Source: Nitrosopumilaceae archaeon (lineage in GTDB: Archaea; Thermoproteota; Nitrososphaeria; Nitrososphaerales; Nitrosopumilaceae). Taken from it: a stretch of DNA of 44,867 bases. Position 1 is the first letter of the stretch. Each line of letters opens with the position of its first letter. A program made the position numbers and the translations under genes. Below the pieces are notes generated by a model. That model saw only the letters and a program-made list of their open reading frames with translations, had not been told where the DNA came from and made no database searches. Shown piece by piece: positions 1 through 44,867 of this stretch. The stretch is from NCBI GenBank assembly GCA_900620265.3, contig UYNY03000056.1, positions 1 through 44,867 of the forward strand, written 5' to 3'.

Positions 1-281
1 GGGCCACGGGCGCCATCATCGGCAAGGCCGAGATAACGGGGGTGGTCACCTATGGGAGCGCGTCGGAGGTGTCGCGGGACCGCGCAAGGCACCTTGCCCC
101 GAGGGGGACGTACCGGAGGTACGGCTTTTGCATATCGGGGGCAAGGAGGCTCGCGGCGCCGGTCCCCTGCAGGGGGTACCCGTGGCTCTTTGAGGTAGCG
201 GCCCCGGCAGTCGCAAGGAGCGAGGTGGTCGGCGAGATCATCGACGAGGAGAGCAGGTACCGGCTGGTGGGGTGGCACTAG
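1..281 (+). CDS. PUA-like (ASCH or DUF365 type) domain protein, 5' truncated by the window edge
   Basis: The frame is already open at base 3 and ends with TAG at 279-281, so the N-terminus lies outside the window. The visible 92 residues start with GAIIGKAEITGVV, a pattern typical of the beta-barrel core of ASCH/PUA-related RNA-binding domains and of the archaeal DUF365 family. Later comes a WLFEV strand and a GEIIDEE segment. No catalytic residues are apparent and no signal peptide or membrane segment is visible. The assignment to a PUA-like fold is by pattern only; ASCH and DUF365 cannot be separated on this fragment. The next gene on the same strand has its own TATA-like box, so this gene probably ends its own transcript. 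Confidence 0.5.
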   Translation, partial: ATGAIIGKAEITGVVTYGSASEVSRDRARHLAPRGTYRRYGFCISGARRLAAPVPCRGYPWLFEVAAPAVARSEVVGEIIDEESRYRLVGWH

Positions 282-326
282 GGGCGGGGAGGGCGGATTG
301 GAAAAGAGTACCACAGTAGTGAGTCA

Positions 327-340
327 TGTTTAACAATAAA
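327..340 (+). promoter_or_regulatory. TATA-like box before the 358 ORF
   Basis: A/T-rich string TGTTTAACAATAAA in GC-rich surroundings, centred about 25 bases before the ATG at 358. The spacing fits a leaderless archaeal transcript. Confidence 0.5.
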
Positions 341-357
341 GACGGCGCAGGTCGGGC

Positions 358-489
358 ATGGGCCGGACGACATATCGTGCAGCAGCATGGGCATGGTTGC
401 TCGCTGTATCCACAGGCGTTGCAGGGGCCGCCCTAATGCCAGCCGCCCGAGGGGCAACAACGGCGGGGGCATACAGGGACTCCGGGTGA
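358..489 (+). CDS. Possible small secreted or membrane peptide (43 aa)
   Basis: This short frame runs from ATG 358 to TGA 487-489. It has a basic N-terminus (MGRTTYR) and then a hydrophobic stretch (WAWLLAVSTGVAGAALM) ending near an Ala-rich site, as in a signal peptide or single membrane helix. A TATA-like box lies about 25 bases upstream, the spacing seen for the other genes here. It ends about 14 bases before the 5' end of the two-repeat protein's reading frame, so it could be the first cistron of that transcript, an upstream leader ORF, or the remnant of that gene's original N-terminus. No family is recognised. Existence as a protein is uncertain. Confidence 0.35.
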   Translation: MGRTTYRAAAWAWLLAVSTGVAGAALMPAARGATTAGAYRDSG

Positions 490-502
490 GGGGTGGCGGG
501 AA

Positions 503-589
503 ATAAGATGGCTCGACGCGCTCCTGGCAGCGGCGGTAATACTGGCCATCATAACATACCTGACGGCCTACCAGCCCGTCGCCGACTAC
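503..589 (+). other. Coding-looking N-terminal extension without a normal start codon
   Basis: In frame with the following gene, bases 503-589 encode IRWLDALLAAAVILAIITYL and then TAYQPVADY. This is a clear membrane helix lining up with the N-terminus (MSWLLALS...) of the paralogue at 35602-36609. The codon matching the paralogue's ATG is ATA (503-505). The frame stays open back to a TAA at 434-436 with no ATG, GTG or TTG. Either ATA starts translation, the start was lost by mutation, or ATG 508 is used with a frameshift. Confidence 0.6.
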
Positions 590-1561
590 ATGAGGCATCA
601 GGCGGACATGGCCCGGTACGCGTTCATCGCCGATCTTGAGCCGGCCTCCGCGCCGCGCCTTGAGGAGCCGCTGCTGCACCCGCCGTATCTCGGGTACCGG
701 GGCGACAAGTGGGGGTACTCGGACGCCGTGCACAACCCGTACGACGACTCTGTCACTTTCTGGTACGAGCACGACCGCGTGATCAGGCCCACCGGGTCAG
801 ACTACACGATACCAAAGTCATGGAAGCTCCCGTTCGACGCGTACAGGCAGACGTACGGGGTGAACCAGACGTTCGCGTACAGGTGTCTTGACAAGGGCGA
901 CGCGAAGATACTGCACATGTACCAGTACAGGGGGTCGAACCTCTTCCAGGGGAACCTGAGCCTCGTGCTGGTGCACTTTGAGCTGGAGGTGCCCCCGGAC
1001 ACACCCTGCGAGTACCCGGATCTCCTAAGATACACGGTGGACGTCTATGACACGGGCGGCTTTGACGGCCTGTACAACCTAGAGCAATACAGGGAGAAGC
1101 CCGGCGTCCCGTACGACCCGCTGGTAGACCCGGTAAGGCACGCAGTGCTGATGGGCCCCGTGTACGAGGACCCGATACCCGCCGGCTGGCCGATGTTCGG
1201 CCCGGAGCCGCCCGTCGTGAACCCCGACGGCTCCGTGACGCTGGTCCACACGGTCGACTACAGGAACGGGACCACCGTCAGCCATACGGGCACGTACCAG
1301 CCCAGGGAGGTGTTCGTCACGGGGTGCATCGAGAGGGAAGGGGCCACGCAGCTTGCCATGTACAGTTATCTGGGATCGGTGGAGATCCCGCGGGCCACGT
1401 CCCCCGTCTCGCTGGCATTTGCAAACTGGGAGGCGTACACCCGGGCGCCAATCCCGTGCACGTTCCCGGACTATATCGAGAGGACGGCGGGGGCCTTTGA
1501 CCTTGGCAGGCTGAACTGGGAGTGGGACAGGGAGTCGTTCGTCTCGTGGCTGGGTGGCTAG
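590..1561 (+). CDS. Two-repeat Cys-containing surface protein, paralogue of 35602-36609
   Basis: The family is unknown. ATG 590 is the first canonical start, giving 323 aa, but homology to the paralogue shows the true N-terminus includes the membrane helix encoded from 503. The rest reads as an extracellular domain. The body is an internal duplication: TFAYRC...HMYQYRG...VHFELEVP...PCEYPDLL is repeated as VFVTGC...AMYSYLG...ANWEAYT...PCTFPDYIE. Each copy holds one Cys after the first strand and a PC pair about 40-45 residues later, suggesting one disulfide per repeat. The LEEPLL motif near the start and the closing ERTAGAFD motif are shared with the paralogue, to which similarity is continuous. 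A hairpin follows the stop codon. It probably sits on the outer face of the membrane. No enzyme motif was seen. Confidence 0.8.
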   Translation: MRHQADMARYAFIADLEPASAPRLEEPLLHPPYLGYRGDKWGYSDAVHNPYDDSVTFWYEHDRVIRPTGSDYTIPKSWKLPFDAYRQTYGVNQTFAYRCLDKGDAKILHMYQYRGSNLFQGNLSLVLVHFELEVPPDTPCEYPDLLRYTVDVYDTGGFDGLYNLEQYREKPGVPYDPLVDPVRHAVLMGPVYEDPIPAGWPMFGPEPPVVNPDGSVTLVHTVDYRNGTTVSHTGTYQPREVFVTGCIEREGATQLAMYSYLGSVEIPRATSPVSLAFANWEAYTRAPIPCTFPDYIERTAGAFDLGRLNWEWDRESFVSWLGG

Positions 1562-1570
1562 CTGTTAATC

Positions 1571-1600
1571 GCCCCCGGCCATCTCTGGCCGCATGGGGGC
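1571..1600 (+). terminator. Hairpin just after the two-repeat protein gene
   Basis: CGGCCA (1576-1581) and TGGCCG (1586-1591) form a 6-bp stem with a TCTC loop. It is extended by GCCCC/GGGGC arms with a 3-base bulge. It begins 10 bases after the stop codon. No T run follows, so it may be a 3' end structure rather than a strict terminator. Confidence 0.35.
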
Positions 1601-2287
1601 GGACATGATCGAGTACGGGGGGGATCACCCGGGACGGGGCCCCGGCCCCTCTGTGCGGGCGGCTTGAAAAGAAGAGGCAGGTAGCCTGCACCACATGCAG
1701 GTCAGAGAGGCGTCATGTCATGGCACGTGGGATGCCGTGGTGCTACGGGTGCAGGACAGGGTCCGGGCCGTTCGGCAGGCAGGCGCCGATGAACAATGTC
1801 CGGATCGGCTGTGTTGGACGGCATTGATCAAGATGTTCGAGCTTGCGGCCAGTGCAGGGCAGGCGGCCTTCCGGACCCGGACGATCCACTCGGCCACCCT
1901 GCCCGCGTTCGACGACATCCGGCCGTCAATAGCCCGGAGCACGGCCAGGACGGATGCCGGGCGGCGGGGCGTGCCGGGGCCGGCGGGGCGTATTTTGGCG
2001 GCCGTGGGAGTGGAGACCGCGGCGGGTGGGAGACAGGCAGGTCGTCCTCGGGATACCGGGAAGGCGCGGGCCGGGATCGTCCGGAGCATGGGAGCCAAGG
2101 CGCCGGCCCCCGGGGTGATCAGGGCGGCCCGCAGGGGCAGTCCCCCCAAGGAAGCATCACGCCCACATGGGCGTGCCCGGCCCCCATATCAGCGGGCATC
2201 TAGGGGCCGGAACATGGCGCCTGTCCCCCGCATGGCCCCAACCGGGACATGGCGGCCACGCCTAGTGGCCCATATCCGTCGATCTAA
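1601..2287. other. GC-rich spacer upstream of tbp, no gene supported
   Basis: About 690 bases. Frames are open on both strands but encode Arg/Ala/Gly/Pro-rich sequence without recognisable motifs, and no TATA-like box sits at the right distance from any start in it. A small GCAGG-TAG-CCTGC palindrome lies at 1677-1689. Confidence 0.5.
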
Positions 2288-2298
2288 TGTATATAAAG
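2288..2298 (+). promoter_or_regulatory. TATA box of tbp
   Basis: TGTATATAAAG, a near-perfect archaeal TATA box, lies about 30 bases before the tbp ATG. A second A/T patch (CTATTTAAAG) follows at 2301-2310. Because the gene product binds TATA boxes, self-regulation is possible, but that is inference. Confidence 0.75.
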
Positions 2299-2323
2299 GG
2301 CTATTTAAAGCCCCCCTGATAGA

Positions 2324-2887
2324 ATGCCCCAGACAAAGCCCATGGTGAGCGTGGAGAACGTGGTGGCCTCCGCCTCGGTGGACCAGAAGATCGACCTCAA
2401 CGAGATCACCGCAAAGTTCCCCGATACCGAGTACCACCCCGAGCAGTTCCCCGGGCTCGTATTCCGCCTAAAGGCGCCCAGGACGGCCACCCTGATATTC
2501 CGGACAGGCAAGATGGTCTGCACCGGGGCAAAGTCAGAGGAGATGGCCGTAAAGGCCGTCAACACGGTGGTCCAGAGGCTGCGCAAGGGCAAGATCAAGA
2601 TAAAAAAGGACGCCGACATCACCGTCCAGAATATAGTGGCGGCCATCAACCTCGGCGGCAAGATACACCTGGAAAAGGCCGCAAGGACGCTGCCGCGCAG
2701 CATGTACGAGCCCGAGCAGTTCCCGGGGCTGATACACCGCATGCTGGACCCAAAGACGGTGATACTGCTGTTCGCCTCTGGCAAGCTCGTCTGCACCGGC
2801 GCAAAGCGCGAGGCGGACGTCTACAGGTCTGTCCACAACCTCCACTCGCTGCTAGAGGAGAAGGACCTGATGATATACGACCAGTGA
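2324..2887 (+). CDS. tbp: TATA-box-binding protein (TBP)
   Basis: General archaeal transcription factor that binds TATA boxes and recruits TFB and RNA polymerase. The 187 aa give the family's usual length and its two imperfect direct repeats. These are seen as YHPEQFPGLVFRLKAPRTA...FRTGKMVCTGAKSEE in the first half and YEPEQFPGLIHRMLDPKTV...FASGKLVCTGAKREAD in the second. The N-terminal VSVENVVASASVDQKIDL segment is typical. The start is the first ATG, with a strong TATA box about 30 bases upstream and essentially no leader. The gene stands alone on its strand and converges on the single-TM protein gene, leaving two bases between the stop codons. Identification is firm. Confidence 0.97.
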   Translation: MPQTKPMVSVENVVASASVDQKIDLNEITAKFPDTEYHPEQFPGLVFRLKAPRTATLIFRTGKMVCTGAKSEEMAVKAVNTVVQRLRKGKIKIKKDADITVQNIVAAINLGGKIHLEKAARTLPRSMYEPEQFPGLIHRMLDPKTVILLFASGKLVCTGAKREADVYRSVHNLHSLLEEKDLMIYDQ

Positions 2888-2889
2888 TA

Positions 2890-3564
2890 CTAGCCGGTTA
2901 TGGTAAACTCTGCAGTCGATGATCCGCCGTCGGCCGCCACGGTAAAGGCGCCGGCGCCCCAGCCGGGGGCCGCGACTGCCAGGGTCGAATAGCTCCCGTC
3001 CTCAAGTACCGTGACCTCCTCGCTCCAGACCGCCTCCCCCGCCGCGGAGCTTATCACGACGGCCGTGCTGCCTGCAAGCGAGGAGACGCCGTCTATCCGT
3101 ATCACCCCGTTGGGCGCGTACGCGGGGCTGTCAGTCGCCACCACGTACTCTGACTGGACGAGCAGCGGGGACGACGGCGCCAGCAGGAGGGCGGCAGGGA
3201 CGGCGACGGCGACGGCCGCTATCACGATTACGAGGGGCCACCTGGCGGACCTGCGCGCCCGGCGCCTGGATCCCGAGACGGGCACCAGCACGCCGCGCGT
3301 CGGTACCGGCATCTGCACGTCCGGGTACGGGTCGTGCTGCCGCGGGCCCGCGGAGCCCGAGATGTCCACGTCCGGCTCGGGGTCCCGGGGCGGGGCCGCG
3401 TGGCGCCCAAGGTACCTCGTCGCAAGGTCCCGCACGTAGCTCCGCTCATAGTTGCTGACGGCCTCGCCGTTCTCGCAGGCGCGGCGTATCTGGCGCAGCA
3501 GCCTGTCGTCCCCAAAGTCCCCATCAAGGAGGGCCTTTGCGTCATCGAGGGTCTCGTCAACCAT
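2890..3564 (-). CDS. Single-pass membrane protein with cytosolic N-domain and Ig-like outer domain
   Basis: 224 aa, function unknown. The N-terminal ~55 residues are soluble and helical (LLRQIRRACENGEAVSNYER followed by SYVRDLATRYL), a short module I associate with other thaumarchaeal membrane proteins. A proline-rich, acidic linker follows, then a basic stop-transfer patch (RRRARRSARW) and one membrane helix at about 110-130 (PLVIVIAAVAVAVPAALLLA). The last ~90 residues look like an Ig-like beta sandwich outside the cell (YAPNGVIRIDGVSS... and WSEEVTVLEDGSY). Lys/Arg just before the helix predicts N-in topology. A TATA-like box sits about 25 bases before the ATG, so it has its own promoter. 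Confidence 0.8.
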   Translation of the reverse strand: MVDETLDDAKALLDGDFGDDRLLRQIRRACENGEAVSNYERSYVRDLATRYLGRHAAPPRDPEPDVDISGSAGPRQHDPYPDVQMPVPTRGVLVPVSGSRRRARRSARWPLVIVIAAVAVAVPAALLLAPSSPLLVQSEYVVATDSPAYAPNGVIRIDGVSSLAGSTAVVISSAAGEAVWSEEVTVLEDGSYSTLAVAAPGWGAGAFTVAADGGSSTAEFTITG

Positions 3565-3582
3565 GCCAAGGCCGCCCCATAC

Positions 3583-3594
3583 AGATTATTTATG
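3583..3594 (-). promoter_or_regulatory. TATA-like box of the single-TM protein gene
   Basis: AGATTATTTATG on the plus strand, centred about 25 bases upstream of the start at 3564. It abuts the stop codon of the Lrp-like gene. Confidence 0.6.
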
Positions 3595-3595
3595 A

Positions 3596-3835
3596 CTAGT
3601 GCTGCCCCTCGATCCCCATCAGGGTGAGGGTCGACCTTATCTTTGGTATCTTGCGGATCTTCCAGGTGATCGTCTCGCGGAGGGCCTCCACCTGGGGCGA
3701 CTCTGCCTTTGCAAGTATGTCGTATGCCCCGAACGTGCCGTGCACCTCGACTACCCCCTCTATCGACTTTAGCTCGGATATGACCGCCTCCTCGGAGCCC
3801 AGCTCGCAGTTGATCAGGACGTACGCCGCCGCCAT
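3596..3835 (-). CDS. Stand-alone Lrp/AsnC ligand-binding (RAM) domain protein
   Basis: 79 aa matching the C-terminal effector domain of Lrp/AsnC regulators: AYVLINCELGSEEAVISELK, then GVVEVHGTFGAYDILAKAES and RKIPKIRSTLTLMGIEG. There is no helix-turn-helix, so it probably oligomerises and senses small molecules, perhaps partnering full-length Lrp proteins; that role is inferred. I chose ATG 3833-3835 because a TATA box (CTATATAAG) lies 25 bases upstream and the domain starts there. The frame stays open upstream to 4021 and would add a membrane-like segment (MLAWSAATAALMGAAGFAY). A membrane-tethered version is therefore a less likely alternative. Confidence 0.88.
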   Translation of the reverse strand: MAAAYVLINCELGSEEAVISELKSIEGVVEVHGTFGAYDILAKAESPQVEALRETITWKIRKIPKIRSTLTLMGIEGQH

Positions 3836-3855
3836 GGCCTCCCCCGGGGGCCCGC

Positions 3856-3864
3856 CTATATAAG
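3856..3864 (-). promoter_or_regulatory. TATA box of the Lrp-like gene
   Basis: CTATATAAG on the plus strand, centred 25 bases before ATG 3835. It decides the short start for the Lrp-like protein. Confidence 0.7.
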
Positions 3865-4025
3865 ACTGTCTAGCATCACCGGCCTCCTCGGGGGCGGCGC
3901 CACGCCTGCGCCTGTATGCAAAGCCGGCGGCCCCCATCAGCGCGGCGGTCGCCGCCGACCATGCCAGCATGCCGGGCACCAGGCCGTCGGCCGACATCAG
4001 GGGCCGCCCCCGGCCGTGCACGCCG

Positions 4026-4976
4026 TCATGCCGCCCGGATCCCGCGCATGACGGCCTCGAGCTGGGCCGCGTCCCTGGCGGCGCAGATGCGGGAGCGGAT
4101 CCCCGGAGCCCCCCTGATCCCGTGGACGAACCTCATCGCCTGCGTCCTCAGCTGGGCGATCCTGATGCCATGGGCGGCGGCGAGCGCCATATACTCAAAG
4201 AACGCCGAGACCCGGTCGGCGGCGGTCTGCCCCCTGTATGATCCCGTCTCCAGGTACTCGTTTATCTGCGAGAATATGGCGGGGTTGCCCATCGCGCCGC
4301 GCCCCACCATCACATAGTCGCAGCCGGTATACCTTATCATCCGGGCCGCGTCCTCGGGGGTCCGTATGTCGCCGTTGCCGACGACGGGCAGCCCCGTCGA
4401 TCTCTTCAGCTCGCGTATGAGGCGCCAGTCGGCGTCCCCAGAGTACCCCTGGCTGACGGTCCTCGGGTGCAGCGTGACCATCTCTATCCCCTCGTCCTCG
4501 GCGATGCGCGCGGCCTCCAAGTACAGCCCCCGGTCAGAATCCGTCACGCCTGCGCGCACCTTTAGCGTGACGGGCTTTGAGACGGCAGAGACGAGCGTCG
4601 AGAAGATCTGCCTCGTGAGCGAGGCCTCCTGCAGCAGGGCCCCGCCCGCCATCTGCGCCGTGATGTGCGGCGCGGGGCACCCCATGTTGTAGTCTATCGC
4701 GTCAAAGTGCGGCTCTACCAGGCGCGCCGCCTCCTCGAGCGCCTCGAGATCCGACCCGAAGAGCTGGACGGAGACGGGCCTCTCCTCCTCTGAGAACCCG
4801 ACAATCCGGCGCACGTCCTCGCCTCGGCGCGCCCTTGCCACGATCCCGCTGACGCTGGTAAGCTCCGTCACCACGAGGCCGGCGCCCGCCCTCCTGCACA
4901 GCAGCCGCAGCGCGGGGTCGCTCACGCCGGCCATCGGGGCGAGGAAGGCCCGCCCGGCGAACCTCGGCAGCATCAC
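4026..4976 (-). CDS. dus: tRNA-dihydrouridine synthase
   Basis: FMN enzyme that reduces uridines in the D-loop of tRNA. The 316 aa show the family pattern in order: FLAPMAGVSD (about 11-20, FMN binding), PVSVQLFGSD, DYNMGCPAP with the catalytic Cys at about 100, TLKVRAG with the FMN-binding Lys at about 139, TLHPRT, VVGNGDI and VMVGRGAMGNP. The start is GTG 4976, with ATG at 4973 as an alternative. Either overlaps the TGA of the upstream TSP3 gene (GTGATG), and no separate TATA box is visible. It therefore looks co-transcribed and translationally coupled with the secreted repeat protein, an unexpected partner. Confidence 0.95.
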   Translation of the reverse strand: MMLPRFAGRAFLAPMAGVSDPALRLLCRRAGAGLVVTELTSVSGIVARARRGEDVRRIVGFSEEERPVSVQLFGSDLEALEEAARLVEPHFDAIDYNMGCPAPHITAQMAGGALLQEASLTRQIFSTLVSAVSKPVTLKVRAGVTDSDRGLYLEAARIAEDEGIEMVTLHPRTVSQGYSGDADWRLIRELKRSTGLPVVGNGDIRTPEDAARMIRYTGCDYVMVGRGAMGNPAIFSQINEYLETGSYRGQTAADRVSAFFEYMALAAAHGIRIAQLRTQAMRFVHGIRGAPGIRSRICAARDAAQLEAVMRGIRAA

Positions 4977-7117
4977 TCCGGGCAGCCGTCGCCGTCGGCG
5001 TCGCCGTCATGGTCCTCCGGCTCGAGGGGGCACATGTCGGCGTCGTCTATGACGCGGTCAAGATCCGTATCGTGGACGAACCGGCTCTGGTCGGGCGTCA
5101 CGTCGGGGCAGCCGTCAAGGTCGCGGAACTTGTTCCACGTCTCGGGGGCCACCGGGCAGAGGTCCTCGCCGTCATAGTACCCGTCGCCGTCAGAGTCCGT
5201 CCGGGTCGGATCCGTGGGGGCGGCCCCGCGCACCTCGGGGCAGCCGTCATGATCCAGGTACCCGTCCACGTTCTCGGGCTCCGTGACGCACTGGTCCGTC
5301 CTGTCGGGGATGCCGTCGCCGTCAGTATCGATGAACGTGAACCTGTCGTCCCGGGCCGGCGCCGCGTCGGGACACCCGTCAGAGTCATCTATCATGTTGT
5401 GGGTCTCGGGGGCGCCGGGGCACTCGTCAAGCGCATCGGGGATGCCGTCGTTGTCAGAGTCATGGCCGGGGGGCGCCTTGTCGGGGCAGCCGTCAAGGTC
5501 GTCCACCCCGTTGTAGGTCTCCGGCTGGCCCGGGCAGAGGTCGAGGCGGTCCCTGATGCCGTCCCCGTCAGAGTCGGCAGTCGGCCTGCGGTCGGACAGA
5601 ACGTCGGGGCAGCCGTCAAGGTCGTCTATCATGTTGTAGGTCTCCCTCGCCTGGGGGCACTGGTCCAGCGAGTCGGGCACGCCGTCAAGGTCGGTGTCGC
5701 CGTCCGCGTGGCGCTCGACGCGGTCGGGGCAGCCGTCGCCGTCCATGTACCCGTTGCGCGTCTCCGGGATGTCAGGACACGAGTCGAGCGAGTCGGGGAT
5801 GCCGTCATAGTCGGCATCGCCGGGGGACGGGGTGCCGAACCCGCGCTCCTCGGGGCAGCCGTCGCGGTCAAGGTACCCGTCAAGGTTCTCAGGCTCCGTG
5901 ACGCACTGGTCCGTCCTGTCCGGGATGCCGTCGCCGTCAGTATCGGTGAACGCGAACCCGGCAAGGATGGTCGGGTCGTCGTCGGGGCAGCCGTCCGCAT
6001 CCTCGACCCCGTTGTACGTCTCGCGCTCGGCCGGGCAGCGGTCGTCAGCATCCGGTATGCCGTCGCGGTCAGAGTCCTGGGGGGCAGGTATCTTGTCGGG
6101 GCAGCCGTCAGTATCATCAACCCCGTTGTAGGTCTCCGGCTGGCCGGGGCAGAGGTCCAGGCGGTCCCTGATGCCGTCCCCGTCAGAGTCGGCCGCCGGC
6201 CTGTTCAGCGGGATGGTATCGGGGCAGCCGTCCGCATCCTCAAAGAGGTTGTAGGACTCCTTCGAGTCGGGGCAGGCGTCGGCGGTGTCGGGGATGCCGT
6301 CGCCGTCAGAGTCGGCGATGTGCGAGGGCAGCACCGGCGCCACGTCGGGGCAGCCGTCCTCGTCCTCGATCCCGTTGTACGTCTCGCGCTCGGTGGGACA
6401 CTGGTCCAGGCTGTCTATCACGAGGTCATAGTCGGCGTCCATCACGGGGGCAGATATCCCGCGCACGTCGGGGCAGCCGTCCCAGTCAAGGTACCCGTCA
6501 AGGTTCTCCGGCTCGAGCACGCACTGGTCCATCCGGTCCGGGATGCCGTCCCCGTCCGTGTCGGCGAACGTGAACGCGTCGTCCCGCTCGGGCGCCGCGT
6601 CGGGGCAGCCGTCCGTATCCTCAAAGAGGTTGTATGTCTCGGGCTCGGACGGGCACGCGTCAAGGGCGTCCGGTATTCCGTCAGAGTCAGAGTCGGAGGA
6701 GGACGGGCCGGCCACGGGGCAGCCGGCGGGATCGCCGTGGATGGATCCCGGGACCGACGGGCACGAGTCAAACGCGTCGGGGACGCCGTCAGAGTCAGAG
6801 TCGGAGGAGGGGGCCCCCTCGCCGGGGATGGTATCGGGGCAGCCGTCGTGGTCGCTGACCCGGTTGTATGTCTCCTTTACGGTGGGGCAGCTGTCAAGGT
6901 GGTCCTCTATGCCGTCAAAGTCCGCGTCGTACCAGGGGACGAACCCGGCGGGGCACCCGTCAATGTTGCCGCCGAGCCTTGGGTCATAGTCCTCCTTTAG
7001 GTGGGGGCATAGATCGACTGCGTCGGGGACGCCGTCCCCGTCCGAGTCGGCGTGCGCGGGGGCGGCGGCCGCTGCGGCCGCGGCCAAGAGCACCCCCAGC
7101 AGCGCGTACCGGATCAT
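4973..7117 (-). CDS. Secreted thrombospondin type-3 repeat protein, TSP3-A (714 aa)
   Basis: Has a signal peptide (ALLGVLLAAAAAAAAPAHA) followed almost entirely by about 17 calcium-binding TSP3 units of the form DSDGDGIPDxxDxCPxxPETYN...DGCPD. Each unit carries Asp-rich Ca2+ loops and two Cys, probably paired. The N-terminal cap includes a WYDADFDG unit and a TIPGEGAP segment, and the C-terminal cap includes PETWNKF, HDTDLD and EPEDHDGDADGDGCPE. Both caps recur in the two upstream paralogues. The middle shows two copies of a five-unit super-repeat ending TDQCVTEPEN(L/V)DGYLD. No membrane anchor or sorting signal is visible, so it may be released or held by other surface proteins. A TATA-like box lies about 29 bases upstream. 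The role is unknown; calcium-dependent adhesion or surface structure is inferred. Confidence 0.9.
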   Translation of the reverse strand: MIRYALLGVLLAAAAAAAAPAHADSDGDGVPDAVDLCPHLKEDYDPRLGGNIDGCPAGFVPWYDADFDGIEDHLDSCPTVKETYNRVSDHDGCPDTIPGEGAPSSDSDSDGVPDAFDSCPSVPGSIHGDPAGCPVAGPSSSDSDSDGIPDALDACPSEPETYNLFEDTDGCPDAAPERDDAFTFADTDGDGIPDRMDQCVLEPENLDGYLDWDGCPDVRGISAPVMDADYDLVIDSLDQCPTERETYNGIEDEDGCPDVAPVLPSHIADSDGDGIPDTADACPDSKESYNLFEDADGCPDTIPLNRPAADSDGDGIRDRLDLCPGQPETYNGVDDTDGCPDKIPAPQDSDRDGIPDADDRCPAERETYNGVEDADGCPDDDPTILAGFAFTDTDGDGIPDRTDQCVTEPENLDGYLDRDGCPEERGFGTPSPGDADYDGIPDSLDSCPDIPETRNGYMDGDGCPDRVERHADGDTDLDGVPDSLDQCPQARETYNMIDDLDGCPDVLSDRRPTADSDGDGIRDRLDLCPGQPETYNGVDDLDGCPDKAPPGHDSDNDGIPDALDECPGAPETHNMIDDSDGCPDAAPARDDRFTFIDTDGDGIPDRTDQCVTEPENVDGYLDHDGCPEVRGAAPTDPTRTDSDGDGYYDGEDLCPVAPETWNKFRDLDGCPDVTPDQSRFVHDTDLDRVIDDADMCPLEPEDHDGDADGDGCPE

Positions 7118-7141
7118 CTGTCGGCGCCGGCGGGGGCCGTA

Positions 7142-7151
7142 TCTATTAAAC
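7142..7151 (-). promoter_or_regulatory. TATA-like box of TSP3-A and dus
   Basis: TCTATTAAAC on the plus strand, centred about 29 bases before the ATG at 7117. It is the only A/T box upstream of the TSP3-A/dus pair. Confidence 0.6.
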
Positions 7152-7361
7152 TTCGCGTATCAGGGGTGCGCACCCCCATGCCGAAATTAGGGACGCCCCT
7201 GTTACGGGCACCCCTTGAACCGTTTGGGCCCGCCGGGGCGGCCCTCCCGGCATGTGACGTCCTCCGCGCGGGCCACAGGACGCGGGCGGCCACAGGATAC
7301 CGCCTGCCGGCACAGGGCGGGATCGGGCCGGGCGCCTCCCGGGTGCCCGGGCCCAGTACGG

Positions 7362-7370
7362 CTAATTATC
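7362..7370 (+). promoter_or_regulatory. TATA-like box before the 33-codon ORF
   Basis: CTAATTATC in a GC-rich spacer, centred 24 bases before ATG 7390. This matches the spacing at other genes in the window. Confidence 0.45.
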
Positions 7371-7389
7371 CGGGGGGACGCCCCGGACC

Positions 7390-7491
7390 ATGGCAAAGCT
7401 CACCGCCCGGCAGGAGGAGGCCACCAGGATCCTGATGGGGGAGCTTGGCCGCACCAGGGAATACGCAACAAGGCGCATTAAAGACTGGTAG
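7390..7491 (+). CDS. Possible small hydrophilic protein (33 aa)
   Basis: ATG 7390 to TAG 7489-7491 encodes a 33-residue, highly charged and probably helical peptide (LTARQEEATRILMGELGRTR, ending YATRRIKDW). The composition differs from the Arg/Gly/Pro-rich translations of non-coding spacer. A TATA-like box lies 24 bases upstream and the frame ends 11 bases before the convergent TSP3-B stop. These three points favour a real gene, although no family is recognised and the frame is short. It lies in the 385-base gap between two TSP3 genes on the opposite strand. Confidence 0.4.
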   Translation: MAKLTARQEEATRILMGELGRTREYATRRIKDW

Positions 7492-7502
7492 GTTCCGGCG
7501 GC

Positions 7503-10500
7503 CTAGGGGTCTGGGCAGCCGTCGGCGTCCGTGTCGCCGTCATGGTCCTCCGGCTCGGACGGGCAGAGGTCGACGCCGTCAAGCACGCCGTCAAGGTCCG
7601 TATCGTGGGCAAAGCGCTGCTGCTCTGGGTTGATGTCCGGGCAGCCGTCGTGGTCGGCGTACTTGTTCCACGTCTCGGGGGCCGTCGGGCACGAGTCCTG
7701 CGAGTCGGGGTACCCGTCCCTGTCAGAGTCGTCAGTCGGCGGCTCCTGCATGCCGGCCCCGCGCTCCTCGGGGCAGCCGTCATGATCAAGGTACCCGTCG
7801 AGGTTCTCCGGCTCGGTGACGCACTCGTCGATCCTGTCCTCGATGCCGTCACCGTCCGTGTCGGGGAACGTGAACCGGCTCTCCTCGACCGGCGCCGCGT
7901 CCGGGCAGCCGTCGGCGTCCTCGAACCTGTTGTACGTCTCGCGGACGTCGGGGCACTCGTCGATCGTATCTGGTATGCCGTCGCGGTCAGAGTCGGCCAT
8001 CGACGGGTCGGCGGCGGGGCAGCCTGCCAGCCTGGCATCAGAGGCGCCAGGCACGGACGGGCAGAGGTCCAGTATGTCCGGCACGCCGTCGCCGTCAGAG
8101 TCTGCGCGCGGCCTGTTCTCCGGCACAAAGTCGGGGCAGCCGTCGGCGTCCTCGAACCTGTTGTACGTCTCGCCGATCGCCGGGCACGCGTCGTCGGCGT
8201 CAAGTATGCCGTCGCCGTCAGAGTCGCCCGGCGGCGGTAGCGCGACGCTGTCGGGGCAGCCGTCGGCGTCGCGGAAGCCGTTGTACCTCTCGGCGACGTC
8301 CGGGCACGAGTCGATGCTGTCGGGGATGCCGTCATAGTCGGCGTCGGGCGCCTCTGCGATGCTCCGGGCGCCGCGCACGTCCGGACACCCGTCATGATCA
8401 AGGTACCCGTCGAGGTTCTCCGGCTCCGTCACGCACTGGTCGACCCTGTCCTCGATGCCGTCCCCGTCGGTATCCGGAAAGACGAACAGGCCGTCCCGCT
8501 CGGGCGCCGTGTCGGGGCAGCCGTCAGAGTCGTCCACCAGGTTGTAGGTCTCGCGGGCGTCGGGGCACTCATCAAGGGTGTCAGGTATGCCGTCGCGGTC
8601 AGAGTCGGGGTCAGGCGGCCCCTTTACGGGGCAGCCGGCCGGCATCCCGCCCGGCACGCCGGGGACCGCGGGGCACGCGTCAAGCCGGTCCGGCGTCCCG
8701 TCAGAGTCAGAGTCGGGGTCGAGGCCGCCCGTGGCCGCCAGGTCCGGGCAGCCGTCAGAGTCGTCGATCCTGTTGTATGTCTCGCGCACGAACGGGCACG
8801 CGTCGGCAGAGTCCGGGATGCCGTCATAGTCAGAGTCAAGATCCACCGGCAGGTCGCGCCGGTCCGGGCAGCCGTCCTCGTCCTGGTACCTGTTATAGTT
8901 CTCGCGCTCGGCAGGGCACTCGTCCTGCGCGTCCGGGATGCCGTCATAGTCGGCATCAGGCGGCCCCTCGACGCTGGGCGCGCCGCGGACGTCCGGGCAG
9001 CCGTCATGATCAAGGTACCCGTCGAGGTTCTCCGGCTCGGTGACGCACTGGTCCGTCCTGTCCTCGATGCCGTCCCCGTCGGTGTCGGCAAACGCAAAGG
9101 CCGCCTGGACGACCGGCGCCGCGTCGGGGCACCCGTCGGCATCCTCAAAGAGGTTGTACGTCTCTTGCATGTCGGGGCACGCGTCGAGCGTGTCGGGTAT
9201 CCCGTCAGAGTCAGAGTCCGGATCGTGCGGCCCCTTTACGGGGCATCCTGCCGGCGTACCGCCGGCCGGTCCGGGGACGGCCGGGCACGCGTCGAGCCGG
9301 TCGGGAGTCCCGTCAGAGTCAGAGTCGGCGTCGATCCTGTTCTCGGCTATGATGTCAGGGCAGCCGTCCGCGTCGTTGAGCCTGTTGTATGTCTCGGGCA
9401 CGAACGGGCAGAGGTCGTCCCGGTTCGGGATCTTGTCGCCGTCAGAGTCGACGGTGGCCGGCAGGTCGCGCCGGTCCGGGCAGCCGTCCTCGTCCTGGTG
9501 CCTGTTATAGTTCTCGCGCTCGGTAGGACACCGGTCGTCGGCGTCCGGGATGCCGTCATAGTCGGCATCGGGCGGCCCCTCGACGCTGGGCGCGCCGCGG
9601 ACGTCCGGGCAGCCGTCCCAGTCAAGATAGCCGTCCATGTTCTCCGGCTCGGTGACGCACTGGTCCGTCCTGTCCTCGATGCCGTCCCCGTCAGTATCTA
9701 TAAAGACGAACATGCCCGCGCGCGCCGGCGCCGTGTCGGGGCACCCGTCAGAGTCGTCGATCCTGTTGTAGGTCTCGGGGACGTCGGGGCACGCGTCAAG
9801 GTCGTCTGTTATCCCGTCAGAGTCGGCGTCCCCCGGGGACGGGCCCTTTACGGGGCAGCCGGCCGGCGGCGGGCCGGGGACTGACGGGCACGCGTCTATC
9901 CGGTCCGGCGTCCCGTCAGAGTCAGAGTCGGCCGCCACCCTGTTGTCGGCCACCACGTCGGGGCAGCCGTCGGCGTCGTTGAACCTGTTGTACGTCTCGG
10001 GCTGCAGCGGGCAGGCGTCGTCGGCGTCGGGGATGCCGTCAAGGTCGCGGTCCCCCACGGGCCCGCGCGGCAGGCTGTCCGGGCAGCCGTCCTCGTCCTT
10101 GAAGTTGTTGTACCGCTCCGCCACGTCGGGGCACATGTCCTCGGCGTCGGGGATGCCGTCAGAGTCCGCATCGTTGTTGACGAGCACCGACTCTGCGCCG
10201 CGGACATCGGGGCAGCCGTCCCAGTCAAGGTACCCGTCAACGTTCTCCGGCTCTGCGACGCACTGGTCGACCCTGTCCTCGATGCCGTCCCCGTCGGTAT
10301 CGACGAAGACGAACCGGTCCCCGCGGACCGGCGTCGCGTCGGGGCAGCCGTCAGAGTCGTCGATCCTGTTGTATGTCTCTGGCTCGGCCGGGCACGCGTC
10401 GAGCCTGTCGGGCACGCCGTCGCTGTCAGAGTCGGGGTCGTGCGGGTCCTTTACGGGGCAGCCAGCCGGCGTCCCGCCTGGCACGCCGGGGACGGCCGGG

Positions 10501-11501
10501 CACGCGTCGATCCTGTCCGGCGTCCCGTCAGAGTCAGAGTCGGGGTCGAGCTTGTTGTCCACCACGATGTCGGGGCAGCCGTCAGAGTCCTCGAGGTTGT
10601 TGTACGTCTCGGGCGCGAACGGGCAGGCGTCCTCGCTGTTGGTGATGCCGTCAGAGTCCGAGTCGTACGTGACAGGCAGGTCGCGCCTGTCGGGGCAGCC
10701 GTCGGCGTCCTGGTACCTGTTATAGTTCTCGCGCATGTCGGGGCACTCGTCCTCGGCGTCGGGGATGCCGTCATAGTCGGTGTCGGGGATTACCACGGAG
10801 GCGGCGCCCGGCTCCTCCGGGCAGCCGTCGCGGTCAAGGTGCCCGTCGATGTCCTCGGGCTCCGCCGGGCACGCGTCGCGCCTGTCCTCGATGCCGTCGC
10901 CGTCGGTGTCGGGGAACACAAAGCCGGTCTCCTCGAGCGGGGCAATATCGGGGCAGCCGTCCGCATCCTCGAACCCGTTGTAGGTCTCCGGCTGCCGCGG
11001 GCACTCGTCGATCCCGTCGTGGATCCCGTCAGAGTCGGCATCGCGCACAGGACCCGGCTCCCGCGGGCAGCCCACCGGATCCCCCTCCGGATCCCCCGGG
11101 ACGGCGGGGCACGCGTCGATCCTGTCCGGGGCGCCGTCAGAGTCAGAGTCGGGGCCGGGCGCGCCCTCGCCGGGGATGGTATCGGGGCAGCCGTCATCGT
11201 CGTCGACGCGGTTGTACGTCTCCCTTACGGTGGGGCACTCGTCAAGGTCGTCGACGATCCCGTCAAGGTCAGCATCATACCATGTCACGGATCTTGAGGG
11301 GCAGCCGTCAGTCTCCTGCCCCTCCTCAAAGTCCTCCCGCAGGTTGGGGCACTCGTCGACGGCGTCGGGAACGCCGTCCCCGTCGGTGTCGTCTATGGCG
11401 TGGGCCTCATATGCCGGGTATATCGCGACCGCCAGGAGCGCGAGCCCCAGGCAGAGCGCGGCCCGGCAGTCAGGCGTCAGGGCACCCGTCCGCATCCTCA
11501 T
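7503..11501 (-). CDS. Secreted thrombospondin type-3 repeat protein, TSP3-B (1332 aa)
   Basis: The largest of the three paralogues, with about 32 TSP3 units and the same N-cap (WYDADLDG, TIPGEGAPGPDS) and C-cap (PETWNKY, HDTDLDGVLDG, EPEDHDGDTDADGCPDP) as TSP3-A. The middle contains about five copies of a roughly 195-200-residue super-repeat of five units. A typical order is DADYDGIPD...RENYN, PFVPETYN, DSDSDGTPDR...AGCPVKGP (a short divergent unit), DGIPDTLDACP...ETYN, and DTDGDGIEDRTDQCVTEPEN...GCPDVRG. The signal peptide is CLGLALLAVAIYPAYEAHA. The start ATG at 11501 (or 11495) lies 32 bases inside the end of the upstream TSP3-C gene, implying translational coupling; no promoter is visible between them. 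Calcium binding follows from the family; the cellular role is inferred. Confidence 0.9.
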   Translation of the reverse strand: MRMRTGALTPDCRAALCLGLALLAVAIYPAYEAHAIDDTDGDGVPDAVDECPNLREDFEEGQETDGCPSRSVTWYDADLDGIVDDLDECPTVRETYNRVDDDDGCPDTIPGEGAPGPDSDSDGAPDRIDACPAVPGDPEGDPVGCPREPGPVRDADSDGIHDGIDECPRQPETYNGFEDADGCPDIAPLEETGFVFPDTDGDGIEDRRDACPAEPEDIDGHLDRDGCPEEPGAASVVIPDTDYDGIPDAEDECPDMRENYNRYQDADGCPDRRDLPVTYDSDSDGITNSEDACPFAPETYNNLEDSDGCPDIVVDNKLDPDSDSDGTPDRIDACPAVPGVPGGTPAGCPVKDPHDPDSDSDGVPDRLDACPAEPETYNRIDDSDGCPDATPVRGDRFVFVDTDGDGIEDRVDQCVAEPENVDGYLDWDGCPDVRGAESVLVNNDADSDGIPDAEDMCPDVAERYNNFKDEDGCPDSLPRGPVGDRDLDGIPDADDACPLQPETYNRFNDADGCPDVVADNRVAADSDSDGTPDRIDACPSVPGPPPAGCPVKGPSPGDADSDGITDDLDACPDVPETYNRIDDSDGCPDTAPARAGMFVFIDTDGDGIEDRTDQCVTEPENMDGYLDWDGCPDVRGAPSVEGPPDADYDGIPDADDRCPTERENYNRHQDEDGCPDRRDLPATVDSDGDKIPNRDDLCPFVPETYNRLNDADGCPDIIAENRIDADSDSDGTPDRLDACPAVPGPAGGTPAGCPVKGPHDPDSDSDGIPDTLDACPDMQETYNLFEDADGCPDAAPVVQAAFAFADTDGDGIEDRTDQCVTEPENLDGYLDHDGCPDVRGAPSVEGPPDADYDGIPDAQDECPAERENYNRYQDEDGCPDRRDLPVDLDSDYDGIPDSADACPFVRETYNRIDDSDGCPDLAATGGLDPDSDSDGTPDRLDACPAVPGVPGGMPAGCPVKGPPDPDSDRDGIPDTLDECPDARETYNLVDDSDGCPDTAPERDGLFVFPDTDGDGIEDRVDQCVTEPENLDGYLDHDGCPDVRGARSIAEAPDADYDGIPDSIDSCPDVAERYNGFRDADGCPDSVALPPPGDSDGDGILDADDACPAIGETYNRFEDADGCPDFVPENRPRADSDGDGVPDILDLCPSVPGASDARLAGCPAADPSMADSDRDGIPDTIDECPDVRETYNRFEDADGCPDAAPVEESRFTFPDTDGDGIEDRIDECVTEPENLDGYLDHDGCPEERGAGMQEPPTDDSDRDGYPDSQDSCPTAPETWNKYADHDGCPDINPEQQRFAHDTDLDGVLDGVDLCPSEPEDHDGDTDADGCPDP

Positions 11502-13893
11502 CCCCGTCGTAGTCCTCCGGATCCGCGGGACAGGCGTCGAACTGGTTCAGGACGCCGTCAAGATCTGAATCGTGCATGTACCTTGACTGCTCCGGTATCA
11601 CGTCGGGACAGCCGTCCCTGTCAAGGTACTTGTTCCACGTCTCGGGTGAGGCCGGGCACATGTCCGCCGCGTCCGGGATCCCGTCAGAGTCGGTGTCGAG
11701 CACCGTCACGCCCTCCGGCAGCGAGTCGGGGCAGCCGTCAAGATCCACGTACCTGTTCCAGACCTCGGCCTGGTCGGGGCAGACGTCCATCGAGTCGGGA
11801 ACGCCGTCGCCGTCAGAGTCCGGCGCGTCCTCCACGCCGTCGGGGCACCCGTCGTCGTCCTCGATCCCGTTGTAGATCTCGGCCTGCGCCCGGCACCTGT
11901 CAAGCCGGTCGGGTATCCCGTCGTTGTCAGTATCGATGAGCGGCGAGTCCTGGCGCACCGTATCCGGGCAGCCGTCGGCGTCCTGGAACCCGTTGTAGGA
12001 CTCGCGGACCGTCCTGCACTCGTCAATGTCATCGGGCACGCCGTCCCCGTCGATGTCGTTGTTGCCCACATAGTCGTCGGGGCAGCCGTCCGTGTCGGCG
12101 ATCCCGTTATAGTTCTCCGGCTGGCCGGGGCACCTGTCCCGGTAGTCGTGTATCCCGTCCCCGTCGGAGTCAGGCACGTTCCGCCCGTCGGCCACCACGT
12201 CCGGGCAGCCGTCAGAGTCGGCCAGCCCGTTGTAGGTCTCCGGCGAGTCCCTGCACCGGTCGTCCGCGTCCAGTATGCCGTCAAAGTCGGCGTCCCCGGG
12301 CCTCTCGTACGCCGGATAGTCGGGGCAGCCGTCCTCGTCCTCGTAGTTGTTAAAGCGCTCGCGCGCGTCGGGGCAGGCATCAATCGAGTCGGGTATCCCG
12401 TCAAAGTCGGTGTCGGCCGGCGGCAGCTCGTCGGGGCAGCCGTCGGCGTCCATGTGGCGGTTCCAGATCTCGGCAGAGTCGGGGCACATGTCAAGCGAGT
12501 CCCGGATCCCGTCGCCGTCAGCATCAGGCACGTCCGCGTCGGGGCAGCCGTCCGCGTCCTCGAACCCGTTGAACGTCTCGGGCTGGGTGGCGCACCTGTC
12601 GGCAAGGTCCGGTATGCCGTCGCCGTCGGCATCGGCCGCGGCCCCGCTCGGGGCCGTGTCCGGGCAGCCGTCCGCGTCCTGGAACCCGTTGTAGGTCTCG
12701 CGGACCGTCTTGCACTCGTCGACGGGGTCATAGACGCCGTCGCCGTCGGTGTCAGACGTCCTGCCAGAGTCGGGGCAGCCGTCGCGGTCGTCGATCCCGT
12801 TGATCGTCTCGGGCTGTCCCGGGCAGAGGTCCACATAGTCGCTGATGCCGTCCCCGTCGCCGTCGGGGACCGGCTTTGAGTCGCCGACAAAGTCGGGGCA
12901 GCCGTCCGTATCCTGGTACCTGTTGTACGTCTCTGGCGCGTCGCGGCACTCGTCCACGGAGTCGGGCACGCCGTCAAGGTCAGAGTCGGACTCTGTCAGG
13001 TAGGGGGGTATGTCCGGGCATCCGTCGTCGTCCTGGTAGCCGTTGTACCTCTCCATCTCGAGCGGGCAGAGGTCGGCCGCGCCGAGTATCCGGTCGCCGT
13101 CAGCATCATCGCGGGCCGACGCCGGGGGCGGCGCCACGTCGGGGCACCCGTCATAGTCTGAGAACCTGTTGTACGTCTCCTCCTGGTTTGGGCATATGTC
13201 AAACCTGTCGGCGATGCCGTCGCCGTCCGCGTCCTCAAAGTCCTCCGTCGGCGCCGTGTCGGGGCAGCCGTCAGTATCACGGAACCCGTTCACAGTCTCC
13301 GGCTGCGAGGGGCAGACGTCCTCGGCGTCTGGTATGCCGTCGCCGTCGGCGTCGGCGTCGCGCGGAGCTGGCGCCGTGTCGGGGCAGCCGTCCTCGTCCT
13401 GGTACCTGTTATAGTTCTCCATGCCGAGCGGGCACGCGTCGTCGGCGTCGGGTATGCCGTCGCGGTCCCTGTCAAGGGGGCTGATGTCGTCGGGGCAGCC
13501 GTCGCGGTCCATTACCCCGTTGAACACCTCCCTCTGGCTGGGGCACAGGTCCACAAGGTCCACAAAGCCGTCGCCGTCAGAGTCCGGCGTCCCGCCAGGC
13601 CCCGAGCCGGGCAGCGTGTCGGGGCAGCCGTCATCATCTGCCACGTTGTTGTACGTCTCCTTTAGGCCGGGGCAGAGGTCGTCCGTATCCTGGACGCCGT
13701 CAAAGTCCTCGTCGTACCACGGGACGAACTTTGAGGGGCAGCCGTCGGCCTCCCCAAGGCCGTCCTCGGGCAGGTTGGGGCACGCGTCGGCCTCGTCCTC
13801 GATCCCGTCGCGGTCCACGTCGGCCGCCAGCGCGGCGGGGACGGCTCCAAGCATTGCCAAGGCAAGCAGCGGAATGGCGAGGCCCCTGTCCAA
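11470..13893 (-). CDS. Secreted thrombospondin type-3 repeat protein, TSP3-C (807 aa)
   Basis: The first gene of the TSP3-C/TSP3-B pair. A signal peptide (AIPLLALAMLGAVPAALA) precedes about 20 TSP3 units. The N-cap (WYDEDFDGVQD...TLPGSGPG) and C-cap (PETWNKY, HDSDLDGVLNQ, DPEDYDGDEDADGCPDA) match the other two paralogues. The body differs: its super-repeat is about six units long and includes Cys-Arg or Cys-Lys units such as DECRDAPETYN, DECKTVRETYN and DRCRAQAEIYN, and EVWNRY/EIWNRH units. It lacks the VTEPEN unit that marks A and B. A TATA-like box lies about 29 bases before the ATG. No membrane anchor is visible. Confidence 0.9.
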   Translation of the reverse strand: MDRGLAIPLLALAMLGAVPAALAADVDRDGIEDEADACPNLPEDGLGEADGCPSKFVPWYDEDFDGVQDTDDLCPGLKETYNNVADDDGCPDTLPGSGPGGTPDSDGDGFVDLVDLCPSQREVFNGVMDRDGCPDDISPLDRDRDGIPDADDACPLGMENYNRYQDEDGCPDTAPAPRDADADGDGIPDAEDVCPSQPETVNGFRDTDGCPDTAPTEDFEDADGDGIADRFDICPNQEETYNRFSDYDGCPDVAPPPASARDDADGDRILGAADLCPLEMERYNGYQDDDGCPDIPPYLTESDSDLDGVPDSVDECRDAPETYNRYQDTDGCPDFVGDSKPVPDGDGDGISDYVDLCPGQPETINGIDDRDGCPDSGRTSDTDGDGVYDPVDECKTVRETYNGFQDADGCPDTAPSGAAADADGDGIPDLADRCATQPETFNGFEDADGCPDADVPDADGDGIRDSLDMCPDSAEIWNRHMDADGCPDELPPADTDFDGIPDSIDACPDARERFNNYEDEDGCPDYPAYERPGDADFDGILDADDRCRDSPETYNGLADSDGCPDVVADGRNVPDSDGDGIHDYRDRCPGQPENYNGIADTDGCPDDYVGNNDIDGDGVPDDIDECRTVRESYNGFQDADGCPDTVRQDSPLIDTDNDGIPDRLDRCRAQAEIYNGIEDDDGCPDGVEDAPDSDGDGVPDSMDVCPDQAEVWNRYVDLDGCPDSLPEGVTVLDTDSDGIPDAADMCPASPETWNKYLDRDGCPDVIPEQSRYMHDSDLDGVLNQFDACPADPEDYDGDEDADGCPDA

Positions 13894-13916
13894 TCTAGGG
13901 CGGCCCCGGGGATCCG

Positions 13917-13927
13917 GTTATTAAATC
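13917..13927 (-). promoter_or_regulatory. TATA-like box of the TSP3-C/TSP3-B pair
   Basis: GTTATTAAATC on the plus strand, centred about 29 bases before the TSP3-C ATG and just past the stop of the ITPase gene. Confidence 0.6.
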
Positions 13928-13930
13928 TCG

Positions 13931-14479
13931 CTATAAATTGCGCAGGTACCACCTTGCAAACCGGCCCAGCGCGAGCACCCTGTGGGACGATCGGGCCTTG
14001 GCGCCCGCGTCCGAGTAGGGGCCGGCCCCGTCGGCCCTGAATATGGGGTCGAACCCCCAGCCGCCGCCCGCCTCCCGGCGCGATATGGACCCCCTCACCA
14101 CCCCGGTGAACGTCCTTGGGGTCCTGCCGTCACAGTACGCGGCGACAGAGACGAACCGGGCCGACCGGTCCCGGCCCACCAGCCGGAGTATCCCGGCGTT
14201 GCCGATGGTCGAGGCGATATACGACGAGTAGGGGCCGGGGAACCCGCCGAGCGATTCGACGAAGAGCCCCGCGTCCTCGGCGACGACCGGCCTCCTGCAG
14301 ATCGAGAACGCGAGGCGCGCCTTTGCCGCCGCTATCACCTGCAGGGACGTCGACTGGGGCTCGGCCAGCGTCCTGCGCAGGCGCCTTGCGCGTATCCCAA
14401 AGCCGGCAAGGATCCCGCGCGCCTCGGCGTACTTGTTGGCGTTGGTGGTGGCAAAGACCACCTCAGACGACCTGCGCAT
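13931..14479 (-). CDS. Non-canonical purine NTP pyrophosphatase (HAM1/RdgB family)
   Basis: House-cleaning enzyme that hydrolyses dITP and XTP to the monophosphates. Its 182 aa cover the family's length and motifs: VVFATTNANKYAEAR at the start (substrate Asn and Lys), VVAEDAGLFVESLGGFPGPY with the conserved acidic pair in the middle, GGGWGFDPIF, and SHRVLALGRFARW near the end. The start overlaps the end of the Bud32 gene by 17 bases, so the two form an operon with Bud32 first. Association of a HAM1 enzyme with Bud32/Kae1 genes is, from general knowledge, recurrent in archaea. Identification is secure. Confidence 0.93.
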   Translation of the reverse strand: MRRSSEVVFATTNANKYAEARGILAGFGIRARRLRRTLAEPQSTSLQVIAAAKARLAFSICRRPVVAEDAGLFVESLGGFPGPYSSYIASTIGNAGILRLVGRDRSARFVSVAAYCDGRTPRTFTGVVRGSISRREAGGGWGFDPIFRADGAGPYSDAGAKARSSHRVLALGRFARWYLRNL

Positions 14480-15083
14480 ACCTCCCCCTGGCCTCTATCT
14501 GCCTCACTATCCCCTCGACGAGCCGGCGCTCGCGCGCGCCGACTGCGCGCGCATAGCCGGCCGAGAACCCGGCCCACGCCCTGTCCGCCACGCCGGCGTG
14601 CGCGCTGCCGAGCGCCTCCCGGATCAGGCGCAGGTCCACGGCGCGGTCCTCGCGCCGCTCGGCCGGGCGCGAGAGCCCAAAGTCTACGAGCGCCAGCCCG
14701 TCGCCGGACATGAGAAAGTTCGACGTCGCCGGATCCCCGTGGACGATGCCGCCGCGGTGCAGCATGCCGACGAGCCGTCCCATGGACGGCGCGGCCGCCG
14801 TTATCCGGCGCCCGCCCAGCCCGTGGACCGGCCTGCCGGGCAGGCGCTGCATCGTGATGGACGACCGGTCCGGGTCCACGTGGTAGATGAGCGGGGCCGG
14901 CACGCCGAGCGACTTTGCGCGCGCCATCATGCGCGCCTCCATCGAGGTGCGCCTGCGCCGGAGCCGCGCGTCAAGGCCCGGGTCCCTGTACCTCTTGGGG
15001 CGCCGCGCCTTTAGGACGGCCGGCAGCCCCATCCAGCGCGTCCCGTATATGTCGGCCTCGGCGCCGCGCCTGAGCAGCCTCAT
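14463..15083 (-). CDS. bud32: KEOPS complex kinase/ATPase Bud32
   Basis: Small RIO-like kinase of the KEOPS complex, which acts with Kae1 in making N6-threonylcarbamoyladenosine (t6A) in tRNA. The 206 aa contain RGAEADIYGT (nucleotide loop), VLKARRPKRYRDPGLDARLR (typical Bud32 Lys and basic stretch), HRGGIVHGDPATSNFL (catalytic loop with HGD...N) and LVDFGLS (DFG metal site). I start it at ATG 15081-15083, where the family N-terminus (MRLLRRGAEADIYG) begins and a TATA-like box lies about 27 bases upstream; the frame stays open to 15155. Kae1 is a separate gene 3 kb away rather than fused. Confidence 0.93.
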   Translation of the reverse strand: MRLLRRGAEADIYGTRWMGLPAVLKARRPKRYRDPGLDARLRRRRTSMEARMMARAKSLGVPAPLIYHVDPDRSSITMQRLPGRPVHGLGGRRITAAAPSMGRLVGMLHRGGIVHGDPATSNFLMSGDGLALVDFGLSRPAERREDRAVDLRLIREALGSAHAGVADRAWAGFSAGYARAVGARERRLVEGIVRQIEARGRYAQVV

Positions 15084-15105
15084 CGGCGCCGCTGGCGCGC
15101 CACCT

Positions 15106-15115
15106 GCAATAAAAG
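15106..15115 (-). promoter_or_regulatory. TATA-like box of the Bud32/ITPase operon
   Basis: GCAATAAAAG on the plus strand, centred about 27 bases before the chosen Bud32 start. It rules against the longer start at 15155. Confidence 0.55.
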
Positions 15116-15255
15116 CCGAGGGGCTGCGCCGTCGGCCGGCGCCCGGCCGGGGCACCGGGAGCTACAGGCCGTCGCGCGGCGCGCCCGGCGGAACGTGGCC
15201 TCCCGGGGGGACGGGACGCGGGCGCCCGGACCGCCGCCGCGGGCCCGGCACCGGG

Positions 15256-15642
15256 TCACGAGTACAGGGTCTCGGCGGCCAGGCTGGCTGCCAGGTAGAG
15301 CACAAAGCCCGAGGCGGACGCCGCCACCGCGACAAACGCCAGATCCGCCGCGGTCGGCGCGCCCGGGTCCCCCGACAGGAGGGCCCGCATCCGGGAGGCC
15401 AGCCCGGAGAGGCGCCCGCGGCGCGCAAGCAGGAAGACCGTCCATGACACGGCCAGGATCGTCATGCTGACGAGGACGGTGGCCAGGACCTGCCTTACGA
15501 GGTATTCCGCGGGATCAAGCAGGTGGCCGTCATACGGGTCGAAGATCCATACAAAGTGCAGGCGCGCCCAGGAGGGGGCCAGGAACACGTACAGCAGCCC
15601 CGTGGCCATGAGTGCCGCCCTCGGGGCCCGGCGCGCCGTCAC
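15256..15642 (-). CDS. Small multi-spanning membrane protein
   Basis: 128 aa with three likely membrane helices: about 9-25 (AALMATGLLYVFLAPSW), 48-71 (VRQVLATVLVSMTILAVSWT and on) and 98-122 (ADLAFVAVAASASGFVLYLA and on). A loop with WIFDPYDGHLLDPAEY sits between the first two helices. The GTG start at 15640-15642 overlaps the TGA of the short upstream membrane ORF (GTGA), so the two are probably translated together. No family is recognised. It lies downstream of the AT-richer secreted protein on the same strand with no separate TATA box, so all three may share a transcript. Function unknown. Confidence 0.7.
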   Translation of the reverse strand: MTARRAPRAALMATGLLYVFLAPSWARLHFVWIFDPYDGHLLDPAEYLVRQVLATVLVSMTILAVSWTVFLLARRGRLSGLASRMRALLSGDPGAPTAADLAFVAVAASASGFVLYLAASLAAETLYS

Positions 15643-15767
15643 GGTCCCCCCTGCGCCGGGACGCCGGGGTACCAGATTGCCGCAAGCCGGATGATATCGA
15701 TGAAAAAGACCCCGGTCACCACGACGGCCCCGATGCCCAGGGCCGCGAGCACGTCACCGGGCCTCAC
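15639..15767 (-). CDS. Short single-helix membrane protein (42 aa)
   Basis: GTG 15765-15767 to TGA 15639-15641. The product has one strongly hydrophobic segment (ALGIGAVVVTGVFFIDIIRL) followed by AAIWYPGVPAQGGP. It ends in a GTGA overlap with the next membrane-protein gene, the arrangement expected of two subunits translated in sequence. The frame stays open further upstream, so the start is not certain. It is too short for a family assignment; a helper subunit of the 128-aa protein is a reasonable guess. Confidence 0.5.
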   Translation of the reverse strand: MRPGDVLAALGIGAVVVTGVFFIDIIRLAAIWYPGVPAQGGP

Positions 15768-15824
15768 GGGCCGCGCACCGCCTCCGCGCGGGGCGCGGCG
15801 GCGCCGCGGGGCACGGGCCCGGTG

Positions 15825-16817
15825 CTAGTTGTACGTGTGCCAATGGGCAACATACGCACCCCACCAGTAAGCAGGCCAGACATAACTGAGCACCTCGGGG
15901 TTTATCTCCGGTCCCTGCATACGATAATGGAACCAGCTTCCCTCGTTTGCCGCCAGTGCCTGTATTCGGAACTCTCCTCTGCTGCACCCGTACTCTGAGC
16001 TTAGCTTTGCATAGTCATCCCCGAAATTTCCTCCGAAAATTTTATGAAAAGTGGCATAGGCCGGAACCTTGTGGTAGTTGTTTTGTATCAAATATAGAAT
16101 AACGGCGGCCTTGTTGTCGAAATCACCTTTTTTTTCTATCAGCTTCTTAGTGTGAGGATCGCCAAAGCCGCCACCGCATGCAGTGCCGGGGGCGCTGTGG
16201 TGTATTGGAACCGCGCCAGGCCAGCCGCCATTTATGCGTCCGTCCGGATTCACGCCGGCGGTAAGGAGCACCGGTGATTCCATGGTACTTGCGACCCCCG
16301 GGTCATCAGTAAACAAGTTACGGAATTTCCCGTTTTCAAGATCGTCCATGGCCGCGGACAGCTCGGCGTTATCCGTGTCTGGTCCGCCCGTATTTCCAAC
16401 TGGTCCCGTACGGAGAGCATCGATAATTGAGTCGCTATGGGCTGCAAAATTTACCGCTATCTCTATGTCCAGCTTGTTCAGGGTAGGATCCCGTGTAGCC
16501 GCTTCCCTGTCAACTACCAAGTGGTGCCTGTCGTCCAATGTTATGAATTCCTCCATGCTGTCAAATGCACGAAGAATGTCATTCTTTTGGTATGCCCCAG
16601 TGGCAGGCTGGAATGGCGCAGGATCCGCCAGGAATTTATATGAATTGCAGCCGTACGGATCCCGGCATTCGGTCGTTTGTATTACGATCTCAGAACATTG
16701 TCCAGACATGCTCGCGCCGTTGACCACACACGGATAGGCATGGCCGGAACCGGGCTGTGCCAATAACGTTACTACCAGCAAAAACAGGGCCGAAAGTGCC
16801 ACCGTGGTGGTGTTCAT
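15825..16817 (-). CDS. Secreted protein of unknown function, AT-richer than neighbours
   Basis: 330 aa from ATG 16815-16817. A TTG two codons further up is the longer alternative, but the TATA-like box is 26 bases before the ATG. The signal peptide is VALSALFLLVVTLLAQPGSG, ending near HAYPC. Four Cys lie within about 35 residues after cleavage (PCVVNG, QCSEIV, ECRDPYGC), with others later (TACGGGFGD, YGCSRGE). The C-terminus is rich in Trp/Tyr/His (YVWPAYWWGAYVAHWHTYN). No known domain is recognised. The gene uses many A/T-ending codons and contains A/T runs absent from its neighbours, suggesting more recent acquisition; this is a reading impression, not a calculation. Confidence 0.8.
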   Translation of the reverse strand: MNTTTVALSALFLLVVTLLAQPGSGHAYPCVVNGASMSGQCSEIVIQTTECRDPYGCNSYKFLADPAPFQPATGAYQKNDILRAFDSMEEFITLDDRHHLVVDREAATRDPTLNKLDIEIAVNFAAHSDSIIDALRTGPVGNTGGPDTDNAELSAAMDDLENGKFRNLFTDDPGVASTMESPVLLTAGVNPDGRINGGWPGAVPIHHSAPGTACGGGFGDPHTKKLIEKKGDFDNKAAVILYLIQNNYHKVPAYATFHKIFGGNFGDDYAKLSSEYGCSRGEFRIQALAANEGSWFHYRMQGPEINPEVLSYVWPAYWWGAYVAHWHTYN

Positions 16818-16836
16818 GCGCAATCTACGTCCTGAT

Positions 16837-16847
16837 CATTATTAAAC
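16837..16847 (-). promoter_or_regulatory. TATA-like box of the AT-richer secreted protein
   Basis: CATTATTAAAC on the plus strand, centred about 26 bases before ATG 16817. Confidence 0.6.
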
Positions 16848-16849
16848 AT

Positions 16850-17520
16850 GTCCTGCCGAGCCAGAATCAGCAGGTTCCATAGCCTTTTAGTGTAAAAGAC
16901 TTACCCCAGGGGTCAGCGCATGTTTTTATACAAAGCCGCACCGGCACGTACATGTTCGATTATCGGCGCGCAGGGGAAGGCCGGCCGGGTGGCGGAGGCA
17001 AACGCTAGGCATTCCAGCGTCAAGTGTGATCCCCGGATCAGTGACACTCCTACCCGGTGCAGTACCTCTCGGCCGCGCGGATTCCTGATGCGGTTTCCCG
17101 CAGTGGTCGGCTCCGCAGCGGGCCGCCCCTCCCCCGCCCCACGGTGCGCGCGGCCGGTGCCGCCCTGCAGGCGGTGGCAGGTGCCAGTCCTGGGCGCGTG
17201 GACGCGGGCGCGGGATCCCGTGCCACATGCGGCATACCGAAAGATGCCGGGGGCATATAGACTACGGCATCGTGGCGCCCAAAGGGGCGCTTGTCGGCAA
17301 CCTTGGGAGCCGCTAGCTCGGGGGCAGAGCCGATGCGGCGCCCAGAGGCCCAAAGGTACCTCGATCCAGGGGGCCGGGCATCTGTGCGCCCTGCCACGTA
17401 CGCCGGGCGCGCCCCCGTCCCGCGCCCGTGCCGCCCGGGGCGGCCCCCGTCGGGAAGGACGGCCGGATCCCGGTAGTATGCCGGCAGTATGCCGGCAGGC
17501 CTGTGCCAGGATGCCGGCAA
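16850..17520. other. Spacer of about 670 bases without a supported gene
   Basis: The first ~90 bases are relatively A/T-rich, with TTTTAGTGTAAAAG around 16885 and GTTTTTATACAAAG around 16922, the latter resembling a TATA box in either direction. No coding frame follows at a sensible distance. The rest is GC-rich with uninformative open frames. Two tandem 11-base copies of AGTATGCCGGC lie at 17475-17496, with a related GGATGCCGGC at 17509-17518. Confidence 0.5.
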
Positions 17521-17521
17521 G

Positions 17522-17531
17522 GTTTATCAAA
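17522..17531 (+). promoter_or_regulatory. TATA-like box of the cyclotransferase-like gene
   Basis: GTTTATCAAA, centred about 28 bases before ATG 17554. It supports that start over longer open-frame starts upstream. Confidence 0.6.
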
Positions 17532-17553
17532 AGCGGGCGGGCCCCGGCCCGGC

Positions 17554-18159
17554 ATGGAGGAGGCGCGGGTGTTCGCGTACGGCACGCTGCTCGGGGAGGA
17601 CGACATGGAGGGCATACTGGGCAGGAGGCCTGCGCGCATGCCCTCGGAGGTGTCGGGGTTCAAGGTGGCAGGATCCGTCGAGGCCGGCGGGACAGGGCAA
17701 AAGGCCGCCGCGCCCTCAAAGGGATCAAAGCTAGAGGGCGATATCATGGGCGTCACCGGGGAGGAGCTGGGGCTGATTGACGCCCGGATGCCCGCCGAGC
17801 TGGGCAGGGTGTCGGCCAAGGCGGGGGAGCACAGGGTGTGGATATACGTGCTCGAGGGCAAGATCCGCCAGGAGGACTGCAACGAGGACGGGCTCGGGTC
17901 CGGCATACTTACCCTCACCAACAGGAGGATCGCCTTTGACAAGACGGTCTCGCGCATCGCGGACTTTTCAAAGAGGATGGGCGATACAAAGCTGGACATA
18001 CCGCTTGAAGAGGTGGAGGAGGTCTGGAAGGAGGGGGTGCTGACCAGGAAGGCGTGCGTCAGGGCGCGGGGCGCCCACGCCGGCACGTACAAGTTCGGCG
18101 TATTTAGCGCCGGCTCCTGGGTCTCCGAGATGCAAGAGGCGCTTGATAGCCGATCGTGA
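17554..18159 (+). CDS. Gamma-glutamylcyclotransferase-like domain fused to a GRAM/PH-like domain
   Basis: 201 aa. The N-terminal ~110 residues resemble the GGCT/AIG2 fold: VFAYGTLLGEDDMEGILGRR carries the YGTL substrate loop, followed by SEVSGFKVAG, EGDIMGVTGEELGLID (the usual G-x-hydrophobic strand) and HRVWIYVLEGK (closing strand). The C-terminal ~85 residues (SGILTLTNRRIAFDK, PLEEVEEVWKEG, ARGAHAGTYKFGVF) resemble the GRAM/bacterial PH family, often a lipid- or protein-binding module. The usual catalytic Glu of true cyclotransferases cannot be placed with confidence, so activity is uncertain. The start follows the TATA-like box. The gene converges on and overlaps kae1 by 56 bases. The fusion is unusual. 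Confidence 0.7.
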   Translation: MEEARVFAYGTLLGEDDMEGILGRRPARMPSEVSGFKVAGSVEAGGTGQKAAAPSKGSKLEGDIMGVTGEELGLIDARMPAELGRVSAKAGEHRVWIYVLEGKIRQEDCNEDGLGSGILTLTNRRIAFDKTVSRIADFSKRMGDTKLDIPLEEVEEVWKEGVLTRKACVRARGAHAGTYKFGVFSAGSWVSEMQEALDSRS

Positions 18160-19123
18160 CGGTGTCAAGCCGCCAGGACTGCCTGACAAGCGCGTCCCGG
18201 ACGGGGGTGCCGCCGCCGATGTCGGACTCTAGCATCCCGGTCCAGCATATCTGGCTGCCGCAGTCGCCTGCGTACCTTGGCGGCACGACGCGGAACCTGG
18301 CGCCGTGCAGGCGGCACGCGGCGCCCAGCATGCCGGCAAGGCGCTTGTTGGCGGCCACGCCGCCGACTGCCATCACCTCCCTCTTGCCGGTAAGCGACAG
18401 CGCGCGCTCGACTGCCTCTGACACCATCGCAAAGGCAGTCTCCTGGAGCGAGCGGCACGCCAGCGCCCTGTCGGGGCCGGCGGCGCGGACGGCCGCGGAC
18501 AGCAGCCCCGAGAACGAGACGTCGTTGCCCTTTACGACATAGGGGAGCTGCATGCAGCCGGACGACGAGGCGGCAAGGCGCTCTATCTCCCTGCCGCACG
18601 GCGAGGCGAACCCGAGCGAGCGGCCGAACTGGTCGAGCAGCTGCCCCAGCGTGATGTCAAGCGTCTCGCCAAAGACGCGCCACCTCTTCTCGAGGAACGC
18701 CAGGATCATCGTGTGGCCGCCCGAGACGAGCAGCACCAGCGGGTCGCGCAGGCCCGTAAGCAGCCGCCCTATCTCGATGTGGCCGACCGCGTGGTTGACC
18801 GGATACAGCGGGATGCCGTGGTAGGAGGCAAGGGCCCTTGCCATCACGGCGCCGACGCGGAGGCAGGGCCCGAGCCCGGGGCCGGCCGCATACGAGACCA
18901 TGCCGATGTCGGACATCCCGACGCCGGCCTCCCGGAGGCACTCATCAAGCACGGCGGGCCCGCGCTCGACGTGGTGCCTTGATGCCTCCCTCGGGTGGAT
19001 CCCCTCGCCGTCAGGCGGCCTGTACGCGCTGCGCACGTCAGAGAGTATCCTGCCGCGCCCGTCCATCACGGAGCAGGAGAAGGTGTGCGCCGTGCTCTCG
19101 ATGCCGAGCCCCAGCATGCTCAT
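18104..19123 (-). CDS. kae1: KEOPS complex catalytic subunit Kae1 (t6A synthesis)
   Basis: ATPase-fold protein that transfers threonylcarbamoyl to A37 of ANN-decoding tRNAs. The 339 aa show GLGIESTAHTFSCSVMDGRG at the start (nucleotide-binding fold), YAAGPGLGPCLRVG, the metal-binding motif NHAVGHIEIGR with His at about 111 and 115, LVSGGHTMIL, and VAVGGVAANKRL in the typical last third. Its start overlaps the stop of the upstream GTPase gene by four bases (ATGA), so the two form an operon. The C-terminus runs 56 bases into the convergent cyclotransferase-like gene. Bud32 is not fused to it. Confidence 0.95.
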   Translation of the reverse strand: MSMLGLGIESTAHTFSCSVMDGRGRILSDVRSAYRPPDGEGIHPREASRHHVERGPAVLDECLREAGVGMSDIGMVSYAAGPGLGPCLRVGAVMARALASYHGIPLYPVNHAVGHIEIGRLLTGLRDPLVLLVSGGHTMILAFLEKRWRVFGETLDITLGQLLDQFGRSLGFASPCGREIERLAASSSGCMQLPYVVKGNDVSFSGLLSAAVRAAGPDRALACRSLQETAFAMVSEAVERALSLTGKREVMAVGGVAANKRLAGMLGAACRLHGARFRVVPPRYAGDCGSQICWTGMLESDIGGGTPVRDALVRQSWRLDTVTIGYQAPLASRRPRSRR

Positions 19124-20283
19124 CGCCCCTGCGCCGAGACGATGCGCACCACGGCCCCGTCCTCGAGCTCCTGGTCGCCGCCCATCCGCTGCCCCGTCCT
19201 GCAGTTTACCGCGTGGAGGAACCCGCGCTCAAGGTCCGCGTGGACCGTCCCGGCAAGGTCCCGCGCCGTGGAACCTGGGCGCATCAGGCGCGCGTCGGGG
19301 AGCACCTCCCCGTCCCGGTTGGAGAACTTTGACTCGTCCTCGACCGGATAGGCCACTATCATCCCGAGCAGCTTGAAGACGGCCGCGTCGATGGCATCCT
19401 GGACGCCGGTGGACGGGAGGCGCCCGAGCACCGCCCTCATCGCGTCGAGCGCCTTTTTCTGCTGGGGGGTGGCGCCGCCCGTCTCCTCGAACGAGGGGGC
19501 GCCCGGCTCGTACCTCACCAGCCCGGCCGAGGCGGCCTTGCGGAGGACCAGCTCCGCCTCGGCGCTGCAGGGGATGGCGTCCCCCAGCCCCTCGGGCGCG
19601 CGCAGGTCTGCCTTGTTGGCGGCCACCACCATCGGCTTTGCGTCGCGCCGGAGGTCCAGCGAAAAGGCGCGGATGTCGTCCTCGGACCACTCCTTGGGGG
19701 GCCGCGCCCCGAGGCCCGTCCGCTGGAGCGCGGATGCGACCTGCGCGTCGCGGACGCCGAGCCCCGAGAGGCGCTGCGATATGCCGGGGGCGGGGCCGGA
19801 CCTTGAGCGCTCGGCGTCGCGCGATATCTTGTCCCAGTCGCGGACCAGTATGCCGGAGAACCACGCGTCAAACTCGTCCTCGACGAAGCGGACGTCCCCG
19901 GCCGGATCGTGCGTCCCGGCAGGGACCGGCTGCCCCTGCTCGTCGGTCGATCCCGACGCGTCGACCACGTGGATGAGGGCGTCGGCCTGCCTGGCGTCGT
20001 CGAGGAACTGGTTGCCAAGGCCGCGCCCCTCGTGGGCGCCCGGCACCAGCCCGGCCACGTCCATCAGCTTTACGGGGACGAGGCGCGTCCCGCCGGAGCA
20101 GAGGGGGTGCTCGTGCGATATGCCGAGGTCGGCGCAGGCGCACTTGGTCCTCGCGTGCGCCACCCCCACGTTGGGCTTTATGGTGGTGAACGGGAAGTTT
20201 CCGGTCGCGGCCGGCGTCTGCGTGGCCGCCGAGAAGAACGTCGACTTGCCCACGTTGGCCTTGCCGAGTAGCCCTATCAGCAA
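19120..20283 (-). CDS. YchF/OLA1-like translation-associated GTPase/ATPase
   Basis: Obg-superfamily P-loop protein, 387 aa from TTG 20281-20283. Motifs in order: G1 LIGLLGKANVGKSTFFSAAT, G2-region PFTTIKPNVG, G3 DVAGLVPGAHEGRGLGNQF, then a long helical insert, G4 ANKAD, and a C-terminal TGS domain (DLAGTVHADLERGFLHAVNC and DGAVVRIVSA). An upstream ATG at 20322 is in frame, but the TATA-like box at 20309-20317 lies inside that extension. The TTG places the family N-terminus (M/L-LIGLLGKANVG) about 30 bases after the box. It leads the operon with kae1. Substrate preference (ATP or GTP) cannot be read from the sequence alone. Confidence 0.92.
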   Translation of the reverse strand: MLIGLLGKANVGKSTFFSAATQTPAATGNFPFTTIKPNVGVAHARTKCACADLGISHEHPLCSGGTRLVPVKLMDVAGLVPGAHEGRGLGNQFLDDARQADALIHVVDASGSTDEQGQPVPAGTHDPAGDVRFVEDEFDAWFSGILVRDWDKISRDAERSRSGPAPGISQRLSGLGVRDAQVASALQRTGLGARPPKEWSEDDIRAFSLDLRRDAKPMVVAANKADLRAPEGLGDAIPCSAEAELVLRKAASAGLVRYEPGAPSFEETGGATPQQKKALDAMRAVLGRLPSTGVQDAIDAAVFKLLGMIVAYPVEDESKFSNRDGEVLPDARLMRPGSTARDLAGTVHADLERGFLHAVNCRTGQRMGGDQELEDGAVVRIVSAQGR

Positions 20284-20308
20284 CGCGGGCGGCGGGGGCC
20301 GCGCGCAC

Positions 20309-20317
20309 GTATTAACC
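20309..20317 (-). promoter_or_regulatory. TATA-like box of the YchF-like/kae1 operon
   Basis: GTATTAACC on the plus strand, about 30 bases before TTG 20283 and only about 9 bases from ATG 20322. It favours the TTG start. Confidence 0.55.
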
Positions 20318-20355
20318 TTCATCCGGGGGGCGGGCAGGGACGGGATCCGGGGCCG

Positions 20356-21021
20356 TCAGGACGCGCCCATGCGCTCAATCTTGCATATGCGCTCAAGCGC
20401 GGCCGCGGATCTGTCAAGATCCCCCTGATCCATGCTGTATGCGGGGATCCCCCTGCGGGCGAGCTCCTCGACGAACTCGTCGTGGCCCATGCCAGCCACC
20501 GACGCGGATTTTCTGAGCGACAGCTTGTCCCTCCGGAAGAGGCTGTACGCGGCGTCCTGCCGGTAGTCCTCGTAGGCGGCAAGATCCCCCGGTCCCCCCG
20601 CGGACCCGGGGAACGACGAGTACATGTACGCGGTCATCTCGGAGTGGGCCATGTCGTTCAGGAGCTCCTTTACCAGGGCCGCGTCCCTCCTGAGCTGCCG
20701 GCCGGCGCCGTCCCAGTAGGACAGGGCCGCGCGGATGCCGGACTCGGTCAGCCGCATCGGGCCGCGCCCGGAGGCCGGCTGCTCGATCTCCCCGGAACGG
20801 ACGCCCGCGCCGAGCGCCGCTGCCAGCTCGGGGCTGGACGCGCCGGACCGGCCGCTGCGGAACCGGAGCCGCGCCCCGTGGGCGCCCGTCCCGAGCAGGA
20901 AGGCCTCCATGTGAAGCCACGCGTTGCCGGGGACCGGCTCGTTGCGCCTCCCTGTGCCCCCCGGCGCGTACAGGAGCACGTACAGGATCCTCCTCGCGTC
21001 ATCATCAACCCCGGCCGCCAT
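20356..21021 (-). CDS. Winged-helix-like protein with C-terminal UPF0175-like domain
   Basis: 221 aa. The N-terminal part (RRILYVLLYAPGGTGRRNEP, then WLHMEAFLLGTG) resembles an archaeal winged-helix family whose members typically start ILxLLYAP...NEPIxGRTxLQKxxFLL. The middle is helical (LRRDAALVKELLNDMAHSEM). The last ~50 residues (FRRDKLSLRKSASVAGMGHD, then EFVEELARRGIPAY) match the UPF0175 pattern of small antitoxin-like DNA-binding proteins. Regulator or antitoxin function is an inference; no toxin gene is adjacent. A TATA-like box lies 25 bases upstream, so it is a single-gene unit. Confidence 0.65.
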   Translation of the reverse strand: MAAGVDDDARRILYVLLYAPGGTGRRNEPVPGNAWLHMEAFLLGTGAHGARLRFRSGRSGASSPELAAALGAGVRSGEIEQPASGRGPMRLTESGIRAALSYWDGAGRQLRRDAALVKELLNDMAHSEMTAYMYSSFPGSAGGPGDLAAYEDYRQDAAYSLFRRDKLSLRKSASVAGMGHDEFVEELARRGIPAYSMDQGDLDRSAAALERICKIERMGAS

Positions 21022-21042
21022 GCGCCGCGTGCCCGGCCGCGC

Positions 21043-21050
21043 GTTAAAAG
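21043..21050 (-). promoter_or_regulatory. TATA-like box of the wHTH/UPF0175 gene
   Basis: GTTAAAAG on the plus strand, centred 25 bases before the start at 21021. Confidence 0.55.
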
Positions 21051-21084
21051 GGTTCAGGAGGCGGCCCCGCCCCCGGCGGCGCGC

Positions 21085-21094
21085 AGATTAATAG
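21085..21094 (+). promoter_or_regulatory. TATA-like box of the fap7-like/tgtA operon
   Basis: AGATTAATAG, centred about 27 bases before ATG 21117. Confidence 0.6.
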
Positions 21095-21116
21095 CTCGCG
21101 TGGATCGGGGTGGACC

Positions 21117-21629
21117 ATGATAGTGGTGACCGGGAGCCCGGGGACGGGCAAGCACTCAGTCTCCGACGTCCTGTCCGGGATGCTGGGGCTGCCGGTGCTT
21201 GATATCAACGGGATCGCGTCGGGGGCCGGGCTTGCGGGGCCGGGCGGGGTCGACACGGACCTGCTGCGCGGGCAGGTGCGCGGGAGGGACGGGATCGCAG
21301 TCGGGCACCTGGCGCCGTACGTGGTGGACGACCCCGAGGCGGCCGTCATACTGAGGAGGAGCCCGTACGAGCTAGAGCGCGTCTACGGGGGGCGCGGCTA
21401 TGATCGGGCAAAGATATCAGAGAACGTGGCGGCCGAGATACTCGGGGTGGTCGCATACGAGGCGCTCTCAAGGTACGGCGAGGCGGCAGTCCAGGTGGAC
21501 AGCACCGGCAGGACCGCCCAAGAGACTGCCGAGGCGGCGGGGCGCTGCATGGACGGGGCGCCCGGCGACGAGGTGGACTGGCTCGGGATGGTCCACGAGG
21601 CCGGCGACATCGGGAGGTTCTTTGCGTGA
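21117..21629 (+). CDS. AK6/Fap7-type adenylate kinase (ribosome maturation NTPase)
   Basis: 170 aa with a P-loop at the extreme N-terminus (VTGSPGTGKHSVSDVL), GHLAPYVVDDP in place of the family's GHLxH-like loop, and the lid region LRRSPYELERVYGGRGYDRA followed by KISENVAAEILGVVAYEAL. This last part is the strongest signature of the AK6/Fap7 family. In archaea and eukaryotes the family works with uS11 in small-subunit maturation; here that role is carried over from the family. The stop overlaps the tgtA start (GTGA, 21626-21629), so the two are translationally coupled and share the TATA-like box at 21085. Confidence 0.88.
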   Translation: MIVVTGSPGTGKHSVSDVLSGMLGLPVLDINGIASGAGLAGPGGVDTDLLRGQVRGRDGIAVGHLAPYVVDDPEAAVILRRSPYELERVYGGRGYDRAKISENVAAEILGVVAYEALSRYGEAAVQVDSTGRTAQETAEAAGRCMDGAPGDEVDWLGMVHEAGDIGRFFA

Positions 21630-23161
21630 CCGGGGCCGGGCGCGGCGTATTCGAGGCGCGGGAGACGGACCTTGCTGGGAGGACCGGCAGGATCGAGACG
21701 AACCACGGGGCGGTGGAGACGCCGGCGTACGTGCCGGTGGTGCACCCGGTGAGGCAGTCGGTGCCGGCGCGGGAGCTCCGGGAGATGGGCTTTGGGATGG
21801 TGATCACAAACGCGTACATCACCTGGAAGAGGGCCAGGGAGGAGGCGTCCCGGCGCGGCATACACGACCTGATCGGGTTTGATGGCGCCGTGATGACGGA
21901 CTCGGGCGGGTACCAGGTGCTCGAGTACGGGGACGTGGACGTGGGGCCCGACGAGATGGCAGCGTTCGAGGCAAAGATAGGATCGGACATCGCCGTGCCC
22001 CTTGACAGGCCGACGGGGCTGGGGATAACAAGGGCCGAGGCGGCAAGGCGCGTAAGGTACACGCTCCGGATATCAAGGGAGGCGCTGGCAGGCGCCGCCG
22101 GCGGCCAGATATGGGCCGGGCCGGTCCAGGGGGGCAGGTACACGGACCTTGTCACAAAGTCAGCCAGGGGGCTATCGAGGGCCGGCTTTGCGATGATGGC
22201 CCTCGGGAGCCCGGTCGAGTACATGGAGTCATACGACTATCTCTCCCTGGCCAGGATGATAGCGGCGGCAAGGTCGAGCATCCCGTGGTCGGCCCCCCTC
22301 CACCTCTTCGGGGCGGGGCACCCGCTCACCATCCCGATGGCCGTCGCCCTCGGGTGCGACACGTTCGACTCTGCATCCTACATGCTCTACGCCAGGAACG
22401 GCAGGTACATCGCGAGGGACGGCACGAGGCAGATCGGGGAGATGTCAGCGTTCCCCTGCAGCTGCCGCGTCTGCTCGTCCCACAGGCCGGCCGAGCTTGC
22501 AAGGCTGCCGGAGACAGAGAGGACGGCGGGGCTGGCAGTCCACAACCTGCACGCCATCAGGGAGGAGGTGGACGCCACCTCCCAGGCCATCCGCGAGGGG
22601 CGCCTCTGGGAGCACGTCATGTCAAGGGCCCGGGCGCACCCGCGCCTCTACGAGGCGGCAAGGGTGCTGGCAGAGAACCCGGCGCTGCTCGCCGAGGGGA
22701 CGCCGCTCTTCAAGCGGAGGGCCGCGTTCCTCTACGACGCGATCGACCAGTACCGCCCCGAGGTGCGCAGGTACCACGCGATGGCGCGCAGGTTCAGGTC
22801 GCGGGCGCGCAGGATGGTCGTGATCCGGGAGGACCGCCAAAAGCCGGGGTACGCGTCGGGGGCGTACGCGCGGGCCCGCGCCGCGTTCGGGGGCTGCCAG
22901 GTCTGCCAGTACAGCCCGCACCTGGGGCTGATACCAATCGAGCTCTCCGACGTCTACCCGGCGGCGCACCACGAGTCGGCCGACGTCCCGTACGACCCGG
23001 CGGCGTTCCCCGAGTTCGGCGCGACGTGGGACGAGTTCGTCAGGAGGAACCGGATCACGGAGATCATCTATGACAGGACCGACGCGTTCCTCGAGCACTT
23101 TGCGTCAAGGACGCGCGGGATAAGAAGGAGGGACATTTCAAAAAAAGGGAAAACTGGGTAG
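21626..23161 (+). CDS. tgtA: Archaeal tRNA-guanine(15) transglycosylase (archaeosine synthesis)
   Basis: 511 aa. Replaces G15 of tRNA with preQ0, the first step of archaeosine formation. Catalytic-domain motifs: ETPAYVPVVHPVRQSVPA, VMTDSGGYQVLEYG (nucleophile/binding Asp), WAGPVQGGRYTDL, GSPVEYMESYDYL, and GCDTFDSASYMLYAR with the second Asp. The zinc site is CSCRVC...H (FPCSCRVCSSHRP). The C-terminal third continues with an extra archaeal region containing GGCQVCQYSPHLGLIP. The GTG start lies in the Fap7-like gene's end. The length is close to that of TgtA proteins lacking a full PUA domain; a separate protein may carry it. Confidence 0.95.
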   Translation: MTGAGRGVFEARETDLAGRTGRIETNHGAVETPAYVPVVHPVRQSVPARELREMGFGMVITNAYITWKRAREEASRRGIHDLIGFDGAVMTDSGGYQVLEYGDVDVGPDEMAAFEAKIGSDIAVPLDRPTGLGITRAEAARRVRYTLRISREALAGAAGGQIWAGPVQGGRYTDLVTKSARGLSRAGFAMMALGSPVEYMESYDYLSLARMIAAARSSIPWSAPLHLFGAGHPLTIPMAVALGCDTFDSASYMLYARNGRYIARDGTRQIGEMSAFPCSCRVCSSHRPAELARLPETERTAGLAVHNLHAIREEVDATSQAIREGRLWEHVMSRARAHPRLYEAARVLAENPALLAEGTPLFKRRAAFLYDAIDQYRPEVRRYHAMARRFRSRARRMVVIREDRQKPGYASGAYARARAAFGGCQVCQYSPHLGLIPIELSDVYPAAHHESADVPYDPAAFPEFGATWDEFVRRNRITEIIYDRTDAFLEHFASRTRGIRRRDISKKGKTG

Positions 23162-23165
23162 GAGA

Positions 23166-23468
23166 CTAGAGTGCCGCGTCTTCTGCCCAGCCCTTCACGA
23201 ATACACCGTTCTTGTGCAGGGGGACCGGCTGCCCGGCCGTGTAGTTCATCGGCCTCATCCAAAAGATGGACTTCGTCGGGCACACGCCGATGCATGCACC
23301 GTCAGAGATACACCTCTCCGGATAGAAGACGAATGCCTTACCCCGCTTCCAGCCTTCGACTGGCTTTACCCTCAGGACATCGGGGCCGAGTGACGTGCAG
23401 ATCTCCACGCAGAGCGCGCAGCCTATGCACCTCTGCTCGTCGATGTCCGGCAGTATTGCGATTGGCAT
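23166..23468 (-). CDS. Seven-cysteine [3Fe-4S][4Fe-4S]-type ferredoxin
   Basis: 100 aa electron carrier. The first motif is CIGCALCVEIC (Cys 14, 17, 20, 24). The second is CISDGACIGVCP, i.e. C-x5-C-x3-C (Cys 53, 59, 63), lacking one Cys and carrying Asp. Sulfolobus 7Fe ferredoxins have the same kind of motif (CIADGSC...) around a [3Fe-4S] cluster, but placed first rather than second. A distinctive C-terminal tail follows (FWMRPMNYTAGQPVP and KNGVFVKGWAED). A TATA-like box lies about 29 bases upstream. The partner enzyme is not in this window. Cluster type is inferred from the Cys count. Confidence 0.88.
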   Translation of the reverse strand: MPIAILPDIDEQRCIGCALCVEICTSLGPDVLRVKPVEGWKRGKAFVFYPERCISDGACIGVCPTKSIFWMRPMNYTAGQPVPLHKNGVFVKGWAEDAAL

Positions 23469-23492
23469 ACTGGTAGGGGGTTGGGGGCCTTG

Positions 23493-23502
23493 GTATTTAA
23501 AC
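23493..23502 (-). promoter_or_regulatory. TATA-like box of the ferredoxin gene
   Basis: GTATTTAAAC on the plus strand, centred about 29 bases before ATG 23468. Confidence 0.65.
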
Positions 23503-23527
23503 CATGATCGGAATTCATAACCCCGTT

Positions 23528-23572
23528 ATGGGGGCAGGCGCGGCGCCTGACCCCATGAACTGTCAAAAAAAA
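23528..23572 (-). terminator. T8 run followed by a 14-bp hairpin, downstream of the 73-aa gene
   Basis: On the minus strand, T8 (23565-23572) comes about 20 bases after the 73-aa gene's stop codon. It is followed by a near-perfect palindrome: ATGGGGGCAGGCGC (23528-23541), one base, then GCGCCTGACCCCAT (23543-23556), with 13 of 14 positions pairing. The oligo-T is the likely archaeal termination signal; the hairpin may protect the 3' end or be an operator for the ferredoxin gene. Confidence 0.45.
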
Positions 23573-23593
23573 GCGGCGTATAGCAAGAACACG

Positions 23594-23815
23594 CTACTTT
23601 GCTTTCTCTCTCATGGCTTCTATCTGGCCGGAGGTTACCCAGTCGAGTAGCTCCGCAGAGGTGGGGTTCAGGTCTGCCTTCTTGTTCATCAGATTGCTAA
23701 CCCAAATCCAGTTTATCTGGTTCAGAAGAGGCTTGTTGCTCTCGTCGCCGGAACGCACCCTAGCGACAAGATCCGAATCCTGCTCCTTTAGCCAGTCCTC
23801 GTAGCTTCTGCCCAT
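23594..23815 (-). CDS. Small soluble protein of unknown function (73 aa)
   Basis: From ATG 23813-23815 the product begins MGRSYEDWLKEQDSDLVARV and continues with INWIWVSNLMNKKADLNPTS and ELLDWVTSGQIEAMREKAK. It is helical, Trp-rich and without membrane segment or Cys. An ATG four codons further up (23827) is in frame, but the TATA-like box lies 26 bases before 23815, so I chose the shorter form. The codons are less GC-biased than in the spacer. I recognise no family; its composition and clean promoter make it a confident gene of unknown role. Confidence 0.8.
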   Translation of the reverse strand: MGRSYEDWLKEQDSDLVARVRSGDESNKPLLNQINWIWVSNLMNKKADLNPTSAELLDWVTSGQIEAMREKAK

Positions 23816-23836
23816 GGCCGGGCCCAATAGGCTAGA

Positions 23837-23846
23837 CTAATTAAAG
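23837..23846 (-). promoter_or_regulatory. TATA-like box of the 73-aa protein gene
   Basis: CTAATTAAAG on the plus strand, centred about 26 bases before ATG 23815. Confidence 0.65.
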
Positions 23847-23849
23847 CTT

Positions 23850-25127
23850 TTCAAGATTGTACGATGGGAAAAATGATCGCTGGATCGGCGGATCGGGGCC
23901 CGTGGGGCCCGGATCCGTGCCTAGATCGGGGGCCTCTGGGGGCCGCGGGGGCCCGTCCGGCTGATCCCTCGTGGGCGTGGGCCCGCCCGGGGCGTGGTCC
24001 GGGCGGGGCAGCCAGTACCCCGTGGAGGACATGGACGGCGCCCGGGGCCGTGCCGGCCCGGGGCCTGCAGGTGGACGAGGCGGCGTCCCCCATGGGATCG
24101 CGCTGCCCGGCATCGGGGCGCGGCTCGCGATCCGGGGATGCCGGTACCGTGGCAGGACGCCCGGACCGCGCGGGGTGTGGCCGCGCGGGAGCGCGGCGTG
24201 CAGGTCAGCACTCATCGATGAGATCCAGGGGCCAGGGATCACCGGGGTCGTCGTCGGGTCCGTCCCGGTCCAGGACGTCATGGGGATCCCGGCGGATGCC
24301 GGAACCTGCCGGGCCGGGGATCATCCCGCCCCCCGGACGAACCCGTACTTGATGCCCCCGGTGCCGGGGGCGTGCAACATGATGGTCGCGCCCACGATCC
24401 GCATGGCGCCGGGGACGATCCCCGCCGGGCCCGTTGTCCCGTCCGGGAGGGGGGCCGTGACGGCGGGTGCCCCCGCGATGTAGGCGGGCGCCTTTTTGCC
24501 GGACCGGGCGGGGCCGCGCCGGTTCCAGCCCCCGCCGTCCCCGGACATGCCCCCCGTTCCAGGGATGGATAAGGCGGGTGCCGCCGGATGTGCCGCACGC
24601 GCCGGCGGCCATACCGTGCGGCGCCGCCCCCGTCCCAAGCAAGGGACGGGCCGCGCCAGATATCATGGGAACGGGAGATCCGCCGCCGTCAGGCGATACG
24701 GAGGAGCCCGCGGGCGGGCCGTGCGAGATGAAGCCGCATGCAGTGCCCGTCCCGTGCAAGAAGGGGGCACCATAGGCGTACTCTGGAGATGGAGCATGGG
24801 GCTTCCCGGCCCGTGCCGCAGGCAGTACCGGCTCCCGGGGGACGCATGCGGGCATGTATCCGCCCGGGCCGTCCCTCCATCTCCCGTGTCCCATGCTGGA
24901 TCCCGGGTGCCCCGTGTTTATTAACATTTGCCTTAATTCTTAATAACATCTCCCACGGGATAAGGGCCGTGCCGCGTGGCCCCTCCCGGCGTCGGATCCC
25001 ACGACCGGGATCCAAGACGGCTTACCGCCGCGGTCAGCTTATCCTTTTAAGCAGGAACGGCGTACCATACGGCATGGCACGCGGGCCGGAGCATGCCGCC
25101 CCCCGCCCCCACGCAAGCACGGGGGGC
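23850..25127. other. Long GC-rich spacer (about 1.3 kb), no gene supported
   Basis: Open frames exist on both strands but encode Gly/Pro/Arg/His-rich sequence without motifs. An A/T-rich island at 24916-24950 contains TTATTAA and TTAATAA as an inverted repeat 15 bases apart. Another A/T patch (CCTTTTAAGC, 25043-25052) lies 27 bases before ATG 25074, which opens a 40-codon frame ending at 25196 inside the 43-bp repeats. That frame has no recognisable features and I do not call it. Confidence 0.5.
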
Positions 25128-25256
25128 GGCGGCGCCGGGTCCGCGGCCTTTGATTTTAACGGCGCCATCCGGCGGCGCCGGGTCCGCGGCCTTTGATTTT
25201 AACGGCGCCATCCGGCGGCGCCGGGTCCGCGGCCTTTGATTTTAACGGCGCCATCC
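25128..25256 (+). repeat. Three perfect tandem copies of a 43-bp unit
   Basis: Copies at 25128-25170, 25171-25213 and 25214-25256 are identical as read. Each unit runs from GGCGGCGCCGGGTCCGCGG through CCTTTGATTTTAACGG to CGCCATCC. Each carries a TATA-like GATTTTAAC in GC-rich flanks that hold GGCGCC palindromes. The last copy's box is 26 bases before ATG 25268. The array therefore looks like a promoter triplicated in place. Confidence 0.9.
25238..25246 (+). promoter_or_regulatory. TATA-like box in the third 43-bp repeat
   Basis: GATTTTAAC, centred about 26 bases before ATG 25268 of the decayed membrane-protein gene. Confidence 0.5.
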
Positions 25257-25267
25257 GGCGGGGCGGC

Positions 25268-25868
25268 ATGCGGCCGGCCGGCATCTGCATGATCCTGCTC
25301 GGCGCGTGGTTCGCGTAGGACGGCCTGCACCTCGTGGCGGACCGGGGCGCGGCCGCCGCGTCGGGGATGCCGGCCGACTGGCCGCTGCTCGGGGTGGGCG
25401 CCGCCATTGCCTCCCCCGGGATCGCGGCTGCCGCCACCGGGGCGCGGGCCGCCTTTCTGGGCCGCGGCGGCAGGATGGCGGGGGCCGGGATGGTCGTGCT
25501 CGGGGCCTGGCTCGGGCTCTGGGGGGCGTACCTCGCGGGGGCCCTCGCGGCCGGGACCGGACCGGCCCCCGGGGCAGCGGAGGCGGCGGCCGTCACGGCC
25601 CTGGTCCCGGCGGCGGTGATCGCGGCGGCCGGGATCAGGATGATCCCGGGGGCCGGCGCGTGGCGCCACGCGGGCGGCGGGCTGGCGCTTGCCGGCGCGT
25701 GGTTCGTGTCGGCCTGGACGTACATGGCGCTCGCGGAGGGGGCGGAGGGGGACGCCGGGGCCCCCCCTGCTCGGGGCCGCCCTGCTCGCGGCGGGGCTCC
25801 TGGCCGCGCGGGGGCGGGGATGGCGGCCGCTAGCGGCGCCCCGGGGGCCCCGTTCCCAACGCTTTTAA
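25268..25868 (+). pseudogene. Decayed multi-spanning membrane protein gene
   Basis: From ATG 25268 the frame encodes MRPAGICMILLGAWFA, then TAG at 25316-25318. It continues in the same frame as DGLHLVADRG and at least three further hydrophobic segments (WPLLGVGAAIASPGIAAAAT, AGMVVLGAWLGLWGAYLAGA, LALAGAWFVSAWTYMALAEG). After EGDAGAP the frame degenerates into low-complexity sequence. Removing one base of the C7 run at 25761-25767 restores another hydrophobic helix (PLLGAALLAAGLLAARGRG) and ends at TAA 25866-25868. Two independent lesions suggest a pseudogene; sequencing error or stop-codon readthrough cannot be excluded. An internal ATG at 25334 opens a shorter frame. No family is recognised. 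Confidence 0.65.
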
Positions 25869-25870
25869 CA
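25862..25870 (+). promoter_or_regulatory. TATA-like box of the CPSF2-like/ogg operon
   Basis: CTTTTAACA, centred about 28 bases before TTG 25894. It overlaps the end of the decayed membrane-protein frame. Confidence 0.6.
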
Positions 25871-25893
25871 CAGGGATCGGGGGGCCATGCCGG

Positions 25894-27159
25894 TTGAAGA
25901 TACAGGTGCTTGGCGCCTCTGGCGAGGTGGGCAGGTCGGGCTTTCTGGCCGACTGCGACGGGACGAAGCTGCTGCTTGACTACGGGGTCAAGCTGGGAAG
26001 GAGGGGCGTGCCCCCAGAGTACCCCATGCACGTAAAGCCGAGGGACGTCGACGGGGTGATAATATCGCACGCCCACCTCGACCACTCGGGGAACGTGCCC
26101 TCGCTCTTCATGGGCGGGGCGACCGACGCGTTTGCCACCCCGCCCACGTTCGACCTCTCAAAGCTGCTCATCGAGGACATGCTGAGGATCGGCAAGAACT
26201 CGTACGCGTTCGACCTGCCCGAGGTCAACAACATGATGAGGAACGGCCGCGAGGTCGGGTACAGGGAGAAGGTCAGGAAGGGCGGCGCCGAGTTCCAGCT
26301 GCTCGAGTCGGGCCACGTGCTCGGCGGCAGCACCGTCCTGCTCGAGTCAGGCGGCAAGAGGGTATTCTACACGGGGGACATCAAGACGAACGGCTCGAGG
26401 ATGCTGCGCGAGGCGGACCTTGACGTCGGGGACATCGACCTGCTGATAACGGAGAGCACGTACTCGCAGTCGGAGCAAAAGCCGAGGGCCGAGTCCGAGA
26501 GGGAGCTGGTCGACTTTGCCAACGAGGTCACCGACAGGAAGGGGACGATATTCATCCCGTCGTTCTCAGTCGAGAGGTCCCAGGAGATAGCGTGCATACT
26601 GAAGAACGCCAACTTCAAGCACCGGATAATAATGGACGGGATGGCGCTAAAGGTCAACAAGATAATGTTCAAGCACCCGGACTACCTGCGGGACCCGCGC
26701 GTCTTTGCAGAGGCGATAAACGGGGCGCTCGAGATACGCGAGCACACGGAGCGCAAAAAGGCCATGGAGGAGCCGTGCGCCGTCATATCGCCGGCGGGCA
26801 TGCTGGTCGGCGGCAACGCCGTCTTTTACCTGCAGGAGCTGGCGTTCAACTCCAAGAACGGCATCGCGCTCGTATCGTACCAGGGCGAGGGGACGCCGGG
26901 GAGGAGGCTGCTTGACACGGGCAAGGTGCAGGCCCGCGGCAAGGAGCTAAAGGTGGCCGCCGAGGTAAAGCAGTTCTCGTTCTCGGGCCACGCCGGCAGG
27001 AGCGAGCTCTTTGACATGGTGGGCAAGATCGGCGGGAACCCAAGGGTGCTGACGGTCCACGGTGACGCGGACTCTTGCACAAAGTTCGCCTCGGAGATAA
27101 CCGAGAGGTTCGGCTTCAAGGCGCACGCGCCCTCGGCCGGCGAGACAGTCGACGTATGA
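25894..27159 (+). CDS. Beta-CASP metallo-beta-lactamase RNase (archaeal CPSF2-like)
   Basis: 421 aa zinc ribonuclease with a metallo-beta-lactamase core and a beta-CASP domain. Metal motifs: VLGASGEVGRSGF at the start, ISHAHLDHSGNVP (His 59, 61, Asp 63, His 64), SGHVLGGSTVLLE, FYTGDIKT, the beta-CASP region IFIPSFSVERSQEIACIL, ISPAGMLVGG, and FSFSGHAGRSEL and VLTVHGD near the end. It lacks the N-terminal KH domains of aCPSF1, so it corresponds to the shorter archaeal CPSF2 type involved in RNA 5' or 3' processing and decay. Translation starts at TTG 25894, 28 bases after the TATA-like box. The stop overlaps the ogg start (ATGA). Confidence 0.93.
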   Translation: MKIQVLGASGEVGRSGFLADCDGTKLLLDYGVKLGRRGVPPEYPMHVKPRDVDGVIISHAHLDHSGNVPSLFMGGATDAFATPPTFDLSKLLIEDMLRIGKNSYAFDLPEVNNMMRNGREVGYREKVRKGGAEFQLLESGHVLGGSTVLLESGGKRVFYTGDIKTNGSRMLREADLDVGDIDLLITESTYSQSEQKPRAESERELVDFANEVTDRKGTIFIPSFSVERSQEIACILKNANFKHRIIMDGMALKVNKIMFKHPDYLRDPRVFAEAINGALEIREHTERKKAMEEPCAVISPAGMLVGGNAVFYLQELAFNSKNGIALVSYQGEGTPGRRLLDTGKVQARGKELKVAAEVKQFSFSGHAGRSELFDMVGKIGGNPRVLTVHGDADSCTKFASEITERFGFKAHAPSAGETVDV

Positions 27160-27971
27160 GGATAGACGTGCGCGGGTCGCTCAGCAGCGGCCAGGCGTTC
27201 CTCTGGGAGGAGGACGGCGGCATGTGGCACGTCATAAACGGGCAGGACGTGCTGCGGATCCGCGGCGACGGCAGGACCGCTTCCCACCTTGGCGGCAGGC
27301 CGGACTTTTTCCGCAGGCGCGACGACATGGCCCGCATACTGGGATCCATATCAAGGGACAGGGACGTGGCGCGCGCAGTCAGGCTCAGCCCGGGGCTGCG
27401 CGTGCTCGACCAGGACCCGTTCCAGTGCCTCGTGACGTTCATCATATCGGCCAACTCGAACATGCCGAGGATACGGTCATGCCTGTCGAGGATATCAGCC
27501 AGGATGGGCGGCAGGGCCGAGGTGGGCGGGCGCGAGTACCGCACGTTCCCGACGCCGGCAAGGCTGGCGCGCGCCTCGCCGCGGGACATTGCGGCGTGCG
27601 GCGCCGGGTACAGGTCGCCCTACGTGGCAGCGGCCGCCAGGATGGTGGAGAGGGGGGAGCTTGACCTTGCGCGGCTCAGGAGGGCCGGATACGCCGAGGC
27701 TCGCGCCGCCCTGCTCGCCGTGCCAGGCGTCGGCAGCAAGGTGGCCGACTGCGTCATGCTCTTCTCGCTCTGCAAGCTCGAGGCGTTCCCCATAGACAGG
27801 TGGATGGCCCGGATCCTGGGGGGCAGGTTCGGCCTGGGGCGGGGCTCCCTGACGCCCAGGCAGTACGGCGAGGCTCACGGCAGGCTGGCGGCCCACTTTG
27901 GGCCGTATGCGGGGTACGCGCAGCAGTTCCTCTTCAAGGCGGCCGGTGATGCGCGCGGCGCGTCGTGGTAG
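27156..27971 (+). CDS. ogg: 8-oxoguanine DNA glycosylase (OGG1-like, HhH-GPD)
   Basis: Base-excision repair enzyme that removes 8-oxoguanine and cleaves at the abasic site. From ATG 27156, in ATGA overlap with the upstream RNase gene, it has 271 aa. OGG1-like features include SGQAFLWEEDGGMWHV near the N-terminus, QDPFQCLVTFIISANSNMPR in the middle, and the helix-hairpin-helix VPGVGSKVADCVMLF with catalytic Lys 195, followed by FPIDRWM with catalytic Asp 214. This resembles eukaryotic-type OGG1 more than AGOG. Longer in-frame starts exist inside the upstream gene and are not needed. Transcription is presumably from the upstream gene's promoter. Confidence 0.93.
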   Translation: MRIDVRGSLSSGQAFLWEEDGGMWHVINGQDVLRIRGDGRTASHLGGRPDFFRRRDDMARILGSISRDRDVARAVRLSPGLRVLDQDPFQCLVTFIISANSNMPRIRSCLSRISARMGGRAEVGGREYRTFPTPARLARASPRDIAACGAGYRSPYVAAAARMVERGELDLARLRRAGYAEARAALLAVPGVGSKVADCVMLFSLCKLEAFPIDRWMARILGGRFGLGRGSLTPRQYGEAHGRLAAHFGPYAGYAQQFLFKAAGDARGASW

Positions 27972-27972
27972 G

Positions 27973-28047
27973 CGGGCCCGGAGGGCTTCGATCCCACGAC
28001 CATTGGATTAGAAGTCCAACACTCTATCCAAGCTGAGCTACGGGCCC
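27973..28047 (-). tRNA. tRNA-Arg (anticodon UCU)
   Basis: 75 nt that fold as a cloverleaf. The acceptor is GGGCCCG/CGGGCCC, the D arm GCTC/GAGT, the anticodon stem TTGGA/TCCAA with loop CTTCTAA (anticodon TCT), and the discriminator G. CCA is not encoded and no intron is seen. The T arm is odd: stem GTGGG/CCCTC has a T-T mismatch at 50-64, and the loop is ATCGAAG with A instead of the near-universal T at position 54. It lies between ogg (convergent, 1 base after its stop) and the subtilase gene, with a TATA-like box about 27 bases upstream. Confidence 0.93.
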
Positions 28048-28069
28048 GGCGGGCGGGCCGGGGCCGCAT

Positions 28070-28077
28070 CATTTTAG
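28070..28077 (-). promoter_or_regulatory. TATA-like box of tRNA-Arg
   Basis: CATTTTAG on the plus strand, about 27 bases upstream of the tRNA 5' end at 28047. It overlaps the stop codon of the subtilase gene. Confidence 0.5.
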
Positions 28078-31000
28078 GGTTTAGCGGAGAGGTACTCGAG
28101 GGCGGCCAGCTCGGCGACGCGCATCCTCTCGAGGATCGCCGGATCCTTGAGCCTCTCGACCCGGACGGGCGCGTCCATGCTGAACGACCCGCCGACCTCG
28201 TTCTGTATGTCCCCAGAGTCAAAGACGAGGGAGGCCCTCTCGCGCTCGCCCTGCACGAGGCCGGCAAAGTCGCCGTGGATCCTGGTCATCACCGAGACCG
28301 GCGGGTCGGCGAGCCTCTCAAAGCCGGCCTGTGTCAGCTGGAACCACGACCCGTACGAGTTGCGCAGCCACGCGAACCCGTCCTGGTCGGTCCATATGTC
28401 GTACCTGCGGTCCTCGCGGACCAGCTCTATGCGCTCGACGGGGTGCTGGTTGCCCGCCCTCGCGTACATGACGTGCCTCTCGGGCGGCAGCAGCGGCTCG
28501 CCCTCAAAGCGGACGCCGTCGTTGACGTAGGTGGTGGTTATGCGCCGGTCGACGTCCATGGCCGATATCGCCAGTATGTCGGATCTCAGCGGCGCCATGA
28601 TCCTAAAGCGGATCTCAAACTCGTTGCAGTCGCCGCCGCCGGGGCCGCAGTCCACGCTCCTGGCGGCGACGGCGGTGGACGCCTCGTCCACCAGCCGCTC
28701 CTCCTGCTCGTGGACTATATCGCGCACGGCGTACTCTTTTCGCTCGCCGTACTCGACTGCCAGCACGGCCCGTACCACCGCCTCGGCGTCAGTCGCCCGG
28801 GATATGTCCGGCACCCCGAGGTACAGCGAGACATCCTCCAGCGGCCAGTCCGAGTGGGCCCGGATCCGGACCGTGTTCTCATCCCCCATCACGGCGGCCG
28901 TCCTCTCAAAGTCGACGTGGTAGTTGTCTGTCACGTCGACCGTCCTCCCGTTGAACGAGAACCCGCCGGCGACCGCCTGCGCGCCGTCCCACGACCTGCC
29001 GAACGTGGGGTTCATCTTCCAGTCCTCCTCGCCGCCCCCAAAGGAGCCCACCCTGACCGGCATCAGGGCGCTCGCCGCGTTGCCGGAGCGGTCCACGCAC
29101 GTGTAGTTTATCATGTACTGGCCCGTGGACCCCGTGTCCACCACGTCGCCGGAGATCGACGGCAGCAGCTCGTAGTGGGCCGGATCCAGCGCGTGCCTGC
29201 CGTCAAAGTCGTCGGCGCACGAGCCTCCCCGCTCCACGTACACGGCGCCCAGCTGGGCGTCGATCGACGCCATCGGCGGCTCTGCCAGCGGGGCCGCCGC
29301 GTCCTCCTCTATGCTGACGCGCACGGACGTCTCGCCCTCGTTGCCCGCCGCGTCATAGCAGTTGTAGGTGACGCTGATCGGGGAGGCGGTGGGGGAGGAC
29401 GTGTCCACGGCGCTGCGGTTGGTGGTCGTTATCACCGAGTTGGTATCGTCGGTGCACCGGAGCGGGGGGTCCTCGAACGGCACCCCCGCCGGGTACGTGA
29501 CCTCCGAGGCGTGCGGCGCAAAGGAGGGCGGCGTCGCGTCGGCCGGGACCGCCGCCACGACGTCCACCGTGCGCGAGGCGCGCACGTCGAATATGCCGTC
29601 GGTGCACGTGTACTCGACGGTGTACGTGTCGACCAGGGTGTGGTTTACGGGGTTCTCGGTCCTGACCGGCAGGTCGCCGGCCGCCGCGTCGGTGCAGGTG
29701 GCGCCCGCGTCCTCGTACGGGGAGCCCGCCGGGTGCTTGACCGTGCCAAAGCCCTCCACGGTGAGCCTCGGCGGCTTTGTGTCGCCGACCCTGCTTATCA
29801 CGACGGTGCGGTTTGCGTGCACGTCGTTGCCCTGCATGTCCGTGCACGCGTACGTCACCAGGAACCGCCCGATCTCCGTGCCGTCGACGTCGATGCTCCT
29901 CTCCACGGGCAGGGGCCCGTCCTGCGGGTCGATGCACGTGGCGCCGCCGTCGGTGAACCCGCGCTGGGGCGCGACCACCATATCCGGCCCGCGCAATACC
30001 ACGACGGGGTACTTGAACCCGATCTTGTAGCCGACCTTTGCCATGACCTGCCCGCCGCTGTTCGGGTCGGCCAGCTTCTCCCGCAGGACGCGCTCGTCGA
30101 TGCCAGACGCGCGGATTGTTATCGACTCGTGCTGTATGGGCTGGTACAGCATTACGGCGCGCTCGCCGTCGCGCGGGATGGCCACCCGGTGCGTCCCCTC
30201 GGGCCCGGCCAGCTCGACCTGGGCGCCCACGAGCCCCCGCGACGCCAGGTGGAGCTCCCCCACGAGGTAGCCCTTGCCGGGCAGCCTGACGGAGTACGGC
30301 CCGGACGTGAACCCGGAGGCGACCTCGAGCACGTCCGGGTCGGGGGCGCCCGCGTCGTACGGGACGCCGGGCGGGTCTGCAAGCTGCGGCTCGGCGGCCA
30401 CCGTCACCACGAAGGGGGCGCCCGCCTCCCTGCCGTCGTGCGGCGTGACCTCGAACGAGTCGCCGCGGAACCCCGGCATCGGGGCGTACCTGACGTTCGA
30501 GACGGTCGAGTTTATGATCTCGGCCGCCGTCAGCGTCCCGGACGCGGGGGCCCGCGTGATGCCGAACGTCACCACGTCGCCGTCGGCGTCGTCGGCCGTG
30601 AGGCGGATCATCCTTACGCCCCCCTCGTTCGCGACGGCCGTCTGCGGGTGGCCCACGGGGGGCGAGTTGGTGCCGGACGTCTGCGCCAGCTGCTTCGTGC
30701 TCGCTATCGCAAAATGCTGGAAGGGCTTTGGGGCGCGCTCGATGCCGGTCCCGTTGACCGTCACGGTGTACGTGCCGGTCTTGGAGGGGGTAAAGACGGC
30801 AAACTCGATGGTCTGGCCCTCCGAGTCGCCGGATCCGTCCTCGACCACCTCGCCGTCCGGATCCCGCGTCACAAAGTCAAGGTTGGGCGTGTACAGCCTC
30901 GTCCCGTCGGTCGTGCCACGGTTGCCCACTATGGGCCAGTTGGTGTGGGCTATCCACGTCATCACTATCTTGACCTGGTCCGTGCCGGACACCTCGAACT

Positions 31001-32450
31001 CGTACGTCCTGGTGTCGGAGCTGGACGCGAGGCGGTCGCCGACCACGTGCGAGCCGGCCGCCAGGTACCCGACCGAGGCGGCCGTGTCAAGGACCCCGAG
31101 CCCCGCGTTGTTGATGACGCGCAGGTCGTTCGGCGCGCTGCGCGAGGCGTGCGAGCACATGTCGCCGGGATCCGACCGCGAGTACCTGGCCGACGTGCAC
31201 CCGTCCTCCCCCTGGAACGACGCCCCCACGAGGAGCGCCGCCTTTGCCTCGGCGGGGGAGAGCGCGGGGTCCGTCTGGAGCATGAGCGCCATCGCGCCGG
31301 CGACGATCGGGGCAGATATGCTGGTCCCGCCGGTGGTGGTGGTGCCGGTGCCCGTCAGGCTGCCGGCCGTGCGCACCCTGTCGCCCGGGGCCAGGAGATC
31401 CGGCTTTAGGAGGTTGCCGGGGGCCGGCCCCCTGGACGATGTCCCGATCATGGTGAGGCCGGACCCGCGGTCGCCTACGTTGCCCACGGCGATCGAGTTC
31501 TGCGAGCAGGTCGGGCGCGACATGGTCTCGTACCCGGGGCCCAGGTTGCCGGCCGAGACGACCACGATCATCCCCTTGTCGACCGCCTCGTTGACCGACA
31601 GGTCGTACGTGGACAGGCGGTCGTCGCAGGTGCCCGCGTTCAGGGACATGGTCGCGATGTCGGCCCCGTGCCGGTACGCCGTGTCAAGCGAGTGCGCCAG
31701 CGACGAGACGAACCGCGACCATATGCTTATGATCCGGGTCTCCGGCGCCAGGCCGTTGTTGGCGCCCAGCCCGGACCCGCCCATCACCGCGGCGCTCCCG
31801 AGGGAGTGGAGCGTGACATGGTTGACGTTCGTGCTGCACCCCGAGTTGGTGCAGACGAGCCTGTCAAGCACGCGGTCGCCGAAGATCGCCTCGTTGTCCA
31901 CCACGCCGTCGTCTATGACGGCCACGGTGACCCCGCTCCCGTTGAGCGGGATGCCGGCCGCCTGGCGCAGCAGGGGCTCGGTAGCCCGTATGGTGCCGCG
32001 CGAGACGGACATCGCGGGGACGGGCTCCCCCTCCCCGTCCCCTATCCGGTACACCTCGCCGAGCAGCGAGATCTCGCCGATCCGGTCGGCCGGGACCGAC
32101 GCCGTCACGAACGAGAGCGCCCCGCCGGGCAGCACGTTCCTTGAGCCCATCCCCTCGAGGAGCCGCGCCAGCTCCGCCTTGTTGGCGGCCGCAGTCTCGT
32201 CGGGATCGCGCCCGTCGCCGTTGTCGCGCGGCACGATTATCAGCACGTCATAGTACGCGGTCCCTCCGCCGTGCGCGGCCCCGTCCGCCCGGGACTTTAT
32301 CTTCTCGTACAGGCCGGCGTCGAACTTGTGGGGCGCCGCGTCGGGCGCGCGGGCCGGCCCCGCCTCCTCCGTGATGCCCGGGACGGCGCCTGCCAGCACT
32401 ATCCCGGGCGCCAGCGCGGCGGCCGCCAGCATGACCACGCGGGGATCCAT
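28074..32450 (-). CDS. Secreted subtilisin-like protease (S8) with Ig/HYR-like domains (1458 aa)
   Basis: Signal peptide (VVMLAAAALAPGIVLAGAVP), a propeptide-like region to about 165, then the S8 catalytic domain. Catalytic residues: Asp 180 (VAVIDDGV), His 215 (VTLHSLGS, not the usual GHGTH), oxyanion Asn 302 (SAGNLGPG) and Ser 377 (GGTSISAP). A P-domain-like/jelly-roll region follows (VKIVMTWIAHTN, FAVFTPSKTGTYTVTVNG), then a cadherin-like segment. About three tandem Ig-like modules carry paired Cys (PPRLTVEGFG...DAGATCTD...YTVEYTCTD), typical of HYR/DUF5011 repeats. The C-terminal ~300 residues are unrecognised. No membrane anchor or sorting signal is evident at the C-terminus (LEYLSAKP). 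A TATA-like box lies 25 bases before the ATG. Probable extracellular protease; substrate unknown. Confidence 0.9.
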   Translation of the reverse strand: MDPRVVMLAAAALAPGIVLAGAVPGITEEAGPARAPDAAPHKFDAGLYEKIKSRADGAAHGGGTAYYDVLIIVPRDNGDGRDPDETAAANKAELARLLEGMGSRNVLPGGALSFVTASVPADRIGEISLLGEVYRIGDGEGEPVPAMSVSRGTIRATEPLLRQAAGIPLNGSGVTVAVIDDGVVDNEAIFGDRVLDRLVCTNSGCSTNVNHVTLHSLGSAAVMGGSGLGANNGLAPETRIISIWSRFVSSLAHSLDTAYRHGADIATMSLNAGTCDDRLSTYDLSVNEAVDKGMIVVVSAGNLGPGYETMSRPTCSQNSIAVGNVGDRGSGLTMIGTSSRGPAPGNLLKPDLLAPGDRVRTAGSLTGTGTTTTGGTSISAPIVAGAMALMLQTDPALSPAEAKAALLVGASFQGEDGCTSARYSRSDPGDMCSHASRSAPNDLRVINNAGLGVLDTAASVGYLAAGSHVVGDRLASSSDTRTYEFEVSGTDQVKIVMTWIAHTNWPIVGNRGTTDGTRLYTPNLDFVTRDPDGEVVEDGSGDSEGQTIEFAVFTPSKTGTYTVTVNGTGIERAPKPFQHFAIASTKQLAQTSGTNSPPVGHPQTAVANEGGVRMIRLTADDADGDVVTFGITRAPASGTLTAAEIINSTVSNVRYAPMPGFRGDSFEVTPHDGREAGAPFVVTVAAEPQLADPPGVPYDAGAPDPDVLEVASGFTSGPYSVRLPGKGYLVGELHLASRGLVGAQVELAGPEGTHRVAIPRDGERAVMLYQPIQHESITIRASGIDERVLREKLADPNSGGQVMAKVGYKIGFKYPVVVLRGPDMVVAPQRGFTDGGATCIDPQDGPLPVERSIDVDGTEIGRFLVTYACTDMQGNDVHANRTVVISRVGDTKPPRLTVEGFGTVKHPAGSPYEDAGATCTDAAAGDLPVRTENPVNHTLVDTYTVEYTCTDGIFDVRASRTVDVVAAVPADATPPSFAPHASEVTYPAGVPFEDPPLRCTDDTNSVITTTNRSAVDTSSPTASPISVTYNCYDAAGNEGETSVRVSIEEDAAAPLAEPPMASIDAQLGAVYVERGGSCADDFDGRHALDPAHYELLPSISGDVVDTGSTGQYMINYTCVDRSGNAASALMPVRVGSFGGGEEDWKMNPTFGRSWDGAQAVAGGFSFNGRTVDVTDNYHVDFERTAAVMGDENTVRIRAHSDWPLEDVSLYLGVPDISRATDAEAVVRAVLAVEYGERKEYAVRDIVHEQEERLVDEASTAVAARSVDCGPGGGDCNEFEIRFRIMAPLRSDILAISAMDVDRRITTTYVNDGVRFEGEPLLPPERHVMYARAGNQHPVERIELVREDRRYDIWTDQDGFAWLRNSYGSWFQLTQAGFERLADPPVSVMTRIHGDFAGLVQGERERASLVFDSGDIQNEVGGSFSMDAPVRVERLKDPAILERMRVAELAALEYLSAKP

Positions 32451-32469
32451 GCCGGGCCCGCGGGCGGCG

Positions 32470-32480
32470 TGTATAAAAGG
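32470..32480 (-). promoter_or_regulatory. TATA box of the 1458-aa subtilase
   Basis: TGTATAAAAGG on the plus strand, centred 25 bases before the ATG at 32450. Confidence 0.65.
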
Positions 32481-32512
32481 ATTCGAGGGGCGCGGGGGGG
32501 CGGTTCGGAGGG

Positions 32513-32522
32513 GTTATTTATC
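32513..32522 (+). promoter_or_regulatory. TATA-like box of the 114-aa protein gene
   Basis: GTTATTTATC, centred about 27 bases before ATG 32545. Together with 32470-32480 it forms a divergent promoter pair. Confidence 0.6.
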
Positions 32523-32544
32523 GGGGGGGATCCGCGGGGGGATC

Positions 32545-32889
32545 ATGGGAATCAGCTTTGGCGTCGAGCCGTCCGAGATACGACGCGGCGAGGAGGTGAG
32601 GGGATCCATCGAGGTCGCCTACCCGGGCAGGTACGACGGCGTCGTGGTCGACACGCAGGTCTCCGACTCTAACGGCCACGTCACGTACAGGTCGTACAAC
32701 GGCAGGAAGATAGAGAGGAACGTGGCCAGGCTCCACATACCGAGGGACGAGATGCCGGACGGCAGGGCGGAGTTCACCGCCACGTTCGAGTTCGACCCGG
32801 AGGGGGGGCGCGACGTGCGGTTCCGCGCGTCCGTGATAGAGCAGCACAAGGAGGTCGCAAGCGGAATAGTGCACGCAAGGTACGCCTAG
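32545..32889 (+). CDS. Small beta-rich protein of unknown function (114 aa)
   Basis: Product begins GISFGVEPSEIRRGEEVRGS and continues with IEVAYPGRYDGVVVDTQVSD, YRSYNGRKIERNVARLHIPR, and ends with VIEQHKEVASGIVHARYA. The strand pattern and the phrase EIRRGEEVRGSIEV are those of an Ig- or arrestin-like beta sandwich. There is no signal peptide or membrane helix, so it appears cytosolic. The start ATG follows the TATA-like box; longer open frames upstream are ignored for that reason. Its stop overlaps the convergent cupredoxin stop by four bases. No family function is known to me. Confidence 0.75.
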   Translation: MGISFGVEPSEIRRGEEVRGSIEVAYPGRYDGVVVDTQVSDSNGHVTYRSYNGRKIERNVARLHIPRDEMPDGRAEFTATFEFDPEGGRDVRFRASVIEQHKEVASGIVHARYA

Positions 32890-33350
32890 AACCGGCTGCG
32901 CTCGACGCCGATGGTGCCGGTCATCCAGGGGTGCGGGATGCAAAAGTAGTCGATCGGCTCGTGCTCCTCCGTAAAGATGAACTCGTACGACTCGCCGGGC
33001 AGTATGACCCCGTCGGAGTCAAAGCTGCCGCTGTAAGAGTCCGTGTACCTGTGCGACGGCGTCACCGTATGCCCGGTCGAGTCGTGGTTGACCCACACGA
33101 CGTGGTTGTTCTGGGTCAGGACGGCGGTGGCCTTGTTGGGCACATAGTTCTCGTTGCCCTCGGTAAGCGCCCCCTCGACGATGTCGATCGTCAGCATCTC
33201 CTCCGGGTGGAGTATGTGCTCGGAGACTGACGGCCGCAGGAGGGACTCTGGCAGGTAGAACGACGTGTAAAAGACGATCGAGGCGGACATGCCCACCAGG
33301 AGCGCGATCATGCCGATCCCGTACGCGTGGTTCGAGGTCGCCTCGCTCAC
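32886..33350 (-). CDS. Membrane-anchored plastocyanin-like cupredoxin
   Basis: 154 aa blue-copper protein. An N-terminal helix (IGMIALLVGMSASIVFYTSF) anchors it, with the copper domain on the outer face. Type-1 copper ligands are visible: His in GHTVTPSH, and the Cys/His/Met cluster in YFCIPHPWMTG (C-x2-H-x2-M). It lies just downstream of cytochrome b and Rieske genes on the same strand and probably accepts electrons from that complex, replacing cytochrome c as in other thaumarchaea; that role is inferred from context and family. Starts with GTG 33350; its own TATA-like box lies 26 bases upstream, so it can be transcribed separately from the cytochrome genes. Confidence 0.92.
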   Translation of the reverse strand: MSEATSNHAYGIGMIALLVGMSASIVFYTSFYLPESLLRPSVSEHILHPEEMLTIDIVEGALTEGNENYVPNKATAVLTQNNHVVWVNHDSTGHTVTPSHRYTDSYSGSFDSDGVILPGESYEFIFTEEHEPIDYFCIPHPWMTGTIGVERSRF

Positions 33351-33371
33351 GGGGGAGGGCCGCAGGCGAGA

Positions 33372-33381
33372 TATTATAAAC
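33372..33381 (-). promoter_or_regulatory. TATA-like box of the cupredoxin gene
   Basis: TATTATAAAC on the plus strand, centred about 26 bases before GTG 33350, in the gap after the cytochrome b gene. Confidence 0.65.
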
Positions 33382-33398
33382 CAACGGGACGGCCGCGA

Positions 33399-34871
33399 TC
33401 AGGACGACGCGGGCGGGTCCTTCGAGTCGGGGGCGGCCAGCTCGGGCGTCCCCTTTTCCGTGCCCGCCAGCATGGGCCGCTCCCTGGGGGGCTCCGGCGG
33501 GGGCGGCGGGGCGTTCTTCTGCTCGCTCATCGCGTACCTGTACAGGTGGAAGAAAGCGGCGAACACCAGCAGGATCACGCCCACGAAGAAGAGCGAGACG
33601 TTCCTCATGCCGGTGAGCGAGGCGTTGTACGCGGCGATGTTGAGGAATACCTGGAAGGCCAGCAGGGCCACGAGCATCCAGTTTATCCACTTTTCGGTGA
33701 ACTTGAAGGTGGCCACCTGCTTGGGGCCTGTGTCCTTTGCAAGCTTTGACTTGCGCTCGGCCTCGTTGGCCAGCTTTATCATCATGTAGGTGAACCCGAA
33801 CCCGAGCGGCACCAGCAGGATCATGGTCGAGTAGAAGAAGACCGGGTCGATGACGAGCCGGTCAAGCAGGTCGATCGTGTTGTCCGGCGGTATGTAGAAC
33901 CCCCAGTAGGTCGTCACCATTATCTGGGCGATGCTGGTGATCCCGAACGCGGTGATGATCGGCCTGTCGCGCCATGAGAACTTTTTGTACCTGTCTATGA
34001 AGGGGATCAGCACGAACGCCACTATGAACAGCAGCGGCCAGAGCAGCCCGGTCACGAACTTGTCGTACTGGGTGCGCATGAACGCATAGATGCCCGTCAG
34101 GTACCACTCGGGGACCGTCACGCCGGGCGGCACGTCGGGCCTGAACTTGAACCCGAGGTCTATGGGGAAGACGCCCCCCGTTATCAGGATGGCCCCGCTG
34201 ATGGCCATCACCATCGGCACGTCAAAGACGAGGAACCGCGGAAAGTGCACCGCCATCAGCCCGAGCATCACTATCGGCAGCAGGAAGACGTGCTGCGCGT
34301 AGAACCGCAGCACAAAGTCCGAGAACCCGCTTCCAAGCGCGGCGTCGCGGATGGTGGGGCCCACCACCGGTATGGACGTCGTCAGCGAGGCCGCTATGCT
34401 GATCGCCAGCTCCGCGCGCTCGCTGAATATCACGTCGTAGCCGGTGAACGCCTCGAGGATGGTGACGACGCCGAGTATCACGCCGGTCATCCAGAGCACC
34501 TCGTTGCGTATCTTGTACCTGCCGCTAAAGTACTGGTAGTACATGTGGAGGACGGCCAGCAGCACCATGGCGTTGGACCCGTGGTAGTGGATGTTCCGTA
34601 TGTGGAAGCCGAACGGCACCTCGTCGTTGATGAACTGGACGCTGTCCCACGCCCGGTCCAGTATCGGCTGGTAGTAGAACATCAGGAGCGCCCCGGATAT
34701 CCCCAGTATGATGAAGACGATGAACGTGAGCATGCCGAGGAACCCGAACGGGCTGACGAACCTGGCTGGGAAGGAGAACTTTATCGCGGTGAATATGGTC
34801 CTGTCGACGCCGTCCCAGAGCCAGTACAGGAACGCGACCGCCCCGGTCCGTCTCTCAAGCGAAACGGCCAT
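33399..34871 (-). CDS. Cytochrome b subunit of a bc-type quinol oxidoreductase
   Basis: 490 aa, with about ten membrane helices. The N-terminal part is cytochrome b6-like, with His-containing helices for heme ligation (IHYHGSNAMVLLAVLHMYYQ, FYAQHVFLLPIVMLGLMAVH), and GILGI-type packing. The quinol-site PEWY motif is intact (VTVPEWYLTGIYAFMRTQ). The second half adds subunit-IV-like helices and one or two further helices, then a Pro-rich cytosolic tail (APPPPPEPPRERP). It overlaps the end of the Rieske gene by 17 bases, so both are co-transcribed. The complex oxidises quinol and passes electrons to copper proteins; the cupredoxin next door is the likely acceptor. Confidence 0.94.
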   Translation of the reverse strand: MAVSLERRTGAVAFLYWLWDGVDRTIFTAIKFSFPARFVSPFGFLGMLTFIVFIILGISGALLMFYYQPILDRAWDSVQFINDEVPFGFHIRNIHYHGSNAMVLLAVLHMYYQYFSGRYKIRNEVLWMTGVILGVVTILEAFTGYDVIFSERAELAISIAASLTTSIPVVGPTIRDAALGSGFSDFVLRFYAQHVFLLPIVMLGLMAVHFPRFLVFDVPMVMAISGAILITGGVFPIDLGFKFRPDVPPGVTVPEWYLTGIYAFMRTQYDKFVTGLLWPLLFIVAFVLIPFIDRYKKFSWRDRPIITAFGITSIAQIMVTTYWGFYIPPDNTIDLLDRLVIDPVFFYSTMILLVPLGFGFTYMMIKLANEAERKSKLAKDTGPKQVATFKFTEKWINWMLVALLAFQVFLNIAAYNASLTGMRNVSLFFVGVILLVFAAFFHLYRYAMSEQKNAPPPPPEPPRERPMLAGTEKGTPELAAPDSKDPPASS

Positions 34872-35460
34872 AACCTATAACCCCGTTGTCGTTGACATCG
34901 AACCTTGGCGGCAGTATGTAGACGCTCCCGTCCCCGTCTATCTCGAGCGTGAGCATCGGAAGCGTGTTGGAGGGGGGCGCCTGCACGGCGGCCGGCCCCT
35001 TGCGCGCCGTCCCGGTGAGCGGGTCGTAGGTGCTGCCGTGGCAGGGGCACTCGCCCTGCTTTTTGCTCTCGGCCGGATAGTACTTCCAGAGGCACCACAG
35101 GTGCAGGCAGATCATGCTGTAGGCGCGCAGCGCGGTGGGATCCTCCTTGGTGCCGCCGAGCTCCTCGGGCAGCCGGATGAACTGCCACTTGCGGAACGCC
35201 TCGGCGTCAAGCGCGGCGTCGCCGGTTGCCGGGTACGTTATCACCTCGGCGTGGTTGACAGGATACGTCCTGATGTTGGCCTGCGACCCGTCGGGGAGCA
35301 GCACGGGCACCCTCTCGAGGGACGCCTGGTTGGGGTTCGGCATAAAGTTGCCAAAGGGGACGAAGGGGGCGAACGCCAGCCCGGTGCCGGCGGCGCCCAT
35401 CAGCTTTAAAAAGTCCCTCCTTGACAACGCGCCGGACTTTTTCCCCGCCAGCTCTGACAT
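34855..35460 (-). CDS. Rieske iron-sulfur protein with Tat signal
   Basis: 201 aa. A twin-arginine signal/anchor (SRRDFLKLMGAAGTGLAFAP) is followed by a Rieske fold. The [2Fe-2S] ligands are C118-L-H120 (MICLHLWCLW) and C138-P-C-H141 (GECPCHGSTYD), with Cys 123 and Cys 140 placed for the stabilising disulfide. It is the first gene of the Rieske-cytochrome b operon and uses a TATA-like box about 29 bases upstream. It acts on the outer membrane face, moving electrons from quinol to the acceptor. Identification is secure. Confidence 0.95.
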   Translation of the reverse strand: MSELAGKKSGALSRRDFLKLMGAAGTGLAFAPFVPFGNFMPNPNQASLERVPVLLPDGSQANIRTYPVNHAEVITYPATGDAALDAEAFRKWQFIRLPEELGGTKEDPTALRAYSMICLHLWCLWKYYPAESKKQGECPCHGSTYDPLTGTARKGPAAVQAPPSNTLPMLTLEIDGDGSVYILPPRFDVNDNGVIGYGRFA

Positions 35461-35483
35461 CCGGTGTGAAAGCGGGCCGGATT

Positions 35484-35494
35484 GGTTATAAACC
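35484..35494 (-). promoter_or_regulatory. TATA-like box of the Rieske/cytochrome b operon
   Basis: GGTTATAAACC (a perfect 11-base palindrome apart from its centre), about 29 bases before ATG 35460. Confidence 0.65.
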
Positions 35495-35534
35495 TTGTTC
35501 GATATATGGAGCTGTTCCGGCGCGGCCGGGGGGA

Positions 35535-35564
35535 GCGATCAGGGGCCGATCGTGCCCCGATCGC
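35535..35564 (-). terminator. Hairpin downstream of the second two-repeat protein gene
   Basis: GCGATC-A-GGGGC (35535-35546) pairs with GCCCC-GATCGC (35554-35564) around a 7-base loop. It lies 38 bases after the stop of the 335-aa gene on the minus strand. No T run follows it closely. Confidence 0.35.
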
Positions 35565-35601
35565 CCGGGATCCCCTTCCCGGGGCAGGGCGGTCCCCCGG
35601 C

Positions 35602-36609
35602 CTAGGGCGCCCCGGGGGGCCCGCCCGGGCCGTACTGCCTGCCGAGCGCCCCGGCGTCGAACGCGCCCGCGGTCCTCTCCACATAGCCGGGGAAGTCGCA
35701 GGGGACGGGGGCCCGCGTATAGGCCACAAAGTTGGCGAACTCGAGCAGCGTCCCGCCGGAGCCGTCCCCGGCGGCCCCGCGGTAGTGGAAGATGTGCAGG
35801 AAGGTAGAGCCGGGCGCGGCGCTGCACCTTGCCACGAACGTCTGGCCCGGCTCGTACCTTGCCTCGTGGATGTCACCGGGGCTGCCGCGGTCCGTATGCA
35901 GCACGGTTACCGAGCCGTCGGCGGGATCGTACCTGATTGCGCCGGCCGGCGTGGGCCCGCCCGGCGCGTACGCCGCCACTGACACCGGGGTCGCCACCAC
36001 GGCGTGCCTTACGGGGTCGGCGTACGGGTCGTACTCGGTACCCGGCTCGTACGGCTCGAGGCCGTACTCGGCGGCAAGGCCTGACGCGTCATACACGCCG
36101 ACCGTCCCCTCGAGGAACCCCGGATAGTCGCACGGCGTGGAGGCCGGGACGTCCAGCTCAAAGTGCACAAGCGCCAGGCTGAGGTTCCCGCGGAACGAGC
36201 TTGTCCCAAGATAGTGGTACATGTGCATGGACTTTTCGCCGCCCGTGCCAACGCACCTGTACGCGAACGTCTGGCCCGGCTCGTACGTCTGCCTGTGGAT
36301 CCTGCCCTGGTCCGGGTCGCCGGCGAACGGGTACTCGCCGGCGGCGCTCCTGCTGCCGTAGGTGAGCGTGACGGAGTCGTCCCCGGGGTGGTGCTCGGCG
36401 GCAAGATAGCCGTGCCGGTTATAGTCATAGTACGGCCTCTCAAGCAGCGGCTCCTCGAGGCGCGGCTCGCGCGCCGGATCAAGGTCCCGCATGAACAGGT
36501 AGGGCGCCTGCGCCTCCTTGAACTCTGCATAGCCGGAGAGGGAGCCGTAGCCCATGCCGACGAGCAGCGCCGCCGCGCCCGCCGCGGACAGCGCAAGGAG
36601 CCAGCTCAT
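35602..36609 (-). CDS. Two-repeat Cys-containing surface protein, paralogue of 590-1561
   Basis: 335 aa, with an N-terminal helix (WLLALSAAGAAALLVGMGYG) and the rest extracellular. Two homologous repeats: TFAYRC...HMYHYLG...LVHFELDVP...PCDYPGFL, then TFVARC...HIFHYRG...EFANFVAYT...PCDFPGYVERTAGAFD. Each has a conserved Cys and a downstream PC. It shares with its paralogue the DLDPAREPRLEEPLL entry, the GDDSVTL strand, the linker DPVRHAV and the final repeat. Unlike the paralogue it has a proper ATG, with a TATA-like box 26 bases upstream. The family is unknown to me; the intact membrane helix makes it the reference copy. It sits between the Rieske operon and a subtilase gene. Confidence 0.85.
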   Translation of the reverse strand: MSWLLALSAAGAAALLVGMGYGSLSGYAEFKEAQAPYLFMRDLDPAREPRLEEPLLERPYYDYNRHGYLAAEHHPGDDSVTLTYGSRSAAGEYPFAGDPDQGRIHRQTYEPGQTFAYRCVGTGGEKSMHMYHYLGTSSFRGNLSLALVHFELDVPASTPCDYPGFLEGTVGVYDASGLAAEYGLEPYEPGTEYDPYADPVRHAVVATPVSVAAYAPGGPTPAGAIRYDPADGSVTVLHTDRGSPGDIHEARYEPGQTFVARCSAAPGSTFLHIFHYRGAAGDGSGGTLLEFANFVAYTRAPVPCDFPGYVERTAGAFDAGALGRQYGPGGPPGAP

Positions 36610-36630
36610 GTGGTTGCTGCGTCGAGGATG

Positions 36631-36639
36631 CTATTAAGG
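36631..36639 (-). promoter_or_regulatory. TATA-like box of the 335-aa two-repeat protein
   Basis: CTATTAAGG on the plus strand, centred about 26 bases before ATG 36609. Confidence 0.55.
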
Positions 36640-36644
36640 CCGAC

Positions 36645-39600
36645 TCACTGCAGCGGTACGTCCGGCGTGCGCGTTATACCATCCCTGGTATAAACAGGCG
36701 GATCCTCTCTAGGGGGCCGCCGCGCGCGCCTGCGTGACGCCACCGCCAGCGCCCCGATTGCAGCTCCCGCCGCGAGCCCGACGGCTGCGCCCAGCAGGAA
36801 CCCCGGGTCCTGCGATACCACGGGGGCCGGATCGCCGGGGGCCGCCGCCGGCCCGGGAACGGCCGCGGGCCCCGCCGCATCGCCTGACGTATCGCCTGCG
36901 GGATCAACTGCCGGATCACTGACCGGCGCGCCCCCCAGTATGCCCGCCGGATCACCTGCTGGATCGGCCGCCCGCTCGGTCTCCGCAAGGGCCATGAACC
37001 TGGCAGAGATCGAGACCGGCTCTGACTCTGACGCGCCCGCAAAGAGCGTAGAGTGGGTCAGCAGCGTGTGCGTCCCCGTCCCGTTGACCGGCACCAGCAG
37101 CAGCGTGGACCGCTCGTCCTTGTTCTCGGCCGGATAGAACCCGCCGCCCTGGCTGAACCCGGACGGGCCCAGCCAGTCAATCGACGGCCAGCCCTCCAGC
37201 TGCCCGAAGACGCCGGCCGGCACGCTGGTCTGGATTATCCGGCCCGCGGGATCGGCCACAAAGACGGAGTGGCTCGTGTCGTCCTCCTCCCAGCTCACCT
37301 CGACTGCCACCGTGTCGATCCCGGGGTCCCGTATGTCAAAATAGTACTGCCGCCAGTCGCCGGCCATGTACCTGTTGGACATGTCAAAGGCGCCCCTCAC
37401 GTATCCGGCGCCGTACATCAGGCCGCCGTGCGCCCCCGGCACCTCTGCAAGATGTCCGGCGCGCTCGACGGGGTGCGCCACCCCGAACGAGACGGGCGCC
37501 CGCGCCGCGTGCCCGTCCCCCTCGAACACGACGAACCCCTGGTAGGGGCCCGGTATCGCGCCGGAGGGCGCCGTCACCGTGACGTCGACCTCGGCCGTCC
37601 CGCGCGCCGGCACCCTGACCGTGCCCGACGAGACCCATGCGGCATCCCACGGCTCCTCCCCATAGTGGGCGGCCGACAGCACATAGTCGACGGCCGTCGA
37701 GTTCTCCCCGGTGTCGCCGACCCAGTACGAGTACCTCGTCGGCACCGGGTACACGCCGACAAGCGGCTCGCCCGAGAACCTCGACGCGGGATCGCTGATG
37801 CGCAGCTCCTGCACCGTCCCCCAGACGCCGGCCCTGCTCACCAGCTCGATCTCCTCCCACTCTATGCGCGTGTCGTTGTCGGCATCGGTCCAGTCGTACA
37901 TGTACAGCGACGATATCCCGATGTCGTCGGCGTACATCTCCGTCGTCGAGTTCATAAAGTCGGAAAACCCGTAGCGGAGCCCGAGCACCAGCAGGTCCGA
38001 GCCGTCCGGGACGGGGTCCGGGGGATCAAAAAAGTCGGCCAGCTCGCCGTGCTCCCGCACGTCGGAGAGCGAGACATAGTTTGCCACGAACTCGCCCTCC
38101 TCCTCTGACGTGGGGTCCACCTGCCGCGGCTTGGTCGTGCCCGAGTACTCGGTCCTGCTGATCTCGGAGATCTGGCGGGGCTCGACTGACACGCTGATCT
38201 CCGAGGAGGTCGGGTTTGATATGGTGAACGTGGCGGTGCTCGATCCGCCCGGCTCCAGCATGCCTGCGTACCAGCCGGCCATCGGGGGGGAGCCGGGGCG
38301 CAGCAGGGGGCCGGCGCCCGGTATGTCGGCCTCGTCCGCGGCCGGCCCGAGCACGCCGGCAAGGTTCCGGTAGGTGTCGCCGGTCCAGACGGCGAACGTG
38401 CCGTTCCTCCCGTGCACATAGCCGAGCGCAGCTGCGGCGTCTGCCAGCCCGGCGCCCTGCGTGAACGGGTCGTTCCCTAGGTGGCGCGCAGTCGACATCA
38501 TGACATTCTGCACGTGGAAGGGGTCTATATCCTGCGAGAGGCGCGACATGCCGTCCATCACGAGCGCCGCGGCGCCCGCGACGGCCGGCGCCGCCATGCT
38601 GGTGCCGCCGTACATGGCGTACGGCTCCTCGTCGGAGCCGGGCGCGCGCAGCACGCTTGACGGGACGAACCCGAACGCCCCGACGCTGAGCAGGTCCGGC
38701 CCCGCGTCGCCTGCCGCGACGGGCCCCCTGCTCGAAAAGTCCACCACGTGGTCCCTGTGCGACGTGCCGGCGCCAAAGCGCGGCCGGTCCCCGAACGCCT
38801 CGGACCCGACGAACGCGTTGTTGGTGGTGGCCCCGACGGTAATCCCGAACTGCGAGGACCCCGGCGGGCCTATCGTCCCGTACCCGTGGCCCGCGTTGCC
38901 GGAGCTTGTCACCATCAGCACGCCGGGGTACGCCTCGTCGAGCGAGCGCGGAGTGGCGAGCGCCCCGTGGAGCAGCGAGACGCTGTCAAAGCCCGGCAGC
39001 ACCCCGATCGAGGGGAACTGCGAGAGCCCCCAGCTGTTCGACATGATGTGGGACCTCTGCCCCGCGTACTCCCAGGCGCCGTCGGCGCGGTCGAACCCGG
39101 CCGCCCACATCCACCCGTACGCGATGTCGCCGAGCCAGATCGTCTTTACGGGGAGTATCCGGGCGCCCGGCGCTATCCCGGGCAGGCGCAGCGGCTCCTC
39201 CTTGCCGTAGACGGGGTACTCTTCCTTTCCGATCGACGCTATGACGGCCGCGCTCGACGTGCCGTGCCCCACAAAGTCCGTCATCACCCCGAAGAACTCG
39301 CCGTCCGGGTCGAGCGCCGGCAGGAGCGTCCCGCCGGTGGCGCCGAGCAGGTCGTCGTGGGGTGCCTCCTCCCCCACCACCCCGTATATGTCAAGCACCC
39401 TGGCGCCGACGGTCCCTGCGCTAAAGTCGTCGCGCCCGTCCCCGTCCGAGTCATACACGAGGAACTCGTTGCCGCTCCCGAGCACGATGGGCTTTTCGTC
39501 GGTAAAGTCAAAGTCGTACGGGGGTACGGAGCCCGGCGGGAGCTGCGACCTCGTATAGTCCAGCCACGCGCTGCTCAGGTCCGGCACCACGGTGTCATAG

Positions 39601-40442
39601 ACGCCGGGCCGGAACGAGTCGACCACCAGGACCGGCACCGTCTGTATCCCGGTGAACCGGCCGCTGACACCGCCCTGGTATATGATGCCGAGCCTGTATA
39701 TGCCGCTCTCCGAGCTGATAAAGTCGCGGCTGTCGCGGCCGATCCTCATGTCGCGGTCGAGTATCCCCTCAAAGACGGGCTCCGTCCCGATGTTCGGGTA
39801 GAAGGAGTTGTATACGTCCAGCCTGGTGTTCATGCCGCCGCGCTCGATATCAAGGAAGACGCCGCGCCTGTCCACGTAGACGACGGAGTCCGCGCCCTCG
39901 GGCGGCGGGCCCTCGTGGTTGTATATGATCCCGTCGCGTATGTCGGCGTAAAAGGTGGCGTTGGTTATCACGATCCCCTGCCCGTCGGGATCCAGCATCA
40001 CGGGGTGGCCGTTGGCGTCGCGGGCGAGCGCGTGCCGCATGTCCGGGTTTGAAAAGTCCACGCCCGTGTCAATGATCGCGACCACGGTGCCGTTCCCGTC
40101 GGCCCCGTAGAGGCGCCGCGCCTCGTCTGCGCCCGTCACCTGGACTGCGCCCGTCGCCTCGCCGGCACCAGAAAAGAAGTCGAGCCGGTGGTCCGGCGAT
40201 ATCCCGAGCCCGCCCCTTGCAAGCCCCGAGGCGGCGCCGTCATCAAGCACGGCTATCCCGCGCCCGTCCACGATATACCTTGAGAGCCCCGCGTCCTGGA
40301 AGAAGGCGGGGTCGAACCCCAGTATCCCGGGGGTGAACTCCGGGGCCTCGCCCGGCGGCCCCCGCGGCACGTCCCCGCCTATCGCGTGCGAGAGGGGGAT
40401 CGTGACGGCCAGCGCCGCCAGCAGGGCCAGGTGCACGCGCAC
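36645..40442 (-). CDS. Secreted, C-terminally anchored subtilisin-like protease (S8), about 1265 aa
   Basis: I start it at GTG 40442: a signal peptide (HLALLAALAVTIPLSHAIGG) follows at once and an A/T-rich box lies about 24 bases upstream; the frame itself is open to 40712. The S8 triad is intact: Asp 125 (VVAIIDTGVDFSNPD), His 393 (DFVGHGTSSAAV), Asn 516 (TSSGNAGHG) and Ser 615 (YGGTSMAAPAVAG). A ~260-residue insert between Asp and His includes a calcium-loop-like DSDGDGRDDF. After the protease come beta-sandwich regions (SSTATFTISNPTSSEISVSV and VPARGTAEVDVTVTAPSGAI). A Pro/Ala/Asp-rich stalk and one membrane helix follow (GFLLGAAVGLAAGAAIGALA then RRRARR). It is therefore probably held at the cell surface. 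Confidence 0.9.
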   Translation of the reverse strand: MRVHLALLAALAVTIPLSHAIGGDVPRGPPGEAPEFTPGILGFDPAFFQDAGLSRYIVDGRGIAVLDDGAASGLARGGLGISPDHRLDFFSGAGEATGAVQVTGADEARRLYGADGNGTVVAIIDTGVDFSNPDMRHALARDANGHPVMLDPDGQGIVITNATFYADIRDGIIYNHEGPPPEGADSVVYVDRRGVFLDIERGGMNTRLDVYNSFYPNIGTEPVFEGILDRDMRIGRDSRDFISSESGIYRLGIIYQGGVSGRFTGIQTVPVLVVDSFRPGVYDTVVPDLSSAWLDYTRSQLPPGSVPPYDFDFTDEKPIVLGSGNEFLVYDSDGDGRDDFSAGTVGARVLDIYGVVGEEAPHDDLLGATGGTLLPALDPDGEFFGVMTDFVGHGTSSAAVIASIGKEEYPVYGKEEPLRLPGIAPGARILPVKTIWLGDIAYGWMWAAGFDRADGAWEYAGQRSHIMSNSWGLSQFPSIGVLPGFDSVSLLHGALATPRSLDEAYPGVLMVTSSGNAGHGYGTIGPPGSSQFGITVGATTNNAFVGSEAFGDRPRFGAGTSHRDHVVDFSSRGPVAAGDAGPDLLSVGAFGFVPSSVLRAPGSDEEPYAMYGGTSMAAPAVAGAAALVMDGMSRLSQDIDPFHVQNVMMSTARHLGNDPFTQGAGLADAAAALGYVHGRNGTFAVWTGDTYRNLAGVLGPAADEADIPGAGPLLRPGSPPMAGWYAGMLEPGGSSTATFTISNPTSSEISVSVEPRQISEISRTEYSGTTKPRQVDPTSEEEGEFVANYVSLSDVREHGELADFFDPPDPVPDGSDLLVLGLRYGFSDFMNSTTEMYADDIGISSLYMYDWTDADNDTRIEWEEIELVSRAGVWGTVQELRISDPASRFSGEPLVGVYPVPTRYSYWVGDTGENSTAVDYVLSAAHYGEEPWDAAWVSSGTVRVPARGTAEVDVTVTAPSGAIPGPYQGFVVFEGDGHAARAPVSFGVAHPVERAGHLAEVPGAHGGLMYGAGYVRGAFDMSNRYMAGDWRQYYFDIRDPGIDTVAVEVSWEEDDTSHSVFVADPAGRIIQTSVPAGVFGQLEGWPSIDWLGPSGFSQGGGFYPAENKDERSTLLLVPVNGTGTHTLLTHSTLFAGASESEPVSISARFMALAETERAADPAGDPAGILGGAPVSDPAVDPAGDTSGDAAGPAAVPGPAAAPGDPAPVVSQDPGFLLGAAVGLAAGAAIGALAVASRRRARRPPREDPPVYTRDGITRTPDVPLQ

Positions 40443-40451
40443 GGCCCGTCC

Positions 40452-40480
40452 GGCGCCATTATTATCATTATCCTGGCGCC
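40452..40480 (-). promoter_or_regulatory. Palindrome-flanked A/T box of the anchored subtilase gene
   Basis: GGCGCCA (40452-40458) and TGGCGCC (40474-40480) are exact inverted repeats on either side of a 15-base A/T-rich core (TTATTATCATTATCC) placed about 24 bases before GTG 40442. The core is the TATA region; the arms could be an operator for a repressor. Confidence 0.55.
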
Positions 40481-40608
40481 GGCCCTGTGCAGCCCCGCCG
40501 CAGGGACGCCCGTACGCCGCGCTCCGCGGCCGATCCCCGGATCTGCGCGTCCGTCCCCGCCCAAGCTCGGACCGGGCCGCGTGCGGGTTCAGGTACCTTG
40601 AACCGGCC

Positions 40609-41233
40609 TCATGGGGGCCATGGATCCTGCCCGACGGGGCGGACCTCCGGCGCGTCGCCGGGCGCGGCAGGGACCTCCCCGTATACGCGGATCGTGATCT
40701 CGCGCGATGCATCGTTGCCGGACGCGTCTGACGCCGTGAACGAGACCGTGGTGTTGCCTAGCTGGAACAGGGATCCGGGCGCGTGCGAGGAGACGGGGAC
40801 GTCCCCGTCAACGAGGTCGAGAGCCGCGGGAAGCGCAAACTCGACGGCTGCAGAATCCCGTCTCCTGCCGCGACCGGGGGCACCTCCGGGACGCCCGATA
40901 TCACGGGCGGGGTGGTGTCAGTTATGGCGACTACCGGGTACGAGGTATGTCGGCAGGCCCGGTGGCGGTCCATGTGGCCGTGATGGAACCGGGCGGGAAC
41001 GCGCTGGGGGCGTTGTTTCGTATTGTGTGGTTTGCCGGGGCGGTGGGCTAGCCCATATCCACCGCGGTCAGCGGGCCAGTGGCCTCCGTCGTCATATCCG
41101 GCGGGGCGGCGAACGCGGCGTTCAGGACGGATCCGACGGCCGGCTCGTCTGCAAACACCGTACCTGTAAACAGCGCGGACAGTGCAATTGTTAAAATTAT
41201 GCGTGCAGGATGTATTGGGGGATGCCCGGCCAT
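40609..41233 (-). pseudogene. Broken secreted HYR-domain protein gene
   Basis: Starts at ATG 41233 with a signal peptide (RIILTIALSALFTGTVFA) and VLNAAFAAPPDMTTEATGPL, then hits TAG at 41048-41050. The same frame resumes with NHTIRNNAPSAFPPGSITAT, then shifts to a second frame (YPVVAITDTTPPVISGVPEV). Near 40853 it shifts to a third (AAVEFALPAALDLVDGDVPV, GNTTVSFTASDASGNDAS), ending at TGA 40609-40611. All pieces match, in order, the intact protein at 43981-44867 (NHTVHNDAPDAFPLGRTVVT, LDTTPPEIAGLPS, EVPEALDLVDGAVPV). One nonsense codon plus two frameshifts indicate a decayed duplicate. Confidence 0.8.
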
Positions 41234-41237
41234 TCTC

Positions 41238-42404
41238 CTACTCGACAACAACCCCACCTATCATCCACGGGTGCAGCCCGCATATCACAGTATACCTCCC
41301 GGGCTCCTCGAAGACATGCGAGTGTGAGTCGCCGGGTTCCATGTACGAGTAATGCGCGTGCTCTGGGTCGGAGTCGAGGTTTGTGTAGAGGCCCGGCATG
41401 TGGTCGATGGCGTCTGCGTTGAACCACGTGAGGGCCTCGCCCCGCTGTATCGTGGTCTCGGGCGGGGCGAAGCATATGCCGGTCCTGCTGCAGTCCGTGG
41501 ACGCCGCGCCGAGCGGGATCACGGCCACGTTCTCCCCCGAGTAAGAGTCGGGCACGGGGTGCGCCAGGACCGTATTGTTCGCGGTGGAGAGCTGCGGGGG
41601 CGGCTCGATGAAATAGTAATAGTCTATGTCAGGATCCACCCCACCGAACGCCGGAGGCTCCGAGAGCCGCCCCATGAACAGTATCGCGCCGCTCGCGTCG
41701 TCCAGGATCGCAAAGATGAACGGGCGGTCGGCGGCAAAGTACACGGGGGGATCAGACAGACCATAAAAAGATGACACGATCGTGGTGGTCGCGGCCGCCT
41801 CCGTGCCCTTTTCATGCACGTCGAGGAACGTGTCATGAGCGGCCTTTGTGACATAGATGTTTAGCGGGCCAGGATCCGCAATGCCGGACAGATCCGCGTC
41901 AGCCGGGTCAAAGACGTCCGGCATGCCGGCTTCCTCCAGGTACCCCCTCAGGTCGTAGCCCGATGTCAGCGTGAACTTTGGGAGCGTTACGCTGACCTCT
42001 CTCGTCTCCAGCATGCCGTCCCACTCCCTTATCATGCCGGGGGTCACCCTGCCGCCGGGCGTTATCGAGTACGTCCTCTTGCCGCCGTGCCTGCCGCAGA
42101 GCTCCTCGAGGACGAGATCCTTTGATGGCTCGGCCTCCTGCCTCGCGTCCCCGCAGACGGGGCACTCGGGGACGCGCTCTATGGCGGTGCTGGTAAACTC
42201 CATGGACTCGAGGTCGATGTGCAGGATCCTGCGCGAGAGCGCCGGCTCGCGGCCCATCACCACGCGCGCGGCCTCTGCCACCTCGATGCCGCCGACCACC
42301 GACAGTATCGAGGGGTGCACGCCCTCGATGCTGCACGTGGGCATCGAGTCCTCGTCCAGACCGGGGAATATGCAGTTATAGCAGGCGGTCCTGCCGGGAA
42401 GCAC
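41238..42404 (-). CDS. Chimeric frame: ThiF/MoeB C-terminal fragment + serpin C-terminus + cupredoxin
   Basis: 388 codons from GTG 42404, through three unrelated modules. Residues 1 to about 118 match the C-terminal half of MoeB/ThiF E1-like enzymes (GRTACYNCIFPG and ERVPECPVCGDA zinc Cys pairs, LSVVGGIEVAEAAR). The nucleotide-binding half is missing, and ThiF-like sequence continues in frame upstream (TGGGAGQVFTVLPG) to the edge of the serpin gene. Residues about 120-250 are the last third of a serpin, with hinge EKGTEAAATTTIVSS and signature DRPFIFAILDDASGAILFMG. Residues about 291-388 are a cupredoxin with His 335 and C375-x2-H-x2-M381. There is no signal peptide, and cytosolic and extracellular modules are mixed. 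It is probably a rearrangement product; translation is uncertain. Confidence 0.75.
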   Translation of the reverse strand: MLPGRTACYNCIFPGLDEDSMPTCSIEGVHPSILSVVGGIEVAEAARVVMGREPALSRRILHIDLESMEFTSTAIERVPECPVCGDARQEAEPSKDLVLEELCGRHGGKRTYSITPGGRVTPGMIREWDGMLETREVSVTLPKFTLTSGYDLRGYLEEAGMPDVFDPADADLSGIADPGPLNIYVTKAAHDTFLDVHEKGTEAAATTTIVSSFYGLSDPPVYFAADRPFIFAILDDASGAILFMGRLSEPPAFGGVDPDIDYYYFIEPPPQLSTANNTVLAHPVPDSYSGENVAVIPLGAASTDCSRTGICFAPPETTIQRGEALTWFNADAIDHMPGLYTNLDSDPEHAHYSYMEPGDSHSHVFEEPGRYTVICGLHPWMIGGVVVE

Positions 42405-42463
42405 GGTGAATACCTGCCCGGCGCCGCCGCCCGTAACCCGGGCGCCCGTCCCAGCGGACGGCG

Positions 42464-43957
42464 CTAGTTCCCGAACGTCGTGACCACGCCAGCCGCCGGC
42501 TCTGCCATCCTGCCCATGAATAGGACGGCCCCGGTGGCGTCATCCAGCACCGCGAACATGAACGGGCGGTCCATGACGAGCTCCCCGTCGCCCCGTATCC
42601 AGGACATGTCGGGCGGGTCGTGGACCCCCTTCCTGTCCGTGTCCATGACCGCCTTTTGTATCACCCTGTCAACGTGCATGCCCGGGGCGATCCCGCCGAG
42701 GCTTGCCGACCGCTTGTCAAAGGCGGCGGAGACGCCGAGATCACCGAGCGGGCCGCGCATGTCCGTGTGCGACTCTGCGCTGAACCGCGGCACGTACAGG
42801 TCGATCTTCTCGGGGCGGAGCCCGGACATCAAGCCCGCCAGATCCCCCGCGTCGAGCCCCGCCTCGACGGACGCCAGGTCCGCGCCCGCGCCGGGTATAA
42901 CGGCCAGCATTGACAGGCCGCCCCCGAGCGGGAGCCACAGCACCTCACCGTCCCCGATGTCGCGGTGCCAGCAGGCGCACTCTGGCTGCCTCATGAACTC
43001 CAGCGGCGCAGAGTCGTTCGCGCCGCCCGGCCGGTGCTCGTTGTACGCCAGACCCTCCACCCCCCTCGGACCCTCGGTCCGCACGGTCCGCACGTCGCCC
43101 GTCCAGTGCGCATGGTATGCCGCGTCGCCCGGGAACCAGACGTCCCACCCGGCGGCAAGGTATGCCGGACTCGACACCAGCAGGCCCGCGGGTGTCGAGC
43201 CGTCCCTAGGCAGGATGCCGGTGATGGCGCCGTCCGTGGCAAACTCGGCAAGGGCGGACTCGCCGCCGTATTCCCAGGCAGACCCGCCCGGATCGCCGTA
43301 GAACTGTATGTCTGTCCTGTACGCGCCGCGCACATCGTCAACGAGGGGCCCGGCGCCGGGGGCTGGATCGCCGTACACCTGCACAAAGCTCCTGACGGTC
43401 AGGGACTTGTGGAGGGCCCACGCCTCTATCCGGGTGACAAGATCCCTCGCCTCCTCCCTGCGATCCCCGGCGTCCATCTCCAGGCCGAATGCGCGCCGTA
43501 TCTCCTCCCGGGTGTCCGAGGCGGCCCCCTCGTGCAGTGCCGAGAACGCGAGGTACAGGGATATCGGAGAAAAGAAGACGTTCCCGCCGTCCCCTGCCAG
43601 GACGCGGTACATCTCCATCGCGAACCCGTTGTTCTCGGCGGCAAGCCCCCGGGGTTCTGCGACGCGTGAGGGGGAGGCCATGTACGGGTAGGATGCGGTC
43701 CACGGGGCCGGCTCGAACCCGCGCGAGACGAGCACGTCCGCGCGGTCCTCTTCGACGCACGCGTGGGACCCGCGCGTCGTCTCCAGCAGCACCAGGCCTG
43801 TCCCGCACGACGCCTGCGGGGATCCGGTCGGCCCGCCGGGCCCGGGCAGGGCGTCGGAGAGGGGGATCCACGGCGCGCACAGGGCAGCCAGCAGGATCAG
43901 CAGGCAGGATGTGCCGGGGACGGGTAATGTCGAGGGCAGGCGCCGCGCCCGCGTCAT
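42464..43957 (-). CDS. Secreted serpin
   Basis: 497 aa from ATG 43955-43957. Signal peptide SCLLILLAALCAPWIPLSDA, then a small Cys module (ASCGTGLVLLETTRGSHACV, EEDRADVLVSRGFEPA), then a full serpin fold: FAMEMYRVLAGDGGNVFFSP, ISLYLAFSALHEGAASDTRE, LLVSSPAYLAAGWDVWFPGD, PRFSAESHTDMRGPLGDLGV and the signature DRPFMFAVLDDATGAVLFMG. The reactive loop (MDTDRKGVHDPPDMSWIRGD) lacks the EGTEAAAAT hinge, so it may not inhibit by the classic mechanism. It is next to a ThiF-serpin-cupredoxin chimera and near two subtilases. A weak A/T box lies about 26 bases upstream. The frame is open further upstream, but the signal peptide fixes the start. Confidence 0.88.
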   Translation of the reverse strand: MTRARRLPSTLPVPGTSCLLILLAALCAPWIPLSDALPGPGGPTGSPQASCGTGLVLLETTRGSHACVEEDRADVLVSRGFEPAPWTASYPYMASPSRVAEPRGLAAENNGFAMEMYRVLAGDGGNVFFSPISLYLAFSALHEGAASDTREEIRRAFGLEMDAGDRREEARDLVTRIEAWALHKSLTVRSFVQVYGDPAPGAGPLVDDVRGAYRTDIQFYGDPGGSAWEYGGESALAEFATDGAITGILPRDGSTPAGLLVSSPAYLAAGWDVWFPGDAAYHAHWTGDVRTVRTEGPRGVEGLAYNEHRPGGANDSAPLEFMRQPECACWHRDIGDGEVLWLPLGGGLSMLAVIPGAGADLASVEAGLDAGDLAGLMSGLRPEKIDLYVPRFSAESHTDMRGPLGDLGVSAAFDKRSASLGGIAPGMHVDRVIQKAVMDTDRKGVHDPPDMSWIRGDGELVMDRPFMFAVLDDATGAVLFMGRMAEPAAGVVTTFGN

Positions 43958-43978
43958 GGCACGCGGGATGAGACAGCG

Positions 43979-43987
43979 GATCAATTG
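43979..43987 (-). promoter_or_regulatory. Weak TATA-like box before the serpin gene
   Basis: GATCAATTG on the plus strand, about 26 bases before ATG 43957, overlapping the stop of the HYR-domain gene. It is a poor match; co-transcription from upstream is equally possible. Confidence 0.3.
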
Positions 43988-44867
43988 GGCCCACCGGGTT
44001 CGGGGCGGCCCTCTGCCGCGCCGCGCGCCGGATCGACGGCCGGCTCGACCGTGACCAGCACGGAGGATGTCGCCGCGTTGCCCGAGGAGTCCTCTGCCAC
44101 GAACATCACCGTCGTGTTGCCCGCCGGGAACATGCCACCGGGCTCGTGGGACGCCGTCACTGGGACTGCCCCGTCGACCAGGTCGAGCGCCTCCGGCACC
44201 TCGAACCACACCACGGCTCCGTTCCATGTCGCGTTGGCCGTGATACTGGGCAGCCCGGCGATCTCGGGGGGCGTGGTGTCAAGTATGGTGACCGTCTGGT
44301 TTGCGACATGCATGGGGCCCGTAGATCCCGAGGCGGCCCATGTCACGACGGTACGGCCTAGTGGGAACGCGTCCGGCGCGTCATTGTGCACGGTGTGGTT
44401 GAGCGGGACGGCGGCGGGCGTCCCGAGATCCACCCCGGTCAGCGGGCCCTCCGCCTCTGCGACTATGTCGGGCGGCGGCAGGAACACGGATTCCTGCGCC
44501 GCGGGCACGGCTCCGGACGCCGACGGGCCCGCGGGCGCCCGCGTGTCGGCTGGCGGCTCTGGATCCGGGACCGGTTCTGCCTGCTCCTCGTCCGGTTCTG
44601 CCGGCGGCTCCTCTGGCGCTGCCGGCTGTCCCTCCGGATCAGGCGCGGGTTCCGCCGGAGCCTTTGGCTCCTCCCACGGGTCCAGCACCACGACTATGCG
44701 CGTCTTTGGCTGGGCCTCGTTGCCGGCAGCGTCCGCGCACGTATAGCGGAGCGCCTGCGGGCCGGGCGAGCGCGCGTTGATGGCGCCGTCAGAGTAGACG
44801 GTCCTCTCTGGATCGCGGTCGTCGGTGCACGTGGCGCCCGGGTCCTCGTAGGGGACGCCGTACGGGT
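43981..44867 (-). CDS. HYR/Ig-like repeat surface protein, N-terminus outside the window
   Basis: At least 295 residues, open to the window end. The first visible part (YGVPYEDPGATCTD...LRYTCADAAGNEAQPKTRIV) is an Ig-like DUF5011/HYR module with the Cys pair also seen in the 1458-aa subtilase. A Pro/Glu/Asp-rich spacer (PAEPDEEQAEPVPDPEPPAD) follows, like a wall-spanning or extended stalk. Then come two HYR modules (GPLTGVDLGTPAAVPLNHTV...VTILDTTPPEIAGLPS and EVPEALDLVDGAVPVTASHE...FVAEDSSGNAATSSVLVTVE). It ends GRPEPGGPN with no anchor. An intact version of the broken gene at 40609-41233. Extracellular binding or structural role is inferred from the domain family. Confidence 0.8.
   Translation of the reverse strand, partial: PYGVPYEDPGATCTDDRDPERTVYSDGAINARSPGPQALRYTCADAAGNEAQPKTRIVVVLDPWEEPKAPAEPAPDPEGQPAAPEEPPAEPDEEQAEPVPDPEPPADTRAPAGPSASGAVPAAQESVFLPPPDIVAEAEGPLTGVDLGTPAAVPLNHTVHNDAPDAFPLGRTVVTWAASGSTGPMHVANQTVTILDTTPPEIAGLPSITANATWNGAVVWFEVPEALDLVDGAVPVTASHEPGGMFPAGNTTVMFVAEDSSGNAATSSVLVTVEPAVDPARGAAEGRPEPGGPN

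Follow-up and report, generated by a model that had tools for sequence, protein, structure and literature searches.

How a single open reading frame came to carry parts of a ThiF-type enzyme, a serpin and a cupredoxin, and whether the result is a working gene, is the question raised by one locus of a Nitrosopumilaceae archaeon. The window, i.e., the whole stretch of 44,867 nucleotides analysed, is contig C56 (UYNY03000056.1) of a 113-contig genome with 1,996,680 bases (GCA_900620265.3), and the frame and its parts are the following:

41238-42404, minus strand: chimeric open reading frame of 388 aa, with a GTG start and a TAG stop at 41238-41240
42045-42421, minus strand: piece of a ThiS-ThiF (MoeB-like) gene, about codons 247-372 of the 439-codon parent on contig C27, with 1 mismatch in 377 bases
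42045-42046: new junction between the ThiF piece and the serpin, inside the frame, with the 2-bp common sequence CA
41145-42046, minus strand: 3' part of a serpin-cupredoxin gene and the start of the next gene, 94.3% identical to C22:1186-2087, no gaps
41655-42044, minus strand: C-terminal third of the serpin (Pfam 242-370), with the hinge of the reactive-centre loop, EKGTEAAATTT
41241-41592, minus strand: cupredoxin region (Copper-bind, residues 323-408 of the queried frame)

The sequence-only reading had described three unrelated modules read through without a stop, and the frame, open stop-to-stop from 42539 on the minus strand, does match all three in Pfam. The ThiF match covers only profile positions 145-238 of 238 (3.8e-13), so that the nucleotide-binding half with its glycine-rich loop (positions 1-144) is absent, as had been claimed, while the C27 parent matches 1-238. 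The serpin match is likewise restricted to positions 242-370 of 370 (1.5e-33), in agreement with the reported loss of the first two thirds, and the complete serpin fold with beta-sheet A, present in the C22 parent (Pfam 2-370), is not there. The Copper-bind match (positions 5-99 of 99) lies just over the cut-off at 1.2e-4, and no signal peptide or other export signal was seen in the frame by inspection, again as stated for the copper module. By inspection, the cupredoxin holds the His-Cys-His-Met ligand set (DH...CGLHPWM), with an amicyanin-like C-x2-H-x2-M motif (CGLHPWM) and an upstream His, and the translated ThiF piece keeps the zinc-type CxxC pairs CYNC and CPVC; a phmmer search of the cupredoxin against solved structures gave no match at E 0.1. 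The reactive-centre hinge of small residues is retained as in C22: EKGTEAAATTTIVSS.

Both parents were found intact in the same genome; as a check, the sequence-only reading had proposed to look for separate moeB and serpin-cupredoxin genes in relatives. Contig C27 (L047) bears an intact 439-aa ThiS-ThiF gene, and C22 (L046):186-1994 is an intact secreted serpin-cupredoxin gene of 602 aa with a signal-peptide-like N-terminus (MRVAPPVAGLAALAALAPG), followed by a subtilase-like gene. Because of this intact gene, the serpin-cupredoxin order is taken as the native architecture, inherited as a unit, and therefore the frame contains only one new junction, 42045/42046. Thus, of the "three unrelated modules" of the earlier reading, the ThiF piece is indeed foreign to the serpin-cupredoxin, whereas the other two came together. 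Among the matches listed, none in the other genomes of the genus fully spans the serpin and cupredoxin domains. The single ThiF-piece mismatch to C27 falls at 42360, leaving an exact run of 315 bp (42045-42359), and the region 42045-42457 is 97% identical to C27:9600-10007. Relative to the intact paralogues the frame is truncated, lacking the first 334 codons of the C22 gene and, of the C27 gene, about codons 1-246 and 373-439. The likeness to the ThiF/MoeB/HesA (E1-like adenylating) family is confined to the C-terminal half of the domain, differing from the resident gene at 1 of 377 bases; neither the nucleotide-binding half nor the ThiS-like N-terminus is there, and the final 67 residues are lacking; in the multidomain alignment, the ThiF part aligned poorly. 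The frame itself holds no disabling mutation and is fully open, but its open length is unremarkable because each piece keeps its parent's native frame, the sole coincidence being one in-frame junction (1 in 3).

The fusion appears confined to the window. In 95 genomes of the genus, including the window's own, only the window spans ThiF and serpin among the matches listed (0 of the 94 others), with the ThiF matches listed ending at query residue 136-141, bar one that ends at a contig end, and the serpin matches listed starting at residue 137 or later. The strong ThiF matches listed are separate frames, mostly of 440-530 aa; serpins were found in 5 of 61 genomes by the serpin family search, and a wider scan of genome contigs returned separate serpin or ThiF relatives only. 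An ancient conserved multidomain protein, which the sequence-only reading had allowed for as the functional outcome, should have left the same fusion in these relatives and would hardly contain a ThiF piece near-identical to a resident gene; nothing was found in its favour, and we give it a negligible probability.

The two pieces differ in their distance from the parents, with 5.7% divergence in the serpin-cupredoxin piece versus 1 mismatch in 377 bp of the ThiF piece. The former shows 44 coding changes to C22 with dN/dS of about 0.35 (Nei-Gojobori), so that most of its divergence probably arose under constraint. Along the C22-like piece, the differences show more clustering than random placement would give. 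The one difference in the ThiF piece makes its duplication look much younger than that of the serpin-cupredoxin, although gene conversion could also cause such similarity, and the 1-in-377 difference is too small to reveal decay. The reactive-centre loop was considered as a hotspot of change and rejected, the excess being not significant in either of two pairs (3/15 vs 17/253 residues, p 0.09; 5/14 vs 73/416, p 0.09).

The surroundings of the frame are as follows:

42422-42463: spacer separating the ThiF piece from the serpin 1 stop, single-copy in the genome and not moeB-like
42464-43957, minus strand: neighbouring serpin 1, stop at 42464-42466, likely start at 43957, 85% identical to C101
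41145-41233, minus strand: beginning of a subtilase-type gene with its signal peptide (MAGHPPI...ARIILTIALSALFTGTVFAD), as seen in C22
40649-41152, minus strand: HYR-domain tail of a subtilase, 89% identical to C94 and 86% to C21
36645-40712, minus strand: subtilase (Peptidase_S8 in Pfam) gene adjoining the serpin cassette

Upstream, ThiF-like sequence had been thought to reach the stop codon of the neighbouring serpin; the frame does stay open further upstream, but the identity to moeB stops at 42421, which leaves 42 bases before that codon. No source of these 42 bp was found in the genome, and they are presumably the own 3' flank of serpin 1. The stretch 42472-44867 is 85% identical to C101. 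By inspection, serpin 1 and the serpin at C101:10919-12083 (L052) have the hinges DRKGVHDPPDM and DRKGVYDPPAM, without the small-residue pattern, and both are for that reason probably not inhibitory. Downstream, the second gene of the cassette is wrecked. The C22-like signal peptide is joined in frame to the HYR tail, with the protease core absent, and the resulting frame meets a nonsense TAG at 41048-41050 after 61 codons, the HYR tail having, in addition, two 1-base frameshifting deletions relative to C94. Since both cassette genes are damaged, a decaying duplicate is favoured. At the 42045/42046 joint, C22 and C27 have only CA in common, and the C22-like/HYR-like joint has a 5-bp overlap, TCGTC at 41145-41149; these overlaps of 2-5 bp suggest illegitimate recombination, with chance overlap as the alternative for two joints only. 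An insertion element around the ThiF piece was also sought, the repeat scan giving only short imperfect inverted pairs, none convincing as brackets; a virus-borne element was set aside as well, the junction sequence being absent from viral contigs, among which records near the window's genome may be missing.

Taken together, the frame is likely a recent chimera formed by illegitimate recombination within a mosaic protease-serpin-HYR family, and most likely non-functional. A second copy of the secreted serpin-cupredoxin gene, accompanied by its following subtilase gene, would have lost its 5' end of 334 codons; the vacated place would have been taken by 377 bp from within the resident ThiS-ThiF (MoeB-like) gene, joined in frame via the 2-bp overlap, and a deletion in the subtilase gene of the same cassette may have left the signal peptide and the broken HYR tail; the mechanism, the order of these events and the lack of function are what we infer from them. 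The recombination or deletion suggested at the outset thus agrees with the abrupt joints and the two intact parents, though with one new joint in the frame instead of two and without support for functional novelty. Chimeric genes and pseudogenes from illegitimate recombination of duplicated pieces are alike in their abrupt joints of 2-5 bp, intact parents, truncated ends and wrecked neighbour; in contrast to the usual cases, the joint here is in frame, the frame is still open and one donor is a housekeeping gene. A search of the literature for chimeric genes in archaea yielded nothing specific among the papers listed.

Against a non-functional chimera stand the 388 open codons and the dN/dS of the serpin-cupredoxin part, which was under constraint for most of its history. 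A new fusion protein, expressed and selected, would be consistent with the open frame, with both domains in native frame, and with the retained cupredoxin ligands and ThiF cysteine pairs. However, the first in-frame start sits within the moeB-derived piece, so that the native start is lost, and an extracellular copper domain is left without a signal peptide. The ThiF piece would be unable to bind ATP without its first half. Inhibitory serpins act by inserting the reactive-centre loop into beta-sheet A, and the chimera lacks most of that sheet. For these reasons, along with the wrecked neighbour gene and the absence of the fusion from any other genome searched, such a protein is considered very improbable; if the frame is translated, the cupredoxin is likely the only module to fold, stranded in the cytoplasm.

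The joints might also be products of the assembly, if a short-read assembler, meeting a repeat node in the ThiF piece, connected two unrelated contexts, or if the bin mixes differently arranged strains. We take the genome to be the one published as a MAG for Ca. Nitrosospongia ianthellae, a sponge-dwelling, ammonia-oxidising archaeon; that MAG is a short-read assembly made with SPAdes 3.11 (PMC6790972). Nextera adapter remnants occur on 18 contigs of this genome, and the 315-bp exact repeat shared with C27 exceeds the 127-bp overlap of contig ends, so that linking both joints needed read pairs or long reads, which is the chief caveat on the chimera. De Bruijn assemblers write only k-mers present in the reads, and therefore each joint should have been in the reads. 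C21 and C27 have exactly 127 bases in common at their ends, as de Bruijn contigs at k=127 would, and the longest exact run between the C22-like piece and C22 is 117, with no common 127-mer; if k was 127, the serpin-cupredoxin piece was therefore built from reads of its own. A swap would also have produced a broken moeB, whereas the C27 gene is intact and conserved, and a second, older broken joint lies 0.9 kb off, where there is no repeat of such length. An adapter-driven misjoin was rejected, there being no Nextera adapter in the window (up to 2 mismatches) and no N. Misassembly or strain mixing is accordingly held unlikely and looks less probable than a real chimera, and an assembly error at 42.05 kb, named by the sequence-only reading as a possible refutation, looks unlikely.

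As regards the assembly in general, the adapter remnants lie at C22:1-81 and on 17 other contigs, mostly at contig ends, and their translation (SLVGSEMCIRDR) would give false N-termini of predicted proteins, the C22 serpin frame included. At C32:10889-11158 (L086) and C21:8337-8616 (L054), 10 N lie between identical copies of 130-135 bp, scaffold joins that resemble unmerged overlaps.

The chimera may belong to a wider mosaic. In the parts of Moeller et al. (2019; PMC6790972) considered here, sponge-associated Thaumarchaeota are described as having secreted serpins beside subtilisin-like (S8) proteases, and proteins with HYR and Ig-like domains; the serpin beside a subtilase gene in the window resembles this system, whereas the window copy is a truncated one that contains a ThiF piece and lacks the signal peptide, and those parts mention no fusion. 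Among ten named contigs of the genome that were set against each other, some segments of 85-97% identity switch partner abruptly (e.g., C21:1160/1181 and C21:11093/11097), and other truncated serpin ends lie at C32:3572-3913 and C86:8-223, which suggests reshuffling in the family, but the ten contigs were chosen for carrying relatives and give no rate of it. A doubtful proposition is that of an actively reshuffling repertoire of protease, serpin and HYR genes, in which pieces change places and new in-frame combinations arise at a high rate, the chimera being a fresh product. If the reshuffling is frequent, a comparison of the secreted genes of the symbiont-host interface across sponge individuals could serve as its record. 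With both parents available, the locus shows the making and breaking of genes in a symbiont archaeon whose protease and serpin set is expanded, and a domain search alone would label the remnant MoeB or serpin.

The exact 127-base end overlap between C21:17378-17504 and C27:11160-11286, in opposite orientation, suggests that the moeB locus adjoins a serpin-subtilase cluster on the chromosome. Another mosaic patch is found between C94:10302-10455 (L090) and C101:12215-12368, where 154 bases are 96.8% identical in otherwise more divergent loci. Elsewhere in the window, there are many internal repeats of about 62-82% identity among the large frames at 4977-13900 on the minus strand, which would encode repetitive proteins.
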